From Desulfovibrio mangrovi (GTDB lineage: Bacteria; Desulfobacterota; Desulfovibrionia; Desulfovibrionales; Desulfovibrionaceae), in contig NZ_CP104208.1 in NCBI RefSeq assembly GCF_026230175.1, positions 2,852,001 through 2,916,000 on the forward strand: a stretch of 64,000 nucleotides of DNA. The letters are read 5' to 3'. Below the pieces are notes generated by a model. The model worked only from the letters and a program-made list of their open reading frames with translations, had not been told where the DNA came from and did not search any database. Below are positions 1 to 64,000 of the stretch, one piece after another. The number at the start of each line of letters is the position of its first letter. Positions within the stretch are counted from its first letter, which is position 1. Both the position numbers and the translations under genes were made by a program.

Positions 1-1460
1 GAGATGGCCAGCTTGATCAGGCCCCCTTCCTCGCGGCGGGCAATGCCATGCTTCACGCCGTTTTCCACTATGGGTTGGATCAGAAGCGGCGGCACGGGCC
101 AGCTTTCGCAACCGGGAGCCACGTCCATCTGCACGCGAATACGGTCGCCGAAGCGCGCCTGCTCGATGGCGAGGTACGACTGCACCTGCTCCAGTTCATC
201 GGAAAGCGGAATGAACCCGCGGCTGGAATCAAGGTTGCGGCGCATGTAGCGCGAGAGGTCCAGCAGAAGCTCGCGCGCCTTGTCCGAGTTGGTGCGGCAG
301 AAGGCCGCAATGGTGTTCAACGAGTTGAACAGGAAGTGCGGATTGATCTGGGCTTGCAGACGGCGGATCTCCGCATGGGCGAGCATGCGGGTCTGCAGAT
401 GCAGGTCTTCCAGCTCCAGCTGCGTGGAGAAGAGGCTTGCCAGCCCCTTGGCAAGCTCGAAGCGTATGCGGTCCAGCGGATCATCCTTGGAACCGTAGAA
501 CTTGAGCGTTCCCACAATGCGGTCGCGCTTGCGCAGCGGCACCACGATGCCGGAATACAGCGGGCATGACTTGAATTCGCAGCCGATGTCCTCCGGCCCG
601 CTCAGAAAAAGAGGTTCGCCCGTTTCCAGAACGCGGCGCGTGCCGAGGGTGCTGATGTCGCACCCGACGGTATGATGGTCGCCGCCGATGCCGATATGGG
701 CCAGCACGGTGGTGTCATCCGTGATGGACACGGCGGAAACGGGAATACGGTCATAGATGATGCGCGCGGTTTCGCGTGCGGAGTCCGCGTTCAGGCCGCC
801 ACGCAAATGCGCCACGGACTGGTTGGCAATGGAAAGGATCTGCTCCGCCATGTCCGAGTCGCGCTTTTCACGGTCCTTGAAGACAAGGCTGATGACCTGC
901 ACAAAGAGCACCGCGCCCAGCGAGTTGACCACAACCATGGGCATGCCGATGATCTTGACCAGATGCAGGGCGTCCTCAAAGGGACGCGAGAGCAGAAGCA
1001 CCAGCCCCATATGCAGGGTTTCGCCCAGAATGCCGATTGCGGCGGCGGCGCGCCAGTCCAGACCGTCGCCCAGCTTGCGGGCCACAAGACCGGCCACAAG
1101 ACCCTCTATAAAGGTGGCAAGGCCGCATGGCAGGGCCGAAAAACCGCCAAGATCGATGAGGTTTCTGTGCAGGCCCGCAATAAGCCCCGCACCGGCGCCG
1201 ACAACGGGACCGCCGAACAGCCCGCCCGTAATGACGGCCATGGCGCGCAGGTTGGCAACGGACTGATGGATGTCGTTGCCGCTGTAGGTGCCCAGAATGC
1301 CGAAGATGCCGAAAAAGGCCATATAAAAGACGGTCTGCACCGATGAGGTGTGCTTGCCGCCAAAACGCTCCAACGGGCGCAGCGAAAGCAGCAGAAACGC
1401 CGCCGCCACAATAAGCCCGAACCGCTCAATGAGCACACGGAGCAAGACTTCTGTCGTCAT
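1..1460 (-). CDS. LytS-type sensor histidine kinase (partial, C-terminus outside window)
   Basis: About 486 codons are visible; the gene runs off the left edge, so its stop is not seen. The N-terminal 195 residues are a hydrophobic multi-span region matching the 5TM-5TMR_LYT sensor, including a G-rich stretch GGPVVGAGAGLIAGL at residues 82-96. A GAF-like segment follows (about 200-345). The kinase core has the LytS H-box QINPHFLFNSLN with the phosphorylatable His near residue 375, and an N-box reading PIVENGVKHG just before the edge. The start follows the LytTR regulator gene by 44 bases, in regulator-then-kinase order, so they should form one two-component system. The ligand is unknown; LytS relatives respond to membrane state, pyruvate or peptides. 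Confidence 0.9.
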   Translation of the reverse strand, partial: MTTEVLLRVLIERFGLIVAAAFLLLSLRPLERFGGKHTSSVQTVFYMAFFGIFGILGTYSGNDIHQSVANLRAMAVITGGLFGGPVVGAGAGLIAGLHRNLIDLGGFSALPCGLATFIEGLVAGLVARKLGDGLDWRAAAAIGILGETLHMGLVLLLSRPFEDALHLVKIIGMPMVVVNSLGAVLFVQVISLVFKDREKRDSDMAEQILSIANQSVAHLRGGLNADSARETARIIYDRIPVSAVSITDDTTVLAHIGIGGDHHTVGCDISTLGTRRVLETGEPLFLSGPEDIGCEFKSCPLYSGIVVPLRKRDRIVGTLKFYGSKDDPLDRIRFELAKGLASLFSTQLELEDLHLQTRMLAHAEIRRLQAQINPHFLFNSLNTIAAFCRTNSDKARELLLDLSRYMRRNLDSSRGFIPLSDELEQVQSYLAIEQARFGDRIRVQMDVAPGCESWPVPPLLIQPIVENGVKHGIARREEGGLIKLAI

Positions 1461-1504
1461 GTTGAATCCTGATTGGTGATACGCAGAGAACGCGCTTTTG
1501 CCGC

Positions 1505-2290
1505 CTACAGTCCGAGGCGGTCCTTGAAATCCTTAACCCTGCTGCGGTTGACCACGATTTCCGTGCCCACGGCGTCGTCCATGATAACGGTGTACTTGCC
1601 GTTAAACCATGGAGCGAACTCCCTGACCTTGGCAAGATTCACCAGATCGGCCCTGTTGGCGCGGAAAAAGGCATGTGCGCCCAGCCGCTCTTCCAGTCTG
1701 CCGAGGTTGACCATGCCGTGGCCCAGATACTGTTCGTCGCGGGTGTGCACCCACACCTTCTTGTCGTCGGCACGGCAGAAATACACATCCTGCGGCTGCA
1801 GCAGCAGAACGCGCCCCCTGCTTTCCACGGAAATGCGGGTGAACGAATCGCGCTGCCCTATCCGTTCCAGCAGCTGCGTCAGTTCCATATGCGGCTTTTC
1901 ACCGGCCTCCTGGGCCGTATCCCGCGCCAGACGCTGACGCACCTTGTCCAGTCCCTTGCGAACGCGCTGCTCTTCAAGCGGCTTCAGAATGTAGTCGATG
2001 GCGTTCTCTTCAAATGCACGAATGGCGTACTGGTCGAACGCGGTCGCAAAAATGACGAAGGGTGGGTCTTCCATATCCATGAGCTGCTCAACGACGGTAA
2101 ACCCGTTGCCGCCCGGCATCTCTATATCCAGAAACACCAGATCGGGCTCATGTTCGTAAATAACCTCAAGCGCCTGCGTAGCGGAAGACGCGGTGGCAAC
2201 CACCTCCACATCCTCCATGCGGGAAAGCATGTAGAGCCACTCGTCGCGTGCCGGCGGCTCGTCATCCACTATGATGCACCTGATTTTCAT
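1505..2290 (-). CDS. LytR/AlgR-family (LytTR) response regulator
   Basis: 261 aa. Residues 1-120 form a receiver domain with the acidic pair D9/D10, the phosphoacceptor D55 in VFLDIEMPGG, the ATAF switch threonine and LKPL lysine. Residues 155-260 are a LytTR DNA-binding domain (RGRVLLLQPQDVYFCRADDK, FFRANRADLVNL, GTEIVVNRSRVKDF). It is immediately upstream of the LytS-type kinase on the same strand and is its presumed partner. LytTR regulators bind direct-repeat promoters; no such site was identified here. The ribosome site before the ATG is weak. Confidence 0.93.
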   Translation of the reverse strand: MKIRCIIVDDEPPARDEWLYMLSRMEDVEVVATASSATQALEVIYEHEPDLVFLDIEMPGGNGFTVVEQLMDMEDPPFVIFATAFDQYAIRAFEENAIDYILKPLEEQRVRKGLDKVRQRLARDTAQEAGEKPHMELTQLLERIGQRDSFTRISVESRGRVLLLQPQDVYFCRADDKKVWVHTRDEQYLGHGMVNLGRLEERLGAHAFFRANRADLVNLAKVREFAPWFNGKYTVIMDDAVGTEIVVNRSRVKDFKDRLGL

Positions 2291-2454
2291 GCGCGGATGC
2301 TACCCTGCCATGTATGCGTTGTAAATAGGGGCTTCTTGCCAGCGCGCGCCCTTCGCGGTACAAGAACACCTCTCAGGATGCTCCACGCGCCGGACAATGC
2401 CGCTGCGGCATCACTACAACCGACAACACCATCCACCATAGGTTCGGAGGCTCC

Positions 2455-3261
2455 ATGTTCCACAAGGCCCTGACAGCCGCATTGCTCATCTCCCTCTGCC
2501 TGTTCGCCGGAACCGCCAGCGCGGCAGACGCCACAACCACCAAGGATAACGAAGCGCTGAAACAGCAACTGGAAAGCATTCTGCGCGAAAATCCCGAAGT
2601 GCTCATGAACGTTCTGCGCGAAAACAGCGAAGAGCTGTTCATGATCATGCGCGAAGGCTCCCAGAAGGCTCAGCGCAAGGCCATTACCGCCCAGTGGAAA
2701 AACGACGTGGACGTGCCCAAGACCGTGAACCTGAAGAACCGTCTTGTACGCGGCGATGCGGACAGCCCCGTTACCATCGTGGCCTTTTCCGACTTCACCT
2801 GCCCCTACTGCGAGCAGGCCGCCTTTACCGTGAACACCATTCTCAAGCACTACGGCAAGACCGTGCGCTTCGTGTTCAAGAACTTCCCGCTTGCCAGCCA
2901 CGAGCACGCCCGCACGGCTTCCGAATACTTCGTCGCCGCCGGCCTGCAGGACAAGGACAAGGCATGGAAGCTCTATGACGCCATCTTCGCCAACCGCGCC
3001 GTGCTCATCGCCGACGGTGAGCCCTTCCTCAAGGACACCGCCGCCTCCCTCGGGCTGGATGTAAAGCGTCTGGAAGCAGACGCCAAGAGCACCGCCGTGA
3101 AGGCCATCATTGATGAAGACACCAAGGAAGCACAGGACTTCGGATTCTCCGGAACCCCCTACTTCCTCGTGAACAACATCGTCATCCGCGGCGCGCTGCC
3201 CTTCGACCTTTTCAGCGAAGCCGTGGACCTTGCGCTGGATCACGCCAACAAGAAAAAATAG
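2455..3261 (+). CDS. Periplasmic DsbA-family thiol:disulfide oxidoreductase
   Basis: 268 aa with a cleavable signal peptide (hydrophobic residues 6-20, cleavage around ASA-AD). Residues 30-95 are a helical charged linker with two copies of the motif RENPEVLM/RENSEELF, as in the N-terminal dimerisation region of DsbC/DsbG-like and BdbD-like proteins. The thioredoxin fold has the CPYC active site (C116, C119) and the cis-proline loop SGTPYFLV near residue 225. It should oxidise or isomerise disulfides in exported proteins. A GGAGG ribosome site precedes the ATG, and a strong terminator follows. It is monocistronic; no DsbB or DsbD gene is adjacent. Confidence 0.92.
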   Translation: MFHKALTAALLISLCLFAGTASAADATTTKDNEALKQQLESILRENPEVLMNVLRENSEELFMIMREGSQKAQRKAITAQWKNDVDVPKTVNLKNRLVRGDADSPVTIVAFSDFTCPYCEQAAFTVNTILKHYGKTVRFVFKNFPLASHEHARTASEYFVAAGLQDKDKAWKLYDAIFANRAVLIADGEPFLKDTAASLGLDVKRLEADAKSTAVKAIIDEDTKEAQDFGFSGTPYFLVNNIVIRGALPFDLFSEAVDLALDHANKKK

Positions 3262-3317
3262 CACCAATCAAAAATGTAAGTCCTGCGTTTGCGGACGCAA
3301 GACAGCAGAAACGCACA

Positions 3318-3351
3318 CGGGGCGGAAGGGTAATCCTTCCGCCCCGTTTTT
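3318..3351 (+). terminator. Rho-independent terminator after the DsbA-like gene
   Basis: A perfect 12-bp stem (CGGGGCGGAAGG with CCTTCCGCCCCG), 5-base loop GTAAT and a T5 tail lies 57 bases after the stop codon. Confidence 0.93.
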
Positions 3352-3464
3352 GGTGTCGGGGAAATATGAACCCGCTTTGGAGTATGGCTTCAAGTGAGCC
3401 GTTTATCCGGTGCAGGTTCATCACATGAATAAGACTTCATAACATTGCAGCACAATGAATTATA

Positions 3465-3500
3465 ACAAAAAAGCCCCCGTCCTTGCGGACAGGGGCTTTT
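3465..3500 (-). terminator. Rho-independent terminator of purL
   Basis: Read leftward the stem is AAGCCCC-x-GTCC / GGAC-x-GGGGCTT with a GCAA tetraloop region, ending in TTTTTTG. It starts 29 bases after the purL stop. Confidence 0.88.
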
Positions 3501-3528
3501 CATTATCTCGTATTTCCTTGCGAATCGC

Positions 3529-6510
3529 CTAGAACTGCAGCGTTCCCTTGAAGGACTTGGCCAGCTCTTCCACATTCTCGCTGATGAGCTTGGAAGAACC
3601 GGAAGTCACGGTGAACAGGCCGCTGTCGGTGACTTCGCCGAGGCAGGCGATGTGCTGGCCCTTGAACAGGGCTTCAAAGGCATCGGCCTTGGCAGCGGGC
3701 ACGGTCACGACGAGGCGGGATGCGGACTCGGAGTACAGCGCTTCGGCCTTGTTCAGGCTGCCCACGGTAACGAGCTTGTCGAGGTCCACGGAGGCACCCA
3801 GACGACCGGCCAGAGCCATTTCCGCAAGAGCCACAACCATGCCGCCGTCGGAACAGTCGTGACAGCCGTTGACCAGACCGGCGTTGATGGCCTCGTACAC
3901 GGCAAGGTAGCGGGTGCGGGCGGCAAGAGCGTCCACCTGCGGCACATCGGCCGCGCTCAGCTTCAGTTCGTCAATAAGCTCGGAACCGCCCAGTTCACGC
4001 AGGGTTGCGCCCAGCATGTAGATGCGGTCACCGGCCTTCTTGAAGTCGGAAGTGGTGGTCTTGTTCACGTCCTTGATCACACCCATGACGGAGAACAGCA
4101 CCGTGGGCGGAATGGAGATCTTTACGCCGCCGCCGGTGTAGTCGTTCTTCATGGAATCCTTGCCGGACACGCAGGGCACGCCGTAGGCAAGGCAGAAGTG
4201 GGCCAGCGCCTGGTTGGCGCGGACCAGCTGGGCGAGCTTGTACTGGCCGTCGGGGGTCTTTTCCGACTGCACGGGGTCGCACCAGCAGAAGTTGTCGCAG
4301 CCGCCCATGTGGCGCAGGTCAGCACCCACGGCCACGGCGTTACGCACGGCTTCGTCAATGGCGTTGGCCATCATCCAGTAGGCGTCGTAGTCGCTGTAGC
4401 GGGGGCAGATGCCGTGCGAAAGCACGATACCGGCATCGGAATCCAGACGGGGACGCACAACGCCCGCGTCGGAAGGACCGTCGCGCTTCACGCCCACCAT
4501 GGGCTTGATGACGCTGCCGCCCTTCACTTCATGGTCGTACTGGCGAACAACGTATTCCTTGGAGCAGATGTTCAGGCGGCCCAGCATGGTCTTGAGCAAC
4601 CCGCCCTGATCGGCGTCGGCCACTTCAATGGCCTGATCAGCATGCGCGGGACGCTTCCATTCGGCCTTCAGCTGCATCTGCGGCACGCCGTCATGCAGGA
4701 AGTCCATGCTCAGGTAGGTCACGGGCTTGTCGCCGTAGGTCACATGGAAGTAGCCGCTGTCGGTGAATTCGCCGAGCGCGGTGGCTTCCACGTCCATTTC
4801 GCGGGCAAGCTGCATGAACTCGTCAATGTGCGCGGGCGGAACCGCAAGGGTCATGCGCTCCTGCGCTTCGGAAAGCAGAATCTCCCACGGACGCAGGCCG
4901 TCGTACTTGAGCGGTGCCTTGGACAGGTCCATGCGGAAGCCGCCGGTATCTTCGGACATTTCGCCTACGGAGGAGGAAAGGCCGCCTGCACCGTTGTCGG
5001 TAATGGCGTTGTACAGGCCCTTGTCACGGGCGCGCATGATGAAGTCGTACATCTTGCGCTGGGTGATGGGGTCGCCGATCTGCACTGCAGTGGCCGGAGA
5101 TTCCTCGTGCAGCTCTTCGGAAGAGAAGGTCGCGCCGTGGATGCCGTCCTTGCCGATGCGGCCGCCGGCCATGACGATGATGTCGCCAACCATGGCCTTC
5201 TTGTAGTGGCCGGGCTGACCATGCAGCTCCTTGGGCATGAGACCCACGGTACCGCAGTACACCAGCGGTTTGCCGAGGTAGCGGTCCTCGAACACGATGG
5301 AGCCGTTCACGGTGGGCACGCCGGACTTGTTGCCGCCGTGCTCCACGCCTTCACGCACGCCTTCAAGCACGCGCTGGGGATGCAGCAGACGGGGCGGCAG
5401 CTCGCCTTCATGGAAGGGAGAGGCAAAACAGAACACGTTGGTGTTGCAGACCATGTTCGCGCCCATGCCGGTACCCATGGGGTCGCGGTTCACGCCCACG
5501 ATGCCGGTCAGTGCACCGCCGTAGGGGTCCAGCGCGGAAGGCGAGTTGTGGGTTTCCACCTTGATGCACACGTCATGCGTGTCGTTGAAGGCAATGACGC
5601 CTGCGTTGTCCTTGAACACGGAGCGACAGAAGTCGTCCTTGCCCATGCGCTGACGCAGGGTCTTGGTGGAACCCTGAATGAAGGTCTTGTAGATGTTGTC
5701 CACCACTTCACGCTTGCCGGTCTCGGCATTGGTGTAGTCGATGCGTGAAGAGAAGATCTTGTGCTTGCAGTGCTCGGACCAGGTCTGGGCGAGCGCTTCG
5801 ATTTCCGCATCGGTGGGATCTGCGGGCAGCCCCTGCGCGGCGCGGGCCTCACGCACTGCTGCGTCGGCGTAGTAATCGCGGATGGTATGCAGCTCTTCCA
5901 GCGACAGGGCCAGTGTGTTCTCGCGGGAGAACGCCACGAGCTGATCGTCCGTCATGGTCGAGAAAGGAATGATGGCGACTTCGCTGCTTGCCTGGCCGGA
6001 AACCCGGGCGGCAAAGGGCTTGAAGCCGGGAGCGGCACGCCATGCGTCACCGCTGACATACTCGTAACGCTGGATGAGTTCGTTGGCGAGCAGGTCGCGA
6101 CCAATGGAGTCTACCTGCGCCTCGGTGAGCTTGCTGTAAATATGGTACTGGTTGGAAACGAAGACGGATACACTCTCGCGCTTGGCAAGCCCGAGCACGA
6201 TGGCGATGGTTTCACGCGCCGTGCGGCCTTCGTTGTCGGTAACACCGGGGCGGAACCCCACCTCAAGCACCCAGTCCGCGTCAGAGGATACGGGAGTGAT
6301 CGACGCTTCCTGAAGTACCGGATCATGCAGACCGGCTGCTTCGACCAGCTGCGCAACCTGCGCATCGTCCAGCCCGTCTACCGTAAAAACCTTGACCAGA
6401 CGCACATCTGCCACGTCCAGTCCCAAAGATTCCTTGATCTTATGTGCTGTCTTGCGTCCTACGGTGTCAACGACACCGGCGCGCAGCCCTACTTCAATGC
6501 GCCGCAGCAT
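3529..6510 (-). CDS. purL: Phosphoribosylformylglycinamidine synthase, PurS-PurS-PurL fusion without glutaminase domain
   Basis: 993 aa. It converts FGAR to FGAM in step four of purine synthesis. The N-terminus contains two PurS-like repeats: residues 5-70 (GLRAGVVDTVGRKTAHKI) and about 83-160 (GFRPGVTDNEGRTARETI). The synthetase core follows, with SEHCKHKIF, ETHNSPSALDPYGGA and the second-half motif HDCSDGGMV. The chain ends after the second AIRS_C domain, so the class-I glutaminase found at the end of the ~1295-aa large PurL is missing, and a separate PurQ is needed. B. subtilis small PurL is about 740 aa and uses a separate PurS. An AGGAGA ribosome site lies 8 bases before the ATG. Confidence 0.95.
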   Translation of the reverse strand: MLRRIEVGLRAGVVDTVGRKTAHKIKESLGLDVADVRLVKVFTVDGLDDAQVAQLVEAAGLHDPVLQEASITPVSSDADWVLEVGFRPGVTDNEGRTARETIAIVLGLAKRESVSVFVSNQYHIYSKLTEAQVDSIGRDLLANELIQRYEYVSGDAWRAAPGFKPFAARVSGQASSEVAIIPFSTMTDDQLVAFSRENTLALSLEELHTIRDYYADAAVREARAAQGLPADPTDAEIEALAQTWSEHCKHKIFSSRIDYTNAETGKREVVDNIYKTFIQGSTKTLRQRMGKDDFCRSVFKDNAGVIAFNDTHDVCIKVETHNSPSALDPYGGALTGIVGVNRDPMGTGMGANMVCNTNVFCFASPFHEGELPPRLLHPQRVLEGVREGVEHGGNKSGVPTVNGSIVFEDRYLGKPLVYCGTVGLMPKELHGQPGHYKKAMVGDIIVMAGGRIGKDGIHGATFSSEELHEESPATAVQIGDPITQRKMYDFIMRARDKGLYNAITDNGAGGLSSSVGEMSEDTGGFRMDLSKAPLKYDGLRPWEILLSEAQERMTLAVPPAHIDEFMQLAREMDVEATALGEFTDSGYFHVTYGDKPVTYLSMDFLHDGVPQMQLKAEWKRPAHADQAIEVADADQGGLLKTMLGRLNICSKEYVVRQYDHEVKGGSVIKPMVGVKRDGPSDAGVVRPRLDSDAGIVLSHGICPRYSDYDAYWMMANAIDEAVRNAVAVGADLRHMGGCDNFCWCDPVQSEKTPDGQYKLAQLVRANQALAHFCLAYGVPCVSGKDSMKNDYTGGGVKISIPPTVLFSVMGVIKDVNKTTTSDFKKAGDRIYMLGATLRELGGSELIDELKLSAADVPQVDALAARTRYLAVYEAINAGLVNGCHDCSDGGMVVALAEMALAGRLGASVDLDKLVTVGSLNKAEALYSESASRLVVTVPAAKADAFEALFKGQHIACLGEVTDSGLFTVTSGSSKLISENVEELAKSFKGTLQF

Positions 6511-6624
6511 GTGCTTCTCCTGAAAATTGGGTTGCTGTGGTTATCGGTTGGGCACTCCATACTGGCATTTGCGCCGTTTGGAAAGGCCAAAATTGGCAAT
6601 CAGGGAACGGGGAAAAAACTCTTG

Positions 6625-9144
6625 TCAATCTTCCCAGCAGGTCTGGGCGCCGCCCTGATGCTTGGCGGTGTAACTAGCCTTGTCCACGCGCTGCAGCATC
6701 TGTTCTGCGGTTTCATCAGGCCGGAGCAACGCCACGCCAATGCTGAGCGAGACAGTATCCTGACACTGCTTGCGCACCATCTCATGCAGACGGGTACACA
6801 TCATCTCCAGCGTAGGTCTGTCCACTTCCGTCACCACGATGGCAAACTCATCACCACCGTACCGGCAGGGAAAATCCATCCCCTTGCGCACGCTCTGCAT
6901 CACACCCTTGGCAATAAGCTTGAGCAGGCGGTCGCCGGTTTGATGCCCGTAGGTGTCGTTCACCTGCTTGAAACGGTCCAGGTCAAAGAAAATGAGCCCC
7001 ATGCCACGACCGGTACGGGCACTGCGTTCCACTTCACGGGTGAGAACGGTATTGAACTGAGAGTAGTTGAACAGACCGGTAAGCCCGTCGAACATGGCCT
7101 GCTGGCGAATCTTGTGTTCCAGCCTGCGGATGAGGGTAAGATCACGCCCGACCACAAGATAGGACCGGGTCACTTCGTCCGCCTCGTGCAGGGGGGAGAA
7201 GACCAGTTCTAACTGAGAGACGTCCTGCACGCCGTCGTTGATATCCACCTCCACCGGCATGGCGGGCGCAGGGCCCGTGGCAAGAAAGGCACGGTTCCAG
7301 TCTCCCGTAAAGGTGCCGGTAGGCTTGGTAAATTCAAAAAGGTTACGCCCCACCAAATGCAGGGAGGCAGGAGCACTCCAGACAACCTCCCCTGCTATAT
7401 TCACAATAAGGATGGTTTCCTGCATGGCGGCGACCAGCTTCTCAAGGAAATCCCGTTGCTTGAACGCCTGCATTTCAATGGCCGAAAGATCGGAAATATC
7501 CTCAAGAACGACAAGGTATGCAGGAGACGAGTCCACCTCATGCCTGTGGATGGAAAGATAGAGACACTGCCCTTCCCCATGCTGGCGGGCGACGCTCACG
7601 TAAAACAACTGACTGATGGAATGACGATCTTTCTCTTCACGCAGGGCTTCAAACATGGGTTCCACAGGTATTCCCAGCGTGTTCTTCAGCACTTCCGCCA
7701 CGTTGTAGCCCACACCCCCCGGCGTAGAATTGCCGCCGTCAAACGACAGAAAGCGCTGGTTCACGTCCAGCACGGTCCCTTCCAGATCGGTCAGGGCAAC
7801 GCCGATAGGCAGGGCCTGCAACACGCGGGCCTTGGTCGCCATGACTGCATGATCCTTGTAATAGGCTGCCAGCGTGGTCGTGATGAAATTCGAATAAACC
7901 GGCATTTCCTGCATAGAGCGTACAGGATTGGGCGGCACCGTGTACCGCAGCTCGCCATAGGGCTGCCCCTTGGGACCAAGCTGCATTTTCTCTCCCTTCA
8001 CCTTCCACGGCAGTTTGGAAAGCGCAGGGGCTTCGTTCATGGCAAGCGATGCTTCTTCAGGCAGGATGGTGAACAGGACAAAGGCGTTGCCGCCGGCTGT
8101 GCGCAAGGCAAGCTGGGCGTGCTCAACTCCCCAGTTCCAGCGCAACTGACGGCAGATGGTGCGCCCCATGCCTTCCACCCCGTTAATCGAATTGCTTATC
8201 TCCATGGCGTGGAAATAAAAACTCTGCATGGACTGTAGCGACTGCGAATAGAACCGGCTGTCCGGCGAGGCATTCTGAATACCGAGGAGTTGCAGAAGCG
8301 ATTCGAAACGCTGGGTGCATTCATCGCGCAGCACTTCCAGCTGCGCGTCATCCAGCTTGAGCAAGGCACGCATCTGCAGTTCAAACTGTATGATGGCCCC
8401 GTGGTCGGGCGTGGTAGCATGCTGCAATTCGGCCCAGCGGGTAGCGAGAATGACACTCTGCGACAGCGGAGAATACACCTCAAGCTGCTCCATGTCATGA
8501 TGGTGCGCAATGGCTTCAAGCAATAAGGGGGGCAGGCTCCATTCGCTCAGCAGCGTACGGGTGAGCTCGGCATGGGTTTCACCCCAGCGGGCCCGTTCAG
8601 CATCCATCTGCTGTTCCTCCAACCAGAGAAAACAGGCGTGGTCTTCAGGCTTGGCGCCATCCTGCTCGAGGCAGAGATAGAGAAAGAGGGAAAGATCCTT
8701 GAGCAGCCCGGCCAGATAGGCAAGATGGGCTTCCTTGGGAATGAGGCGGGTGGCTATCTGCTCTGCCGCAATGGACGACCAGACGGAAAGACGCCAGTCT
8801 GAAAACAGACTTTTCTTGCTGCGCTTGATGGAGCGCGAAGCATTCTGCTGAAAGGAAATGGACAGCGCTATCTTGAGGATTTCCCGTGTGCCGAGCACCA
8901 CGGCAGCGCGTTCCAGATTGGTGACCTTGCTGGTCATCCCGTAAAACGGGGAATTCACCAGCGTGAGCACGGTTGCGGACAGAACCGGATCACTCTGGAT
9001 GATCTTGGCAATGTTGTCGAAGGCCGGTATCGGAGCCACCAGCTCCTGAACCAGTTGCACCATGGCGGGGGGAAAGGTCAGCGCAAGGCACTTGGCCAAC
9101 GCTTCCGGAGTAATCGCCAGAGTGGCGGGGCTGTCCTCTCCCAT
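6625..9144 (-). CDS. HDOD-PAS-PAS-GGDEF signalling protein (probable diguanylate cyclase)
   Basis: 839 aa from the chosen ATG. Residues 10-210 are an HDOD domain (FPPAMVQLVQEL, LVNSPFYG, KVTNLERAAVVLG), with the HD pair degenerate as usual (KD in GLLKDLSL). Two PAS segments follow near 446-560 and 568-680, then a GGDEF domain (FFDLDRFKQVNDTYGH, active site RYGGDEF near 760). The inhibitory RxxD site is degenerate (KGMD), so product inhibition may be weak. The start was set by GAGGAGG just upstream; an in-frame ATG 75 bases earlier would overlap the preceding gene's end and lacks such a site. It follows the polyprenyl synthase gene closely and may share its transcript. Confidence 0.9.
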   Translation of the reverse strand: MGEDSPATLAITPEALAKCLALTFPPAMVQLVQELVAPIPAFDNIAKIIQSDPVLSATVLTLVNSPFYGMTSKVTNLERAAVVLGTREILKIALSISFQQNASRSIKRSKKSLFSDWRLSVWSSIAAEQIATRLIPKEAHLAYLAGLLKDLSLFLYLCLEQDGAKPEDHACFLWLEEQQMDAERARWGETHAELTRTLLSEWSLPPLLLEAIAHHHDMEQLEVYSPLSQSVILATRWAELQHATTPDHGAIIQFELQMRALLKLDDAQLEVLRDECTQRFESLLQLLGIQNASPDSRFYSQSLQSMQSFYFHAMEISNSINGVEGMGRTICRQLRWNWGVEHAQLALRTAGGNAFVLFTILPEEASLAMNEAPALSKLPWKVKGEKMQLGPKGQPYGELRYTVPPNPVRSMQEMPVYSNFITTTLAAYYKDHAVMATKARVLQALPIGVALTDLEGTVLDVNQRFLSFDGGNSTPGGVGYNVAEVLKNTLGIPVEPMFEALREEKDRHSISQLFYVSVARQHGEGQCLYLSIHRHEVDSSPAYLVVLEDISDLSAIEMQAFKQRDFLEKLVAAMQETILIVNIAGEVVWSAPASLHLVGRNLFEFTKPTGTFTGDWNRAFLATGPAPAMPVEVDINDGVQDVSQLELVFSPLHEADEVTRSYLVVGRDLTLIRRLEHKIRQQAMFDGLTGLFNYSQFNTVLTREVERSARTGRGMGLIFFDLDRFKQVNDTYGHQTGDRLLKLIAKGVMQSVRKGMDFPCRYGGDEFAIVVTEVDRPTLEMMCTRLHEMVRKQCQDTVSLSIGVALLRPDETAEQMLQRVDKASYTAKHQGGAQTCWED

Positions 9145-9158
9145 TTTCCCTCCTCGGG

Positions 9159-10127
9159 TTAATGCTTGCGGTTCCTCACGTAGTCGATGGTCTGACCAAG
9201 CATGAGGCGTTCTGCGCATTCCGGCAGCGTATCAAGTGCTTCCTGCGCCTTGGCGAGATAGGTGTCGGCCAGTTCACGGGTGCGGACATCCAGTCCCAGT
9301 TCACGGATGGAAGCTGCTATGGACAGAACCTCCTCTTCCGTAAAAGTACCATTTTCGAAGCTGGTTACAAATGATTTCCGCGCATCTCCCTGCAAGGAAT
9401 CACAATACATCAGGAGAGGAGGCGTGAGCTTGCCTTCGCGCAAGTCTCCGGCAACAGGCTTGCCGATGTCCTTGGCGGATGGCGCAAAATCAAGCGCATC
9501 GTCCACGATCTGAAAAGCGATGCCGAGATTCATGCCGAAATCACTGGCAGCCAGCACCTGCTCCGGCGCAGCCTTGGCAATCATGGCGCCCAGCTGGCAG
9601 GAAGCCTGCAGCATGAACGCGGTCTTGCCCTTGATGATATCGATGTAGGTTTCCTGCGGATGCCCGGTGCTGCGCAGATATTCAATCTCCGCAATCTCCC
9701 CGGTAGCCGTGGCCATGATGGCTTCCGCAATACAGGTGGTGAGGCGGGCATCGCCATAACGGGCGACAATGGCGTTCGCCTGCGCCAGCAGCACATCGCC
9801 CGCCAGCACGGTTCTGGTGTTGCCGAACAGGGTGTGAGCAGCAGGATTGCCGCGACGCAGGTCTGCGTCGTCGATTATGTCGTCATGCAGGAGGGTTGCG
9901 GAATGCAGCAGCTCAACGGAACATGCGAGAGGATAAATATCGTCGTTGGCATAGCCGAGCATGCGGCCGAACAACAGAGTGAGCAAAGGACGAAGTCGCT
10001 TGCCTCCAGCCTTGAGCACATGGGCTGCCACGGGCTGCACCAGTGCGTTGAGACGGCTGGTTTCCTCTTCAAGGGTGGCATTGATACGGGGCTGCTCCGC
10101 CGTCAGGTACGCAATAAGTTCTCGCAT
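9159..10127 (-). CDS. Polyprenyl diphosphate synthase (menaquinone side chain)
   Basis: 322 aa trans-prenyltransferase. The first aspartate-rich motif is LLHDDIIDDADLRRG and the second is FQIVDDALDF, with GGKRLRP near the N-terminus for pyrophosphate binding. It is of the IspB/HepT/SdsA type that extends FPP with IPP to make the isoprenoid tail of quinones; chain length cannot be read from sequence alone. Futalosine hydrolase and ubiE on the same strand nearby argue for menaquinone rather than ubiquinone. The ribosome site is weak. Its stop codon precedes the HDOD-GGDEF start by only 14 bases. Confidence 0.92.
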   Translation of the reverse strand: MRELIAYLTAEQPRINATLEEETSRLNALVQPVAAHVLKAGGKRLRPLLTLLFGRMLGYANDDIYPLACSVELLHSATLLHDDIIDDADLRRGNPAAHTLFGNTRTVLAGDVLLAQANAIVARYGDARLTTCIAEAIMATATGEIAEIEYLRSTGHPQETYIDIIKGKTAFMLQASCQLGAMIAKAAPEQVLAASDFGMNLGIAFQIVDDALDFAPSAKDIGKPVAGDLREGKLTPPLLMYCDSLQGDARKSFVTSFENGTFTEEEVLSIAASIRELGLDVRTRELADTYLAKAQEALDTLPECAERLMLGQTIDYVRNRKH

Positions 10128-10242
10128 GAATCACAATATCCGTTTGTTAGAGTCAAAACAACTAGTTCCGGACCCTGCAGGCGCCGCCTTCTTCCGGGTC
10201 ACTCCTGTCCGGCCTCCTCAGACCGGCCATCATCCCTACAGA

Positions 10243-10977
10243 TCAGACGAACAACGATCGCGCAACAGCCCCCAGTGCGACAAAGGCTTCGTCCACCTTC
10301 CAGTCCTCGGCGGCACGCGAGCCGACCACGTTGGAAACCGTGCGCAGCTCCACAAAGGGAATGCCTGCCTGCCGGCAGCCCAGTGCAAGGGCAAAGCCTT
10401 CCATGTTCTCGGTAAGCGCGTTGTAACGCCCCCTGAGCATGGAGGCATATCCTGCCGTTCCGGTAACGCCCGCCACGGTCAGACTGGCGCCGGTGCAGGC
10501 ATCAGGCCGGTTCAGGCCAAGGCGCTTCAGGTCCTCCACGGGAGACAGTTCCACCGTATCCCACACGGCCTGTTCAAGGGCGGCCTCTGGCTCTGTCTCC
10601 GCCGGTGCCCACTGCGGAAAGGCTATGCCGCGGCAGTCTATGCCCTGTGCCGTACGCAGGCCATATTCCGGCCAGATCTCCCTGTCTGCGAGCACGGCAC
10701 TGCCCAAGGGGCAGCGCTGCGTATCAAAGGTGCCCGCAATGCCGAGATTCAACACGCCGCTTACGCCAAAACGCTCACCCATGATGCGCCCCAGAGTCAG
10801 GGCGGCATTGACGGGTCCCACTCCTGTCACGGCTAACAGGCATGCATGTTCGTTAATGGGCGACTCGCACCACTGCCCCTGTGCAGGCAACTGACAGCCG
10901 ATACGGCCACGGCCGTTGAATCCCTTCAAAACGGCCTTCATTTCCTTCTGCGTGGCAGTGGCAACGATAAGTGTCAT
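10243..10977 (-). CDS. mqnB: Futalosine hydrolase
   Basis: 244 aa nucleoside-phosphorylase-fold protein that hydrolyses futalosine to dehypoxanthine futalosine plus hypoxanthine in the alternative menaquinone pathway. Recognised from VTGVGPVNAA, NLGIAGTF, the ENMEGFALA substrate-binding stretch and FVELRTVSNVVGSR near the C-terminus. The start at 10977 overlaps the stop of the 66-aa upstream gene as ATGA, implying translational coupling; an in-frame upstream start would add an unlikely basic head. The related MTA/SAH nucleosidase is the main alternative, but the ENMEGFA context and quinone-gene neighbourhood favour MqnB. Confidence 0.88.
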   Translation of the reverse strand: MTLIVATATQKEMKAVLKGFNGRGRIGCQLPAQGQWCESPINEHACLLAVTGVGPVNAALTLGRIMGERFGVSGVLNLGIAGTFDTQRCPLGSAVLADREIWPEYGLRTAQGIDCRGIAFPQWAPAETEPEAALEQAVWDTVELSPVEDLKRLGLNRPDACTGASLTVAGVTGTAGYASMLRGRYNALTENMEGFALALGCRQAGIPFVELRTVSNVVGSRAAEDWKVDEAFVALGAVARSLFV

Positions 10978-11174
10978 GCGCGCTTTTCCAGAACGTAGTT
11001 GACCAGGTCTTCCGCTCTGCCCGCCTCCACGTCGGCGGGCAGGAGGCACACTTCAACAACAACAGCATCCCGCACTCTGGCAATACGCTCAATGCGCTGC
11101 CGGTCAGACGGCCTCGCCTGCGCTATGATCCTTTCGCCGATTTCAGCAATACGAAGGCGCGAACTCGCCTCCAT
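10974..11174 (-). CDS. Small protein coupled to mqnB, function unknown
   Basis: 66 aa, charged and probably cytosolic, with no signal peptide or membrane segment. Its TGA overlaps the mqnB start codon (ATGA), and it has the base composition of a real gene. The N-half is Arg-rich (RQRIERIARVRD), followed by a hydrophobic strand VVVEVCLLP and an acidic helix. An in-frame TGA lies just upstream of the ATG, so a much longer form is excluded. The ribosome site is weak. No family was recognised. Confidence 0.5.
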   Translation of the reverse strand: MEASSRLRIAEIGERIIAQARPSDRQRIERIARVRDAVVVEVCLLPADVEAGRAEDLVNYVLEKRA

Positions 11175-11228
11175 GAAGCCTATTCAGCAATCGGCCCAGC
11201 AGTTTATGACGGGAAGGGGTTCCACGTA

Positions 11229-12542
11229 TTACAGTCTCCACAGCTCCATGCCCGCAGCGCGAACGGCTTCGGGATCGAACATGCACTTTACATCCAGCAG
11301 CAGGGCGTTCTTGGGCTCGGCAAACCAGCTGCGCAGCTGTGCAGGGGCGATGGCGCGATATTCATCATGCGCCACGGCCAGAATGACTGCATCCAGCCTG
11401 TCAAAATCCTGCAGATGGGAAAGCTCGAGACCGTACTCGTGACGGGCTTCCTCAGAATCGGCCACAGGGTCGTGCACCAGCACTTCCACGCCGTATTCAC
11501 GCAGCTCATGCACCATGTCGATGACCTTGGTGTTGCGCAGGTCCGGCACGTTCTCCTTGAAGGTGAAGCCCAGCACACCCACGCGGGCACCTTGAATGAG
11601 GCGGTTGCAGCGGATGAGTCCCTTCACGCAGCTTTCCGCCACGAACTTGCTCATGGAGTCGTTGATGCGGCGACCGGCGAGAATGACCTGCGGGTGGTAG
11701 CCGAGATCTTCCGCCTTGAAGGTGAGGTAATAGGGGTCAACGCCGATGCAGTGACCGCCCACGAGACCCGGACGGAAGGGCAGGAAGTTCCACTTGGTGC
11801 CTGCAGCCTGCAGAACTTCCATCGTATCGATGCCCATGCGATCGAAGATGATGGACAGTTCGTTCATCAGGGCGATGTTCAGGTCGCGCTGGGTGTTCTC
11901 GATAACCTTGGCTGCCTCGGCCACCTTGATGGAGCTGGCGCGGTGAACGCCCGCCTTGACCACGGTGCCGTAAAGCCCTGCAAGAATGTCGAGGGTCCGG
12001 TCGTCGGAACCGGCAACCACCTTCACGATGGTTTCAAGGGTGTTCACCTTGTCGCCGGGGTTGATACGCTCGGGGGAATAGCCCACGGTAAAGTCCGTAC
12101 CGAACTTCAGGCCGGAAAGACGCTCCAGCACGGGCACGCATTCCTCTTCGGTCAGGCCGGGATACACGGTGGATTCGTACACCACCATACAACCCTTGGA
12201 CATGTTGCGGCCCACGGTCTCGGAGGCCTTGATCACGGGCGTGAGGTCGGGATTGCGGTGGGAATCGATGGGGGTGGGCACAGCCACGATAACGATGCCG
12301 GCCTCGCCTATGCGGGCGGGGTCGGTGGTGAACTCCACGCTGCTTGCCTTGAGGCGGTCGTTCTCCACTTCACCGGTGCGGTCAATGCCGTCGGTCAGTT
12401 CCTGCACGCGATGTTCGGAAATATCGAACCCGATGGTACGGAAATGTTCGGAAAGCGACACGGCAAGGGGCAGCCCCACATACCCAAGGCCGATAACGGC
12501 AACGGCGGTCTTTCCGGAAACAATATCTTCAAAAGTCATCAT
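11229..12542 (-). CDS. Nucleotide-sugar dehydrogenase (UDP-HexNAc 6-dehydrogenase, TviB/WbpA type)
   Basis: 437 aa. It oxidises a UDP-sugar at C6 to the uronic acid using NAD. The N-terminal Rossmann motif is VIGLGYVGLPLA; VPTPID and YESTVYPG follow; the catalytic cysteine is in VGGHCIGVDPYYL near residue 262; and the C-terminal domain has GFTFKENVPDLRNTK. This pattern fits the WecC/TviB/WbpA group acting on UDP-N-acetylhexosamines better than UDP-glucose dehydrogenase. No O-antigen or capsule genes adjoin it, so it may serve a pathway encoded elsewhere. AAGGAG lies about 12 bases before the ATG. Confidence 0.9.
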   Translation of the reverse strand: MMTFEDIVSGKTAVAVIGLGYVGLPLAVSLSEHFRTIGFDISEHRVQELTDGIDRTGEVENDRLKASSVEFTTDPARIGEAGIVIVAVPTPIDSHRNPDLTPVIKASETVGRNMSKGCMVVYESTVYPGLTEEECVPVLERLSGLKFGTDFTVGYSPERINPGDKVNTLETIVKVVAGSDDRTLDILAGLYGTVVKAGVHRASSIKVAEAAKVIENTQRDLNIALMNELSIIFDRMGIDTMEVLQAAGTKWNFLPFRPGLVGGHCIGVDPYYLTFKAEDLGYHPQVILAGRRINDSMSKFVAESCVKGLIRCNRLIQGARVGVLGFTFKENVPDLRNTKVIDMVHELREYGVEVLVHDPVADSEEARHEYGLELSHLQDFDRLDAVILAVAHDEYRAIAPAQLRSWFAEPKNALLLDVKCMFDPEAVRAAGMELWRL

Positions 12543-12611
12543 ACGTTTTCATACTCCTTAAACCCCTCTTGCGGGGTGGACATGCACAGGGTGGTGTGAA
12601 ACAAGACCCGC

Positions 12612-12809
12612 ATGCACATTGATTGGAAATTATTACTCACCGCTCTGGGCCTGGCGCTCGTTCTTGAAGGGCTGCCCTACGTCATTTTCTCGGACAAACT
12701 GCCCGCCATGCTCATGGAGCTGGCGCAGCGGGGTCCTTCCGCCCTTCGTATCATGGGGCTCACGGCCATCTGCGCGGGCGTTCTGCTGGTCTGGCTCGTC
12801 CGAGGCTGA
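12612..12809 (+). CDS. DUF2065 (YjeT-like) small membrane protein
   Basis: 65 aa with two predicted transmembrane helices (residues about 7-25 and 45-63). The sequence LLTALGLALVLEGLPY at the start and RIMGLTAICAGVLL near the end match the DUF2065 family, whose function is not known. It stands alone on the plus strand between leftward genes. No clear ribosome site precedes the ATG. Confidence 0.8.
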   Translation: MHIDWKLLLTALGLALVLEGLPYVIFSDKLPAMLMELAQRGPSALRIMGLTAICAGVLLVWLVRG

Positions 12810-12838
12810 TCGCCCCGGGAGCAACCGGCAGTCCTGCC

Positions 12839-13573
12839 CTACCTCTTTTCCGCCACGTGCAGGTAGACGATGCCGGAAGTCATGGGCTTGTAGAACGCAC
12901 GGTGGAAGCCCGCGTCCATCATCTCCTGCACCAGCTCGTCAGCCGTGGGAAATGCCATGATCGTATCGGCAAGGTACTTGTATGCCCCTGCATCACCGGA
13001 AAAAACCTTACCGATGACGGGCAGCAAGCGGTTGAGATAAAAGTTGTAAAACCCTTTCCATACGGGCGTTCTGCCCGTTCCGAACTCCAGAATGCACAAT
13101 CTGCCGCCGGGAACCAGCACCCTGTGCAGTTCCTTGAAGGCCTCACTGCGCGGCACGATGTTGCGGATGCCGAAAGCGATGGTGGCGCAATCCACACTGG
13201 CGTCCGGCAGAGGCAGCGAGCGGCCGTCGGCCTGCACGGGCAGGATGTAGCCGTTGCGCCCCTTGGTCAGCTTGGATTTACCCGTCGCCAGCATGGGCAG
13301 GCAGTAGTCCAGGGCGGGAACCGTCACACCGGGATGCTGGCGCAGAATCTCCAGTGAAACGTCCATAGTTCCCGCTGCCAGATCAAGCACACGGCCCGTG
13401 GGGCCGGGCAGCAACTGGCGCACAAGCTGCTGCCGCCAGTAATAATCCATGCCGCCGCTGAGCAGATGGTTCAGAAAATCATACCAGCGCGCAATACGCC
13501 CGAACATGCCGGAAACTTCATGGGCATGCTCGTCATGCTGACGCTCGCGACAGCTTTGAGAATGGTCCTGCAT
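12839..13573 (-). CDS. ubiE: Demethylmenaquinone methyltransferase
   Basis: 244 aa SAM-dependent methyltransferase that makes the last step of menaquinone synthesis (also named menG). Recognised from the MFGRIARWYDFLNHLLS start, the SAM-binding LDLAAGTMDVSLEI, the DASVDCATIAFGIRN motif and KELHRVLVPGGRLCILEF. The first 20 residues (His/Glu-rich) are an extension beyond the usual start but lie in frame after the ATG. It begins 11 bases after the 60-aa protein, so they are probably co-transcribed. Confidence 0.93.
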   Translation of the reverse strand: MQDHSQSCRERQHDEHAHEVSGMFGRIARWYDFLNHLLSGGMDYYWRQQLVRQLLPGPTGRVLDLAAGTMDVSLEILRQHPGVTVPALDYCLPMLATGKSKLTKGRNGYILPVQADGRSLPLPDASVDCATIAFGIRNIVPRSEAFKELHRVLVPGGRLCILEFGTGRTPVWKGFYNFYLNRLLPVIGKVFSGDAGAYKYLADTIMAFPTADELVQEMMDAGFHRAFYKPMTSGIVYLHVAEKR

Positions 13574-13584
13574 TCGAAACGCCT

Positions 13585-13767
13585 TTAGTTCCCGTCGTCA
13601 GCCGCCGAGGCATCGGAAGCGGCTTCGCCTCCAAGGGTACCCAGCACCACGTCGTAAACGGCGGGGAAAATTTCCGTGATGTTCTGAGGGGAAACGCGGC
13701 CCGTTTCGATGAACTTGACCACAATCTCCTTGGTGACCTGCAGCGCTTCCTTCTGAAGCTTATCCAT
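13585..13767 (-). CDS. Conserved-looking 60-aa protein upstream of ubiE
   Basis: 60 aa starting MDKLQKEALQVTKEIVVKFIE; a GAGGG ribosome site 7 bases before this ATG decides it over an in-frame start 102 bases upstream. The first 45 residues are a predicted helical domain ending in AVYDVVLGTLGG; the tail is Ala/Ser/Asp-rich and disordered. The start loosely resembles the N-terminal helices of MucR-type regulators (compare the MDEYLKQALEIIKAQ start at 63893), but no zinc-finger is present. The function is unknown; co-transcription with ubiE is likely. Confidence 0.7.
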   Translation of the reverse strand: MDKLQKEALQVTKEIVVKFIETGRVSPQNITEIFPAVYDVVLGTLGGEAASDASAADDGN

Positions 13768-13867
13768 GAAGAAACCCTCATATACCGTGCCGGAGAGTAT
13801 CAGTGTCGCGGCACAAACCGCATCGTCCGGCGCACGATGCGTCAAAGCCTGCGACCCTGTTAATGGC

Positions 13868-13921
13868 AAAAAAACCGCCCGTGGGGGAATGGTTCAGACC
13901 GACACGATCAAAACCGGGCGG
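13868..13921 (-). terminator. Probable terminator of the CLC gene
   Basis: Leftward, CCGCCCG pairs with CGGGCGG across a 33-base loop containing an inner GGTT/AACC pairing, followed by seven Ts. It lies 166 bases after the CLC stop. The long loop makes this less certain. Confidence 0.5.
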
Positions 13922-14086
13922 ATACAAAAGGAAGAAACCGGTCAGACCCCTCCCTTTTATTTTCCGCGCTGTATAGCACTAAGCCAAGCGGGAGTCGAGA
14001 GCGGTTTTTCACACTTATGCCGCCGGAAGAACGGAAGAATTTCCTACAAAAAAGGTAGGCATGGAGAGTGGTTGCTCAATTATGCA

Positions 14087-15847
14087 TTAATTATGCGTCA
14101 ATTGGCGCTGCACCACGGCCTTGTCATAGGCTGCCAGCACGTCCCGTTCGCGTATGGTTCCCTGCAACCTGCCCGCATCGTCCGTCACGGGCAGCTGAGA
14201 AATGCCGCGCGCAGCCATGGTGTGCATGGCATGTTGAATGGAATCCGATGCCTGCACCGTCTGTACGCAGGTGGTGGCGATGTCCTTGGCGATGATCAGA
14301 TGCTCAAGATACTCCTCCATAAGCACATTGCGCAGATCGCGGAAGGAGATGATGCCCGTGAGCACGCCCTGGCCGTCCACCACGTGCAGGTAGGAGGCAT
14401 TATGGCGATGGAAGGAACCCAGCACGTCCATGAGCGGCGCGCCTTCATAAATAGTGGTGTCGTCCGAATGCATGAACTCATGCACCTTCAGGTTGCGCAG
14501 GATGTTCTGCTCCATGCCGGAACGGATATCCACCCCGCGCCGCAGCAGCTTGATGGTGTAGATGGACCCGCTGTTCAGCCCAGACGCCACCAGCGTACTG
14601 ATGATGCAGGTGGTCATGAGCGGCAGAATGCACTGATAGTCACTGGTCAGTTCGAAAATGATGAGAATGGCGGTAATGGGGGCATGGGTGGTGCCCGCCA
14701 CCAGACCGCCCATGGCCACCAGCGCATACGCGCCCGGACTGGCCGTTATGTCCGGAAACAAATAATGAGCAGCACACCCGAAGGCCCCGCCCGTCATGGC
14801 GCCAATGAACAGGGAAGGCGCAAACACGCCCCCGCTGCCGCCGCTGCCGATGGTGATGGTGGTAGCCAGAATCTTGATGCCCACAAGCGCCAGCATGAGC
14901 TGCCAGCCCATGTCATTCATAAGCGAAAGGTTGATGGCCCCGTAGCCCACCCCGAAGACATGCGGAAACCACAGCAGGATGCCGCCGACAAGCAGCCCTC
15001 CCAGCGCAGCCTTGAGCGGTGCAGGAATGCGCACTTCGTCGAACACGTCCTCTCCCTTGTAGAGTACCGTGACAAAGGCGAGCGCGGTAAGGCCGCACAG
15101 AATGCCGAGGAAAGGATAGATGCCGAATTCCCACAGCGTCCGCACCTCGTAGGCTGGCACCTCAAAGGCCGGGAAATCCCCGAAATAGTAGCGGGCTATG
15201 GTGGTGGCCGTAACCGAGGATATGACCACCGGCGAAAACGCGGATATGCCGAAGTCTCCCAGCAGCACTTCCAACGCGAACAGCACGCCCGCAATGGGCG
15301 CGTTAAAGGTGGCGGCTATGCCCGCAGCCGCGCCGCACCCCACAAGCGTACGCTGGTTGGGGCGGGAGACATTCATGATCTGGCCCAGCGTGGAGCCGAT
15401 GCCGGAACCGATCTGCACGATGGGCCCTTCACGCCCCACGGAACCGCCGGAACCGATGGAGATGGCCGAGGCAAATATCTTCACCAGCGCCACGCGCTTT
15501 CGGATACGCCCGTCCCTGAGCGCCACCGCCTCCATCACCTCCGGCACGCCGTGCCCCTTGGCCTCCGGTGCACCGCGCGAGACAAGAAAGCCCACAATCA
15601 AGCCGCCCGCAGCAGGCAGGATCAGCTTCAGATACCACGGCACCGTGTGGGAAAACGACAGGAAGTCCTCGGCGTTCTGATAGAACGTATACTGCACGCC
15701 CTTGATAACAAAACGGAACAGCACGGCTCCGTACCCTGCCAGAACACCCACGCAGATGGCGAGCAACAGCAAGGGCAGATGTTTGTCCAGACGTGAAAGC
15801 CGTTGTTTGAACCAGTTCTCCGGCGTCATGGTGCAGGCTTCAGGCAT
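14087..15847 (-). CDS. CLC-family chloride channel with C-terminal CBS pair
   Basis: 586 aa integral membrane protein. The selectivity motifs are GHGVPEV (residues 99-105; the usual central Ser is His), GSVGREGP (135-142, gating Glu E140), FNAPIAGVLFALEV (181-194) and GSGGSGGVFAP. A Tyr in GSIYTIKLLRRG may be the central pore tyrosine. In E. coli ClC-ec1 the intracellular proton glutamate E203 follows E202; here that position is V194, as in channel-type CLCs. Two CBS domains (about 455-580) should bind nucleotide. GAGGGAG lies 6 bases before the chosen ATG; a second Met is 18 bases downstream. It is not in an obvious operon. Confidence 0.92.
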   Translation of the reverse strand: MPEACTMTPENWFKQRLSRLDKHLPLLLLAICVGVLAGYGAVLFRFVIKGVQYTFYQNAEDFLSFSHTVPWYLKLILPAAGGLIVGFLVSRGAPEAKGHGVPEVMEAVALRDGRIRKRVALVKIFASAISIGSGGSVGREGPIVQIGSGIGSTLGQIMNVSRPNQRTLVGCGAAAGIAATFNAPIAGVLFALEVLLGDFGISAFSPVVISSVTATTIARYYFGDFPAFEVPAYEVRTLWEFGIYPFLGILCGLTALAFVTVLYKGEDVFDEVRIPAPLKAALGGLLVGGILLWFPHVFGVGYGAINLSLMNDMGWQLMLALVGIKILATTITIGSGGSGGVFAPSLFIGAMTGGAFGCAAHYLFPDITASPGAYALVAMGGLVAGTTHAPITAILIIFELTSDYQCILPLMTTCIISTLVASGLNSGSIYTIKLLRRGVDIRSGMEQNILRNLKVHEFMHSDDTTIYEGAPLMDVLGSFHRHNASYLHVVDGQGVLTGIISFRDLRNVLMEEYLEHLIIAKDIATTCVQTVQASDSIQHAMHTMAARGISQLPVTDDAGRLQGTIRERDVLAAYDKAVVQRQLTHN

Positions 15848-16046
15848 GACCGCTCCCTCGGCTTGCAGCCTGCCGGATCAGCCCCACTGCCTGGCAGTCT
15901 GCGTCATGAAAGAAATTCCACACCACCGTAGCCCATTTGACCAGTAATGGGAACCGGATGCGGCATCCTGCCTGCCATGAATCCGGCCGCCGGTTGTGGC
16001 CCGGCCCGAAACACCGTATACCTGCCCCATCATACCGGAGGAACTC

Positions 16047-16661
16047 ATGATCTTCAGCACCCCCGCATGGGACCGCTCTCTCTTCTTTCTCGTGAACGAC
16101 GCATGGCGCAACGACATACTGGACGAGCTCATGCCCGTCGTATCCAACAGCGTCGTGATGTGGGGACTGGCCGCCGCCTGCTTTGCCATTGCCGCCCGCC
16201 GCAGCGGGCAATGGAAGCCGCTGCTGGCCGGACTGCTGCTCATCGCCATCGTGGCGGGCCTGAGCGACCTCGCCTGCCAGCCCATCAAGAAGGAATTCAA
16301 ACGGGTGCGCCCCCTCAACGCCATGGCGTCCGTGCACTACGTGGATGACGGCGAATGGATGCAGCGCCCTGCCGACTTCCAGCCCACCAAGACCAAGGGC
16401 CAATCCTTTGTCTCCGCACACGCTGCCAATTCCATGGCCGCCGCAGGCATGGCCGCGCTGCTCTGGAAACGCGTGCCACTCATGCGCCTGATCCTGCTGC
16501 TGCCCCTGCTCATAGGCTATTCGCGCCTGTATCTGGGCAAGCACTATCCTTCAGACGTCATGGGCGGCTGGCTGGTGGGCTTAGCCGTACTGATGACGGC
16601 GTGGTTCTGCGTTCCCGAGCGGGTGAAACGCTATGTGCGGGCAGAAAACCCCGCCCCCTGA
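16047..16661 (+). CDS. PAP2-family membrane phosphatase
   Basis: 204 aa, five to six predicted transmembrane helices. The three phosphatase motifs are present: KKEFKRVRP, a divergent SFVSAHAANSMA (PSGH-type, with the catalytic His in SAHA), and SRLYLGKHYPSDVMGG. Family members remove phosphate from undecaprenyl diphosphate, phosphatidylglycerol phosphate or related lipids at the outer face of the membrane. The CGGAGGA ribosome site at 16036-16042 sets the start at 16047 rather than at an in-frame upstream codon. It is monocistronic, diverging from the CLC gene. Confidence 0.9.
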   Translation: MIFSTPAWDRSLFFLVNDAWRNDILDELMPVVSNSVVMWGLAAACFAIAARRSGQWKPLLAGLLLIAIVAGLSDLACQPIKKEFKRVRPLNAMASVHYVDDGEWMQRPADFQPTKTKGQSFVSAHAANSMAAAGMAALLWKRVPLMRLILLLPLLIGYSRLYLGKHYPSDVMGGWLVGLAVLMTAWFCVPERVKRYVRAENPAP

Positions 16662-16683
16662 CGTTAGGCGAAACTACGCTACC

Positions 16684-17376
16684 TTACGCCTCCAGCCCCA
16701 TGCGCTCCAGCGCCTGACGGGCCATATCGCCCACCGTGGTGCAGACGATGGCGCGATCTTCAAAGTGTTCCACAGGGGTAGGGTCATCCAGAAGGGTGCG
16801 AATCTTGTCCGCCGCATCCCGCGCATTCAGATTGCCCAGAGCCCACGCGGCCATGCCGCGACCGGGGTGGTGCTCATCCTCAAGCCCCCACCACAGGGCG
16901 CGCACGGCGGGCTGCATGAGCTCGGGCCGAACCTGTGCCAGCCTGCCGAGCCCCCAGTAGACAGCGGCCCTGAGCGGCGGATGATCCAGATAGTTGTCGT
17001 CCTCCGTGGTCTCACGCACGTAGGAATGCAGCATGCGGTTGTAGTCATCCGCAAGCCTGCGGTGATTGCACATGACCTCCGCCATGGTCTCGGGGATACC
17101 CCAGCCCACGTTGCCGGACTCTTCGTTCATGTGCCAGAGCAGACGCCGCATGACCACACGGGCCTGTTCCATGTCTTCATCCGCCATACGGGCAACGACA
17201 AGCCCCAGCGCCGTGGCCGCACGCCACTTCATTTCACCGCCGAAGAGCAGAAAGGACATGAGCGGACCTACCGTCTCGCGTCCGGGTATTTCCAGTAATT
17301 CAGGAAGGCTGTCCTGCCACATATCAGATTGCAGCAGGCAACGCAGTTGAGTCTTGAGAGAACGGAATCGAGCCAT
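16684..17376 (-). CDS. HEAT-repeat protein, DVU0298 type
   Basis: 230 aa, all-helical, made of HEAT-like repeats: ETVGPLMSFLLFGGEMKWRA, PLRAAVYWGLGRLAQ, GRGMAAWALGNLNARDAA and a C-terminal VGDMARQALERMG. It resembles the DVU0298 family described from Desulfovibrio, which has no known function; a protein-protein interaction role is inferred from the fold. An AAGGAGG site precedes the ATG. It converges with the PAP2 gene, 22 bases apart, with no clear terminator between. Confidence 0.82.
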   Translation of the reverse strand: MARFRSLKTQLRCLLQSDMWQDSLPELLEIPGRETVGPLMSFLLFGGEMKWRAATALGLVVARMADEDMEQARVVMRRLLWHMNEESGNVGWGIPETMAEVMCNHRRLADDYNRMLHSYVRETTEDDNYLDHPPLRAAVYWGLGRLAQVRPELMQPAVRALWWGLEDEHHPGRGMAAWALGNLNARDAADKIRTLLDDPTPVEHFEDRAIVCTTVGDMARQALERMGLEA

Positions 17377-17443
17377 AACGCCTCCTTCTTGGAAGATTAA
17401 TAATAATCATTCTCGAAAGATGCGCAACAAGAATCATAAAAAT

Positions 17444-17477
17444 GCGTCCGGCCTTCCCATTCGGGAAAGCCGGACGC
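17444..17477 (-). terminator. Rho-independent terminator after the 157-aa protein gene
   Basis: GCGTCCGGC-CTTCCC pairs with GGGAAA-GCCGGACGC around an ATTC loop; read leftward it is followed by ATTTTTATG. It lies 84 bases past the stop of the hypothetical gene. Confidence 0.82.
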
Positions 17478-17561
17478 GTATTGCTCGTGTCTTGGTCTAT
17501 GCAGGCCGGAAACGTGGAGGGCTGCAGACAATGTGGCAGATCGTCGTGAGCCTGTTGCCGC

Positions 17562-18035
17562 CTAGATGAGCCTGTCGAAAATGAGCCGGAACATGGCCCG
17601 GATGGCAAGGGCCAGCTTGAGCCGCGCCCTGTCCTTGGCGCCCTGATCCTCCAGCATGAGGTCGGCAAGAAAGGCAGCCACTTCAGAGAAGTCCTTGTCG
17701 CGGTTCTTCTGCAGCAGGGTGACATAGACCTCAATGCTGCGCAGTTGCAGTTCCACGTCCTTGTTGCTGCCCTTGGCGGAATAGCTGTAGCGATTGACGA
17801 ATTCCTCAAAGACCAGTTCGCGTTCCGTGGGAAAGGACTTTTGCAGCGCCAGGTCCCACAGGGCTATGAACAGCGCCGCGAGTTCCCGCAGCGCCTTTTT
17901 CTTCTTGATGAATTGATGTTTCCTGAAGCCGAAGATGGCGACTTCGGCCTCGAAATCGTAGGAGTCAAGCAGCGCAGTGAAGATGCGGATGAGCTCGTCG
18001 CTGGTGTACTGGGTTTGTTGCACGTACTGGGACAT
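17562..18035 (-). CDS. Hypothetical helical protein downstream of the DEAD-box helicase
   Basis: 157 aa, predicted mostly alpha-helical, with no signal peptide or membrane segment. A basic patch (FRKHQFIKKKKALREL, residues 37-52) is followed by Leu/Ala-rich helices and a charged C-terminal half (QKNRDKDFSEVAAF, KDRARLKLALAIRAMF). It starts 11 bases after the RNA helicase stop and ends at its own terminator, so the two form an operon; a role connected with RNA is possible but unproven. No family was recognised. Confidence 0.75.
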   Translation of the reverse strand: MSQYVQQTQYTSDELIRIFTALLDSYDFEAEVAIFGFRKHQFIKKKKALRELAALFIALWDLALQKSFPTERELVFEEFVNRYSYSAKGSNKDVELQLRSIEVYVTLLQKNRDKDFSEVAAFLADLMLEDQGAKDRARLKLALAIRAMFRLIFDRLI

Positions 18036-18046
18036 CCTGTAACTTG

Positions 18047-19807
18047 TTAATCCTGACGCGGAGCCGAAGGCTTCCTGCGTCTGCGGGAACGGCCGGTGCG
18101 TTTACGCCTGCCTTCCCCTTCCCCCTCTCCTGAGCCGGATACGGCCTTGTCCTGCCCCTCTGCAGGAGCCGCACCCGAGCCTGATGGCTGGCCATCCTGC
18201 TGATCACCGGAGTAGCCGCCTCTCTGGCCGCCCTTTCGTCCGCCCGGCTTACGACTGCGTCCTCCACGGGACGACTGCGAGCCGCCATGCGCTGCCGGAG
18301 CCTGCGGCTCGGGCATCTGCAACGGGACATGCAGAGTGGCCTGATAGAGTTCGTCCAGCAACTGGGCCACCAGCGGAAGTTCCTCTTCATCCATCAGCAG
18401 GCTCTTCAGCATGGGCGCAAAGCGCTTCATGCGTTCCCTTTCAAGGGCGGTCTTGCCGCGCAGGCGGGATTCCAGCATGGCGGTCATACGCTGCCCCACA
18501 ACGGCGGCAAGGTCTTCGTCCGTGGGCGTGGCGCGATGCTCCATCTGAATCTTGTAGTGCTTGGCAATACGCTCAAGCTCCAGCTTCTGCATGATGTCCA
18601 CCAGCGAGATGACTTCGCCGGAGGCACCCGCCCTGCCCGTTCTGCCGGCGCGGTGAATGTAGGATTCACGGTCTTCCGGCGGTTCGTACAGAATGACGTG
18701 CGAAAGCTGCGGAATATCGATACCGCGCGCCGCAACGTCCGTAGCCACGAGGAAGCGCACCTTGCCTTCGCGCAGCTTTTCCAGAACCTTTTCGCGCTTG
18801 CTCTGTGAAAGATCGGCGGAAAGCTCGTCCACGTCGTAGCCGAATCCCTGCAGCACGGCGGTGACGAAGTGTACGTTCGCCTTGGTGTTGCAGAAGATGA
18901 TGGCCGAAGCAGGGTTGATGACTTCCAGCACCCGCACAAGCACACGGTCCTTTTCCATGGGCTTTGCGCTGTAGTAACAGTGCGGAGTATCCGCCACGTG
19001 CACCTGCTTGTGGCTCAGGCTGAGCATGCAGGGATTGTGCATGAACTCGCCTGCCAGCTGGATGATCTGGGGCGGATAGGTGGCGGAAAGCAGGAAGGTG
19101 GAGCGCCGCTTGGGCAGATAGCGCTTGATCTCGCGCATATCGGGATAAAAACCGATGGAAAGCATGCGGTCCGCTTCGTCAAAGACCAGCACGCGCACCT
19201 GATTCAGGTCCATGGTGCGACGGAGCAGGTGGTCGAGAATACGTCCGGGCGTGCCCACAACCACATGAGCACCATCGCGCAGGGCATCCACCTGCTTGCC
19301 GAAGCCCACACCGCCGTACACGGCGCAGGTACGCAGGCCGTTATCGGCAAACAGCGTCTTGGCTTCATGCTCCACCTGCAGGGCAAGTTCACGGGTGGGC
19401 ACCAGCACAAGCATCTGCACATGGGGCTTGGAGGCGTCCAGCCGCTCAATGGCGGGCAGCAGGTAGGCACCGGTCTTGCCGCTGCCGGTGCGCGACTGCA
19501 CCATGATGTCGCGGCCTGCGAGCTGATAGGGAATGGAGCGCGACTGCACCGGCATGATGCTGCGCCAGCCTGCCTTCTCGCAGGCGGTACGCATGGCCGG
19601 AGGCAGTTCCTCCAGCGTCACGGGCGGCAGTGCGTCTTCCGGCTCTTCTATTTCGGTAATTTCTGCGGCAATGCGCGCGGCGGGATCAAGATCGGCAGCG
19701 GGCTGTACGCCTGAAGCCACGTCGGACGCTGCCTCGGCATGCGCCTCGATTGCGGTATCTTCAACGCGAGAGTCGGAACCCTGCACGTCTTCGGGACGGT
19801 CAGTCAT
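18047..19807 (-). CDS. DEAD-box ATP-dependent RNA helicase with RGG-rich tail
   Basis: 586 aa. It unwinds RNA duplexes using ATP. The order is an acidic N-terminal extension (residues 1-60), Q-motif IMPVQSRSIP, motif I SRTGSGKT, PTRELALQ, TPGRI, motif II DEADRM, SAT, then helicase C domain with FCNTKANVHF, ATDVAARGIDIPQ and YIHRAGRTGRAG. The last 90 residues are Gly/Arg/Ser-rich (SSRGGRSRKPGGRKGG) ending in basic RRKRTGRSRRRRK, typical of RNA-binding tails in CsdA/RhlE-like helicases. Likely roles are cold-shock or ribosome assembly. AAAGGATA precedes the ATG. Confidence 0.93.
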   Translation of the reverse strand: MTDRPEDVQGSDSRVEDTAIEAHAEAASDVASGVQPAADLDPAARIAAEITEIEEPEDALPPVTLEELPPAMRTACEKAGWRSIMPVQSRSIPYQLAGRDIMVQSRTGSGKTGAYLLPAIERLDASKPHVQMLVLVPTRELALQVEHEAKTLFADNGLRTCAVYGGVGFGKQVDALRDGAHVVVGTPGRILDHLLRRTMDLNQVRVLVFDEADRMLSIGFYPDMREIKRYLPKRRSTFLLSATYPPQIIQLAGEFMHNPCMLSLSHKQVHVADTPHCYYSAKPMEKDRVLVRVLEVINPASAIIFCNTKANVHFVTAVLQGFGYDVDELSADLSQSKREKVLEKLREGKVRFLVATDVAARGIDIPQLSHVILYEPPEDRESYIHRAGRTGRAGASGEVISLVDIMQKLELERIAKHYKIQMEHRATPTDEDLAAVVGQRMTAMLESRLRGKTALERERMKRFAPMLKSLLMDEEELPLVAQLLDELYQATLHVPLQMPEPQAPAAHGGSQSSRGGRSRKPGGRKGGQRGGYSGDQQDGQPSGSGAAPAEGQDKAVSGSGEGEGEGRRKRTGRSRRRRKPSAPRQD

Positions 19808-20017
19808 GAATGGTATCCTTTTTCGCCCTTGTGGACGAATATAATGCAGCCCACTTCAGGCCACCCGTCTATATAGCGCGTTATCCACAGCCCCGCAAGT
19901 ATGCCACTCCTACGCCAGCTTTGTCCCCGGAGCGTTGGCACAAGGCGCGTTGACAGGGGGCGATGCGGCAATTAATTCAATGTTGAACCGTTTCATCTTT
20001 AACCGAAGGGGCGCGCC

Positions 20018-20464
20018 ATGGATACGACCCGACTCGCGCTGGGAACATACGTGAAGCTGGCCCGCGCCGCCGAAACCATAACGGCCTGCGCGCACGCGCA
20101 CCTGAACCAGCACAACCTCACCATCAGCCAGTTCGGTGTGCTGGAGGCCCTGCTGCACAAAGGCCCCCTCTGCCAACGCGCCCTTGCCGACAAGCTGCTC
20201 AAGACCGGCGGCAACATGACTACCGTGGTGGATAATCTGGAGAAACGCGGGCTTGTGCGACGCCAACGTGAAGAATCCGACCGCCGCTTCAGCACCGTTC
20301 ACCTCACGGACGAAGGCCGCGAGCTTATTAAGCGCCTCTTCCCCGCCCACGCGCAGGGCATCACCGAGCTTTTTTCCACGCTGACCGCAGAGGAGCAGGA
20401 GCAACTCGGCAATCTGTGCCGCAAGCTGGGGCATGCCTGCGCAGGCATCGGCCTGGAGAAATAG
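20018..20464 (+). CDS. MarR-family transcriptional regulator
   Basis: 148 aa winged-helix protein. LTISQFGVLEALLHKGPLCQ begins the DNA-binding domain, with the recognition helix at KTGGNMTTVVDNLEKRGLV and the wing at RRQREESDRRFSTVHLT, the DxR wing motif conserved in MarR proteins. MarR dimers usually repress nearby genes and release on binding phenolic or other ligands. GAAGGGG precedes the start. The neighbours do not show an obvious target. A hairpin (GGTTCCC/GGGAACC) follows within 35 bases but has no T tail. Confidence 0.9.
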   Translation: MDTTRLALGTYVKLARAAETITACAHAHLNQHNLTISQFGVLEALLHKGPLCQRALADKLLKTGGNMTTVVDNLEKRGLVRRQREESDRRFSTVHLTDEGRELIKRLFPAHAQGITELFSTLTAEEQEQLGNLCRKLGHACAGIGLEK

Positions 20465-20633
20465 ACTGCTGGCGGTTCCCATGCTGCAACAGGGAACCCG
20501 AATGCATATCCCCACACGTCATCGTATGCGGACAACACTGTCTGAGGGAATTTCCGCAGCGAACGCTCCATCTGTCATACGTCAGATTGCGGTAAACAGA
20601 ACCGCAACCCCCTGCGACTAGGACAGCATTGCC

Positions 20634-21809
20634 CTACTCCCGCAACGCATGCACCATGGCCTTCAGCCTGTGTTCGTACGTATGTTCGGCAAGGATGCGC
20701 CTGCGGGCACTGGCAACCACCTTCCCTGCTGCCTCACGGTTCTCACCGTAGTATTCCACCAGCGGGCCGATCTCTTCCGCCCGTGCGTAGGTTATCGCCT
20801 CCTCACCAATCACAAAGCATTCCGCTATCTGGTCCTTGTGGTCGGAGATGACGAAGCCGCCCGCGCAGGGAACATCGAAAATGCGCTGCGTGGTCGCCGT
20901 AGGCAGCTGCGCGCTGGAAACGTTGAGATTCACCCGCGAATGCCGGTAGAACTCGAAAAGGTCCGATGAATAGTAACCGATGGGTGGATGCAGTTGCACG
21001 CCCTTCACCCCGCCTGCATACAGCCTCCAATAGGCATCTCCGGCAATGACCGGAGAATACGGCAGCAGCGCCCGCACCATGGGCACCCTTTTCGCCGCGT
21101 TGGCGTCCCAGCAGATCAGGATGCACAGGTCCCGTAGCTGCTCTTCATCAAGTGCGGCACGGGCCGATTCCAGAAAAGCAGGCACCTCACGGGCGAGAAA
21201 ACTTTGGACAGACGGCTCGGGAGAATCCGCAAAACGCGCCCCCAGCTCCCTGTACCTGCGCAGGATGAACCCCGGAAAGCGGGCATTCTTCAGGCACTTC
21301 GCCTTCTTCTCAACCCAGGTATTGCCGATGAAAGAGGCGGTTATCTCCGCATCCGGGAGAAAGCACCCGTCCGCTCCCCGCATGCGGGAGGTGTCCGCCG
21401 CAAGCGGCAGATAATGCACACGCCTGCCGCCCCAGGCCTGAAGCAAAGGCATGGCCTGCCGCTCACAGGAGAACAGCAGGAGATTGTCGTTATCCGGCAC
21501 GGCACCGGAAATGAAATGCTCGGGGCTGTCTATGAACCACACGCACAGGGCCATACCCAGACGCCCCAGCACATCCGGCAGCTCCATCCATCTGCCGAGA
21601 CCTCTGGCGTTGATGCTCAGAACCGCCTCCGGCCTGAAACGCATCAGGTGCTCCAGCAGCGCCGTGCCGAAATCGTGCGGGTGCTTGTGCGCGGGAAAGA
21701 CTTCCATATCCACGGCAGCCATTCTCGCCGCGTTACAGAGTTCCCGCTCCAGATAATAGCCTGACCCCACAAGCAGCAGCCGTCCGTTGTGGCGCGTACG
21801 AACCTGCAT
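20634..21809 (-). CDS. CgeB-like glycosyltransferase
   Basis: 391 aa from the chosen start. The N-terminal half resembles DUF3880 (LLLVGSGYYLERELCNAA, AVLSINARGLGR, CVWFIDSPEHF) and the C-terminal half is a glycosyltransferase of the CgeB group (GVKGVQLHPPIGYYSSD, NLNVSSAQLPTATTQRIFDVPCAGGFVISD). Such enzymes act on protein or surface polysaccharide; in deltaproteobacteria they often sit in motility or surface loci, which is not the case here. The GGGGGG stretch before the ATG at 21809 supports it; ATG at 21857 or 21956 are alternatives giving 407 or 440 aa. Confidence 0.83.
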   Translation of the reverse strand: MQVRTRHNGRLLLVGSGYYLERELCNAARMAAVDMEVFPAHKHPHDFGTALLEHLMRFRPEAVLSINARGLGRWMELPDVLGRLGMALCVWFIDSPEHFISGAVPDNDNLLLFSCERQAMPLLQAWGGRRVHYLPLAADTSRMRGADGCFLPDAEITASFIGNTWVEKKAKCLKNARFPGFILRRYRELGARFADSPEPSVQSFLAREVPAFLESARAALDEEQLRDLCILICWDANAAKRVPMVRALLPYSPVIAGDAYWRLYAGGVKGVQLHPPIGYYSSDLFEFYRHSRVNLNVSSAQLPTATTQRIFDVPCAGGFVISDHKDQIAECFVIGEEAITYARAEEIGPLVEYYGENREAAGKVVASARRRILAEHTYEHRLKAMVHALRE

Positions 21810-22012
21810 TTGCCCCCCATATCTGAAGCCCGGTCCCCCGCAGAACTCGTACCGCATTCTCTGCAATAATGCCAGAGTGATACACAAGAAAACAGATGCA
21901 CGACACAACAAAACGCGGGACAACGCACTGCGCGTTACCCCGCGTTCGAATGTCACAGCAATCGCCGCAACCTGACCGCAACCGATTCAGGAAGCGGACA
22001 CAAGACTTGTCA

Positions 22013-24190
22013 TCACAGCATCTGCGCCTTCACCTCGCGTCTGCGGGCATGCAGAATGGGTTCGGTATAGCCGCTGGGCTGCTGGCGTCCCTTGAACACA
22101 AGATCGCAGGCAGCCTTGAAGGCTATGCTGGCCTCGAAATCCGCAGCCATGGGCTTGTAAAGCGGGTCGTCCGCATTCTGGCGATCCACCACGGCGGCCA
22201 TGCGCCGCATGGTCTCCATGACCTGTTCGGGCGTGCACACGCCATGGTGCATCCAATTGGCCAGATACTGGCTGGAGATGCGCAGAGTGGCGCGGTCTTC
22301 CATCAGCCCCACGTCGGTGATGTCCGGCACCTTGGAACAACCGATGCCCTGATCGACCCAGCGCACCACGTAGCCCAAAATGCCCTGTGCGTTGTTATCC
22401 AGCTCGCGCTGCACCTCTTCGGCAGGCAGGGTGCCGGACAGCAGAGGCATGGCGATAAGGTCATCAAGGCTTGCACGGGGCTTGCCGATGAGCGCGGCCT
22501 GCTGCGCAAACACATCCACCATATGATAGTGCATGGCATGCAGGGTGGCCGCAGTGGGCGAAGGCACCCACGCGCAGTTGGCAGCGGCTTTGGGATGGCC
22601 GATCTTGGCCACCAGCATTTCCGCCATCATGTCCGGCTTGGGCCACATGCCCTTGCCTATCTGGGCACGCTTGTGAAAGCCCACGGCGAGACCCACGTCC
22701 ACATTCCAGTCTTCATAAGCCGCAATCCACGGCTGCGACTTCATGTCGTTCTTGCGCACCATGGGGCCCGCTTCCATACTGGTATGAATCTCGTCGCCGG
22801 TACGGTCGAGGAAGCCGGTGTTGATGAAAATGACGCGATCCTGCGCAGCGCGGATGCACTCCTTCAGGTTCAGGGTAGTGCGCCGCTCCTCGTCCATGAT
22901 GCCGATCTTGAGCGTACGGGCGGGAAGACCTGTGGCCTTTTCCGCCGCGGCAAAAATGTCGCAGGCAAAAGCCACTTCGTCAGGGCCATGCATCTTGGGC
23001 TTTACGATATACACGCTGCCGGTTTTGCTGTTGCCGTAACGCACCGTCCCCTTATGCTCATGCAGAGTCACGTAGGCCGTGACAAAGGCATCCAGAATGC
23101 CTTCCGGAATCTGCTTGCCGTCCATGAGCACGGCATCTGTAGTCATGAGGTGACCCACGTTGCGGATAAGCAGCATGCTGCGGCCGGAAAGGGTCAGTGC
23201 GGAGCCGTCCGGCGCAATGTAGCTGCGGTCCGGGTTCAGGCAGCGCTCGACGGCCCTGTCTCCCTTGGGAAAGGAGGCGACAAGTGTGCCCTTGATAAGA
23301 CCGAGCCAGTTGCCATAAGCCAGCGCCTTGTCTTCGCCGTCCACCACGGCCACGGAATCTTCGCAGTCATTGATAGTGGTTATGGCGGCTTCCAGCACCA
23401 CATCCCTGAGTCCGGAAGGATTCTGAGCACCGATGGGATGCGAGCGATCCACCTGCAACTCGATATGCACCCCGTTGTTCCGCAGAAGAACGGTCAGGCG
23501 TTCGCCGTCCACGGCATAGCCGACAAACTTTTCCGGCTCTGCAAGCCCGGACACACCGCCCCCCGCAAGATGAACCGCAAGCCGCTTCCGGTCGCCGTCG
23601 TCAGCAAGGGCATACGCGGTTACGTCCGCGTGGCTGCCCATGGTCAGGGGCGCTACGGTATCGAGAAAATGCGCGGCATATTCGATGACCCGCCCACCGC
23701 GGACCGGATTATATCCCTTGCCCTTTTCCGCACCGTCGCCTTCCGGCAACACGTCCGTTCCATACAGGGCGTCGTACAGGCTTCCCCAACGGGCATTGGC
23801 CGCGTTCAGGGCATAACGGGCATTGGTAACAGGCACCACAAGCTGCGGCCCCGCAATGGTCGCAATCTCAGGGTCCACGTTCTCGACGGTAATGGAAAAG
23901 TCGCCTCCGGCAGGCCGCAGGTAACCAAGGTCGTACAGAAACTGCTTATATGCGGCCGCGTCGTGCGGCGTATTCCTGTGCTCGATATGCCACTGGTCTA
24001 TGGCATCCTGCATGCGGTCGCGAATGGCAAGCAGTTCCCTGTTGCGCGGAGCAAGCTCCCGCAAGGCTGCTTCCAGATTCCGCCAGAAGTCGTCCGGCGC
24101 AAGGCCCGTCCCCGGGGCAATGTCGTTGGCGACGCAATCATGCAGAGGCCTGGAGATTTCCAGATTCCCGATAGATACCCGCTGTCCCAT
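22013..24190 (-). CDS. glcB: Malate synthase G
   Basis: 725 aa, the usual length of the single-chain G isoform. It condenses glyoxylate with acetyl-CoA to malate. Recognised from [47 protein letters not shown], and the active-site strand [13 protein letters not shown] followed by [11 protein letters not shown], which carries the aspartate base and cysteine equivalent to E. coli D631 and C617. AAGGAG 7 bases upstream sets the start at 24190. No isocitrate lyase is adjacent, so glyoxylate probably comes from glycolate. The upstream region carries GntR-type operator boxes. Confidence 0.95.
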
Positions 24191-24286
24191 GCCAGTCTCC
24201 TTGTATCCGGCCGCCTCCGCCGCCATTTGCGAGGCGGAGAAAAACGGCCACAGGCTAGTGTGCTGTCCCATGTGGAAATGGCTTCG

Positions 24287-24430
24287 TGGTAAGACCAATC
24301 CACCCTATCACAGGCTGAAAGCAACCGACGTTATTTTTCACACAGCAAGGCACGCCGCGCCTGCCCGGGAAATATGGGACAAATATTCAGACCAAATTGG
24401 TCAGACCAGTTTGGCACATATCGAAGACCA
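24287..24430. promoter_or_regulatory. Array of TGGT-N3-ACCA boxes upstream of glcB (GntR/FCD-type operators)
   Basis: TGGTAAGACCA at 24287-24297 and TGGTCAGACCA at 24398-24408 are perfect palindromes around a three-base centre and match the known PdhR/LldR/GlcC-type consensus TTGGTnnnACCAA. A further palindrome GACCAAATTGGTC (24390-24402) overlaps the second. The half-site AGACCA recurs at 24389, 24403 and 24425. The first box is 97 bases upstream of the glcB start. No matching regulator gene is in the window. Confidence 0.6.
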
Positions 24431-24503
24431 ATAGCAAGGACTAACCAAAAAGAACCTGCGCACGCTGCGCCCAATCTACACACAACCGTCACAACACCCT
24501 GCA

Positions 24504-24532
24504 TTGACAACCAGAATGCACCATTTCATATT
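24504..24532 (+). promoter_or_regulatory. Sigma-70 promoter for the tautomerase gene
   Basis: TTGACA, 17-base spacer, CATATT. The transcript would start about 70 bases before the ATG at 24611. Confidence 0.65.
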
Positions 24533-24610
24533 GCTCAACGATAGCATCCTTCTGCCCGTAAACATATTGAAGCCTTTCCCCGTCCAGTTACCCCAGCCAA
24601 GGAGCCTCCC

Positions 24611-25006
24611 ATGCCTTTTGTCTGCATCGAAATTCGCAAGCGTTATACGCAGGAAGAGGAAATCGGCATTATCGATGCCGTGCACGCAGCCTTGCAGGAG
24701 GCGTTCCTGATCAAGCCCGATGACAAGCATCTCCGGCTGATCGTGCATGAGCCGCACCGCTTCACCTGCCCCGAAGACAAGAAAAAGCCTGAATGCTGCA
24801 CCATGGTGACCATAGATGCCTTTGCGGGCCGCTCGCTGGACGCCAAGCGGAAGCTGTACAAGGCCATTGTCCGCAATCTGGAGCCCTTCGGCATTCCGGC
24901 GGACCATGTGCTGACCGTGCTCCGCGAGCATCCCAAGGAAAACTGGGGCGTACGCGGCGGGCAGGCAGCCTGCGACATCCAGCTGGGATTCAAGATCGAC
25001 GTATAA
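24611..25006 (+). CDS. Tautomerase-superfamily protein
   Basis: 131 aa. The sequence starts MPF, so after Met removal it exposes the N-terminal catalytic proline of the 4-oxalocrotonate tautomerase/MIF superfamily. The length (about 130 aa) matches the family of larger, 5-carboxymethyl-2-hydroxymuconate isomerase-like and uncharacterised members. PEDKKKPECCTMVTID and PKENWGVRGGQAAC are distinctive. The substrate is unknown. AAGGAG precedes the ATG and a TTGACA/CATATT promoter lies upstream. The helicase-nuclease gene follows on the same strand after 165 bases. Confidence 0.8.
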   Translation: MPFVCIEIRKRYTQEEEIGIIDAVHAALQEAFLIKPDDKHLRLIVHEPHRFTCPEDKKKPECCTMVTIDAFAGRSLDAKRKLYKAIVRNLEPFGIPADHVLTVLREHPKENWGVRGGQAACDIQLGFKIDV

Positions 25007-25171
25007 CCGCCCGAGATGCCTTGTAACCAGGGCAACCCGTCATAAAGCAGCTGGAGGCTCTGCAGCCAGACAGGTCCGGCAACCTCGCGAGCCATTCCCT
25101 CCCGATGACGCCGGGCAGTCTCGCAGCGTTCGGTTGACAAACCGCCCTACGGCCCATCATGGTCCCTGCGT

Positions 25172-28100
25172 ATGCATGACGAAGCGGAAATCATAGCGGA
25201 GTACGTAGCCGCACTGAAGGCCTCAGACCGGCTGGGCGAGCAGGTGATCTATCATCGTGTCCTGCCCGAGGCGGAGGCGCAGTTCGCCCCGAACAGGCGA
25301 CCATGGCCCACGGCCATCCGCGACCTGCTGGCCATGCAGGGCATCCGCGAACTCTATGCGCATCAGGCGCTGGCAACTGACTACATCCGTTCCGGCAGGC
25401 ACGTGGTGGTGGCAACCCCCACGGCCAGCGGCAAGACCTTTGTCTACAACCTGCCGGTCATCGAGCGTTTCCTGCAGGACCGCGACGCCCGCGCACTCTA
25501 CCTCTTTCCGCTCAAGGCACTGGCGCAGGATCAGCTCAAGACATTCCGCCAGCTCACGGCCCACTGGCCCAAGGAAGCACGGCCCGAGGCCGCCATCTAC
25601 GACGGCGACACCACTCCGCACTTCCGCAAGAAGATCCGCACCAATCCGCCCACGGTACTGATGACCAATCCGGAGATGCTGCATCTTTCCATTCTGCCGC
25701 ACCATGAACAGTGGGTGCAGTTTCTGGCCTCGCTCCAGTTCATCGTGGTGGACGAGGTGCACACCTACCGTGGGGTGCTCGGCTCACACATGGCCCAGCT
25801 TTTCCGGCGGCTGCTGCGTATCTGCAAGCAATACGGCATCACGCCCACCTTCATTTTCTGCTCCGCCACCGTGGGCAACCCCGGCGAGCTGTGCCAGCAG
25901 CTGACCGGCCTGCCGGAATCGGACATTCAGGTCATCACGCAGAGCGGCGCACCGCAGGGCAAACGACATTTCGTGTTTCTGGACCCGTATGAAAGCCCCT
26001 CCACCGCCGCCATCCAGCTCCTGAAATCCGCGCTGTCCCGCAACCTGCGCACCATCGTGTACACGCAGTCGCGCAAGATGACGGAACTCATCAGCCTGTG
26101 GGCGGGCCAGAAATCCGGCCCGTACAAGGAGCGCATCTCCGCATACCGGGCGGGCTTCCTCCCCGAGGAACGGCGCGAGATCGAGGCGAAGATGTCCAGC
26201 GGCGAACTGCTTGCGGTCATCTCCACCAGCGCGCTGGAACTGGGCATAGACATCGGCGCACTGGATCTGTGCATTCTGGTGGGCTACCCCGGCACGGTCA
26301 TGGCGACCATGCAGCGCGGCGGTCGCGTGGGCCGCTCCACGCAGGAGAGCGCCGTGGTGCTGGTGGCGGGCGAGGATGCGCTGGATCAATATTTCATGCG
26401 CCACCCGCAGGACTTTTTCGAGCGCCCCGCCGAACACGCGGTGCTGAACCCGCACAACCCCGTGATTCTGAAGCGGCATCTGGAATGCGCGGCGGCGGAG
26501 CTGAGCCTGCGTCCGGCCGAACAGTGGCTGCAGGCGCAGGACGTGCAGAGCGCCATCCGCGAGCTGGAACTGGAAGGCCTGCTGCTGCGCGATGCGGACG
26601 ACACCGCCATCTTTGCCGCACGCAAACGGCCCCAGCGGCACGTGGACCTGCGTGGTGCGGGCAACAGCTTCCACATCCAGACGACGGACGGCACGGTCAT
26701 CGGCAGCGTGGACGGCATCAAGGCCCTGCGCGAAACACACCCCGGCGCGGTCTATCTGCACAAGGGCACCTCATGGACAGTGACCTCTCTGGACCTTGAG
26801 ACCCGCACGGCCCGCGTGGCCGAGGAGAAAGTGGACTACTACACCCGCGTGCGCGGCAACAAGGACACCGAGATTCTGGAAGTGCTGGACCAAAAGGTGG
26901 TGTGGGGCACCCGCATCTGCCTCGGCAAGCTGCGCGTTACCGAACGTATCAGCGGCTACGAGCGGCGCAGCGTACGCGGCGGCGGCAATCTGCTCGGCAT
27001 CATCCCGCTGGACCTGCCGCCCCAGATATTCGAGACCGAGGGCCTGTGGTTCGAGATTCCCATGGATGTGCAGCGCGCCATGGAGGATGCGTTCATGCAC
27101 TTCATGGGCTCCATCCATGCCATTGAACACGCGGCCATCGGCATTCTGCCCCTGCTGGTCATGACGGACCGCAACGACCTTGGCGGCATTTCCACGCCCA
27201 TGCACGCGCAGGTGGGCAAGCCTGCGGTATTCATTTACGACGGCATGCCCGGCGGTGCAGGACTGACCAGGCTGGCGTTCGAGCGCGCCGTGGACATGTT
27301 TGAGCGCACCCTTGCGGTTATCCGCGACTGCGGTTGCGAACTGGGGTGCCCTTCTTGCGTGCATTCGCCCAAGTGCGGGTCGGGCAACCGCCCCATAGAC
27401 AAGGCCGGAGCCCTTGACCTGCTGCTGCGCCTCGCCTCGCGTGATGCTGCTTCTGACGAACACTTACGCGAACAGTTCGTATTACAACCTGTCGATCACC
27501 CCACCACGACAACCAGACCTGCGCAGTTTGAGCCCACCGCGCACTCTGCCTCTGCCAGACCAGAGACCCCAGACACGGCAACGCTTCCTAACGAGTCAGC
27601 ACTCTGCCGTGGGGTGGATGGGGCCCAGCGAAGCGAGCCGGTACATCCTCCCCTCCCCGCCGGAGGCATGCCTTTGGCTGCTCAATCCCCCACGTCAAAA
27701 TTTCTCCCCCCTGCCCGCTATGCGGTGCTGGACGTGGAGACCCAGCTTTCCGCGCAGGAGGTGGGCGGCTGGAACCGTGCCGAGCGCATGCGCGTGAGCA
27801 TTGCGGTCCTGTACGATTCCGCAACAGACGCCTTCACCGCCTACACGGAAGACCGCATGCCGGAAATGCTGAAGCTGCTTGAGGAGTTCGACCTTGTGGT
27901 GGGCTTCAACATCCTGCGCTTCGACTACAAGGTGCTTTCTGCCTATACCACGCAGAACCTTGCCACCCTGCCCACGCTGGACATGCTGGATGTGATCCGC
28001 AAACGGCTGAGCTACCGCGTCTCGCTGGATAATCTGGGTTCGGCCACGTTCGACGCGCCCAAGTCGGCGGACGGCCTGCAGGCGCTGAAGTGGTGGAAGG

Positions 28101-28243
28101 AAGGCAAGGTGGACGAGATTGCCCGCTACTGCGAACAGGACGTGCGCATAACCCGCGATCTGTACCTGCACGGACGCGAGCACGGGTATGTGCTGTTCAC
28201 CAACAAGGCCAAGCAGAAGGTCCGCATTGTGGTGGACTGGTAG
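25172..28243 (+). CDS. Fused DUF1998 DEAD-box helicase and DEDD exonuclease (MrfA-MrfB-like)
   Basis: 1023 aa. Residues 1-760 are a superfamily 2 DNA helicase: TPTASGKT (residues 82-89), DEVH (194-197), SAT (231-233), GYPGTVMATMQRGGRVGRS and a DUF1998 domain ending in a four-cysteine cluster CGCELGCPSCVHSPKCG near 720. This matches B. subtilis MrfA/YprA. After a Pro/Thr/Ser-rich linker (about 766-848) comes a DnaQ-like nuclease resembling MrfB/YprB: LDVET, VVGFNILRFDYKVL and YCEQDVRITRDLY supply the acidic residues. In B. subtilis these are two proteins that repair mitomycin C damage; here one chain carries both. No clear ribosome site precedes the ATG. Confidence 0.88.
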   Translation: MHDEAEIIAEYVAALKASDRLGEQVIYHRVLPEAEAQFAPNRRPWPTAIRDLLAMQGIRELYAHQALATDYIRSGRHVVVATPTASGKTFVYNLPVIERFLQDRDARALYLFPLKALAQDQLKTFRQLTAHWPKEARPEAAIYDGDTTPHFRKKIRTNPPTVLMTNPEMLHLSILPHHEQWVQFLASLQFIVVDEVHTYRGVLGSHMAQLFRRLLRICKQYGITPTFIFCSATVGNPGELCQQLTGLPESDIQVITQSGAPQGKRHFVFLDPYESPSTAAIQLLKSALSRNLRTIVYTQSRKMTELISLWAGQKSGPYKERISAYRAGFLPEERREIEAKMSSGELLAVISTSALELGIDIGALDLCILVGYPGTVMATMQRGGRVGRSTQESAVVLVAGEDALDQYFMRHPQDFFERPAEHAVLNPHNPVILKRHLECAAAELSLRPAEQWLQAQDVQSAIRELELEGLLLRDADDTAIFAARKRPQRHVDLRGAGNSFHIQTTDGTVIGSVDGIKALRETHPGAVYLHKGTSWTVTSLDLETRTARVAEEKVDYYTRVRGNKDTEILEVLDQKVVWGTRICLGKLRVTERISGYERRSVRGGGNLLGIIPLDLPPQIFETEGLWFEIPMDVQRAMEDAFMHFMGSIHAIEHAAIGILPLLVMTDRNDLGGISTPMHAQVGKPAVFIYDGMPGGAGLTRLAFERAVDMFERTLAVIRDCGCELGCPSCVHSPKCGSGNRPIDKAGALDLLLRLASRDAASDEHLREQFVLQPVDHPTTTTRPAQFEPTAHSASARPETPDTATLPNESALCRGVDGAQRSEPVHPPLPAGGMPLAAQSPTSKFLPPARYAVLDVETQLSAQEVGGWNRAERMRVSIAVLYDSATDAFTAYTEDRMPEMLKLLEEFDLVVGFNILRFDYKVLSAYTTQNLATLPTLDMLDVIRKRLSYRVSLDNLGSATFDAPKSADGLQALKWWKEGKVDEIARYCEQDVRITRDLYLHGREHGYVLFTNKAKQKVRIVVDW

Positions 28244-28257
28244 ATCTGCCCCCCCCT

Positions 28258-28273
28258 GTCAGCGCCCGCTGAC
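28258..28273 (+). terminator. Weak hairpin after the helicase-nuclease gene
   Basis: GTCAGCG pairs with CGCTGAC 14 bases past the stop, but the following bases (GCCTCATTGC) have no T run, so termination here is doubtful. Confidence 0.3.
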
Positions 28274-28523
28274 GCCTCATTGCTGATTTCTCTTTTCCTT
28301 AACAGGAATGGTGTGCTATAAGAAGGGTTCCTGCCCTGTCCCTTGCGGTCAGAGCGGCTAACTCGATCATACTGCTGTCCCTGCAGATGTTGGAAACGGA
28401 AGGGGAACAACACCCCCAACGCCATTACGGACTGATATGGCGTGAACCGTTGTCCGGTCGTCCGCAGAGAGAGTCGGGCATTGTGCCCTACCCGTCACAC
28501 CCTGTTTGCTGGAGGAATATAGC

Positions 28524-31349
28524 ATGTTGCCGGCACCGTATGCTGATTTCTACAAGGAAGTCCTCGACGTCGTCCCCAAGCAGAATATCTACACCGACCC
28601 GCTCCGCGTGCTCGCGTACGGCACAGATGCGAGCTTTTACCGCCTCATCCCGAAGATGGTCATCGATACCAACGTAGAGGCTGAGGTTGTTCACATTCTC
28701 AAGCTTTCCAACAAGTACCGTGTTCCGGTGACCTTCCGCGCGGCCGGAACGAGCCTTTCCGGTCAGGCAGTTTCGGATTCCGTGCTGGTCCGTCTGGGCG
28801 ACGGCTGGCGCAAGTTCCGCATTTTTGACGATGCCACCCGCATCACCCTGCAGCCGGGCATCATCGGCACCAACGCCAACCGGCTGCTGGCCGAGTTCGG
28901 CAAGAAGATCGGACCGGACCCCGCATCCATCGATACCGCGAAAATCGGTGGCATTGTAGCGAACAACGCATCGGGCATGTGCTGCGGCGTAGCCGAGAAC
29001 AGCTACAAGACGCTGGACAAGATGCGGCTCGTGTTCTGGGACGGCACCGTGCTCGACACCTCGGACGACAAGAGCCGCGCGGAATTCTCGCGCAAGCATC
29101 CCAATATCCTTGAACGCATCCGTCTGCTGCGTCAGGAAGTGGTGGCGGATTCCGCCCTTTCCGACCAGATCGCCCGCAAGTTCAAAATCAAGAACACCAC
29201 CGGTTACAGCCTGAACGCGCTGGTGGACTTTGAAGATCCCTTCGACATCATCCAGCACCTGATGGTGGGCTCGGAAGGTTCGCTGGGCTTCATTTCCGAA
29301 GTCACCTACCGCACGGTGGTGGAACACCCCAACAAGGCATCCGCCCTGATCTTCTTCCCGGACATCAAGTCCGCGTGCGAGGCCACCATCATCCTGCGCG
29401 ACACGCCTGTTTCAGCCGTGGAACTGATGGACGACCGCGCACTGCGTTCCGTCTGCGGCAAGCCGGGCATGCCCGCATGCCTGTTGGGCGAAGTCGCGGA
29501 CAACACCACCGCCCTGCTGGTGGAAACCCGCGCCGGAACCAAGGCGCAGCTCACCAAGCAGATCGGCAAGATCACCAAATCCATTGAACACATTGCCAAG
29601 GTTGGCGATGTGGAATTCACCGACGTGCCTGCCGAGTTCAACCAGCTGTGGGCCGTGCGCAAGGGGCTGTTCCCCGCTGTGGGTGCCGTGCGCAAGGTGG
29701 GCACCACGGTCATTATCGAAGACGTGGCCTTCCCCATCAAGGAACTGGCAAACGCCACCCTCAGACTGCAAGAACTGCTCAAGAAATACGAATACAACGA
29801 AGCCATCATCTTCGGCCATGCGCTGGAAGGGAACCTGCACTTCGTGTTCACGCAGGACTTCTCCGAGGCCAAGGAAGTCATTCGCTATCAGGGCTTCATG
29901 GACGAAGTGTGCGCCATGGTCGTGAAGGACTACGACGGCTCGCTCAAGGCCGAGCACGGCACGGGCCGCAACATGGCTCCCTTTGTGGAAATGGAATGGG
30001 GCGCAGCCGCCTATCGCCTGATGAAGGAGATCAAGAACATCTTCGACCCCTACGGCCTGCTGAACCCCGGCGTCATCATCAACGAAGACGCAGAGGCGCA
30101 CATCCGCAACCTGAAGCCGCTGCCCGCCGCGCATTCCATTGTGGATACCTGTATCGAATGCGGCTTCTGCGAACCCATCTGCCCCTCACGCAACGTCACC
30201 TTCACCCCGCGCCAGCGCATTACCGCATGGCGCGAGATCAGCCGCATGAAGGCCGGCGACGAGAAGGACAAGCTGCTCAAGAAGCTCTTCTCCGACTACA
30301 GCTACTTTGGCGACAACACCTGCGCCACGGACGGCCTGTGCGCCACCCGCTGCCCGGTGAGCATCAACACCGGTTCGTTCATCAAGAAGCTGCGCGGCGA
30401 ACATGTGACCCCGCGTCAGGCCAAGGCTGCGGACTGGGTGGCAAGCAACTTCGGCACCGTTGCCAAGGTCGTGGCCAACACCCTGAAGGGCGTGAACCTT
30501 GCGCACAAGCTGCTGGGCACCACGGTAATGGATACCGGCTCGCAGACCCTGCGTGTGCTCACCCTGAAGAAACTGCCGCTGTGGAACAAGGAAATGCCCT
30601 CGGGCCTGAGCCCCGTGAAGCCGGTGCCTGTGAACCAGACCAACCCGCTCAAGGTGGTCTATTTCCCCAGCTGCATCAGCCGCACCATGGGCCCCTCGGA
30701 AGGCGATACGGAAAAAACCGAACTGCCCAGAAAGACCATCGCCCTGCTGCTCAAGGCGGGGTACGAAGTCATCTTCCCCGAGCGGCTGAACGAGCTGTGC
30801 TGCGGTCAGGCATTCGAATCCAAGGGCTTTGACGCGCAGGCGGACATGAAGTCCAAGGAACTCTCCGAAGCCCTGCTGAAGGCCAGCAACAACGGCGAAT
30901 ATCCCATCCTCAGCGATACCAGCCCCTGTCTGTACCGCATGAAGGATACCATGGATAAGCGCCTCACCCTGTTCGAACCCATCGAGTTCGTACTGACGCA
31001 CCTGAAGGACAAGCTCCGCTTCACCAAGGTGCCCAGATCCGTGGCCCTGCACGCCACCTGCACCGCCCGCAAAATGGGGCTGGACGGCAAGTTCAAGGAG
31101 CTGGCCGAACTGTGCGCCGAACAGGTTGTGATGCCGGAAAACGTGTTCTGCTGCGGCTTCGCAGGCGACCGGGGCTTCCGGTATCCGGAACTGAACAAGG
31201 CCGCGCTGGCCGAGCTGAAGGCGCAGGTGGAGCACTGCTCGGAAGGGTATTCCACCTCCCGCACCTGCGAGGTGGGTCTGGCGCTGCACGCCACCATTCC
31301 GTACCGGAACGTGATCTACCTTGTGGATGAGGCGACCAGACCGCTGTAA
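28524..31349 (+). CDS. FAD-linked oxidase with Fe-S and CCG domains (D-lactate or glycolate dehydrogenase type)
   Basis: 941 aa. Order: FAD_binding_4 (TFRAAGTSLSGQAVSD, GGIVANNASGMCCG), FAD-oxidase C-terminal domain (about 230-490, HALEGNLHFVFTQDF), two 4Fe-4S clusters (CIECGFCEPICPSR and CATDGLCATRCPV), then two cysteine-rich CCG repeats (PSCISR with ELCCGQAF; HATCTARKMG with ENVFCCGFAGDRG). This fuses what GlcD and GlcF do in separate subunits and matches Dld-II/LdhD enzymes that pass electrons from 2-hydroxyacids to menaquinone. Lactate is the likelier substrate in a sulfate reducer; glycolate is possible given nearby glcB. GGAGG 8 bases upstream fixes the ATG at 28524. Its terminator follows directly. 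Confidence 0.9.
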   Translation: MLPAPYADFYKEVLDVVPKQNIYTDPLRVLAYGTDASFYRLIPKMVIDTNVEAEVVHILKLSNKYRVPVTFRAAGTSLSGQAVSDSVLVRLGDGWRKFRIFDDATRITLQPGIIGTNANRLLAEFGKKIGPDPASIDTAKIGGIVANNASGMCCGVAENSYKTLDKMRLVFWDGTVLDTSDDKSRAEFSRKHPNILERIRLLRQEVVADSALSDQIARKFKIKNTTGYSLNALVDFEDPFDIIQHLMVGSEGSLGFISEVTYRTVVEHPNKASALIFFPDIKSACEATIILRDTPVSAVELMDDRALRSVCGKPGMPACLLGEVADNTTALLVETRAGTKAQLTKQIGKITKSIEHIAKVGDVEFTDVPAEFNQLWAVRKGLFPAVGAVRKVGTTVIIEDVAFPIKELANATLRLQELLKKYEYNEAIIFGHALEGNLHFVFTQDFSEAKEVIRYQGFMDEVCAMVVKDYDGSLKAEHGTGRNMAPFVEMEWGAAAYRLMKEIKNIFDPYGLLNPGVIINEDAEAHIRNLKPLPAAHSIVDTCIECGFCEPICPSRNVTFTPRQRITAWREISRMKAGDEKDKLLKKLFSDYSYFGDNTCATDGLCATRCPVSINTGSFIKKLRGEHVTPRQAKAADWVASNFGTVAKVVANTLKGVNLAHKLLGTTVMDTGSQTLRVLTLKKLPLWNKEMPSGLSPVKPVPVNQTNPLKVVYFPSCISRTMGPSEGDTEKTELPRKTIALLLKAGYEVIFPERLNELCCGQAFESKGFDAQADMKSKELSEALLKASNNGEYPILSDTSPCLYRMKDTMDKRLTLFEPIEFVLTHLKDKLRFTKVPRSVALHATCTARKMGLDGKFKELAELCAEQVVMPENVFCCGFAGDRGFRYPELNKAALAELKAQVEHCSEGYSTSRTCEVGLALHATIPYRNVIYLVDEATRPL

Positions 31350-31383
31350 CGGCTGGCCTGTGTTGCATGGAGACTGAAAGACA

Positions 31384-31414
31384 ACAGCCGGAGCATTTGC
31401 TCCGGCTGTTTTTT
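31384..31414 (+). terminator. Rho-independent terminator after the FAD/Fe-S dehydrogenase
   Basis: An 11-bp perfect stem (ACAGCCGGAGC / GCTCCGGCTGT), ATTT loop and T-run. Confidence 0.93.
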
Positions 31415-31443
31415 GTATCATTCAGCAACGTATGCTGACGGTC

Positions 31444-32022
31444 TCACTCTTTTCTCTTTGTCACGCGCTCGATTGGCGCTCCTATCAACTCGGCAAGCGC
31501 GTCATCATGCCGCAAGTAGACAACATATGGTTCTTTTTTTGCTGTATAGATATTCCACACAGGGACATTTACTGTCGTGCTACAATAAGGAATTTCCTTA
31601 ATCATCAACTCCGTCCTGATAACGGCCTGACACAAAACACGGTGCTCCCGGGACAGCAAGCCCCTCCTCATGACTATATGCACCCCGTCAGAGGCTATGA
31701 ATGCCCCCAGAGATAACAACATAACCGTATACAAAAACAAGAAAATCATAATGCCTATATCATCAGTGTTTAACCAGCCCTTTAACTGAAGGTCGCTTTC
31801 TGTACCCCAAAGCACCAGTGCTGTTATAAGAATGATCGCAACCTGAGATCTGCCTTTACAACTCACAAACACTTCCCCGGCGGGCTCGCAGTTGGCTCTG
31901 AATCTGCTGAGTGCATACACCTTCCTGTAATCGCCATAGCGCAACCGCAAGAACAGAAATACGGCAAAATGAGAGGCCAGATAAACCAGAGTTCCGACCG
32001 GAAGGGGAGAGGGAGCTTTCAT
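31444..32022 (-). CDS. Membrane protein of unknown function, paralog of the next gene
   Basis: 192 aa with a hydrophobic N-terminal helix (residues 8-25) and two more about 58-75 and 85-112, then a soluble C-terminal half that looks like a bacterial PH-like domain of beta strands (FIASDGVHIVMRRG, VWNIYTAKKEPYVVYLRH). It shares blocks with the upstream gene: RLRYGDYRKVYAL, ANCEPAGEV, FIASDG and ELIGAP. The ribosome site is weak. The two genes are 78 bases apart on the same strand. Lower GC than most neighbours. No family was recognised. Confidence 0.72.
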   Translation of the reverse strand: MKAPSPLPVGTLVYLASHFAVFLFLRLRYGDYRKVYALSRFRANCEPAGEVFVSCKGRSQVAIILITALVLWGTESDLQLKGWLNTDDIGIMIFLFLYTVMLLSLGAFIASDGVHIVMRRGLLSREHRVLCQAVIRTELMIKEIPYCSTTVNVPVWNIYTAKKEPYVVYLRHDDALAELIGAPIERVTKRKE

Positions 32023-32100
32023 ATCATGTTTCCCGTTAGCTAAAAGCTAAAGCAACAAACTTACAGCCGCGGCTTCTCTGAATGCAATACCGGCAATCCT

Positions 32101-32676
32101 TCATCGATCTAGCCATCGATCGACAGGTGCCCCAATCAGCGCGGCAAGCTCTTCGGAATGCCTGGCCGTAATGATATATTTCTCACCCCGAGAAGTATGT
32201 ATGCGCCATTCGTCATATCCCGCGACCTCTCCGAGGGCACCGGGGTAAGACCTGTTTGCCATTTCAGTCAGCACCACGTCTGAGCACGGAATGCAGTATT
32301 CACGCTTTTTGATGCCCTTACGCATAACCAGACTCTTCCCATCAGAGGCGATAAAGTCGCCCCAACCGCTCTGCCAGAGGCGGTAAATGAATACAAACAT
32401 GCACACAAAGCCGATCTTAGAGAGCATAGCCCCCCCTGCCGGGAGCACCACCTCGAGTATCCAGAATGAAAACGCCGCCACAAGGGACCCCAAGATCAAA
32501 TAAGGCCTGCAATACGTCACAGCCACTTCCCCTGCAGGCTGGCAATTGGCACTGAATCTGTGAAGGGCATAGGCCTTTCTGTAATCGCCATAGCGCGTTC
32601 GCAGGAACAGCATTACGACCCAGTGGGCGGCCAGAAAGAGCAATGTTGCGATAGGAAAAGGGAAAGATCCTTTCAT
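32101..32676 (-). CDS. Membrane protein of unknown function, tandem paralog
   Basis: 191 aa, same architecture as the following gene: N-terminal hydrophobic helix, RTRYGDYRKAYAL, ANCQPAGEVAV, a membrane hairpin (about 58-108), then a soluble domain with DFIASDGKSLVMRKG, a Cys pair in REYCIPCSDVVL, WRIHTSRGEKYIITARH and ELAALIGAPVDRW. The tandem copies probably arose by duplication and have diverged most in the membrane segments and the 145-160 loop. The function is unknown; a PH-like fold is an inference from the strand pattern and YcxB-like length. Confidence 0.72.
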   Translation of the reverse strand: MKGSFPFPIATLLFLAAHWVVMLFLRTRYGDYRKAYALHRFSANCQPAGEVAVTYCRPYLILGSLVAAFSFWILEVVLPAGGAMLSKIGFVCMFVFIYRLWQSGWGDFIASDGKSLVMRKGIKKREYCIPCSDVVLTEMANRSYPGALGEVAGYDEWRIHTSRGEKYIITARHSEELAALIGAPVDRWLDR

Positions 32677-33122
32677 GATTCACCCCGCTTTGCAGGACGA
32701 ATGAAGGAGAACCGCGTCAGAAAAGCGGCAGAGCAGGCGGAACGCGGCAGATCGGCGTCCCGAAACAAGGAAGGATTGTGCCCGCAACGGTGCCCTGCGG
32801 AAACGGAGGCATTGCAAAGGCACTGCTCTGGTGCGCAGGAAAAGCGGCCAAAAGACAGCCCAGATGGCAAGTCTGATCTCTGGGAAAACGGTAGGCCGGA
32901 AAGACGACAGTGCATTCGGGATAACTCCTCTCGGCACGCCCCGAGCACGCCGGTAACAAGTATCCCCCCTATGGGGCAGGAGTTTGCTACACAACCCCAG
33001 CTCCGTCAATTACTCATGTTAACATCCCTAATAAACTCACAATAAAAAGACAACACATCGTCACCTATTGATAAGCGTTCGGATGCACTCCGATCACTTT
33101 CAATGCTTCACCCCCTACGCAT
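32677..33122. other. 446-base gene-free region
   Basis: Several short open frames exist on both strands but have Ser/Arg/Cys-rich compositions unlike real proteins and no ribosome sites. The right third (32990-33090) is AT-rich. I see no structured RNA, terminator with a T tail or repeat here; it may hold the promoter of the paralog pair. Confidence 0.5.
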
Positions 33123-34148
33123 CTAGGCTTCCGGCTCGGCTACAGGTTCGCCGACAAGGGCACGTGCTCTCCACGTCTCCATGGCGGCAACCTTCCGCCT
33201 GCGCATGCCCGCCACTCTCAGCACCACAACGCCGCACAGAATGAGCGCCGCACCGGTCCATTGAATGGGGGTCATGCGCTCGCCCAGCGCCCAGTAGGCA
33301 ACAACAGCCGTCAGCGCCGGTTCCAAGGTCAGGATGATGTTCGCCACCGAGGAAGGCAGATAGCACAGGGACACGTTGTACAGCCCGAATCCCAGCAGGG
33401 TCGGACCTGCAGCGAGCACGAACAGGGCCAGCCAGCCGCCCCACTGGAGGCGCTCCGGTGCCATCTCGGAAAGGGAGGTCGCGGCAAGCCCCAGTTCCGG
33501 CTTCAGATTGCCCATGATCAGGTTTAACAGGGAAAGGAACAGCACCGCAAAGGCAAAGGTGTAAAGTAGTGTCACCCATGGCTGCAATCCGCGATTTCCG
33601 GCCGTGCGGCCCATGATGCTGTAGCCCGCATACAGCAGGCCGGAGGCGATGCCCGCCCCTGCTCCGAGCGCGTTCAGCCGCCATGTCTCCGCATTCAGGG
33701 CATCGGCCACCAACACGCAGCCAGCAATGCACAGAGCCACGGCAATCAGCTTGGAGACACCAAGCGCTTCACCAAAGAACATCCTGCCCAGCACCACCGT
33801 GTAGGCCGCCGAACAGTAGACCAGCACCGTCCCTACTGCGGCCCCGTTGAGAATGACCGTGGTGGTCCACATGGAATTGAACACCGCCAGCATGCCGCCG
33901 TAACAGACAAAGAACCTCCAGTGCTCGCGCAGAGGCTCCAGCACGGCAACGCCACGCAGCGCAAGGGCGCAGACAAGCACCGCACAGACCATGCTGTTAC
34001 GCCAGAAGGCCAGCACCATAGGGGCCAGGTGGTAGGTATCGCCGATATATTTGATCAGAATGCCCGTGAAGGACAGCATCACCGCGCTGGCTACGGCGAT
34101 GGTGTAGCCCTTGCCCGCGGCGCTGCCCGCTGTATCTGTTACGCTCAT
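33123..34148 (-). CDS. DMT-superfamily (EamA) transporter
   Basis: 341 aa with ten predicted transmembrane helices in two EamA repeats (SAVMLSFTGILIKYIG in the first, YAGYSIMGRTAG in the second, SSVANIILTLEPALTAVVAYW near the end of the second). Family members export or import amino acids, nucleobases or metabolites. AGGAGA 8 bases upstream sets the start at 34148. It diverges from a MocR-type regulator gene, a common pairing in which the regulator controls an exporter of an amino acid or vitamin B6-related compound; the shared inverted repeat supports this. Confidence 0.88.
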   Translation of the reverse strand: MSVTDTAGSAAGKGYTIAVASAVMLSFTGILIKYIGDTYHLAPMVLAFWRNSMVCAVLVCALALRGVAVLEPLREHWRFFVCYGGMLAVFNSMWTTTVILNGAAVGTVLVYCSAAYTVVLGRMFFGEALGVSKLIAVALCIAGCVLVADALNAETWRLNALGAGAGIASGLLYAGYSIMGRTAGNRGLQPWVTLLYTFAFAVLFLSLLNLIMGNLKPELGLAATSLSEMAPERLQWGGWLALFVLAAGPTLLGFGLYNVSLCYLPSSVANIILTLEPALTAVVAYWALGERMTPIQWTGAALILCGVVVLRVAGMRRRKVAAMETWRARALVGEPVAEPEA

Positions 34149-34212
34149 CCGTCTTCTCCTGTCAGAACCTGCTTTCACAACGAATTGTTCTGATAAACAG
34201 ATACCGGCAGGA

Positions 34213-34241
34213 TTGACCCCTTTGAAAGGCATGGTTTATAT
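34213..34241 (+). promoter_or_regulatory. Promoter of the MocR-type gene
   Basis: TTGACC, 17-base spacer, TTATAT. The -10 element lies inside the inverted repeat, so a bound regulator would block RNA polymerase. Confidence 0.55.
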
Positions 34242-34257
34242 GAAAAACAACCATGCC
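34228..34257. promoter_or_regulatory. Perfect inverted repeat between exporter and MocR genes (operator candidate)
   Basis: GGCATGGTT, 12 bases, AACCATGCC. Nine matched bases per arm with centres 21 bases apart, about two helical turns, fit a dimeric regulator. It lies 32 bases before the regulator ATG and 79 bases before the exporter start. Confidence 0.65.
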
Positions 34258-34289
34258 AATTTTACACCCTTTCCAAGGATGACAGCACA

Positions 34290-35819
34290 ATGCGTATTCC
34301 GCTGGACAGAGAGAGCGGCAGCCCGCTCTATTCACAGATCGCCGCCTTCATCCGCGAGGGCATAGAATCGCACGCCCTGCCTGCGGGCATGCGCCTGCCC
34401 GCCATACGCAAACTTGCCCTGGAGCTGGGGGTGAACCGCATCACGGTGGAAAACGCCTATGCAGAACTGGAGGCCGCCGGACTGCTTGCGGCCCGCGTAG
34501 GCAGCGGCACCTTCATCCTTCCGCCCTTCCCTGACGTACGCAGGAGCCCAGCCGCCTCAAGACATACGGAAGCTAGTACGAAGTGTAATACGAAGTGTGA
34601 CACATGGCCCGCATGGCAGCAGACCGTGGTGGAGCGCTTCAGTTCCCTGCCCGCCAAACCGCCCATTCCGCTGCTCACGCACAGCCCCGACAGAAACATC
34701 ATCTCGCTGAACTGCGGCAACAGCGATCCCGCCCTCTACCCACTGGATGAGCTGCGGGCCAGCCTGCGCGACACCCTGCGCAAGGAAGGCACCGATGCCG
34801 GTGAATATGCCGACATGGCCGGTTACGCCCCCCTGCGGCGCACCATTTCGCACGTGCTGGCGGATCAGGGCATTCCTGCCGCCACGGACGACATCATCAT
34901 CACCTCCGGCTCCCAGCAGGCCTTGGCACTGGTGACACAGCTGCTCACCCGCCATGGTGACACGGTCGTCACGGAAGGCCCCTCCTATGCCGACGGCATG
35001 GACCTGTTCCGCGCCCGCGGCCTGAACATCATCCAGATTCCCATGGATGCCGAGGGCATGCGCATGGACAAGCTGGAGGAAGCGCTCAGGGCACACAGCC
35101 CCAAGCTCATCTTCACCATGCCCAACTTCCAGAATCCCACAGGCATCTGCATGAGCGGACAACGCAGGCGGCAGCTGGTGCAGTTGGCCGCAGCCTATGC
35201 CGTGCCCCTTGTGGAAGATGATTTCGTGGGAGACCTGCGATACGAAGGACACGCCCAGCCCGCCCTGAAGGCGCTGGCGGCCAAGGGCGCATGCTTCTAC
35301 ATGGGCACCTTTTCCAAGATGCTCATGCCGGGGCTGCGCGTGGGGTACATGGTGGCGGAAGGCCCCGTGCGCGACCTGCTGGTGCGCTGCAAACGCCTGA
35401 ACGACATCTCCTCTTCAGGAGTCATCCAGCGGGCCCTGTACCGCTTCGTGTCCGTGGGCAGGCATCGCACGCACCTTTCCCGCTCGTGCAGCATCTACCG
35501 CAGACGACGCGACGCCCTGCTCGCCGCCTGCGCCGAATATCTGCCGGAGGACATCACGGTCAGCCCCGTTACAGGCGGCCTCTTCGCATGGTGCACCCTG
35601 CCGCCGGACCTGACCGCCACTGCCGTAACCGAAGCCGCCCTGAACAACGGGGTGGCCGTTGCTCCGGGTACAGCCTTTTTCCTCAATCCTGCGGATGGAG
35701 AACGATTCCTGCGGCTCAATGTCACCCTGCATGACGCGGAGGTGATACGTGAGGCCATGCGCAGGCTGGGGCGGGCCTGCGAAACGCTACGGCAACAACA
35801 GGATGCTTTTGCGAAATAA
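34290..35819 (+). CDS. MocR-type regulator (GntR HTH fused to PLP aminotransferase-like domain)
   Basis: 509 aa. Residues 1-75 are a GntR winged helix (GSPLYSQIAAFIREGIES, RLPAIRKLALELGVNRITVENAY, GLLAARVGSGTFI). Residues 125-500 are a fold-type I PLP domain: TSGSQQALALV, NFQNPTGICMS and the PLP-lysine in GTFSKMLMPGLRVGYM. MocR proteins use the PLP domain as an effector sensor and regulate PLP, GABA, taurine or transport genes. The linker contains a perfect in-frame 12-base duplication (34577-34600, one mismatch) coding TKCNTKCD. The divergent DMT transporter is its likely target. Confidence 0.92.
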   Translation: MRIPLDRESGSPLYSQIAAFIREGIESHALPAGMRLPAIRKLALELGVNRITVENAYAELEAAGLLAARVGSGTFILPPFPDVRRSPAASRHTEASTKCNTKCDTWPAWQQTVVERFSSLPAKPPIPLLTHSPDRNIISLNCGNSDPALYPLDELRASLRDTLRKEGTDAGEYADMAGYAPLRRTISHVLADQGIPAATDDIIITSGSQQALALVTQLLTRHGDTVVTEGPSYADGMDLFRARGLNIIQIPMDAEGMRMDKLEEALRAHSPKLIFTMPNFQNPTGICMSGQRRRQLVQLAAAYAVPLVEDDFVGDLRYEGHAQPALKALAAKGACFYMGTFSKMLMPGLRVGYMVAEGPVRDLLVRCKRLNDISSSGVIQRALYRFVSVGRHRTHLSRSCSIYRRRRDALLAACAEYLPEDITVSPVTGGLFAWCTLPPDLTATAVTEAALNNGVAVAPGTAFFLNPADGERFLRLNVTLHDAEVIREAMRRLGRACETLRQQQDAFAK

Positions 35820-35956
35820 TAGCACTATGCATCGGGGCACCGCCTGCTTGAAGCAATTACGCCTGCACCTCCCCTTACATGACAGAAATATTCGCTTGTC
35901 AAATAACACAAAGCAATTGTATTCGAAACCAGCACTCCATCTTTTTACGGTATTGC

Positions 35957-36760
35957 ATGTATACATTTTCCACACATCACCTGCGGTGCATCTGCATAGC
36001 ATTCATCCTCTGCCTGCTACTGGCTTTTGCGGGCCATTCTGCGGCCCAGCCCGTAAGACCGGACAAACTCATAGCCTCCATCGGCCCTCAAGGCTGGCCT
36101 CCTTTTCTCATAAGGGCCGAAAAGCCCGAGGACAGCTCTGGCATCATGTTGGAAGTATTGCGGCGGATAACGCAACGAACCGGCGTACAGCTGCAGATAG
36201 TGGAGTATCCCGAAAAACGGGCCATGGCCGTGCTGGGCTCAGACAAGCTGCACGTGTACTTCAAGAGCCCCAACTGGGTACACAATCCCCAAAGATACCT
36301 GTGGAGCGACACCGTTCTGGATATTGCAGAGGTGGTCATTTCCCGACGCGCCGTCCCCTATTCTCCCGACGATATTGCCAGCGACCAGAGCCTTACATTG
36401 GGTACCGTGCTCGGCTTTCTCTATCCGGAATTCTCCGATGGTTTCATGTCCGGCAGGCTTAGCCGCTCGGATTGCTCCACCCCCTACGAGTCGTTGCGTA
36501 TGTTGCAGTTGCGCAGAGTGGATGCCGTGCTCGATTGCGAATATGTCACGCGCTATTACATGCAGAACAATCCTTCCTTCCGCGACGAGTTCGTCATCAG
36601 CAAGCCCTACACGCCAAAGCATGGCTACGGCTTTGTCTTCGGCAATACGCAGGAGCTGGCTGACTATCTGCCGATCTTCAATGCCGAACTCGCCCGCATG
36701 AAAAAGAACGGCGAACTGCAGGAAATCATAGAGCGCTACATCGGCAGCACCCCGAAGTAA
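35957..36760 (+). CDS. Periplasmic solute-binding protein, family 3 type
   Basis: 267 aa with a signal peptide (hydrophobic residues 12-26, cleavage after HSAAQ region). The mature part resembles SBP_bac_3 domains that bind amino acids or act in sensing (GWPPFLIRAEKPEDSSGIMLEVLRRI, EYPEKRAMAVLGSDKLHVYF, a late KKNGELQEIIERYIG). The expected transporter genes are not adjacent, so it may be an orphan or sensory protein. An ATG 78 bases earlier is in frame but has no ribosome site and would place a charged head before the signal peptide; I chose the later start. Confidence 0.8.
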   Translation: MYTFSTHHLRCICIAFILCLLLAFAGHSAAQPVRPDKLIASIGPQGWPPFLIRAEKPEDSSGIMLEVLRRITQRTGVQLQIVEYPEKRAMAVLGSDKLHVYFKSPNWVHNPQRYLWSDTVLDIAEVVISRRAVPYSPDDIASDQSLTLGTVLGFLYPEFSDGFMSGRLSRSDCSTPYESLRMLQLRRVDAVLDCEYVTRYYMQNNPSFRDEFVISKPYTPKHGYGFVFGNTQELADYLPIFNAELARMKKNGELQEIIERYIGSTPK

Positions 36761-36795
36761 TCAAGGCTGCGCCTTTACTCCCTGGTAAAACAGAC

Positions 36796-36830
36796 AAAAG
36801 GGGAACACGGAAATACCGTGTTCCCCTTTG
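36796..36830. terminator. Bidirectional terminator between the binding-protein gene and mtnA
   Basis: A 14-bp stem AAGGGGAACACGG / CCGTGTTCCCCTT with AAATA loop; T-runs on both sides serve both converging genes. Confidence 0.88.
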
Positions 36831-36880
36831 CACTTTCTACACGACAGACCTAATGCACCGGCAACAGCCGGACAGACCTG

Positions 36881-37933
36881 CTATTCGATGCCCGCGTCTT
36901 TGAACGCCTTGGCAATGGATTCCGCATAGGGAGCACGCAGCACACCCACTTCCGTGATGATGCCTGCGATCAACTCGTTGGGGGTGGCGTCGAAGGCAAA
37001 GTTGTATACCGGAACGCCGTCCGGGGTGATCTGGGTTTCGCCCACATGGGTCACTTCACGTGGGGTACGGTCTTCAATGGGGGTGGAATCGCCGTCGGGC
37101 ATGTTGCGGTCGATGGTGGAAAGCGGCGCGGCAACATAGAAGGGAACGCCGTGTTCACGGGCCAGCAGGGCCACGGAATAGGTGCCGATCTTGTTCACGG
37201 CATCGCCGTTGGCAGCCACGCGGTCTGCGCCCACCACCACCTTCTGCACCATGCCGCGGCGCATGAGCAGGCCGCAGGCGTTGTCGCAGGCAACGGTGAC
37301 GGGAATGTTGTCTTCCTTCAGTTCATAGGCGGTCAGGCGTGCGCCCTGCAGGAAGGGGCGGGTCTCATTGGCGATAACCTTGATGCCCTTCTTGCCCGCG
37401 TCAATGGCACCACGAACAACACCCAGCGCGGTACCATAACCGGCGGTTGCCAACGCACCCGCGTTGCAGTGGGTCATTACGGTGTCGCCGTCGTCAATGA
37501 CGGTTGCCCCGTGTGCGCCCATGCGGGTGTTGATCTCAATATCTTCTTTATGCACAAGTTTGGCTTCGGTCAGCCACAGGGCCACCAGCGCCTCGCGGTC
37601 CAGCCCCTCGTTGGCGGCCCAGAGCGTCTTCATGCGTTCCACGCCCCAGCGCAGGTTCACGGCCGTGGGACGCGCCTCTGCGATGAGTTCCAGCTTTTCC
37701 TTCAGAGCCGTCTTCCAGTCAGCCTCACCGGCAACTTCCATGGCCGCCAGCACGCAGCCATAGGCCGCGGTCACGCCGATAGCGGGAGCGCCGCGCACCA
37801 CCATGGTCTGCAGGGCGTAGATGGTGTCCTGCGTATTGCGGCAGAAAAAGTCGTCTTCACGGGAGGGCAGATAGCGCTGGTCAAGCAGGACAAGCGCGTT
37901 GTCCTTGTCGGAATAACGGATATGGCGTTCCAT
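36881..37933 (-). CDS. mtnA: S-methyl-5-thioribose-1-phosphate isomerase
   Basis: 350 aa. It isomerises methylthioribose 1-phosphate to methylthioribulose 1-phosphate in methionine salvage. Recognised from [35 protein letters not shown] (with the catalytic Cys), [17 protein letters not shown] and [20 protein letters not shown] (with the catalytic Asp), and [17 protein letters not shown]. No other mtn gene is in the window. An AAGGACG site precedes the ATG. Confidence 0.95.
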
Positions 37934-38298
37934 TCGATTCGTCCTTGCGGCTTGAAGGTTGTTTGCAGTGCAGCTAGATTATTGAATTTTGTCTCAGGCG
38001 GGCGAGAGCCATGCGGCCTCTGCCCCCCGCGAGCGCGATGGGAGCCATCACGTGTACCATGAAATCCGAACGCGCTTCGGCCCCGCGTCTGGATACCCCC
38101 TTACGCCGGTACGGGCAAGTCACGAAACAGTGCCGGCTCCTTCAAACTGCAACCGTCCGAACACCGTTTCTCCCTCCTTTACAATTTTCATGGCGCGCCA
38201 CGCCTGCCTGCCGTTGCCCCTGTCGCCCCTTCGCGCTACACTCTGTACATGTTTCGACACACTCACCCTGTTTTATTGACTATCGGAGATCTTTCGGC
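37934..38298. other. 365-base intergenic region between mtnA and the GGDEF gene
   Basis: Divergent region. It holds a rightward promoter candidate at 38214-38242. The open frame that continues upstream of 38299 is Arg/Cys/Pro-rich and looks non-coding. No riboswitch pattern was recognised before mtnA. Confidence 0.5.
38214..38242 (+). promoter_or_regulatory. Promoter candidate for the membrane GGDEF gene
   Basis: TTGCCC, 17-base spacer, TACACT, about 57 bases before the start codon. Confidence 0.4.
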
Positions 38299-39543
38299 AT
38301 GACTGCCCTGTTCAGAATCTTCATTGCGCTTGTGGTGCCCGTGGCGCTGGTTATCGGAGCCTTCTTCGTGGCTGCCAAACCGGCAAGGCTTCCTTCCGCG
38401 CTGCTCCCCATGCTGCCTGCCCTTCCCTACATCTTCAGTTTGACGGGCATAGCGCTTGCGTGGCGGTTCAAGCGCAGCCGCAGCGTCTTCCTGCTGCTTC
38501 TGCTTGCTGCAGGCTGCTGGATAACCACCAGCTTTCTGCCGGAGGCCCCCGTCTCAGCACTCAACGTCAAACTCGGCTACGCCGCCACCTGCTTTCTGCT
38601 GCCGCTCAACATCGGTGTTCTTGAACTGCTGGAAGACCGTGGCGTGCTCACCGGCTGGGGGATTCTGCATTTCAGCGCCGTCCTTGCGCAAGCCGTTGCG
38701 GTCTTGCTGCTGATGACCGCAGGCACCATGCTCAGCCCTGAATCGGCACATGCCGTCATAGACATGGCCCAGCGCATCGTCTACTTCCGCCTGCTGCCGG
38801 AATGGGCGGACAGCTGGACCTATATTCCGCAGATGGCTCTGGTACTCTCCGGCATCATGATTCTGGGGCTGGTGATCCACCTTGCGGTTGCCCCCACCGC
38901 CAGAGATGCCATGCACGGCGCGCTGGTCACCACCATAGTCTGCGCCATGGCAGGGCTGCACCACGTGGAACAGCCCGATCAGGCAGCTCTCTTTTTCAGC
39001 GTGGGAGCGCTCATTGTCACCCTGACCCTGTTTCAGGAATCCTACTCCATGGCCTTTGCCGACGAACTCACGGGCCTGCCCGGACGCCGCGCCCTCATGG
39101 CCGACTGCAAGAAGCTGGGCCGCAAGTACGCCATTGCCATGTGCGACATAGACCACTTCAAGAAGTTCAACGATACCTACGGACATGACGTGGGTGACGA
39201 CGTGCTACGCATGGTGGCAGGCCATCTTTCTCGCGTTACCGGGGGCGGCACCGCCTACCGCTACGGGGGTGAGGAATTTACCGTGCTGTTCCCCAAGGGC
39301 ACGACCATTGAGGCGGCTCCGCACCTTGATGCTGTGCGCGAAACCATTGCCCGCGCCGAGTTCCGCATCCGCGGCCCCCTGCCCAAGAAAGCCCGAGGCA
39401 AGAGCGTGGTGACCGTGACCATCTCCATCGGCGTTGCGGAACGCACGGACGAGGCGACCACGCCGGAAGAGGTCATCAAGGTTGCTGACGGATTGCTGTA
39501 TCAGGCCAAGAAGGCAGGCAGGAATAAGGTCGTGGCTGGCTAG
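38299..39543 (+). CDS. Membrane-anchored diguanylate cyclase
   Basis: 414 aa. Six to seven predicted transmembrane helices (residues 1-245) are followed by a GGDEF domain (DELTGLPGRRALM, CDIDHFKKFNDTYGHDVGDD) with an intact GGEEF active site near residue 323, so it should make cyclic di-GMP from GTP. No RxxD inhibitory site is visible five residues before GGEEF. The sensor region matches no family I can name. A CGGAG site 10 bases upstream supports the ATG at 38299; a longer in-frame extension upstream looks non-coding. Confidence 0.9.
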   Translation: MTALFRIFIALVVPVALVIGAFFVAAKPARLPSALLPMLPALPYIFSLTGIALAWRFKRSRSVFLLLLLAAGCWITTSFLPEAPVSALNVKLGYAATCFLLPLNIGVLELLEDRGVLTGWGILHFSAVLAQAVAVLLLMTAGTMLSPESAHAVIDMAQRIVYFRLLPEWADSWTYIPQMALVLSGIMILGLVIHLAVAPTARDAMHGALVTTIVCAMAGLHHVEQPDQAALFFSVGALIVTLTLFQESYSMAFADELTGLPGRRALMADCKKLGRKYAIAMCDIDHFKKFNDTYGHDVGDDVLRMVAGHLSRVTGGGTAYRYGGEEFTVLFPKGTTIEAAPHLDAVRETIARAEFRIRGPLPKKARGKSVVTVTISIGVAERTDEATTPEEVIKVADGLLYQAKKAGRNKVVAG

Positions 39544-39561
39544 CCCCTCCCCGCAATACGC

Positions 39562-39606
39562 AAAAAAGCCCGTTTCCGGCACAAAAAGGCCGGAAACGGG
39601 CTTTGT
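39562..39606. terminator. Bidirectional terminator
   Basis: AGCCCGTTTCCGGC pairs with GCCGGAAACGGGCT (14 bp) around ACAAAAAG. The A-run on the left gives a T tail leftward; the right tail is CTTTGTC. It serves the GGDEF gene and the leftward peptide transport operon. Confidence 0.88.
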
Positions 39607-39628
39607 CATTCATAACCCGTAAATGGCG

Positions 39629-40639
39629 CTAGATACGCCCTTCCTCGACGCCGTGGCAGGCCACCACGGTGCCGCTCTCAAGCGTTCTGGCTGCGGGAAC
39701 CTCGCGCTTGCAGCGATCATTGGCATGCGGACAACGGCCATGGAACACACAGCCGGTGGGCAGATTGATGGGCGTGGGCACATCGCCGGTAAGCTTGATG
39801 TGCTGGAAGCCCTTGCCGATGCGCGGAATGGCCGACAGAAGCGCCTTGGTGTAGGGGTGCTGCGGATTGTCGAACAGCTCCTTGGAGGTGGCCAGTTCGC
39901 ACAGGGAACCCAGATACAGCACGGCCACACGGTCGGAGATATGCTCAACAACCGAAAGGTCATGGCTGATGAACAGGTAGGTCAGCTTGCGCTGCTCCTG
40001 CAGGTCCATCATCAGGTTGAGCACCTGCGCCTGAATGGACACGTCCAGTGCGGAAATGGGCTCGTCCGCCACGATGAATTCAGGGTCCAGCACCAGAGCG
40101 CGCGCAATGGAGATACGCTGACGCTGGCCGCCGGAGAATTCATGCGGATAGCGCTCCGCCCACTGGGGGTTGATGCCCACCTGCTCCATCACTTCCGCCA
40201 CCTTCTCACGCACCTGCGCATCGCTGAGCTCGGGCTTGTGGAAGCGCACGGGCTCTTCGAGAATCTGGCGCACACGCATACGCGGGTTCAGCGAGGCATA
40301 AGGGTCCTGAAAGACCATCTGCGCCTTGGTGCGGAACGGACGACGCTTGGTGCCCTGCAGGTTGTCTATGCGCTGGTTGCGGTAGTGAATCTCGCCGCTG
40401 GTGGGAGGATACAGGCCGATGACCACGCGGGCGAGCGTGGACTTGCCGCAGCCGGATTCGCCCACCACGGAGAGGGTCTCCCCTTCCATGATGTCGAGGC
40501 TGACGTTGTTCACCGCATGCACCACGGAACGGTTGCGGACGATCTTGCCGCCGGAGAGGGACAGCTGGTCCAGCAGACCGCCGGAGATGTCAAAGTGCTT
40601 TACGACATTCTTTATGCTTACAAGAGGCGTATTACCCAT
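39629..40639 (-). CDS. dppF: Oligopeptide/dipeptide ABC transporter ATP-binding protein (OppF/DppF)
   Basis: 336 aa. ABC ATPase with Walker A GESGCGKST, Q-loop, signature EFSGGQRQRISIARAL, Walker B FIVADEPISALD and switch His in SHDLSVV. The C-terminal oligopeptide-transporter extension has a cysteine-containing stretch GCVFHGRCPHANDRC. A Gly/Ser-rich insertion near residue 18-35 is normal in DppF. It is the last gene of the operon, 2 bases after dppD, and is followed by a terminator. Confidence 0.93.
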   Translation of the reverse strand: MGNTPLVSIKNVVKHFDISGGLLDQLSLSGGKIVRNRSVVHAVNNVSLDIMEGETLSVVGESGCGKSTLARVVIGLYPPTSGEIHYRNQRIDNLQGTKRRPFRTKAQMVFQDPYASLNPRMRVRQILEEPVRFHKPELSDAQVREKVAEVMEQVGINPQWAERYPHEFSGGQRQRISIARALVLDPEFIVADEPISALDVSIQAQVLNLMMDLQEQRKLTYLFISHDLSVVEHISDRVAVLYLGSLCELATSKELFDNPQHPYTKALLSAIPRIGKGFQHIKLTGDVPTPINLPTGCVFHGRCPHANDRCKREVPAARTLESGTVVACHGVEEGRI

Positions 40640-40641
40640 GA

Positions 40642-41601
40642 CTACTCCAGTTCGTGACAGGCGGCGTGCACGCCGGATTTCTTGAGCTCAAGCTGCGGAA
40701 CCTTGGAAAGACAGATGTCCTTGCAAAGCTCGCAACGATTGTTGAAGGCACAACCATCCGGAATATCCGTCAGGCTGGGCATGCTGCCGGGAATCTGGTT
40801 CAGGCGCAGGCCGGTAGCCCCTTCGGGCAGCGCGGCGATAAGGCCCTTGGTGTAGGGATGCTGCGGGTTGCTGCACACCTGCTCCGTATCGCCCAGTTCC
40901 ACGATGCTGCCCGCATACATAACGGCAACCTTCTGGGTCACCTGCGACACAACGCCGAGGTCGTGGGTGATGAGAATGAGCCCCATGTTCTCATTCTCGC
41001 AAAGCTCCAGCAGCAGGTCCATGATCTCGGCCTGAATGGTCACGTCCAGTGCGGTGGTGGGCTCGTCCGCGATGATGAGCGCGGGGTCCGTAAGCAGCGC
41101 AATGGCGATGACGATGCGCTGACGCATGCCGCCCGAGAACTCGTGCGGGTACTGCTTCAGGCGCTTTTCCGGCGAGTTGATGTACACCTTGCGCAGCTTG
41201 TCGATGGCGATGGCCTCCGCCTCCTTCTTGGTGACTTTCTTGTGGGCCATCAGGGTTTCGACCATCTGCGTTCCGATGGTGAGCACCGGATTCAGGGTCA
41301 TCATGGGATCCTGGAAGATCATGCTGATGCGGTTACCGCGCACCTGACGCATTTCTTCTTCGGAAAGGGTCGCAAGGTCGCGACCGTCAAACCAGACCGA
41401 GCCGCCTGCAAGGAAGCCCGGCTTGGAGATCAGATTGATTATGGAAAAACCCGTTACCGATTTGCCCGCGCCGGACTCGCCCACAAGGCCGAGACGCTCT
41501 CCGCGCTTCAGCGAGAAGGAGACATTGTTCACAGCGGTGAGCGCATAGTCGCGCAGGGCAAACTTGACGGTCAGGTTTCGTACGTCAAGCAAAGTATCCA
41601 T
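40642..41601 (-). CDS. dppD: Oligopeptide/dipeptide ABC transporter ATP-binding protein (OppD/DppD)
   Basis: 319 aa. Walker A GESGAGKSVTG, signature EFSGGMRQRIVIAIALL, Walker B LIIADEPTTALD, SHDLGVV-type switch (THDLGVV). The C-terminal extension NRCELCKDIC is a Cys cluster typical of DppD/OppD, associated with a 4Fe-4S site in some homologs. Spacing of 5 bases to dppC and 2 to dppF shows one transcript. Confidence 0.93.
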   Translation of the reverse strand: MDTLLDVRNLTVKFALRDYALTAVNNVSFSLKRGERLGLVGESGAGKSVTGFSIINLISKPGFLAGGSVWFDGRDLATLSEEEMRQVRGNRISMIFQDPMMTLNPVLTIGTQMVETLMAHKKVTKKEAEAIAIDKLRKVYINSPEKRLKQYPHEFSGGMRQRIVIAIALLTDPALIIADEPTTALDVTIQAEIMDLLLELCENENMGLILITHDLGVVSQVTQKVAVMYAGSIVELGDTEQVCSNPQHPYTKGLIAALPEGATGLRLNQIPGSMPSLTDIPDGCAFNNRCELCKDICLSKVPQLELKKSGVHAACHELE

Positions 41602-41606
41602 GTTCC

Positions 41607-42512
41607 CTAGTCCTTATAGAGTTTGGGATTCAGGAAATCCCGCAGCCAGTCGCCCAGCAGGTTGATGGAAAGCACCAGCAGCACCAGTACCAGACCCGGG
41701 AACAGGGTAATCCACCAGCTTCCGCTCAGCACGTAGGTAAAACCGGACTTGATGAGCGAGCCGAGAGAAGGCTGGTTGGCAGGCATGCCGAGGCCGAGGA
41801 AGGAAAGCGCCGCTTCACTCATGACCGCGTTGGCCACCTGCACGGTGGAGATGACGAGCACGGGGGTGAGCGTGTTGGGCAGAATGTGGCGCCACATGAT
41901 GCGCGAGGGCTTCAGGCCGATAACGCGCGCGGCTTCCACATATTCCTTCTTTTTTTCCGCAAGCACCGAGGCGCGGACGGTACGGGCATACTGCGGCCAT
42001 TCCGAAATCCCGATAACGAAGACGAGGAACGGCAGCGCGATGTTGGCGTATCCGGCAACGCCGAAGGCCGTCTGCAGGATGGCACCGAAGAAGATGGCCA
42101 CCATGTAGGAGGAGAAGGACAGCTGCACGTCAGTGATTCGCATCAGGATGGAGTCGATCTTGCCCCCCTTGTAGCCGGAGACCAGCCCCACGAGGATGCC
42201 AAGGCTGGCCTGCAGCGCAACCGCGCCAAGGCCGATGAGCAGGGATACGCGTGCGCCGTACAGGATGGTGGACCAGATGTCGCGGCCCTGCGCGTCGGTA
42301 CCGAAGAGGAACTTCTCGCCGGAAATCCATGCGGGCGCGATTTCTGCGTCCATGATGTCGATGGCGGAACCGTCATACGGATTCTGTGTGGCCAGCAGCG
42401 GCGCAAAAAGCGCCAGCACAACCAGCACCAGCAGAATAAGGAAGCTGCAGACCGCTACAGGGTCGCGCAGGAAGCTGTACAGAAAGTAGGATTGGCGGAA
42501 TTTTTTCCACAT
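41607..42512 (-). CDS. dppC: Peptide ABC transporter permease (DppC type)
   Basis: 301 aa with an N-terminal helix, a periplasmic loop (GSAIDIMDAEIAPAW, FGTDAQGRDIWST), and the BPD_transp_1 domain; the EAA motif is EYVEAARVIGLKPSRIMWRHILPN. It forms the membrane pore with dppB. Three bases separate it from dppB. Confidence 0.93.
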   Translation of the reverse strand: MWKKFRQSYFLYSFLRDPVAVCSFLILLVLVVLALFAPLLATQNPYDGSAIDIMDAEIAPAWISGEKFLFGTDAQGRDIWSTILYGARVSLLIGLGAVALQASLGILVGLVSGYKGGKIDSILMRITDVQLSFSSYMVAIFFGAILQTAFGVAGYANIALPFLVFVIGISEWPQYARTVRASVLAEKKKEYVEAARVIGLKPSRIMWRHILPNTLTPVLVISTVQVANAVMSEAALSFLGLGMPANQPSLGSLIKSGFTYVLSGSWWITLFPGLVLVLLVLSINLLGDWLRDFLNPKLYKD

Positions 42513-42515
42513 GGT

Positions 42516-43493
42516 CTATTTCCTCCCCGAGATACGGACCATGGGGTTCACCAGGCCGTAGATGATATCCACCACCGTGTTCACGGTGACGAAGAGTGCG
42601 CCTACAAAGACAAGGTAGGCAACAAGCAGGGAGGTGTCGGAACGTTCAACGGCTTCAATGAACATGAAGCCCATACCCTGCCACTGGAACACGGTTTCGG
42701 TCAGAATGGTGTAGGCAATCATGATGCCTATCTGCACGCCGCCCACGGTAATAACCGGCAGCAACGTATTCTTGAACCCGTGTACCATGAGGATGCGCCA
42801 CGGCTTAAGGCCCTTGGCGCGGGCGAACTTCACGTATTCCGTCTGCATCACTTCCTTCATTTCCGCACGAATGAGGCGGATGAAGAGCGGCAGCATGATG
42901 GAGGACAAGGCAATGGAAGGAAGAATGAGGTGCTTCAGGCCATCCACCGTAAGCAGGCCGGAATCCCAGAAGCCCCATAGTCGCACTGTCTCGCCGCGTC
43001 CGTACGATGGCAACCAGTGCAGTTCAACCGCAAAGAGATATATGAGCAGGATTGCGGTAAGGAAGACGGGGACTGAGACCCCTACAATACTGAATCCCAT
43101 GATAAAGCGGGCCAGTCCCGACTTGGGCTTCACCGCGGCATAGATACCGGCGGGCGTGGAGACCAGCAGAATGATCATGGCGCTGCAGAACACCAGTTCC
43201 AGCGTTGCGGGCGCCTTTTTCAGAATCACTTCTGTCGCGGGTTTGCGGTAAAAGAACGAACGGCCGAGGTCGCCATGGAGCGCATTGTTCACAAAGCGGG
43301 TCCATTGCACCACGATCGGATCATTCAAGCCAAGCTTGTCCCGAAGGGCCTCGCGCTCTTCGGCAGACACGGACATGCCTACCATTTCGCGCACAGGATC
43401 CCCGAAGGAATACTTGATGCCAAAGCCGATGATGGAGATGACGAACATGACGAGGAGGGCCTGCGCCACGCGTCGTATGATGAACGCGAACAT
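42516..43493 (-). CDS. dppB: Peptide ABC transporter permease (DppB type)
   Basis: 325 aa, six predicted helices. The N-terminal FAFIIRRVAQALLVMFVISII and the EAA loop EYVKFARAKGLKPWRILMVHGFKN place it in the OppB/DppB group. The gene starts about 200 bases after the binding-protein stop, beyond two hairpins, so it is probably made at a lower level than the binding protein. Confidence 0.93.
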   Translation of the reverse strand: MFAFIIRRVAQALLVMFVISIIGFGIKYSFGDPVREMVGMSVSAEEREALRDKLGLNDPIVVQWTRFVNNALHGDLGRSFFYRKPATEVILKKAPATLELVFCSAMIILLVSTPAGIYAAVKPKSGLARFIMGFSIVGVSVPVFLTAILLIYLFAVELHWLPSYGRGETVRLWGFWDSGLLTVDGLKHLILPSIALSSIMLPLFIRLIRAEMKEVMQTEYVKFARAKGLKPWRILMVHGFKNTLLPVITVGGVQIGIMIAYTILTETVFQWQGMGFMFIEAVERSDTSLLVAYLVFVGALFVTVNTVVDIIYGLVNPMVRISGRK

Positions 43494-43551
43494 AACGGTT
43501 TAGTATCTTTATGAGTTATAAGTAATGCTGTGCAGTTGCCCAGACACGGGA

Positions 43552-43572
43552 GAACCGGCGCGGGGCCGGTTC
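43552..43572 (-). promoter_or_regulatory. Hairpin between dppA and dppB (attenuator or RNA stability element)
   Basis: GAACCGGC pairs with GCCGGTTC. It has no T run, so it probably protects the upstream message or slows polymerase. Confidence 0.4.
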
Positions 43573-43653
43573 CTTATTGTTGGTCCTTTCCAAAGTTGCC
43601 TAGTTGCGACGGCGGACCCCCGCCGCCGCTCAAAGTCACTTTGAAAAGGAGAA

Positions 43654-43677
43654 GCCGGAGCGGGGGGCCGCTCCGGC
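43654..43677 (-). promoter_or_regulatory. Hairpin directly after the dppA stop codon
   Basis: GCCGGAGCGG pairs with CCGCTCCGGC, 10-bp stem and 4-base loop, 18 bases past the dppA stop. The tail is TTCTCCTTTT, a partial T run, suggesting partial termination of transcripts entering dppB. Confidence 0.5.
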
Positions 43678-43694
43678 ATTTCATCCATTCAAGG

Positions 43695-45248
43695 CTATTG
43701 CATTACCAGATCGCCAAAGTAGGGGAAGTCCATACCGTTAACGATGGCCTGGGCGTTCTTCACGTTCTTGGAAGCGGCCCAGGAAAGGTCCTGCCAGTGC
43801 AGCGGAATAAAGGCTGCGTCTTCGTACAGGATCTTTTCAACCTTCTGCAGCATGGCGGTACGCTTGGCTACGTCGGTTTCAGCGTTGGAATCAGTGATGA
43901 GCTTGTCAACTTCGGGATTGCAGTAATCGCCGGAGTTGTAAGCGCCCATACCGGTTTCCTTGTTGCGGCACATGAGCAGGTATTCGGTGAAGTTAGCGGA
44001 GTCTTCGGTATCGGAGTGCCAGCCGATCATCTGGATGTCGGCTACCTGTGCGTCGAACTCATCCCAGTACTGAGCCTTGGGCATGGTCTTCAGGTTAACC
44101 TTGATGCCGATCTTGTCCATCATGGCTACGAAGGCCTGAGCAATGGCTTCGTCCTTCACGTAGCGGTTGTTGGGGGCGATCATGGTCACTTCGAAGCCCT
44201 TTTCGAAACCGGCTTCCTTCATGAGCTGCTTGGCCTTCTCAACGTCGAAACGGGGGGTCAGTTCTTCAACGTAGCCGAGGTAACCCTTGGGGCTCTGCTG
44301 ACCGGCAACGGTGGAGCGGCCCTTGAGAATCTTCTTCACGATACCGGCGTTGTTGGTAGCATATGCTACAGCCTGACGAACGCGCTTGTCGGCAAATGCG
44401 GGCACGCGCTTCTGGTTGAGCTGCAGGGTGATGATACGGGTACCGGAAAGGGTGATCAGGTCAACGTTCTTGGCTTCGTCAAGACGGTCGTAGTCCTGGG
44501 GGGGAACGGGCTGAATCCAGTCGACGTCGCCGGAAAGGATGGAAGCAACGCGGGTAGCTTCGTTGGCGATGGGCTTGAATTCGATAACGTCAAGGTTACC
44601 GCGGGGGCCCCAGTAGCCGTCGAACTTGGTGAGCAGCAGCTTAACGCCCTGTTCACGCTCGGTCACAACGAAGGGACCGGTGCCGGATTCGTTGTCGTTG
44701 GCAAAGGAAGGACCGGACTTCACGATGGCGCCCTTGTCCTGACCTGCAGCGTCCTTGCCAGTGTAGAAAGCGCTGTCCATGGGGAAGATGTAGGTAGCCA
44801 TGTTCATGAGCAGGGGGTAGGCAACCTTGGTCTTCAGATCAACAGTGTAATCGTCAACAACAACGGCGGGTTCGAATACTTCGAACAGGCCCTTGAAGTC
44901 GGGGGAAACTTTCAGACGGTCAAGGGTCCAGGCAACGTCCTTGGCGGTAAAGGAGTTACCGCTATGGAACTTAACACCCTTGCGCAGGTGAAAACGCATG
45001 GTCATGGGATCAAGACGTTCCCACTTCTCGGCCAGACGGCCTTCGAACTGCATGTCCTGGGTCCAGCGAACCAGCGGATCGAAGACCATGTGGGAATACT
45101 GCAGCATGCCGCCGGAAAGCTGAACATGCGGGTCAAGGGACACCGGGTCGGCGTCCATGGCGAGACGCAGGGTCTTGCCGGCCATTGCGGGAACAGCAAA
45201 CAGCGCCAGAGCAAGAGCCAGCACCATTGCGGAAACAAAACGTTTCAT
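43695..45248 (-). CDS. dppA: Peptide ABC transporter substrate-binding protein (SBP_bac_5)
   Basis: 517 aa with a signal peptide (MKRFVSAMVLALALALFAVPAMA) and an SBP_bac_5 fold (LRLAMDADPVSLDPH, GVKFHSGNSFTAKDVAWTLDR, QLNQKRVPAFADKRVRQAVAYA, FIPLHWQD). Members bind dipeptides, oligopeptides, nickel chelates or heme. GGAGG 8 bases upstream sets the start, 24 bases inside a longer in-frame alternative. It leads the dppABCDF operon. The codon pattern (high use of common codons) suggests strong expression. Confidence 0.92.
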   Translation of the reverse strand: MKRFVSAMVLALALALFAVPAMAGKTLRLAMDADPVSLDPHVQLSGGMLQYSHMVFDPLVRWTQDMQFEGRLAEKWERLDPMTMRFHLRKGVKFHSGNSFTAKDVAWTLDRLKVSPDFKGLFEVFEPAVVVDDYTVDLKTKVAYPLLMNMATYIFPMDSAFYTGKDAAGQDKGAIVKSGPSFANDNESGTGPFVVTEREQGVKLLLTKFDGYWGPRGNLDVIEFKPIANEATRVASILSGDVDWIQPVPPQDYDRLDEAKNVDLITLSGTRIITLQLNQKRVPAFADKRVRQAVAYATNNAGIVKKILKGRSTVAGQQSPKGYLGYVEELTPRFDVEKAKQLMKEAGFEKGFEVTMIAPNNRYVKDEAIAQAFVAMMDKIGIKVNLKTMPKAQYWDEFDAQVADIQMIGWHSDTEDSANFTEYLLMCRNKETGMGAYNSGDYCNPEVDKLITDSNAETDVAKRTAMLQKVEKILYEDAAFIPLHWQDLSWAASKNVKNAQAIVNGMDFPYFGDLVMQ

Positions 45249-45682
45249 CCAGTACCTCCAGTACTCTTTCAAACAGGTTTACCTACCTCAACGACGGATC
45301 GTTGCCACATTCCTATAGCAAAAAAACCATGATCCGGAATACCCCCGGCATCACAGCCCATCGATCCAAAGTAAACAACAGGAAAGCGACTTATCCAACC
45401 CATGAACGGGGTTCAAGTCAAGTGATTTCTAACAGAAAAAGGTCAATGTTGTTATGTTGATACGACTAAAACGCCCCTCTCGGAAACGCGATTGTCACTC
45501 TTGGAGCAATTTTTCACAATTAGTGACGCGGGGTTGCAGCTGTCTGTGCGCACAATGGCCCAAAGGAAGCCTCAGGCAAAAAATGTTGCAAAAAAACTTC
45601 GTGGATATCCCCGAAAGCACCCCTCCCATTTGGAGAGACCTGAAAAACCGGCACGCCATTTTGCTCCATCATGCAGCACAGG
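45249..45682. other. 434-base region upstream of the dpp operon
   Basis: Contains the dpp promoter candidate and an inverted repeat GTCACT (45494-45499) with AGTGAC (45522-45527). Open frames here look non-coding. Confidence 0.5.
45392..45421 (-). promoter_or_regulatory. dpp operon promoter candidate
   Basis: Read leftward: TTGACT, 18-base spacer, TGGATA, placing the 5' end about 135 bases before dppA. Confidence 0.4.
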
Positions 45683-46888
45683 TCAGACCAGCACCTGCAC
45701 AAACCGCTGTAACGCCTCTGAAAGCTGGCTTTTGGCGCATGCGAAATTCAACCGCATGCAGCTCTCTCCGCCGGGGCCGAAGGTATGGCCGTGATTCAGG
45801 GCCAGACGGGCCTCCTGCTGAATACGGCGGACCACCTCCTGCATGTCGCGCCCGGTTTCCGCACAGTAGCCGCTGAAATCGAGCCACGCGAGGTAGGTGC
45901 CCTCCAGCGGCATGGTAGATACGGAAGACAGGCCCGCCACCGCCTGCGCAACAGCGTCTCGGTTTGCAGCGAGATACGGCAGCAGGGTGTCCAGCCAGTC
46001 GTCGCCCTGCGTATAGGCCGCCGTGGCCGCCGCCATGCCGAAGGCGTTCGGCAGGAACATGCCCGCACGGTGCATCTGCCGTTCAAACTGCCGGTGCAGC
46101 GCAGGGTCGGAGATGATCACATTGCCCGTAAGCGTACCTGCAAGGTTGAAAGTCTTCGTGGCCGAGGTGCAGGTAATGGTGCGCGCCGCAACTTCCGGCG
46201 ACAGCGAGGCCATGACCGTATGCGGATGCCCCGCATCGCCGTACACGAGATCGTGATGAATCTCGTCGGACACGATGAGCACGTCATGACGACAGCACAT
46301 CTCGGCCAGACGCTCCAGCTCCTGCCGCGTCCACACGCGCCCGCCGGGATTGTGGGGGCTGCACAGGACGATCATGCGCGTGCGCCCGTCCATCTGCGCC
46401 TCCAGCGCGTCAAAATCCATCTCGTACTTGCCCTGCCCGTTGCGGACCAGCCTGTTGGCCGTCACACGGCAACCGTTGTTCCGCACGGCCCCGAAGAAGG
46501 GATAATACACGGGCGTCTGGAGAATGACATTGTCTCCGGGACGGCAGAAGGCCTGCACGATGGTGTTCACGGCCATGACGATGCCGTGGGTGGCGAATAT
46601 CCACTCTGGCTTGATGGTCCAACCGTGCCTGCCCTGCATCCATCCGGCAATGGCGGCATGATATTCCCTGTAGTCACCGGTGTAGCCCAGCACGCCTTCC
46701 AACATGGAGGCCAGCGCCTCCTTCACCGCAGGCGGCGGCAGGAATTCCATATCCGCCACCCAGAGCGGAATGCCCCCATCTGCAGGAGAAACGCCGAAAT
46801 AGGCCTGCATGTCATCCCATTTTTCGCAATGGGTGTTGTTGCGGTTGATGACGGTATCAAAATCGAAGCGGGATACGGACACGGGCAT
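45683..46888 (-). CDS. MalY/PatB-family pyridoxal-phosphate C-S lyase
   Basis: 401 aa aminotransferase-fold enzyme. It starts with the MalY/PatB hallmark FDTVINRNNTHCEKWDDM; PLP lysine is in TSATKTFNLAG; VSDEIHHDLVYG is present. PatB-type enzymes cleave cystathionine or other S-conjugates to pyruvate, ammonia and a thiol. Such an enzyme could support methionine cycling, but with no pathway genes alongside the substrate is uncertain. AAAGGATA precedes the ATG. The nearest upstream gene is cysQ, 61 bases away. Confidence 0.92.
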   Translation of the reverse strand: MPVSVSRFDFDTVINRNNTHCEKWDDMQAYFGVSPADGGIPLWVADMEFLPPPAVKEALASMLEGVLGYTGDYREYHAAIAGWMQGRHGWTIKPEWIFATHGIVMAVNTIVQAFCRPGDNVILQTPVYYPFFGAVRNNGCRVTANRLVRNGQGKYEMDFDALEAQMDGRTRMIVLCSPHNPGGRVWTRQELERLAEMCCRHDVLIVSDEIHHDLVYGDAGHPHTVMASLSPEVAARTITCTSATKTFNLAGTLTGNVIISDPALHRQFERQMHRAGMFLPNAFGMAAATAAYTQGDDWLDTLLPYLAANRDAVAQAVAGLSSVSTMPLEGTYLAWLDFSGYCAETGRDMQEVVRRIQQEARLALNHGHTFGPGGESCMRLNFACAKSQLSEALQRFVQVLV

Positions 46889-46949
46889 TATCCTTTGAGT
46901 GTATGATTGAAGGTCATTGAAACGAGGAAATATAGGTGGTTATGCCTCC

Positions 46950-47783
46950 TCAGGCACGGGCCACGAACCAGCCGTTCAGCAGATCCGGCTTGCCGTAGAG
47001 GAAAGGCTCGCCCTCAAAACCGCAAAGGGAACCGCCCGCCGCCTCAAGCAAGGCCTGCCCTGCGGCGGTATCCCATTCCCACGTGGCGTGCAGGCAGGGA
47101 AAAAGCTGGGCCCGGCCTTCAGCCAGCAGGCAAAACTTGTAGGAACTGCCCACGCGCAGGCGGGTATGGGGGGCATCGCCCATGTAGGCGTCCAGTCTGG
47201 GGGTTTTATCCACATTGCTCTGCAGCACTACGGGCGCCTCCCCTTCCTCAACGCGGCTGGTGCGGATGTCCTGCACGGGAACCTCTCCGTCCCCGATGCG
47301 GTAGGCGCCCACGCCGGTCACACCAAGATAGGTGCTTCCCTTCAGAGGGACGTGGATGATGCCTGCCACGGGCCTGTGATTCTCCATGTAGGCAATATTC
47401 ACGGTAAACTGGGCATTGCGACGGATAAAGCCCTTGGTGCCGTCCAGAGGGTCCACCAGAAAATAGCAGGGCCATTCCGAACGTTCCTCATACGGTGGCA
47501 GACCGCCCTCTTCCGAAATGACCGGAATCTCGGGCAGGAGGCGGGAAAGACCGGCCAGAATTAGATCATTGGCTGCCTCATCCGCAGTGGTGACGGGCGA
47601 TTCGTCATCCTTGTAGGACACCTCCGCAGGCTCGCTGTAATAACGCAGAATCAGAGCACCGGCCTCTTCCGCAAGCTGCGCCACACGCCAGAACACCCCT
47701 GCAAGACGGGGTGGCAAGGTATGGAGAAGCGATTCAGGGAGCTTGCGTTCCGCAAGCAGTTGCTCAAGGCTCTGTCTGTCCAT
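46950..47783 (-). CDS. cysQ: 3'(2'),5'-bisphosphate nucleotidase
   Basis: 277 aa inositol-monophosphatase-fold enzyme that removes the 3' phosphate from PAP, the by-product of sulfur activation or of carrier-protein phosphopantetheinylation. Metal-binding motifs are DPLDGTKGFI and WEWDTAAGQALLEAAGG; VISEEGG carries the acidic partner. It begins with a helical N-terminal extension of about 25 residues. AGAGGAC precedes the ATG. Confidence 0.9.
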   Translation of the reverse strand: MDRQSLEQLLAERKLPESLLHTLPPRLAGVFWRVAQLAEEAGALILRYYSEPAEVSYKDDESPVTTADEAANDLILAGLSRLLPEIPVISEEGGLPPYEERSEWPCYFLVDPLDGTKGFIRRNAQFTVNIAYMENHRPVAGIIHVPLKGSTYLGVTGVGAYRIGDGEVPVQDIRTSRVEEGEAPVVLQSNVDKTPRLDAYMGDAPHTRLRVGSSYKFCLLAEGRAQLFPCLHATWEWDTAAGQALLEAAGGSLCGFEGEPFLYGKPDLLNGWFVARA

Positions 47784-47885
47784 GCAATGTCCTCTTGGCG
47801 AAGTGCCCTATACTGCTGTAGTACATGCATTAGCCGAGGATGTTAAGCACTGTACGAACGTTGGATTCCGCCGCGCGAGGTTGCC

Positions 47886-48467
47886 ATGGTCATTCACCGC
47901 CATACGCCCTTCTCTCCCTGTCTGAAGGGGCGCCCTGCCCGGACCGGCCCCATGTCCGGCCATTCCCGTGCAACACCCTGCTCCCGGGCATTTCTCGCCT
48001 CCCTTCTCCTCTGCCTGCTCCTGCCGCTGACCTTGGCGGGCTGCGGTTCCCGTAACACCGCAAGCACGCACCACGACAGCGGCCCGCCACCCACGCGGCA
48101 TGAAGCCGCCATCGTGCAGAGCGCCAAAGCTGCCATTGGCACAAGCTACCATTTCGGCGGATGCAACCCCGCCGAAGGATTCGACTGCTCAGGACTGGTG
48201 TGGTGGGCCTACAACGAAAACGGCTATGCCGTGCCCCGCACCACCGACGCCCAGCGAAAGGCAGGACGCGCGACCGACTGCGCAGCCCCGCGACAGGGGG
48301 ATGTAATCGTCTTCCGCATCTCCGAGAAGGGCCTGCATTCCGGCATATACTCGGGCAACGGGTATTTCGTGCACAGCCCCAAATCCGGCCATGTGGTGCG
48401 GGAAGAATCGCTGCGCAAGAACTACTGGCAGTCCAGACTGCTCACCTGCCGCCGCTACCTGCCCTGA
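47886..48467 (+). CDS. NlpC/P60-family lipoprotein peptidoglycan hydrolase
   Basis: 193 aa. A long basic head leads to a hydrophobic stretch and lipobox LTLAGC (about residues 48-53), so it is a lipoprotein. The C-terminal 110 residues are an NlpC/P60 domain with the catalytic Cys in FDCSGLVWWAY, the His in LHSGIYSG and the third residue His in YFVHSPKSGH. It should cleave peptide crosslinks in peptidoglycan. A later in-frame Met at 47952 would shorten the head to 171 aa; GAGG before 47886 supports the first. Confidence 0.87.
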   Translation: MVIHRHTPFSPCLKGRPARTGPMSGHSRATPCSRAFLASLLLCLLLPLTLAGCGSRNTASTHHDSGPPPTRHEAAIVQSAKAAIGTSYHFGGCNPAEGFDCSGLVWWAYNENGYAVPRTTDAQRKAGRATDCAAPRQGDVIVFRISEKGLHSGIYSGNGYFVHSPKSGHVVREESLRKNYWQSRLLTCRRYLP

Positions 48468-48721
48468 CGCAGGCAGACCGGGCCATGACCCACGCATACC
48501 GCTTCTAACGGCCCTCTCCCCGCAGCAGCCAGACGTGCTGCCAAGCCCTTTTCCGGTGCCCCACAGCCCCGCTGCCCCTTCCCGCTTTCCAACGCCCTGC
48601 CCCCCGCCCGCAAGCAACCGCAGACCATGTTGGCAACCACTGACATTTTTCATGCATTGCACCAGAAATAACTATCTGATATTCTTGTATATTATTAATA
48701 TTTTCTATCTGGAGACCCCCA

Positions 48722-49150
48722 ATGCATAGACAGATTCTATCCATCGCCCTTGCCCTTGCAGCCTGCGTGCTCCTGCTGACCGGCAGCGCCTTTGCCGGCA
48801 GCTACAATTACATCGCGCCGGAACAGGTGAAGGCCAACCTTGAGCACAAGGCCCCCATGCATGTTCTGGACATTCAGGTGGCAGACGCCTACGCCAAGCA
48901 CCACCTGCCCGGGGCCATGCAGTCCTGCGCGTATCCCGTGAAATCCGCTGAAGACAAGGCCAAGCTGGATGCCTTTCTGGGCGAAATCAGCAAGGACGCA
49001 GCTCCGGTCGTCATCGTCTGCCCCCGCGGCAAGGGCGGTGCCGAGCGTACCTATGAGTACCTGAAAGAAAAGGGCATTGCCGAAAGCCGCCTGCTTATTC
49101 TGGAAGGCGGACAGGACGGCTGGCCCTATCCCGAGAGCCTTGCCAACTAG
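48722..49150 (+). CDS. Secreted rhodanese-domain protein
   Basis: 142 aa with a signal peptide (residues 1-25, cleavage after AFA) and a single rhodanese domain: HVLDIQVADAYAKHHLPGA and the catalytic loop IVCPRGKGGAERT. It may transfer sulfane sulfur in the periplasm, relevant to thiosulfate or polysulfide handling in a sulfate reducer. The loop length is six residues, as in single-domain sulfur transferases. Followed by a strong terminator. Confidence 0.9.
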   Translation: MHRQILSIALALAACVLLLTGSAFAGSYNYIAPEQVKANLEHKAPMHVLDIQVADAYAKHHLPGAMQSCAYPVKSAEDKAKLDAFLGEISKDAAPVVIVCPRGKGGAERTYEYLKEKGIAESRLLILEGGQDGWPYPESLAN

Positions 49151-49179
49151 ACGCATCGCTTTCCCTCTGTATTGATGCA

Positions 49180-49215
49180 AAACGCCCCCCTGCATACCTT
49201 GCAGGGGGGCGTTTG
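49180..49215 (+). terminator. Terminator after the rhodanese gene
   Basis: AAACGCCCCCCTGC pairs with GCAGGGGGGCGTTT (14 bp), ending in GTTTGTTG. It may also close leftward transcripts because the left flank is A-rich. Confidence 0.85.
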
Positions 49216-49379
49216 TTGTCACGGGCACATCACTGAACCGCGCCCGGAAATAGCTGCAGCAACACAGAACTGCCGGAACATCCCCACGAGGGTATGTAAC
49301 CTGTTTCAGAAGAATGGAGCGGTAAGGAGTTGTGCGGCGCGGTTCAGCACCGGACCGATCAGTTGCAGATGAGGAGGGG

Positions 49380-52361
49380 TCAGCGGGCCATGTGCTGCTT
49401 CAGTTTGTCCAGCACGTCCTGCTTCTTGGCGGGCTTGGTCAGGTAGTCGCTACAGCCCGCCGCAAGGCACTTCTCGCGATCTTCCGCGTAGGCGTTTGCG
49501 GTCAGAGCGATAATCGGCACAGGCTGCCTGCCGCTTTCCACCTCGAAATCACGGATGGCCTGCGTGGCGGCATAGCCGTCCATGCCGGGCATCTGGATGT
49601 CCATGATCACCATATCGAAAATACCGGCACGGAACTTGGCAACAGCCTCGTTGCCGTCTTCGGCGTAGTCGAAGGTGAAGGGCGAATCCTTGAGATAGAA
49701 GCCCATGAGCATACGGTTTGCGCTGGAGTCCTCGGCAATCAGCACCCTGCCGGAAAGAACGGTATCTTCGATGATATCCCCTTCCTCCGGCTTCAGCTTC
49801 ATGTCTGCCGCCAGAGTTTCATTCAGCAGGGCATCCACAACGCTTACCAGCCTGCCCGGAACGGCAGGCTTGGCCAGCATGGGCAACGCGTTCTGCGGCA
49901 AAGTCTTGCCGCCCTGTGCCGAATGCGAGGAATCCATATACAGCAGGGTGGGAGGCAGTTGCGCGCCGAATCGCTTCAGCATCTGCCTGTGCGCGGAAAC
50001 ACCGTCGAGCTCAGGCAGGTCGCTGCCCATGATGATACCGTCAAAACCGGTTGCACCTGAACCATTCTGCTGCTCCAGATGGTTCTGCGCCTCCTGTACG
50101 GAGAACGCCTCAACAACTTCTGCCCCATGGTTGGCCAGCGTCAGCACCAGATAGTGCAGGGTGACGGGGTTGTCGTCCACCAGCAGCAACCGTTTGCCTG
50201 CAAGCAAGGGCGGGCTTGTCTCCTCTGCCAGCCGGACAGCGCCTTCCGGCAGGGGTAGCACACAGGTAAAGGTGAAGGTCGCCCCATGCCCGGGACGGCT
50301 TTCCACGCTGATAGTGCCGCCGAGGTACTCCACAAGGCGTTTGGTGATGGCAAGGCCCAGACCGGTGCCGCCGTACTTGCGCGCCGTGGAACTGTCCGCC
50401 TGCGTGAAGACCTCGAAAATGCTCTGCTGCTTGATGATGGGAATGCCGATGCCCGTATCCTTGACGGAGATTTCCAGCGTCACGCTGCCGCCCGTCCTCT
50501 GGCGCACATGCACGGTGGTGATAACGTGCCCGAGCGAAGTGAACTTGAGCGAGTTGCTGAGCAGGTTCAGCAGAATCTGCTGCAGCTTGTTGGGATCGCC
50601 CACCACCTTTTCCGGCACATCCGGCGCAAAGTAGAGGATGGTTTCCAGCCCCTTCTGCGCCGCCTGCACGCCGGTCATGGAGAACACGCGCTCGAACAGG
50701 CCTTCCAGACTGAAGGGAATATGCTCAAGCTCGATATGCCCAGCCTCGATCTTGGAGAAATCCAGAATGTCGTTGATCAGATCGAGCAGCAGTTCGCCCG
50801 ATCCGCGAAGCATCTCCAGATACCGGCGCTGCTCGTCGTTCAGCCCGGAGGTTTCAAGCATGTCCACAAAGCCCAGCACGGAATGCATGGGGGTGCGGAT
50901 TTCATGGCTCATGGAGGCAAGGAAACCACTCTTGGCGCGGTTGGCGTCCTCGGCATCCTGCATGGCCTTGCGCAGAGCGTTTTCCGCGGCAAGACGGGTG
51001 GAAATATCGCGGATGACGCACAGGACGGCATCCTGATCCTGATACCTGAGTTTGCGGATGTGCATTTCCGCATGGAAGACATCCCCTTCCACCGGCACGA
51101 TACGCATCTCGAACTGCCGTTTCGCCAATGAGTTGCCCGAAGGCGTCTTGCGCAGCATCTCAAGCATCTGCCACATCTTCTGGCCGTATTCCTGCCCTAC
51201 CAGATCCTGCATGGACAATGAGAGCATACGGGCTCTGTCCGTGCCCATGAGGTCGAGAGCCTGCCCGTTGCATTCAAGAATTCTGCCGTCGAGGTCGTAG
51301 ATGACAATGGCATCCATGACTTCTTCAAACAGCAGCTGATAGCGCGCCAGCTCTTCAGCCTTGCGCAGGTTGAGGAGCATGGCGTCCAGTGCGTACAGCA
51401 CATCGTTTACTTCGGAAATGGGCGAAGGGCCGTCAGGCAGAGCCAGACGCGCCTCTCCGAGCGAAATGCTGCGGGCGCTCTCTGAAAGGGCCCGCAACGG
51501 CCCCGTGATGCGCATGCCGATGATGTAGGCGAGTATGGAACACAGCAGACCTGTGAACAGCAGAACAACGACGTTGTTGGCAAGGTTGGAACGCTTCAGT
51601 TCCTCTAACGGGGCGGAGGAGGCAAAATAATACATGCCCTCAAAGCCCGTGGCCGCCAGCAGCCCTTCACGCCCGTTCACTTCGCAGGGCTGCGGCACTC
51701 CCTTGTCCGTGGTGCCGGAGGTGTATCGCAGCGCAACCGGCCTGCCGGTCTGCAGATCGCGAAACGCGCCGAGATGAAGAACAAGCAGGGAGTAGTCGGT
51801 CTTGTCCAGCAGCACCCCTTCTGCAGGGGGGCGGAAGAAATACATGCCAACCGCAGTGCCTACTATCTGCGAACGGTTGCGTATCTGTCTGGTGGAGGCA
51901 ACGTAGAAACGCCCTTCAGAGGTCAGGGAAAGACGGCTGGTCTGCGGAGAGGGCTGCATGGAGAACTCATGCGCCTCAATGGGAATGGATGCGTCCGATG
52001 CCGAATACAGCCGCTGCGAGTCAGTGGACCGGAGAAAGAACAGCATGTCCGGCGCTGCCGCGGCAAAGGCGGCCAGCCGTTCACGCATCTGGTACTCCAC
52101 CCCCAGCTGCAGGGTCACGCGGATGGAGTTGTCTTCGCCAAGGGCGTCCAACTGGCGCTGGGCCTCGCCCACGGCACGAAAATAGTATTGGCCGAGCTGC
52201 TTGGCCTCCGCCCCGACACGGTCCTGAAACTGACGGTACATTGAGCCGGAATACGTATACTGCATCACGCCCAGCAACGCGAGGGCGCACACGAAGACCA
52301 GCCCCACGGTTGCCATGATGATGAGCGAGGTCACCGATCTCGATGTATTACGATTCAGCAT
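49380..52361 (-). CDS. Hybrid sensor histidine kinase with two receiver domains
   Basis: 993 aa. Membrane helices near 13-33 and 262-284 flank a periplasmic sensor; a HAMP segment (285-340), a PAS domain (341-455), HisKA with His near 486 ([16 protein letters not shown]), HATPase (580-700, NSLKF, DTGIGI, GGTGLGL), and two receivers (722-850 and 872-990). The first receiver has Gly-779 where the phosphoacceptor Asp should be ([12 protein letters not shown]), so it is probably a pseudo-receiver; the second is intact ([12 protein letters not shown]921). It starts 22 bases after a periplasmic binding-protein gene. The output partner is not nearby. Confidence 0.92.
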
Positions 52362-52382
52362 ACAGAATGCACATCCGAATAA

Positions 52383-53444
52383 TTACTCAGAGTATACGTA
52401 GTCCGCAGCCAGCAGTATATCTTCAGGAATGACGATGCCCAGTTCCTTGGCACGGGCCAGATTGAAAACAAGTGCGTACCGTTCCGCCTGCTGCAGGCCA
52501 ATGTCGCCTGGTTTCTCTCCGTTGAGAATGCGGGCCACGATTCTTCCTGTCTGAATGCCCATGTGCTCAAAATCAACACCCACGCCGCCCATCACGCCGA
52601 GCTTCACAAAGGAGTAGTTGATGGGAATGCTGGGCTTGCGGCACACCTTGGTGGTCCAGCGCAGCACCTCCGGCGCAGTATAGGTCTTGCCCTTGGCGTC
52701 CTTGAGCAGCAACGCCATGGGGTAGATGGTGTCGATCTCCGGATCGGTGCAGGCAGCAAGCATCAGCTGCTGATACTCTTCCCAGCTGTCCGTCACCATG
52801 TGCCGCCACAAAAAATCGTGAGGCTCGGAAGCCATTTCCTCGCGGAACTGGGTCAGAGCCGCCTCGCCGGTTGGTGAATTATCCGCAATGACATACACCA
52901 TATCCAGCTTTTTCAAAATGCTGCGCTGCACCTTGAGTGCCTTGAGCGTGTGCAGCTTTTCCAACACGCCGGTAATGTTGTGGCCGGGCTGCTCACGCGT
53001 ATCCAGCCACGGCACCTTCTCGGCATACTTCTCCGGACGCACGTTCAGCCCGGAAAAGACAACGGGCAGGTCCGTATTCGCATACGCGAGTCCGACCATG
53101 CGGAAGGCGTTGTCATCCAGCGTGACCAGCACGTCCGGCTTGTAGGCTGCAATGGCTTCCTGCGCCGCCTCAGCCTGCCTGCGCATGAGTTCCGGGGTGT
53201 TGTTCACCCGCTTGGTATCCATGGCAAAGGCCATCGCCACGAGGTTCACCCCTTCGGTGAACCCTCCTTCTGCAAGCCCCCGCAGCACACCCACATGCTG
53301 TGGTCCGCCGCAAACGTGCTCCAGCTCGTAACTGTGCAGAATGAAAACCCGCTTTGCATTCTGTGCATGCCCCGCAGAGGCAAATCCAAGGCACAGCACG
53401 CCGCACAGCACAACGCCAAGCATAGTCCGGAGATGCGCAATCAT
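52383..53444 (-). CDS. Periplasmic ABC-type substrate-binding protein paired with the hybrid kinase
   Basis: 353 aa with a signal peptide (cleavage near HAQNAKR). The mature fold looks like the ABC_sub_bind/PF04392 group: RVFILHSYE, VLVTLDDNAFRMVGLAYANTDLPVVFSGLN, PSIPINYSFVKLGVMGGVGVDFEHMG. No transporter genes follow; a histidine kinase starts 22 bases later, so this protein probably delivers a ligand signal to that kinase rather than a permease. A comparable arrangement is known for LuxP/LuxQ-type sensing. The ligand is unknown. Confidence 0.83.
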   Translation of the reverse strand: MIAHLRTMLGVVLCGVLCLGFASAGHAQNAKRVFILHSYELEHVCGGPQHVGVLRGLAEGGFTEGVNLVAMAFAMDTKRVNNTPELMRRQAEAAQEAIAAYKPDVLVTLDDNAFRMVGLAYANTDLPVVFSGLNVRPEKYAEKVPWLDTREQPGHNITGVLEKLHTLKALKVQRSILKKLDMVYVIADNSPTGEAALTQFREEMASEPHDFLWRHMVTDSWEEYQQLMLAACTDPEIDTIYPMALLLKDAKGKTYTAPEVLRWTTKVCRKPSIPINYSFVKLGVMGGVGVDFEHMGIQTGRIVARILNGEKPGDIGLQQAERYALVFNLARAKELGIVIPEDILLAADYVYSE

Positions 53445-53950
53445 ATTCCCGCCGGATTGTTGCTGAGTATACCCAAACGTCTCCCTTGCCGATTCCCCGT
53501 GATTATCTACCGTGCCTGACTACAAAGGTAAAGCTCTACCCTTCGGGAGTATGGCATACGCAGGTTGCGATTCCTGAGCGGAGGGACACAACGCCTCCCG
53601 CCCTTGGCAGACCGGCGCGCGCCCGTGCATGCCTGAAGTCCGCCTACGGCCCGCAGGGGGATACCCCCCCATAGCGGGCTTTCCATGGCAGCATCGCCCG
53701 TCGATGCCTGGCCGATATCTGGCCGATGTCTGGTCGATGTATACGCCTTCGTCCGTGGGCCATCCCCCCCTCATAGCACGCAAGCCCGTCATCCCGTCAA
53801 TTATTGTGCGTTGTAAGGTCACGGTTTCTCAGAGTCATCCCGAGGTTGCCTCCCGTGCCGATGCGTGGCATCACAACCCACGCGGGATCAGGCGCGCTGC
53901 GTGAAGCCGCCCCGAGACCGCAATACGCACTTCAGACCAAGAGACGCACC
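53445..53950. other. 506-base non-coding region with short tandem repeats
   Basis: Four 11-base units occur at 53698-53741 (see repeat). Open frames on both strands here have atypical composition. I see no terminator or recognised RNA. The speD promoter probably lies in the right third. Confidence 0.5.
53698..53741. repeat. Four imperfect 11-base tandem repeats
   Basis: Units read CCGTCGATGCC, TGGCCGATATC, TGGCCGATGTC and TGGTCGATGTA. The 11-base period is close to one helical turn and is not a multiple of three, so coding duplication is unlikely. Confidence 0.55.
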
Positions 53951-54304
53951 GTGCCCCAGACCGTTACCGGAACCCACTGCCTGCTGGAACTGACCGGCTG
54001 CCCCGCCCCCCTGCTGAACAATGAGGCTTTCATCCGGCAGGCCATTACGGACGCCGCTGCCGCCGCAGGCTCCACGCTGCTCTCCCTCACCAGCCACGCC
54101 TTCTCTCCGCAGGGCGTCACCGCCCTCGGCCTGCTGGCCGAATCGCATATCTCCATCCACACCTGGCCCGAAGCCGGATACGCCGCTGCAGACATCTTTA
54201 CCTGCGGCACCACCTGCCAGCCCCGCGCCGCCTGCGATCTGCTTGCGGAACGCCTGCGGGCTGAGAAGGTTGCGGTACGGGAGTTCGAGCGGGGGAATGG
54301 ATAA
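53951..54304 (+). CDS. speD: S-adenosylmethionine decarboxylase proenzyme
   Basis: 117 aa from a GTG start. The family is the short bacterial AdoMet decarboxylase (SpeH type, about 120 aa). The self-cleavage motif LAESHISIHTWPEAGYAAADIFTCG contains the ES/HIS site where the serine becomes the pyruvoyl cofactor. It makes decarboxylated SAM for spermidine synthesis. Longer in-frame starts are possible but the GTG at 53951 gives the normal family length; the ribosome site (AAGAG) is moderate. No speE is adjacent. Confidence 0.87.
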   Translation: MPQTVTGTHCLLELTGCPAPLLNNEAFIRQAITDAAAAAGSTLLSLTSHAFSPQGVTALGLLAESHISIHTWPEAGYAAADIFTCGTTCQPRAACDLLAERLRAEKVAVREFERGNG

Positions 54305-54350
54305 AAAAACGCGCTCCCGACCGTATAGTCAGAAGCGCGCTCTCTCTTTT
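54303..54350. terminator. Bidirectional terminator between speD and the TRAP gene
   Basis: CGCGCT pairs with AGCGCG and GAC with GTC around an internal CCC/AGA bulge; leftward the tail is T7. Rightward the tail is CTCTCTCTTTT, so it can also terminate speD. Confidence 0.75.
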
Positions 54351-54364
54351 CCTGTCCGGAATGA

Positions 54365-55447
54365 CTACTTCAGCATGGAGCTGTAGTAGACCTTCTCGGT
54401 CACGTCGGTCCACTCCTTCCACTGCGCCATGAAGGCCTTGTAGTTGTCGTGGATCTTGCGTGCCATGGGGTCCTTGTCGGCTTCTTCTTCCAGCACCTGC
54501 TTTGCCGTCTCGCGGAAGGTGTCGAGCACGGTGTCGGGGAAGGGCACGATCTGAAGGTTCTTGTCGGCCTTCAGTTCGATGAGCGCCTTGGCGTTCTCCA
54601 TGTCGAACTCGGCGAGCATGATCTGAGTCATCTTGGCGGCCGCGCCGTCCAGAATGGCCTTCAGGTCTGCGGGCAGCTGGGCATAGGCAGCCTTGTTGAA
54701 GACCACTTCGGTGTAGCCGGTGGGTTCCTGCCAGCCGGGGAACATGTAGAACTTGGCAACGCGGTTCAGACCAGCGCGCTTGTCGAGGTGCGGGCCGACC
54801 CAATCGGTACCGTCGATGACGCCACGCTCAAGCGAGGTGTACACCTCGGAACCGGGCAGCAGCACAACCGATGCGCCGAGCTTGCCGTATACCTTGCCTG
54901 CCAGACCGGGGAAGCGCAGCTTCAGGCCGTGCAGGTCTTCCACCTTTTCAATCTTCTTGTTGAACCAGCCGCCCATCTGGAAGCTGGTTGCGCCGAGCGG
55001 ACGGGGCACAAGATTGAACTTGTCGTAAAGCTCTTCCCACAGCTTCAGGCCGTCACCGGCATTGAACCATGCGTTGTAACCGCCGGAGTTCATGCCGAAG
55101 GGAACGGAGGTGAACCACTGGGTGGCGGGGTGCTTGCCCGCCCAGTAGTAGGAAGCGGAGTGGTAACACTGCACCATGCCCTGCGATACGGCGTCGAAGA
55201 CTTCCAGCGGGGGAACCAGTTCACCACCGGCGCTGACTTCGATGGTCAGGTCGCCGTCGGACATCTCCTTCACCAGTTCGGCAAAGCGCTGTGCGCCGGT
55301 CTGCAGAATGGGCATGCCGGGAGGCCACGAGGTGACCATACGCCATACGAATTTCTTACCCGCGAGCACGGCAGGGGCCTGCGCTGCAACCGCAGCGCCT
55401 GCGGCGAGACCGAGACCGGCCTTTTTCAGAAATGCGCGTCTTTCCAT
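54365..55447 (-). CDS. TRAP transporter solute-binding protein (DctP/TakP type) with Tat signal
   Basis: 360 aa. The start ATG is set by AAGGAGATATCC before it. The N-terminus MERRAFLKKAG carries a twin-arginine motif, followed by an AGAAVAAQAPAVLAG hydrophobic segment, so it is exported folded. The mature part is a DctP fold (WPPGMPILQTGAQRFAELV, GELVPPLEVFDAVSQGMV, GSEVYTSLERGVIDGTDWVGP, NVFNKAAYAQLPADLKAIL-type region). The WFTSVPFGMNSGG and ATSFQMGGWFNKK features recall lactate- or 2-oxoacid-binding TRAP proteins. The membrane subunits DctQ/DctM are not adjacent, so it is an orphan here. Confidence 0.88.
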   Translation of the reverse strand: MERRAFLKKAGLGLAAGAAVAAQAPAVLAGKKFVWRMVTSWPPGMPILQTGAQRFAELVKEMSDGDLTIEVSAGGELVPPLEVFDAVSQGMVQCYHSASYYWAGKHPATQWFTSVPFGMNSGGYNAWFNAGDGLKLWEELYDKFNLVPRPLGATSFQMGGWFNKKIEKVEDLHGLKLRFPGLAGKVYGKLGASVVLLPGSEVYTSLERGVIDGTDWVGPHLDKRAGLNRVAKFYMFPGWQEPTGYTEVVFNKAAYAQLPADLKAILDGAAAKMTQIMLAEFDMENAKALIELKADKNLQIVPFPDTVLDTFRETAKQVLEEEADKDPMARKIHDNYKAFMAQWKEWTDVTEKVYYSSMLK

Positions 55448-55568
55448 GGATATCTCCTTGAACCGTATTGATTTCAGCAAGCAGCGAGTCGTCTTACTCA
55501 TGAATGCTACAATTTTGTGAAAATCAATACTCGCAAAGACGCTCACATTGCAATCATTTTTCGCAGTA

Positions 55569-55907
55569 TCAGCACAGCTTGGCCCCGAGAGGCACCTCCT
55601 TATCCGGCACGGCCAGCACGATATGTCCGTTCTCGTCCGCAAAGCCCGTTACCAGACACTCGGACATGAAGGGGCCTATCTGCTTGCGGGGAAAGTTCAC
55701 CACCGCAATAACCTGCCTGCCCGCCAGTTCCTCCGGCGTATAATGCTGTGTGATCTGCGCGCTGCTCTTGCGCTCGCCGATCTCCGGTCCGAAATCTATC
55801 CACAGCTTGTAGGCAGGCTTGCGGGCTTCTGCGAATACCTCGGCCCTGATCACCACACCAACACGCAACTCTACCCGCTCGAAATCATCCCACGCTATTT
55901 CCTGCAT
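55569..55907 (-). CDS. csaA: CsaA-like tRNA-binding-domain protein
   Basis: 112 aa OB-fold domain related to the C-terminal tRNA-binding domain of aminoacyl-tRNA synthetases. Family landmarks are [51 protein letters not shown] and VTGFADENG. CsaA binds tRNA or acts as a secretion chaperone in Bacillus. GGAGGAAGG before the ATG at 55907 fixes the start. It runs opposite to the cyclase gene. Confidence 0.87.
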
Positions 55908-56199
55908 ATCCTTCCTCCGTACCGGCGCACACGCCATGACGATTCCGCTTTCATTGCCGGCTGCCCGGCCTGTCTGCCGTCTGTGCCGTATCAACCTGAA
56001 ACAGCAGCACACATCATCACCGCAACACCGCTCCGATTTTTCCGCAACCCGCTCCAGTTCACCCCTCCCTACCCCCGCAATCGCCAGCCACGCTAGAACA
56101 AAATGAACCTCACACTCAGGCAACGTTGCTGCAAACCTGCGGATGGCGTATAGTCAAAGCAGCCTCATCCAGACGGCATATTACTGATAAGGACCGACC

Positions 56200-58398
56200 A
56201 TGCACACCGGCAAGACATCATCCCTTCGCGTCATCATCTTTGTTATGTTTTTTGCCGTTGCACTCTCCATCACGACCTCCGTGGCGGGATACAACGCCTA
56301 CATGGACGAGGTGGCGGCACACCAGATGGCGGACATCCAGTTGAGCAAGCAGTGCGACAAGGTCATCCTTGAATCCAGCAGGCTGCTTGATCCGGCCTAC
56401 TCCACGGTCGCCATGCTTGGCACAACCAATACCCAGCTTACGGACGAACCGCCGGCAGCACTTTCCCCCCAGATGCAGGAGGTTCAGCTGCTGCTGAATA
56501 TTCTCAAAAGATACCCGCAGCTCACGTCCATATATGCAGGGTATGACAGCGGAGAATTCTTCGAGGTCATCTCCTTCATTGACGGGGAGGCAGAGCTTCG
56601 CCAGGGACTGACAGCCCCGGACAACGCTCTTTTCGGCCTGCACAACATACGGACAGAACACCTGAATGACGCCACCCTGCACACGCCGGTACACGTGGAA
56701 TCCTGGGTATGGCTGGCTGAAGACCATTCGGTCATCGGCAACACCGCAGAACGGGTGACCGAGTATGATCCCCGCGTCAGGCCGTGGTATACAAGAGCCC
56801 TGACCTCGCACGAAATCATTCAGACCGGCTACTACGTATTCGCTCCCGGCAGAGAGCTGGGGTTCACCGTGGCGCGTCGTTTCGGAGGAGAGCACCCCGG
56901 CGTATTCGCCGTGGACATGACGGTTCATTCCATCTCGCAGTTTCTGCAGCAACAGGAGACAAACACTAAAGGCCTCGTGTTTCTCTTCACGGAAGACGGA
57001 ACCCTCACAGGCTACCCCGACCCACACAAGGTCGTGCACCGCCATCCTCCCCGGGCGGGTGTTGCCACGCACGAGGTCAGCCCCGTCATGCTGGATTCGT
57101 TTGACGATCCGGTAGCCGCGAAAGCGTATTCCCTGTTCCGCCAGCAAGGGGAATACCTGCACAACACCTTCACGGTGCAGGGCGAAGAATGGATTGCCCG
57201 CGTCACCCCGCTGCCCGACCAAACCGGACTTGCAGAACGGAAGGAATATGTTGCCGTTGCCGTACCGCTACACAACTACACCAGAATTCTTGACCAGATC
57301 CGTCTGGAAAGTCTGTTTTTCGCTACGACTGTGATGCTGTGCATCATTCCCCTGCTCCTGTATCTCTCGCGGCGCATATCAAACCCGCTGACCCTTCTTG
57401 CGGACGAAATGGACGAAATCAGGCACTTCCGGCTCGGCAGCAAAACGGTCATCCGTTCCCGCATCAAGGAGGTTGCGGAACTGACCACCGCCTTCGACAC
57501 CATGCGGCACACGCTTGGTGCCTTCACCCGCTACCTGCCCAAGGCTCTTGTCCGACAGTTCGTGCTTTCCGGCATCGAGCCCGTGCTCGGGGGAGAGCGA
57601 AGGGAGCTTAGCCTGCTGTTCTCCGACGTTGCCGACTTCACGCGCCTGTCCGAACATGCGAAGGCCGAAACCCTGATGCTCAAGATGTCCCGCTACTTCC
57701 AGGTGCTGGGCACCCCTGTTCTGGAATCCGGCGGCACCATCGACAAATACATCGGTGACGGCATGATGGCCTTCTGGAACGCGCCACTGCCACAGGAAGA
57801 TCATGCCCTTCGCGCCTGCGAAGCAGCCTTGCGCTGCCAGACCGCGCTGAAGGAGCAGAATGCCCAGTGGCAGGCCGAAGGAAGAAACACCATGGTCACC
57901 CGCTTCGGGCTGCACGCCGGGGAATGCATCGTGGGCAACGTGGGCACATCTGACCGCATGAACTACACAGCCATTGGCGCTGCCGTAAACATTGCCTCGC
58001 GCCTTGAAGGGCTGAACAAATTATACGGCACGGGCATTCTCGTCAGCGGCAGCATAGAGGAAAAGGCCCGCTCCGCGTTTGTGTTCCGCTCCGTAGACAT
58101 CGCCAGTCCGCGGGGTACCACAGACCCCGTGCAGATATTCGAGCTTCTCGGCACCCGCATCCCGCTTGCGGACGGCACCACCTGCCCCCCGATCCAGACG
58201 GACGACGCTCTGGCCGAATGGGAAACAGCCATGGCTGAATACAGAAGCATGCAGTTCCATGCCGCGTTCCAGCGCTTTTCCATGTTGCAAAGCGTCAATA
58301 CCGACGACCGTCTGGCCGCGCTCTATCTGGAACGCTGCCGTGATGCCCTGAGCAACCCGCCGGAACCCGACTGGTCGCCTGTTGTGCATCATTCCTGA
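56200..58398 (+). CDS. dCache-HAMP class III adenylate/guanylate cyclase
   Basis: 732 aa. A membrane helix (10-30), a long periplasmic dCache sensor (31-365) with the DPRVRPWY motif (190-197), a second helix (370-390), a HAMP stretch, then a class III cyclase (470-645). Metal aspartates are D476 (LLFSDVADF) and D520 (YIGDGMMAF); K516 (GTIDKYIGDG) specifies adenine; the transition-state pair is N597 and R601 (AAVNIASRL). The base-recognising partner position appears to be T590 (NYTAIG), as in class IIIb, so ATP is the expected substrate. AAGGACCG precedes the ATG. Confidence 0.92.
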   Translation: MHTGKTSSLRVIIFVMFFAVALSITTSVAGYNAYMDEVAAHQMADIQLSKQCDKVILESSRLLDPAYSTVAMLGTTNTQLTDEPPAALSPQMQEVQLLLNILKRYPQLTSIYAGYDSGEFFEVISFIDGEAELRQGLTAPDNALFGLHNIRTEHLNDATLHTPVHVESWVWLAEDHSVIGNTAERVTEYDPRVRPWYTRALTSHEIIQTGYYVFAPGRELGFTVARRFGGEHPGVFAVDMTVHSISQFLQQQETNTKGLVFLFTEDGTLTGYPDPHKVVHRHPPRAGVATHEVSPVMLDSFDDPVAAKAYSLFRQQGEYLHNTFTVQGEEWIARVTPLPDQTGLAERKEYVAVAVPLHNYTRILDQIRLESLFFATTVMLCIIPLLLYLSRRISNPLTLLADEMDEIRHFRLGSKTVIRSRIKEVAELTTAFDTMRHTLGAFTRYLPKALVRQFVLSGIEPVLGGERRELSLLFSDVADFTRLSEHAKAETLMLKMSRYFQVLGTPVLESGGTIDKYIGDGMMAFWNAPLPQEDHALRACEAALRCQTALKEQNAQWQAEGRNTMVTRFGLHAGECIVGNVGTSDRMNYTAIGAAVNIASRLEGLNKLYGTGILVSGSIEEKARSAFVFRSVDIASPRGTTDPVQIFELLGTRIPLADGTTCPPIQTDDALAEWETAMAEYRSMQFHAAFQRFSMLQSVNTDDRLAALYLERCRDALSNPPEPDWSPVVHHS

Positions 58399-58508
58399 GT
58401 GCACCCGCTCTTCCGCGCAAATGTAAAACAGCAAGAATGATCAAGACAGCATTCCTGTAATGTTGTAGCCGTATCCAATCACAAGGCTTCAGCAACACCG
58501 GAAACAGC

Positions 58509-59417
58509 ATGCGAAACACAAGTTACAGGCAACGGATTCTGCGGGTGCTTCTGCATATGGAAGAATGCATCAATGCGCCTTCAGGCCATGAAGGAAGCAC
58601 CGCCACGGACAATGCTCTCGCATTGGATACGCTGGCGGGCATAGCCTACCTCTCTCCATTTCACTTTCACCGCGTCTTCACCGGTATGGTGGGTGAATCG
58701 GTCAAGGCATACATCCGCAGGCTTCGGCTGGAGCGGGCTTCCACCATGCTGGCGTTCACGGAACGCCCTGTGCTGGAAGTGGCGCTGGAGTCCGGTTACG
58801 AGTCGCAGGAAGCCTTCACCCGCGCCTTCAAGGCGCGTTTCGGCAGCAGCCCCGCGCAGTACCGCAAAAGCGGTTGCCGGCTCGCCCCGTCCAACCCGTA
58901 CCTGAAGGAGTATCTCATGCCCGACAACAGCGAATTCAGCCCCGAAGCGCTGGGCCTGAATGTGGAAATTCGCACAATTCCCGCCATCCGCGTAGCGGCA
59001 GTCCGCCATGTTGGCCCCTACAACGAGTGCTGCGGGGCGTGGAAAACCTTGTGCGAGTGGGCCTTCCCCAAAGGCCTGCTCACCGAGAAGACCATGTTCT
59101 TCGGCATCTGCCACGACGACCCCGCCGTGACCGAGCCTTCCAAAATCCGCTACGACGCCTGCATCGACCTGCCTGAGGGCGCCACGGTTGACGGCCCCGC
59201 AGCCGAAATCACCATCCGCTCCGGCGAATATGTCACTGCAGTGCACAAGGGACCCTACGAGAATCTCTTCAAGTCCTACGCCGCCGTCTACGGCCAGTGG
59301 ATTCCTTCCTCCGGTCGTGAAATGGCCATGGAGCCGAGCGTGGAAGTATATCTGAACAATCCCGAAACCACGGCCCCCGAAGACCTGCTCACGGAGCTTC
59401 GGATTCCGCTGGCGTAA
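58509..59417 (+). CDS. AraC-family regulator with GyrI-like effector domain
   Basis: 302 aa. Residues 1-125 are two AraC helix-turn-helix motifs (LDTLAGIAYLSPFHFHRVFTG and VLEVALESGYESQEAFTRAF). Residues 148-300 are a GyrI-like small-molecule binding domain (VEIRTIPAIRVAAVRHVGPYNE, VTAVHKGPYENLFKSYAAVYGQW). This layout matches Rob/SoxS-like and BmrR-linked multidrug sensors. A weak ribosome site precedes the ATG. No drug pump is adjacent. Confidence 0.9.
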   Translation: MRNTSYRQRILRVLLHMEECINAPSGHEGSTATDNALALDTLAGIAYLSPFHFHRVFTGMVGESVKAYIRRLRLERASTMLAFTERPVLEVALESGYESQEAFTRAFKARFGSSPAQYRKSGCRLAPSNPYLKEYLMPDNSEFSPEALGLNVEIRTIPAIRVAAVRHVGPYNECCGAWKTLCEWAFPKGLLTEKTMFFGICHDDPAVTEPSKIRYDACIDLPEGATVDGPAAEITIRSGEYVTAVHKGPYENLFKSYAAVYGQWIPSSGREMAMEPSVEVYLNNPETTAPEDLLTELRIPLA

Positions 59418-59430
59418 CTGATGTCGCAAT

Positions 59431-59465
59431 GCCTCCGGCGGACCACGGCCCTTCGGAGGCTCTTT
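59431..59465 (+). terminator. Probable terminator after the AraC-GyrI gene
   Basis: GCCTCCG pairs with CGGAGGC around a 16-base loop, tail TCTTTC, 13 bases past the stop. Confidence 0.5.
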
Positions 59466-59512
59466 CACTCACCCGGACATTGCCAACTGTCCTGAAATGA
59501 CTACCTGAACGC

Positions 59513-60403
59513 ATGGCCAACCCGCAGAATACAACGTCCGCACAGCGCACCACATCTCCTGCTCCGCAGGCAAGGGAGGAAATCCAATACCACGCCAGCC
59601 GTCGCGTGGCGGGCCTTGAGACCTTGCGTGCCCGCTACCTCACGCACAGCTTCACGCGCCATGCGCATGACGGCTACGCACTCGGGGTAATCGTGCACGG
59701 GGCGCTGGCCTTCCGCTATCTGGGCCGCGACCATGTGGCCCCCAGCGGCTCGCTGAATCTGGTTATTCCGGGAGAGGTGCATGACGGTCATGGGGCGGAT
59801 GAACGCGGCTGGGCCTACCGCATGCTGTATCTGGCTCCGGAGATCATGCAACGCGCGGCCATGGAGGCCGGGCGCAGGAATGATGCCCTGCCCGCCTTCA
59901 ACGCGGGCGTGCTGCAGGATCCGCTGCTGGCGGGCGGACTCTTGAGCCTGCATGCGGACATGGAGAGCGAAGGGGACTGCATGCCGTCCCTTGAGCAAGA
60001 AGAACGCCTGCTGGCCCTGCTCACGCGTTGGATACGCATGCATGGCGATGCCACGGCACGCCTGCCCCGAGCGGGAAAGGACCCGCGGAGCGTCCGCATG
60101 GCCCGCGAATATCTGGACGCCCACTACACGACCGACGTTCGCCTGGAGGCTCTTGCGGCCCATACGGGCCTCAGCCCCTTCCATCTGTCCCGCGTTTTCC
60201 AGCGCACCACGGGCCTGCCCCCGCACGCCTATCTCATGCAACGCCGTATCACAGCGGCCCGCGACCTGCTCGGCACGGACGAGCCGCTGGCAGACGTGGC
60301 GCTTTCCTGCGGCTTCAGCGATCAGAGCCACCTGACCCGCCATTTCAAGAAGGTCCTTGGCCTTCCCCCCGGGGCATACCGCAAGATTGTCCAAGAACGC
60401 TGA
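59513..60403 (+). CDS. AraC-family regulator with cupin sensor
   Basis: 296 aa. The N-terminal 160 residues form an AraC_binding cupin (THSFTRHAHDGYALGVIVHGALAF, GSLNLVIPGEVHDGHGADE). The C-terminal two HTH motifs are VRLEALAAHTGLSPFHLSRVFQRTTG and LADVALSCGFSDQSHLTRHFKKVLG. The following gene is a DMT transporter with a strong ribosome site 32 bases after this stop, and they are likely one transcript; control of that transporter by this regulator is plausible. Confidence 0.92.
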   Translation: MANPQNTTSAQRTTSPAPQAREEIQYHASRRVAGLETLRARYLTHSFTRHAHDGYALGVIVHGALAFRYLGRDHVAPSGSLNLVIPGEVHDGHGADERGWAYRMLYLAPEIMQRAAMEAGRRNDALPAFNAGVLQDPLLAGGLLSLHADMESEGDCMPSLEQEERLLALLTRWIRMHGDATARLPRAGKDPRSVRMAREYLDAHYTTDVRLEALAAHTGLSPFHLSRVFQRTTGLPPHAYLMQRRITAARDLLGTDEPLADVALSCGFSDQSHLTRHFKKVLGLPPGAYRKIVQER

Positions 60404-60448
60404 CGCGGTAACATGCATGATGGCTGCCTCATCCAAAGGAGGTTCCCC

Positions 60449-61720
60449 ATGCCCGTTTCCCTTCGCTGCTTCGGCAGCGCCCTGCGTCCCGGTGCCGACA
60501 CCGCCGCCTCAGGCAATCATTCCGGCGACCATCCGGCCGTTTCTGCCCCGAACACGGATTCACCCCTCACATCAGGCTCCCGTTCCCGGCAACGAACCGG
60601 CGCGGAAGAGCCTGAGCCTCTCCCTTGCGCCACCGGTAGACAACAGTCCTCAGTGATGTCCCGCACAGCAATTCGCAAGAACAACGAGGTTGTCCCCCCT
60701 GAACGCACCGCAACTGCGCCTTCCGCAACCGTTTCGCGGTTTTGGCCCCGCCTTTCGCTGGCGCTGGCCATGATCATAGTCGGATCTTCCGTGGTTACGG
60801 GTAAATATGTCACTGTCACCCTGCCCGTGTATGCTTCGCTGTGGCTGCGGTTCTGCATGGCGTCCGCCGTAATGGTCACCATTCTGTACTGGAAAGAAGG
60901 CGGGCTGCCGCAATGCTCCTTGCGGGATTACGGCATCATGTTCGCGCAGGCTGCCTGCGGCGGATTCCTGTTCAACACCCTGCTTCTGGAAGGATTGCGC
61001 TACACCGATCCCGCAACCGCAGGCATCATCACCGCAACCGGCCCTGCCTGCGCCCTGCTCGTTTCCAGCATTGTGCTGCGCGAACCGTTTACCCGCAACG
61101 CCGCCCTTTCTGTATGTCTGGCTGCATCCGGCATTGCGCTCCTGCATGTGCCCACACCGCAGGCAGGTACCGCGCCAGAGCTCATGCATGCCTTTTCGTT
61201 CTCAGACCTTGCAGGCTCCTTCTCGGCACTGCTGGGCACCTTTCTGATCATTGGCGCGGTCATGGCGGAATCGCTGTTCCTGCTGCTGGGCAAGCGCATG
61301 CAGCGCCCTGTTTCACCACTTGCGGTCTCAACCATGCTCTGCGTTTTCGGCACAGTGCAGTTTGCGCCGCAGGGTATTACGGAACTGTTTTCCGGCGGAC
61401 TGGGCAGCTTTACGCACACCGCGTGGCTGGTGCTGATCTGGTATGCCCTCGGCATAACCGTTGGGGCCTATCTGTTGTGGTTTTCCGGCGTGGCGCATGT
61501 CCGCGGCTCCGAGGCCGGCGTATACACTGGCATCATGCCCCTTTCCGCCATGTTCCTTGCGGGTCTGCTGCTGGATACCCCCATACGCTGGCAGCATCTG
61601 GCAGGCTGCACCGCCGTGCTGCTGGGCATTGCCGTGGCGACACGGCGAACAAGCAAGGAGCCTGAGAAAGCTTCCGGACAATCGTCGAGGCAGACATCAG
61701 AACCATCCGCGAACTGCTGA
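60449..61720 (+). CDS. DMT-superfamily (EamA) transporter with long disordered N-terminus
   Basis: 423 aa. The strong AAAGGAGG at 60436-60442 points to the ATG at 60449. The first ~105 residues are Ser/Pro/Arg/Thr-rich and lack membrane segments, unusual for this family; the ten-helix EamA core follows (RFWPRLSLALAMIIVGSSVVTG, YTDPATAGIITATGPACALLVS, GSEAGVYTGIMPLSAMFLA). A later ATG at 60656 would remove most of the head but has no ribosome site. The encoded protein probably exports a small metabolite. Confidence 0.85.
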   Translation: MPVSLRCFGSALRPGADTAASGNHSGDHPAVSAPNTDSPLTSGSRSRQRTGAEEPEPLPCATGRQQSSVMSRTAIRKNNEVVPPERTATAPSATVSRFWPRLSLALAMIIVGSSVVTGKYVTVTLPVYASLWLRFCMASAVMVTILYWKEGGLPQCSLRDYGIMFAQAACGGFLFNTLLLEGLRYTDPATAGIITATGPACALLVSSIVLREPFTRNAALSVCLAASGIALLHVPTPQAGTAPELMHAFSFSDLAGSFSALLGTFLIIGAVMAESLFLLLGKRMQRPVSPLAVSTMLCVFGTVQFAPQGITELFSGGLGSFTHTAWLVLIWYALGITVGAYLLWFSGVAHVRGSEAGVYTGIMPLSAMFLAGLLLDTPIRWQHLAGCTAVLLGIAVATRRTSKEPEKASGQSSRQTSEPSANC

Positions 61721-61837
61721 TATCCGGCTAATAATCAGCTGATACCCACAGCAAATGGACCGCAATGGCGGCGTGCGCTTGCCCCTCGCATTGCCGGATA
61801 TCTTCGCCCCCCCACCGCCACGCCACTACCGGCAAAC

Positions 61838-61863
61838 AAAAAAGGGAGCCTGCAAAGGCTCCC
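61838..61863 (-). terminator. Rho-independent terminator of the small RNA
   Basis: Seven-base-pair stem GGGAGCC/GGCTCCC, loop TTTGCA, and T6. Confidence 0.85.
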
Positions 61864-61978
61864 TGATCTGTCAGTTCTCGGAAGAGCAAGACCTTGCTGA
61901 AGGGTCAGACTCTTCCGAAACCGTGGGTTAGTTACCCCGGAAACGAGGTATATCAACGGTTAGTGCGATTTGGAAATC
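61838..61978 (-). ncRNA. Structured small RNA candidate with own promoter and terminator
   Basis: Transcribed leftward, roughly 61978 to 61838. It has four helices: GCGATTT/AAATCGC (61965-61980); AACCGT/ACGGTT enclosing an inner CCTCG/CGGGG hairpin; TCGGAAGAG/CTCTTCCGA (61878-61918) enclosing GACC/GGTC; and a terminal GGGAGCC/GGCTCCC stem (61844-61863) followed by T6. A promoter lies just upstream and no leftward gene follows, so it is not a 5' leader. Sequence does not match SRP, RNase P, tmRNA or common riboswitch cores; 6S RNA is not excluded. Confidence 0.55.
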
Positions 61979-61984
61979 GCCGAC

Positions 61985-62012
61985 ATAATACCCACGGCCG
62001 CTCTTTCTGCAA
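61985..62012 (-). promoter_or_regulatory. Promoter of the small RNA
   Basis: TTGCAG, 16-base spacer, TATTAT, read leftward. The start point falls at about 61978, just before the first helix. Confidence 0.5.
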
Positions 62013-62124
62013 ATGAAATCTTTTCATGTGGCTGATTAGTTTTTTTTAGGTGAGCGCACGAACAGTTCTGACGTATCGCATACACGAAACGGCTGCGTCT
62101 GACGGCAGCGGACGTCAGCAGGCA

Positions 62125-62152
62125 TAAAAAAAGCCACGGAGAACCCCGTGGC
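62125..62152 (-). terminator. Rho-independent terminator of the HU gene
   Basis: GCCACGG pairs with CCGTGGC around a 6-base loop, followed by a long T run leftward, 26 bases after the HU stop. Confidence 0.9.
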
Positions 62153-62177
62153 CTTTGAGCAGCTTCGCGTAGAAAGA

Positions 62178-62465
62178 CTACTTGTTGACGTCGTCAACCA
62201 GAGCCTTGGCGGCGGAAAACTTGATAACCTTGCGAGCGGGAATGGAGATCGGCTTGCCGGTCTGGGGGTTGCGGCCGGTACGGGCAGCACGCTCAGAAAC
62301 GGAAAAAGCGCCAACGCTGGGCAGGCGTACGCCGGACTTGGAGACAACGCCATCAGCAAGAACCTTGCAGAATGCATCGTATGCCTTCTCGGCACTCACC
62401 TTGGTCTCGAACACTTCGGGCAGGGCGTCTTTCAGAGCCGTAACAAATTCAGCCTTGGTCAACAT
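62178..62465 (-). CDS. hup: HU-family nucleoid DNA-binding protein
   Basis: 95 aa. It starts MLTKAEFVTALKDALPEVF after TAAGGAGG, which sets the ATG. The HU hallmarks are GVRLPSVGAFSVSERAARTGRNPQTGKPISIPARKVIKFSAAKAL, with the proline tip of the DNA-binding arm in RNPQTGKPI. HU bends and compacts DNA. The normal family length is 90-95 aa. Confidence 0.95.
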   Translation of the reverse strand: MLTKAEFVTALKDALPEVFETKVSAEKAYDAFCKVLADGVVSKSGVRLPSVGAFSVSERAARTGRNPQTGKPISIPARKVIKFSAAKALVDDVNK

Positions 62466-62716
62466 CAGGAATATCCTCCTTAAATCACAATTCGGTTTCC
62501 CCCCGGAATTACTAGCCGTGACCACATAACTATGTAATCCTATGCAGCGATCCACAATCAATGTCAATCGTTTCACGGAGCCACAACCGATTAGCACTCA
62601 ATTTTCCCGAGTCCCGAGCCTTTTTGGTTACGGTATTGCTATTATCATATGAAGCGATTACGGTGTAAGGTATTACCAATTATTCAACTCACACAAACGA
62701 TTGCGGAGCCTGCTGC

Positions 62717-63334
62717 ATGAAAAACGCAACGACGCATGACAACCATGCCCTGCTGACCATTGCGGAGCTTGCCACGCGCTTCTCTTTGCCGGAATCCACA
62801 GCCCGATACTACTGCAAACGCTTTCTCGACTACCTGCCCCATGTGGGCGAAGGCAAGCGCAGACGCTACCGCGGAAACGCTGTTGCGGTTTTCGCCGTGA
62901 TCCTTGAGGAGATGAAGAAAAACAAAAACGCAATGGCGGTTGAGGCAGTCCTTTCCAACAAATTTCCCAAGAATATCGACGTAGTTGTTCCAAAACCGCA
63001 AGCGCAACAACAAAACAACCACTTGGCAATATCTCCTGCGGTTTCCCCTGTTTCAGAGGCGGATGCCGGACGCTTTCTGGCCCTCATGGAACAGCAGACT
63101 TCCGCCATGCAGAGTATTGCAGGCACCCTTGAAGCCATAGCGAAACGCGATAGCGTGATACAGCATCTGGAGCAAGCACTGGAAACCAGAAATGAGGAAG
63201 TGACGCAGCTTCGCAAGGAAGTGGAGCACGTGAAGACCCTGCAGAGCGAATCCGAAAAGCTGCATCAGCAGGATCTGGATCAGATGCGCAAGTGGCTTGG
63301 CCGTATCGCCAGCGAGCAGGCCAACGGCAAATAG
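62717..63334 (+). CDS. MerR-like HTH protein with C-terminal coiled coil
   Basis: 205 aa. Residues 12-65 carry a MerR-type winged helix (LLTIAELATRFSLPESTARYYCKRF, GEGKRRRYRGNAVAVFAVI). Residues 95-130 are low complexity and Gln-rich. Residues 130-195 are a strong heptad coiled coil (DSVIQHLEQALETRNEEVTQLRKEVEHVKTLQSES). MerR-type DNA-binding plus coiled coil recalls plasmid/phage partition or chromosome-organising proteins as well as transcription factors; the function is unknown. A GGAG ribosome site precedes the ATG. It sits between HU and a MucR-type gene. Confidence 0.82.
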   Translation: MKNATTHDNHALLTIAELATRFSLPESTARYYCKRFLDYLPHVGEGKRRRYRGNAVAVFAVILEEMKKNKNAMAVEAVLSNKFPKNIDVVVPKPQAQQQNNHLAISPAVSPVSEADAGRFLALMEQQTSAMQSIAGTLEAIAKRDSVIQHLEQALETRNEEVTQLRKEVEHVKTLQSESEKLHQQDLDQMRKWLGRIASEQANGK

Positions 63335-63340
63335 CGCCAA

Positions 63341-63372
63341 AGAAAAGCTGCGGACCCTGCGATCCGCAGCTT
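63341..63372. terminator. Bidirectional terminator between the HTH and MucR genes
   Basis: AAGCTGCGGA pairs perfectly with TCCGCAGCTT around an 8-base loop. Leftward the tail is TTTTCTTTGG; rightward it is weak (TTCAGCATG). Confidence 0.7.
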
Positions 63373-63497
63373 CAGCATGTCTTCATATCTACCGCCAGCC
63401 CACATACAGCGTGGCGGGCACACACGGGCGGCACATCACTGCCGCGTCTCTTCGCGCCAAAACCAGCACTATTCCGGAATGGCAGCCGTAGTCGGGG

Positions 63498-63893
63498 TTA
63501 CTTGGCCTTGACCCGCTTTTCCCACAGCTTCATGTCTTTCATCTTCTTGCGACGCTCACGCTGCAGGGTCTTGCAGACCAGCGGCACACCCTTCTTGTAG
63601 CCATATTTTTCGCGGTACTCGGCCAGACTCAATCCATGCGAGGCAAGATGCTTGCGGGTAAGGATCTTGAAGGCCTTTCCGCACTCAAGGCACGTAATGG
63701 ACTTTTCCTTGATCACTTTCAGGGGGTCCTGGTCCGTCTCCACCGCCGGTGCTTCAGGCTCCGCACCTTCTGCAATCTGCTTGATGGAAAGAGCTATACT
63801 CCGCATCATGGAGCTAATCTCTTCTTCATTCATGGTGCGCACCGATGCCTGAGCCTTGATGATCTCCAGCGCTTGCTTCAGATACTCATCCAT
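63498..63893 (-). CDS. MucR/Ros-family zinc-finger transcriptional regulator
   Basis: 131 aa. The N-terminal helices (MDEYLKQALEIIKAQ) resemble those seen in Desulfovibrio MucR proteins; the C-terminal C2H2-type finger has CLECGKAF followed by RKHLASHGLSLAEYREKYG. The spacing is C-x2-C-x10-H-x3-H, somewhat tighter than the classic Ros finger. The last residues are basic (RERRKKMKDMKLWEKR), suiting DNA contact. AAGGAG precedes the ATG. Upstream the window ends with no further gene visible. Confidence 0.9.
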   Translation of the reverse strand: MDEYLKQALEIIKAQASVRTMNEEEISSMMRSIALSIKQIAEGAEPEAPAVETDQDPLKVIKEKSITCLECGKAFKILTRKHLASHGLSLAEYREKYGYKKGVPLVCKTLQRERRKKMKDMKLWEKRVKAK

Positions 63894-63908
63894 ACGGTAC
63901 TCCTTTAG

Positions 63909-64000
63909 GCTTTCCGCACTTCAATCCGTTATCGGGGCCCGAGAATACTATGCCCTCCCGGATTCATGCACATACGTTGCGTACGCCCCATGCGGATGCA
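63909..64000. other. Right-edge sequence
   Basis: No gene start or other feature was recognised in the last 92 bases; this probably holds the promoter of the MucR-type gene. Confidence 0.4.

Follow-up and report, generated by a model that had tools for sequence, protein, structure and literature searches.

The closest described counterparts of the protein discussed here are the helicase MrfA (YprA) and the exonuclease MrfB (YprB) of Bacillus subtilis. MrfA (6znp, 6znq, 6zns) shares with it the helicase core, the winged helix and the zinc site of the MZB domain, whereas our protein continues into a C-terminal linker and exonuclease and its helicase belongs to a different clade. MrfB (8UN9) resembles its nuclease in belonging to the DEDD superfamily, in partnering a YprA helicase and in the expected 3′-5′ polarity. 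In the consulted sections of PMC11194089, MrfB is a DEDDh enzyme with a C-terminal TPR that is encoded by a separate gene, and the physical association of MrfA with MrfB in Bacillus is so far a model, proposed from AlphaFold-Multimer. Bell et al. 2025 (PMC12458937) already mention, in a single clause of the consulted part, YprA helicases of the repair branch that are “fused to” MrfB/YprB homologs; the clause probably refers to the same general architecture as ours and names the nuclease an MrfB/YprB homolog with no distinction between DEDDy and DEDDh. The consulted portions of the surveyed literature (including PMC12458937, PMC11194089 and PMC12345164) contain no description of a YprA helicase joined to a DEDDy domain. 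Besides, SaDinG of Staphylococcus aureus unites a helicase and a 3′-5′ exonuclease in one chain and is linked to mitomycin tolerance, but it belongs to another helicase family, has 5′-3′ polarity and carries its DEDDh-type nuclease at the N-terminus. WRN, too, combines a 3′-5′ exonuclease with a 3′-5′ SF2 helicase in a single chain, yet it is eukaryotic, its helicase is of the RecQ type and its nuclease is N-terminal.

In the present study, we analysed a window of 64,000 nucleotides from Desulfovibrio mangrovi (NZ_CP104208.1), one gene of which likely encodes a single-chain DNA-repair enzyme, namely an SF2 helicase of the YprA/MrfA family to which a DEDDy 3′-5′ exonuclease is tethered, the latter being, as far as tested, of a lineage other than MrfB. 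Its features, in coordinates of the window, are as follows:

25172..28243, + strand: the whole fused gene (helicase, linker and exonuclease), 1023 aa, ATG start
25358..25876, + strand: RecA1 / DEAD domain, residues 63-235 (Pfam DEAD, E 4.3e-29)
26015..26338, + strand: RecA2 / Helicase_C, residues 282-389 (Pfam; motif VI QRGGRVGR at 381-388)
26447..26659, + strand: winged-helix domain WHD_HRQ1, residues 426-496 (Pfam, E 4.7e-9)
27122..27361, + strand: MZB/DUF1998 Zn-binding domain, residues 651-730 (Pfam, E 3.1e-22)
27503..27700, + strand: disordered, length-variable linker, residues 778-843 (pLDDT < 50)
27716..28240, + strand: predicted DEDDy 3′-5′ exonuclease domain, residues 849-1023 (Pfam, motifs and predicted fold)

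Residues ~6-755 constitute a helicase of the YprA/MrfA family. The DEAD domain contains PTASGKT (83-89), DEVH (194-197) and SAT (231-233), the Walker A, DEVH and SAT motifs of SF2 enzymes. MrfA of B. subtilis (6znp) matches in sequence across residues 13-732 with 510 bits, and the model of residues 6-755 superimposes on 6znp with Z 38.8 and rmsd 6.1 over 723 aligned residues (38% identity); SF2 core motifs, an MZB domain with its zinc cysteines and the MrfA fold over the whole helicase are all present. The sequence-only reading of an MrfA-type DUF1998 DEAD helicase thus holds at the family level, and the cysteine cluster that it had counted as four is a conserved zinc site of five (Cys 720, 722, 726, 729 and 735, the last just beyond the MZB/DUF1998 domain boundary), all invariant in 48 aligned full-length sequences. 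The TIGR03817 model scored 620-747 bits in the four helicases scanned, below its cut-off of 874, and did not separate the groups described below.

Helicase and exonuclease are encoded by a single open frame with no internal stops, and the whole-protein model reached a mean pLDDT of 86.1. Among 80 named loci, the top 80 out of 579 confirmed relatives in a scan of genome contigs, both parts lie in one frame in 78; of the two exceptions, one is interrupted by an N run (L064) and the other starts at a contig end (L078). The same architecture was found in 30/30 of the best whole-genome loci, the window counted in. Thus, the proposed single 1023-aa chain was confirmed, and a sequencing error behind the fusion is rejected because of the 78 in-frame loci. 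Nor is the fusion peculiar to one organism: it is common among sulfate-reducing bacteria. The titles of the 80 best relatives name sulfate reducers or are generic “Deltaproteobacteria/Proteobacteria bacterium” records, and for the generic ones little trust can be placed in the phylum tally (57 Thermodesulfobacteriota, 19 Myxococcota, 2 Pseudomonadota, 2 none). Between the two enzymatic parts, the spacing from the CPSC string to the DxET motif ranges from 66 to 163 residues in 29/30 loci, with L028 left out because no CPSC string was found in it. The linker had been put at about 80 disordered residues, which is roughly right given the low-confidence stretch in our model.

The C-terminal domain is a predicted DEDD exonuclease of the DEDDy class. 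Pfam RNase_H_2 matches residues 894-998 of the window protein with a modest signal (E 7.8e-6; 26.4 bits against a cut-off of 22) and was found in 17/17 members scanned, in agreement with the nuclease family anticipated from the letters. The active-site residues of the window protein are D854, E856, D918, Y986 and D990. Its four acidic residues are invariant in the 48 full-length sequences, and the corresponding residues of the motifs DxE, FD and D are present in 130/130 distinct fused-type domains, as is a tyrosine at the DEDDy position. The model of this domain (pLDDT 94.0) finds its best fold match in the proofreading domain of family-B polymerases (e.g. 5mdn; Z 15.0, rmsd 3.6, 168 residues aligned, 17% identity), although the fused protein has no polymerase and its nuclease is joined to a helicase instead. 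The best 50 rows were polymerases, and 8UN9 was not among the 50 rows shown in each of the two fold searches. Against the PDB, the window domain alone gave one chance match only, and two profiles of the fused domain (A1 and A3) retrieved T7 polymerase at just E 0.03-0.3, alongside unrelated proteins. The fused nuclease is similar to the proofreading domains found in T7 DNA polymerase and in polymerases of family B.

The label “MrfB-type” that had been attached to this exonuclease was not supported. A histidine, the hallmark of DEDDh, occupies the tyrosine position in 15/15 MrfB-like rows from the same phylum; no Pfam TPR model matched the window protein up to E 0.1 and its chain ends at the nuclease, whereas a profile of MrfB-like rows does match TPR structures. 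A profile of 12 MrfB-like rows (A4) retrieved B. subtilis MrfB (8UN9) from the PDB at E 3e-49, and that of a stand-alone exonuclease family (A5) at E 1.5e-9, while the fused-domain profile A3 gave no match to 8UN9 up to E 10, and neither did profile A1 nor the window's nuclease domain on its own. The window genome itself encodes an additional, separate exonuclease that is more MrfB-like than the fused domain. As far as tested, the best reading therefore places the fused nuclease outside the MrfB lineage. The contrary scenario, in which an ancestral mrfAB operon was fused and its MrfB part diverged, lost the TPR and exchanged the histidine for tyrosine, strikes us as unlikely, although several observations speak for it. 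Both nucleases belong to one superfamily, with RNase_H_2 in all members scanned and an hhalign E of 0.0015 between A3 and A4 (probability 17%, 113 columns); the nuclease follows the helicase in the same order; and Bell et al. 2025 (PMC12458937), in the clause mentioned above, regard the fused partners as MrfB/YprB homologs. Yet MrfB is far nearer to the separate exonuclease family of the same phylum (A4 against A5: probability 99%, E 1.8e-18), and the uniform DEDDy signature and the polymerase-like best folds shown likewise argue against this origin. That an old MrfB was fused and then diverged quickly is conceivable, since the fused and the MrfB exonucleases are distant superfamily members.

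The helicase phylogeny, sampled from one phylum plus one Bacillus row, bears on the same question. B. subtilis MrfA grouped with 11 helicases of an mrfB-linked group (support 100/100), whereas 15 fused and 10 unfused helicases formed a separate clade (support 100/100). The fused helicase thus falls outside the group that MrfA forms with the mrfB-linked helicases, and the suggested MrfA affiliation applies to the family but not to the clade. MrfA is 47-51% identical to 14 mrfB-linked rows versus 35-41% to 16 fused helicases. An adjacent MrfB-like gene accompanies 10/11 mrfB-linked tree rows and 12 of the 14 rows; in L194 it lies ~8 kb away, and none was found in the stretch examined around L210. 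Real mrfAB pairs thus exist in other genomes of the phylum, with helicases that cluster with MrfA of B. subtilis. Of 148 genomes searched alike, 43 contain the fused-type domain; in 12, a strong RNase_H_2 gene lies within ~2 kb of an MZB helicase; and none of the 148 has both. An operon-derived fusion gains some support from L200 (genome G023), where a DEDDh MrfB-like gene sits just upstream of an unfused helicase that is 42% identical to the window helicase; this arrangement weakens the idea that MrfB goes solely with the MrfA clade. L200, a long branch, was excluded from the careful tree; a quick tree placed it basally on the MrfA side. Because a related clade of helicases (10 rows) lacks the exonuclease domain, a helicase of this kind can evidently do without the nuclease.

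Returning to a helicase with a tethered nuclease of non-MrfB descent, we predict helicase polarity, exonuclease activity and polarity, and the coupling of the two from the relatives of each part. By analogy with MrfA, a 3′-5′ helicase, the motor would load on single-stranded DNA where a gap or nick adjoins the damage and pull the strand in the 3′-5′ direction, the flexible linker would hand the trailing 3′ end to the exonuclease, and the exonuclease would degrade the damaged strand. The fused protein may thereby work like MrfA plus MrfB, with a nuclease partner that is, as far as tested, of another lineage. Relatives likewise suggest a possible link to mitomycin or other adducts, and a mitomycin pathway is a reasonable guess. 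We lean somewhat towards the view that YprA helicases gained a 3′-5′ exonuclease partner on two or more occasions: as MrfB, the operon-encoded DEDDh/TPR protein, and, in sulfate reducers, as a fused, proofreading-type DEDDy domain from another lineage. If true, the fused protein would serve bacteria as a self-sufficient helicase-exonuclease in place of MrfAB and would independently point to strand unwinding plus 3′-end digestion as the central reaction of these repair proteins. The natural union of the helicase with a different nuclease in one chain would also provide an independent argument that both work on one strand, and in a single polypeptide their coupling could be measured directly. 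A nuclease attached to a YprA helicase is not automatically “MrfB”.

A role in repair rather than in phage defence is likewise predicted from relatives. That the protein is instead a YprA-type component of a defence system (ARMADA, Druantia, DISARM or Dpd) appears quite improbable to us. In its favour, 59 PADLOC models match, the best being BrxHI with 172 bits, and at L203 a stand-alone relative of the exonuclease and a 1623-aa MZB helicase are ~11 kb apart in what is possibly a defence-like island. However, the best stretches of the 25 PADLOC rows shown fall within residues 48-767, that is, in the shared helicase and MZB parts. According to the consulted part of PMC12458937, helicases of the YprA defence branch have inserted domains. 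None of this type was found in the window helicase, of whose ~750 residues 723 align nearly end to end with MrfA, which leaves no room for a large insert. Moreover, the neighbours named in the window are a tautomerase and an FAD oxidase (Pfam) together with a gene that by eye looks malate synthase-like. As for a frameshift, misassembly or chance artefact joining two genes, we give it virtually no weight: no supporting point was found, the fused frame is conserved across the named and whole-genome loci, and catalytic residues are conserved on either side of the variable linker.

Three of the window's own neighbours were sought in other loci. The tautomerase that had been noted beside the gene is indeed there, but it is not a conserved neighbour: a phmmer search (E up to 1e-8, frames ≥120 aa), which misses shorter or more distant tautomerases, found one at 0/59 of the named fused loci that have >700 bases of upstream sequence, and these include L034, the close locus from Halodesulfovibrio. 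To the extent tested, it is therefore rejected as a functional partner. Of 64 loci with >1500 bases downstream, 5 share the FAD oxidase that follows the gene in the window, a weak synteny only. A plasmid search returned 98 matching records, none of which covers 80% of the query, and the 15 listed cover helicase residues only. Scans for regulatory signals gave 1 promoter-like site against 1.2 expected and 6 terminator-like sites against 3.1 expected.

The gene at 25172-28243 (+) is a single open frame of 1023 aa with no internal stops, and Pfam places domains of both a helicase and an exonuclease in it, as the sequence-only reading had proposed:

residues 63-235, + strand, DEAD
residues 282-389, + strand, Helicase_C
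residues 426-496, + strand, winged helix, HRQ1-type
residues 651-730, + strand, MZB/DUF1998 (E 3e-22)
residues 894-998, + strand, RNase_H_2 (E 7.8e-6), a family that reading had expected the C-terminal domain to hit

The closest solved relative is B. subtilis MrfA (510 bits, residues 13-732), and residues 6-755 of a full-chain model built from 48 sequences (mean pLDDT 86.1, pTM 0.84) align with the MrfA structure 6znp over 723 residues (Z 38.8, rmsd 6.1), which bears out the MrfA-type label of the helicase part. The supposedly disordered linker indeed stays below pLDDT 50 over residues 778-843, and the nuclease domain modelled alone reaches pLDDT 94.0.

The fusion is genuine, and commonplace in its lineage. 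Helicase and nuclease share one frame in 30 of the 30 best loci, window included (loci were ranked on how well they match the entire fused chain, which favours fused forms), and in 78 of the best 80 of 579 loci from a GTDB contig scan with a nuclease alignment, the exceptions being L064, with an N run inside, and L078, which begins at a contig end. This rules out a join of two frames by sequencing error. The GTDB-scan and phylum-genome locus sets overlap partly, L015 and L073 yielding the identical frame. The nearest relative among the GTDB matches listed is from Halodesulfovibrio (L034, 87% identity), and the spacing from CPSC to DxET varies between 66 and 163 residues over 29 loci (L028 dropped). 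Relatives were found in 196/395 phylum genomes (protein search, E <= 1e-20), a count that takes in unfused helicases too. In a set of 148 genomes, with counts read by eye from search tables, the fused-type domain occurs in 43, the best match in each sitting within a frame of 711-1210 aa; 45 had passed E 1e-5, from which G118 (36-residue fragment) and G125 (weak match) were dropped. Twelve of the same 148 carry a strong RNase_H_2 gene no more than about 2 kb from an MZB helicase, and none of the 148 holds both arrangements. A separate strong RNase_H_2 gene (E < 1e-20) accompanies the fused-type domain in 27 of the 43 genomes and is lacking in 16.

The catalytic residues in the window (D854, E856, D918, Y986, D990) assign the fused exonuclease, by its motifs, to the DEDDy class. 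Since these motifs recur in 130/130 distinct domains of the fused type, the enzyme is probably active; the domains derive from 151 frames, 148 of which also hold the helicase, the other three being L064, L078 and a stand-alone gene, L203. Foldseek ranked family-B and T7 DNA polymerases at the top for the nuclease model (VIA-align against a family-B polymerase: Z 15.0, rmsd 3.6, 168 residues). All 17 scanned members matched RNase_H_2, DNA_pol_A_exo1 and DNA_pol_B_exo2 (E <= 0.1), the latter two falling below those models' cut-offs for the window row.

The exonuclease had been read as MrfB-type, which was not supported: as far as tested, the fused nuclease is not MrfB, being DEDDy and represented by a 54-sequence profile that did not find the MrfB structure 8UN9 up to E 10. 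Pairs of an unfused helicase and an adjoining MrfB-like gene also occur in the phylum. We gathered 15 MrfB-like rows, and the DEDDh His is present in 15/15. Twelve adjoin a helicase of the mrfB-linked group; of the other three, L200 neighbours a different helicase, L194 is ~8 kb away from its helicase and L155 is found elsewhere in its genome, on a separate contig. A profile built from 12 of the 15 rows picks up TPR structures as well as 8UN9, the latter at E 3.2e-49. The window's genome further carries a stand-alone exonuclease of 276 aa (G000:C1:1473392-1473841; L002, 1384-2211, -), matching RNase_H_2 at E 1.6e-39 and 8UN9 at E 3.3e-4 as a single query; a 15-member profile of its family, DEDDy in 22/22 rows, matches 8UN9 at E 1.5e-9. 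On these matches the 276-aa exonuclease is nearer to MrfB than its fused counterpart. Profile-profile comparison gave 17% probability for fused versus MrfB (E 0.0015), 94% for fused versus stand-alone (E 2e-7) and 99% for MrfB versus stand-alone (E 1.8e-18). Read by eye, a gene resembling endonuclease III lies 11 bases 5' of the 276-aa gene, possibly forming a repair pair with it.

A careful tree was built on 37 rows (the quick tree's 45 less eight, L200 being among those left out, for its long branch). MrfA and 11 mrfB-linked-group helicases stand on one side and 15 fused plus 10 unfused helicases on the other, each side with 100/100 support. An MrfB-like gene adjoins 10 of the 11; none was found in the L210 stretch examined. 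MrfA is 47-51% identical to 14 mrfB-linked-group rows versus 35-41% to 16 fused rows. TIGR03817 does not tell the helicase groups apart.

Running counter to a DEDDy nuclease paired with its own helicase clade, the 37-row tree holds a whole clade of related helicases without the fused-type exonuclease. None was found in the fetched stretches of the related YprA helicases L195-L199, L201, L202 and L204-L208, and its absence is genome-wide in G054, G119 and G147; loss of the nuclease domain is possible. On the side of the tree that holds the fused helicases, one fused row, L025, clusters with the unfused ones (95/90), so the fusion may have preceded the unfused clade and been lost there, or may have arisen twice; the quick tree would allow a single group of fused rows (support just 31). 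In G023 (L200), a DEDDh MrfB-like gene stands immediately upstream of an unfused helicase that shares 42% identity with the window's, so MrfB association may predate the MrfA clade, and the fused domain may represent either an MrfB replacement or a diverged MrfB. The profiles of the fused and MrfB exonucleases also show a weak link. At L200 (G023:C17:1-4241) the MrfB-like gene is cut by the contig end, the gene order is reversed relative to the other pairs fetched (MrfB-like gene downstream), and the helicase sits on a long branch.

The helicase-nuclease architecture is already known in outline, given a mention, in the portion of Bell et al. available to us (PMC12458937), of YprA helicases fused to MrfB/YprB homologs. 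The literature excerpts searched hold no description of the fused nuclease as a DEDDy domain that falls beyond the MrfB profile and goes with a helicase clade of its own; this pairing would be the new element. According to the accessible parts of the respective papers, MrfA is a 3'-5' helicase (PMC12458937, PMC12345164) and MrfB a 3'-5' exonuclease (PMC11194089). By analogy, the motor part would pull the strand 3'-5', and the trailing 3' end would then reach the tethered nuclease, an arrangement on which Manthei et al. speculate, in the part seen, for the two-protein MrfA-MrfB complex (PMC11194089). A mitomycin role of the fused protein is likewise by analogy only. SaDinG is also a helicase-exonuclease fusion, yet of another family; since its authors tie it, in the sections available, to mitomycin and formaldehyde (PMC12345164), adduct or crosslink repair by the fused protein is plausible.

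As previously noted, a tautomerase gene precedes the fused gene on the same strand:

24611-25006, + strand, Tautomerase_2 gene, 131 aa (Pfam E 1.5e-17), lying 165 bases ahead of the fused gene

It is probably an accidental neighbour, as phmmer matched it in 0/59 fused loci of the GTDB scan with enough upstream sequence. One of the 148 genomes, G102, additionally encodes a stand-alone protein of 188 aa related to the fused domain (L203, G102:C12:58000-77999). This stretch, which may be a defence-type locus, also encodes a NERD-helicase, a WYL regulator, an ARPP-1 protein, an Hsp70-like protein and a 1623-aa MZB helicase.
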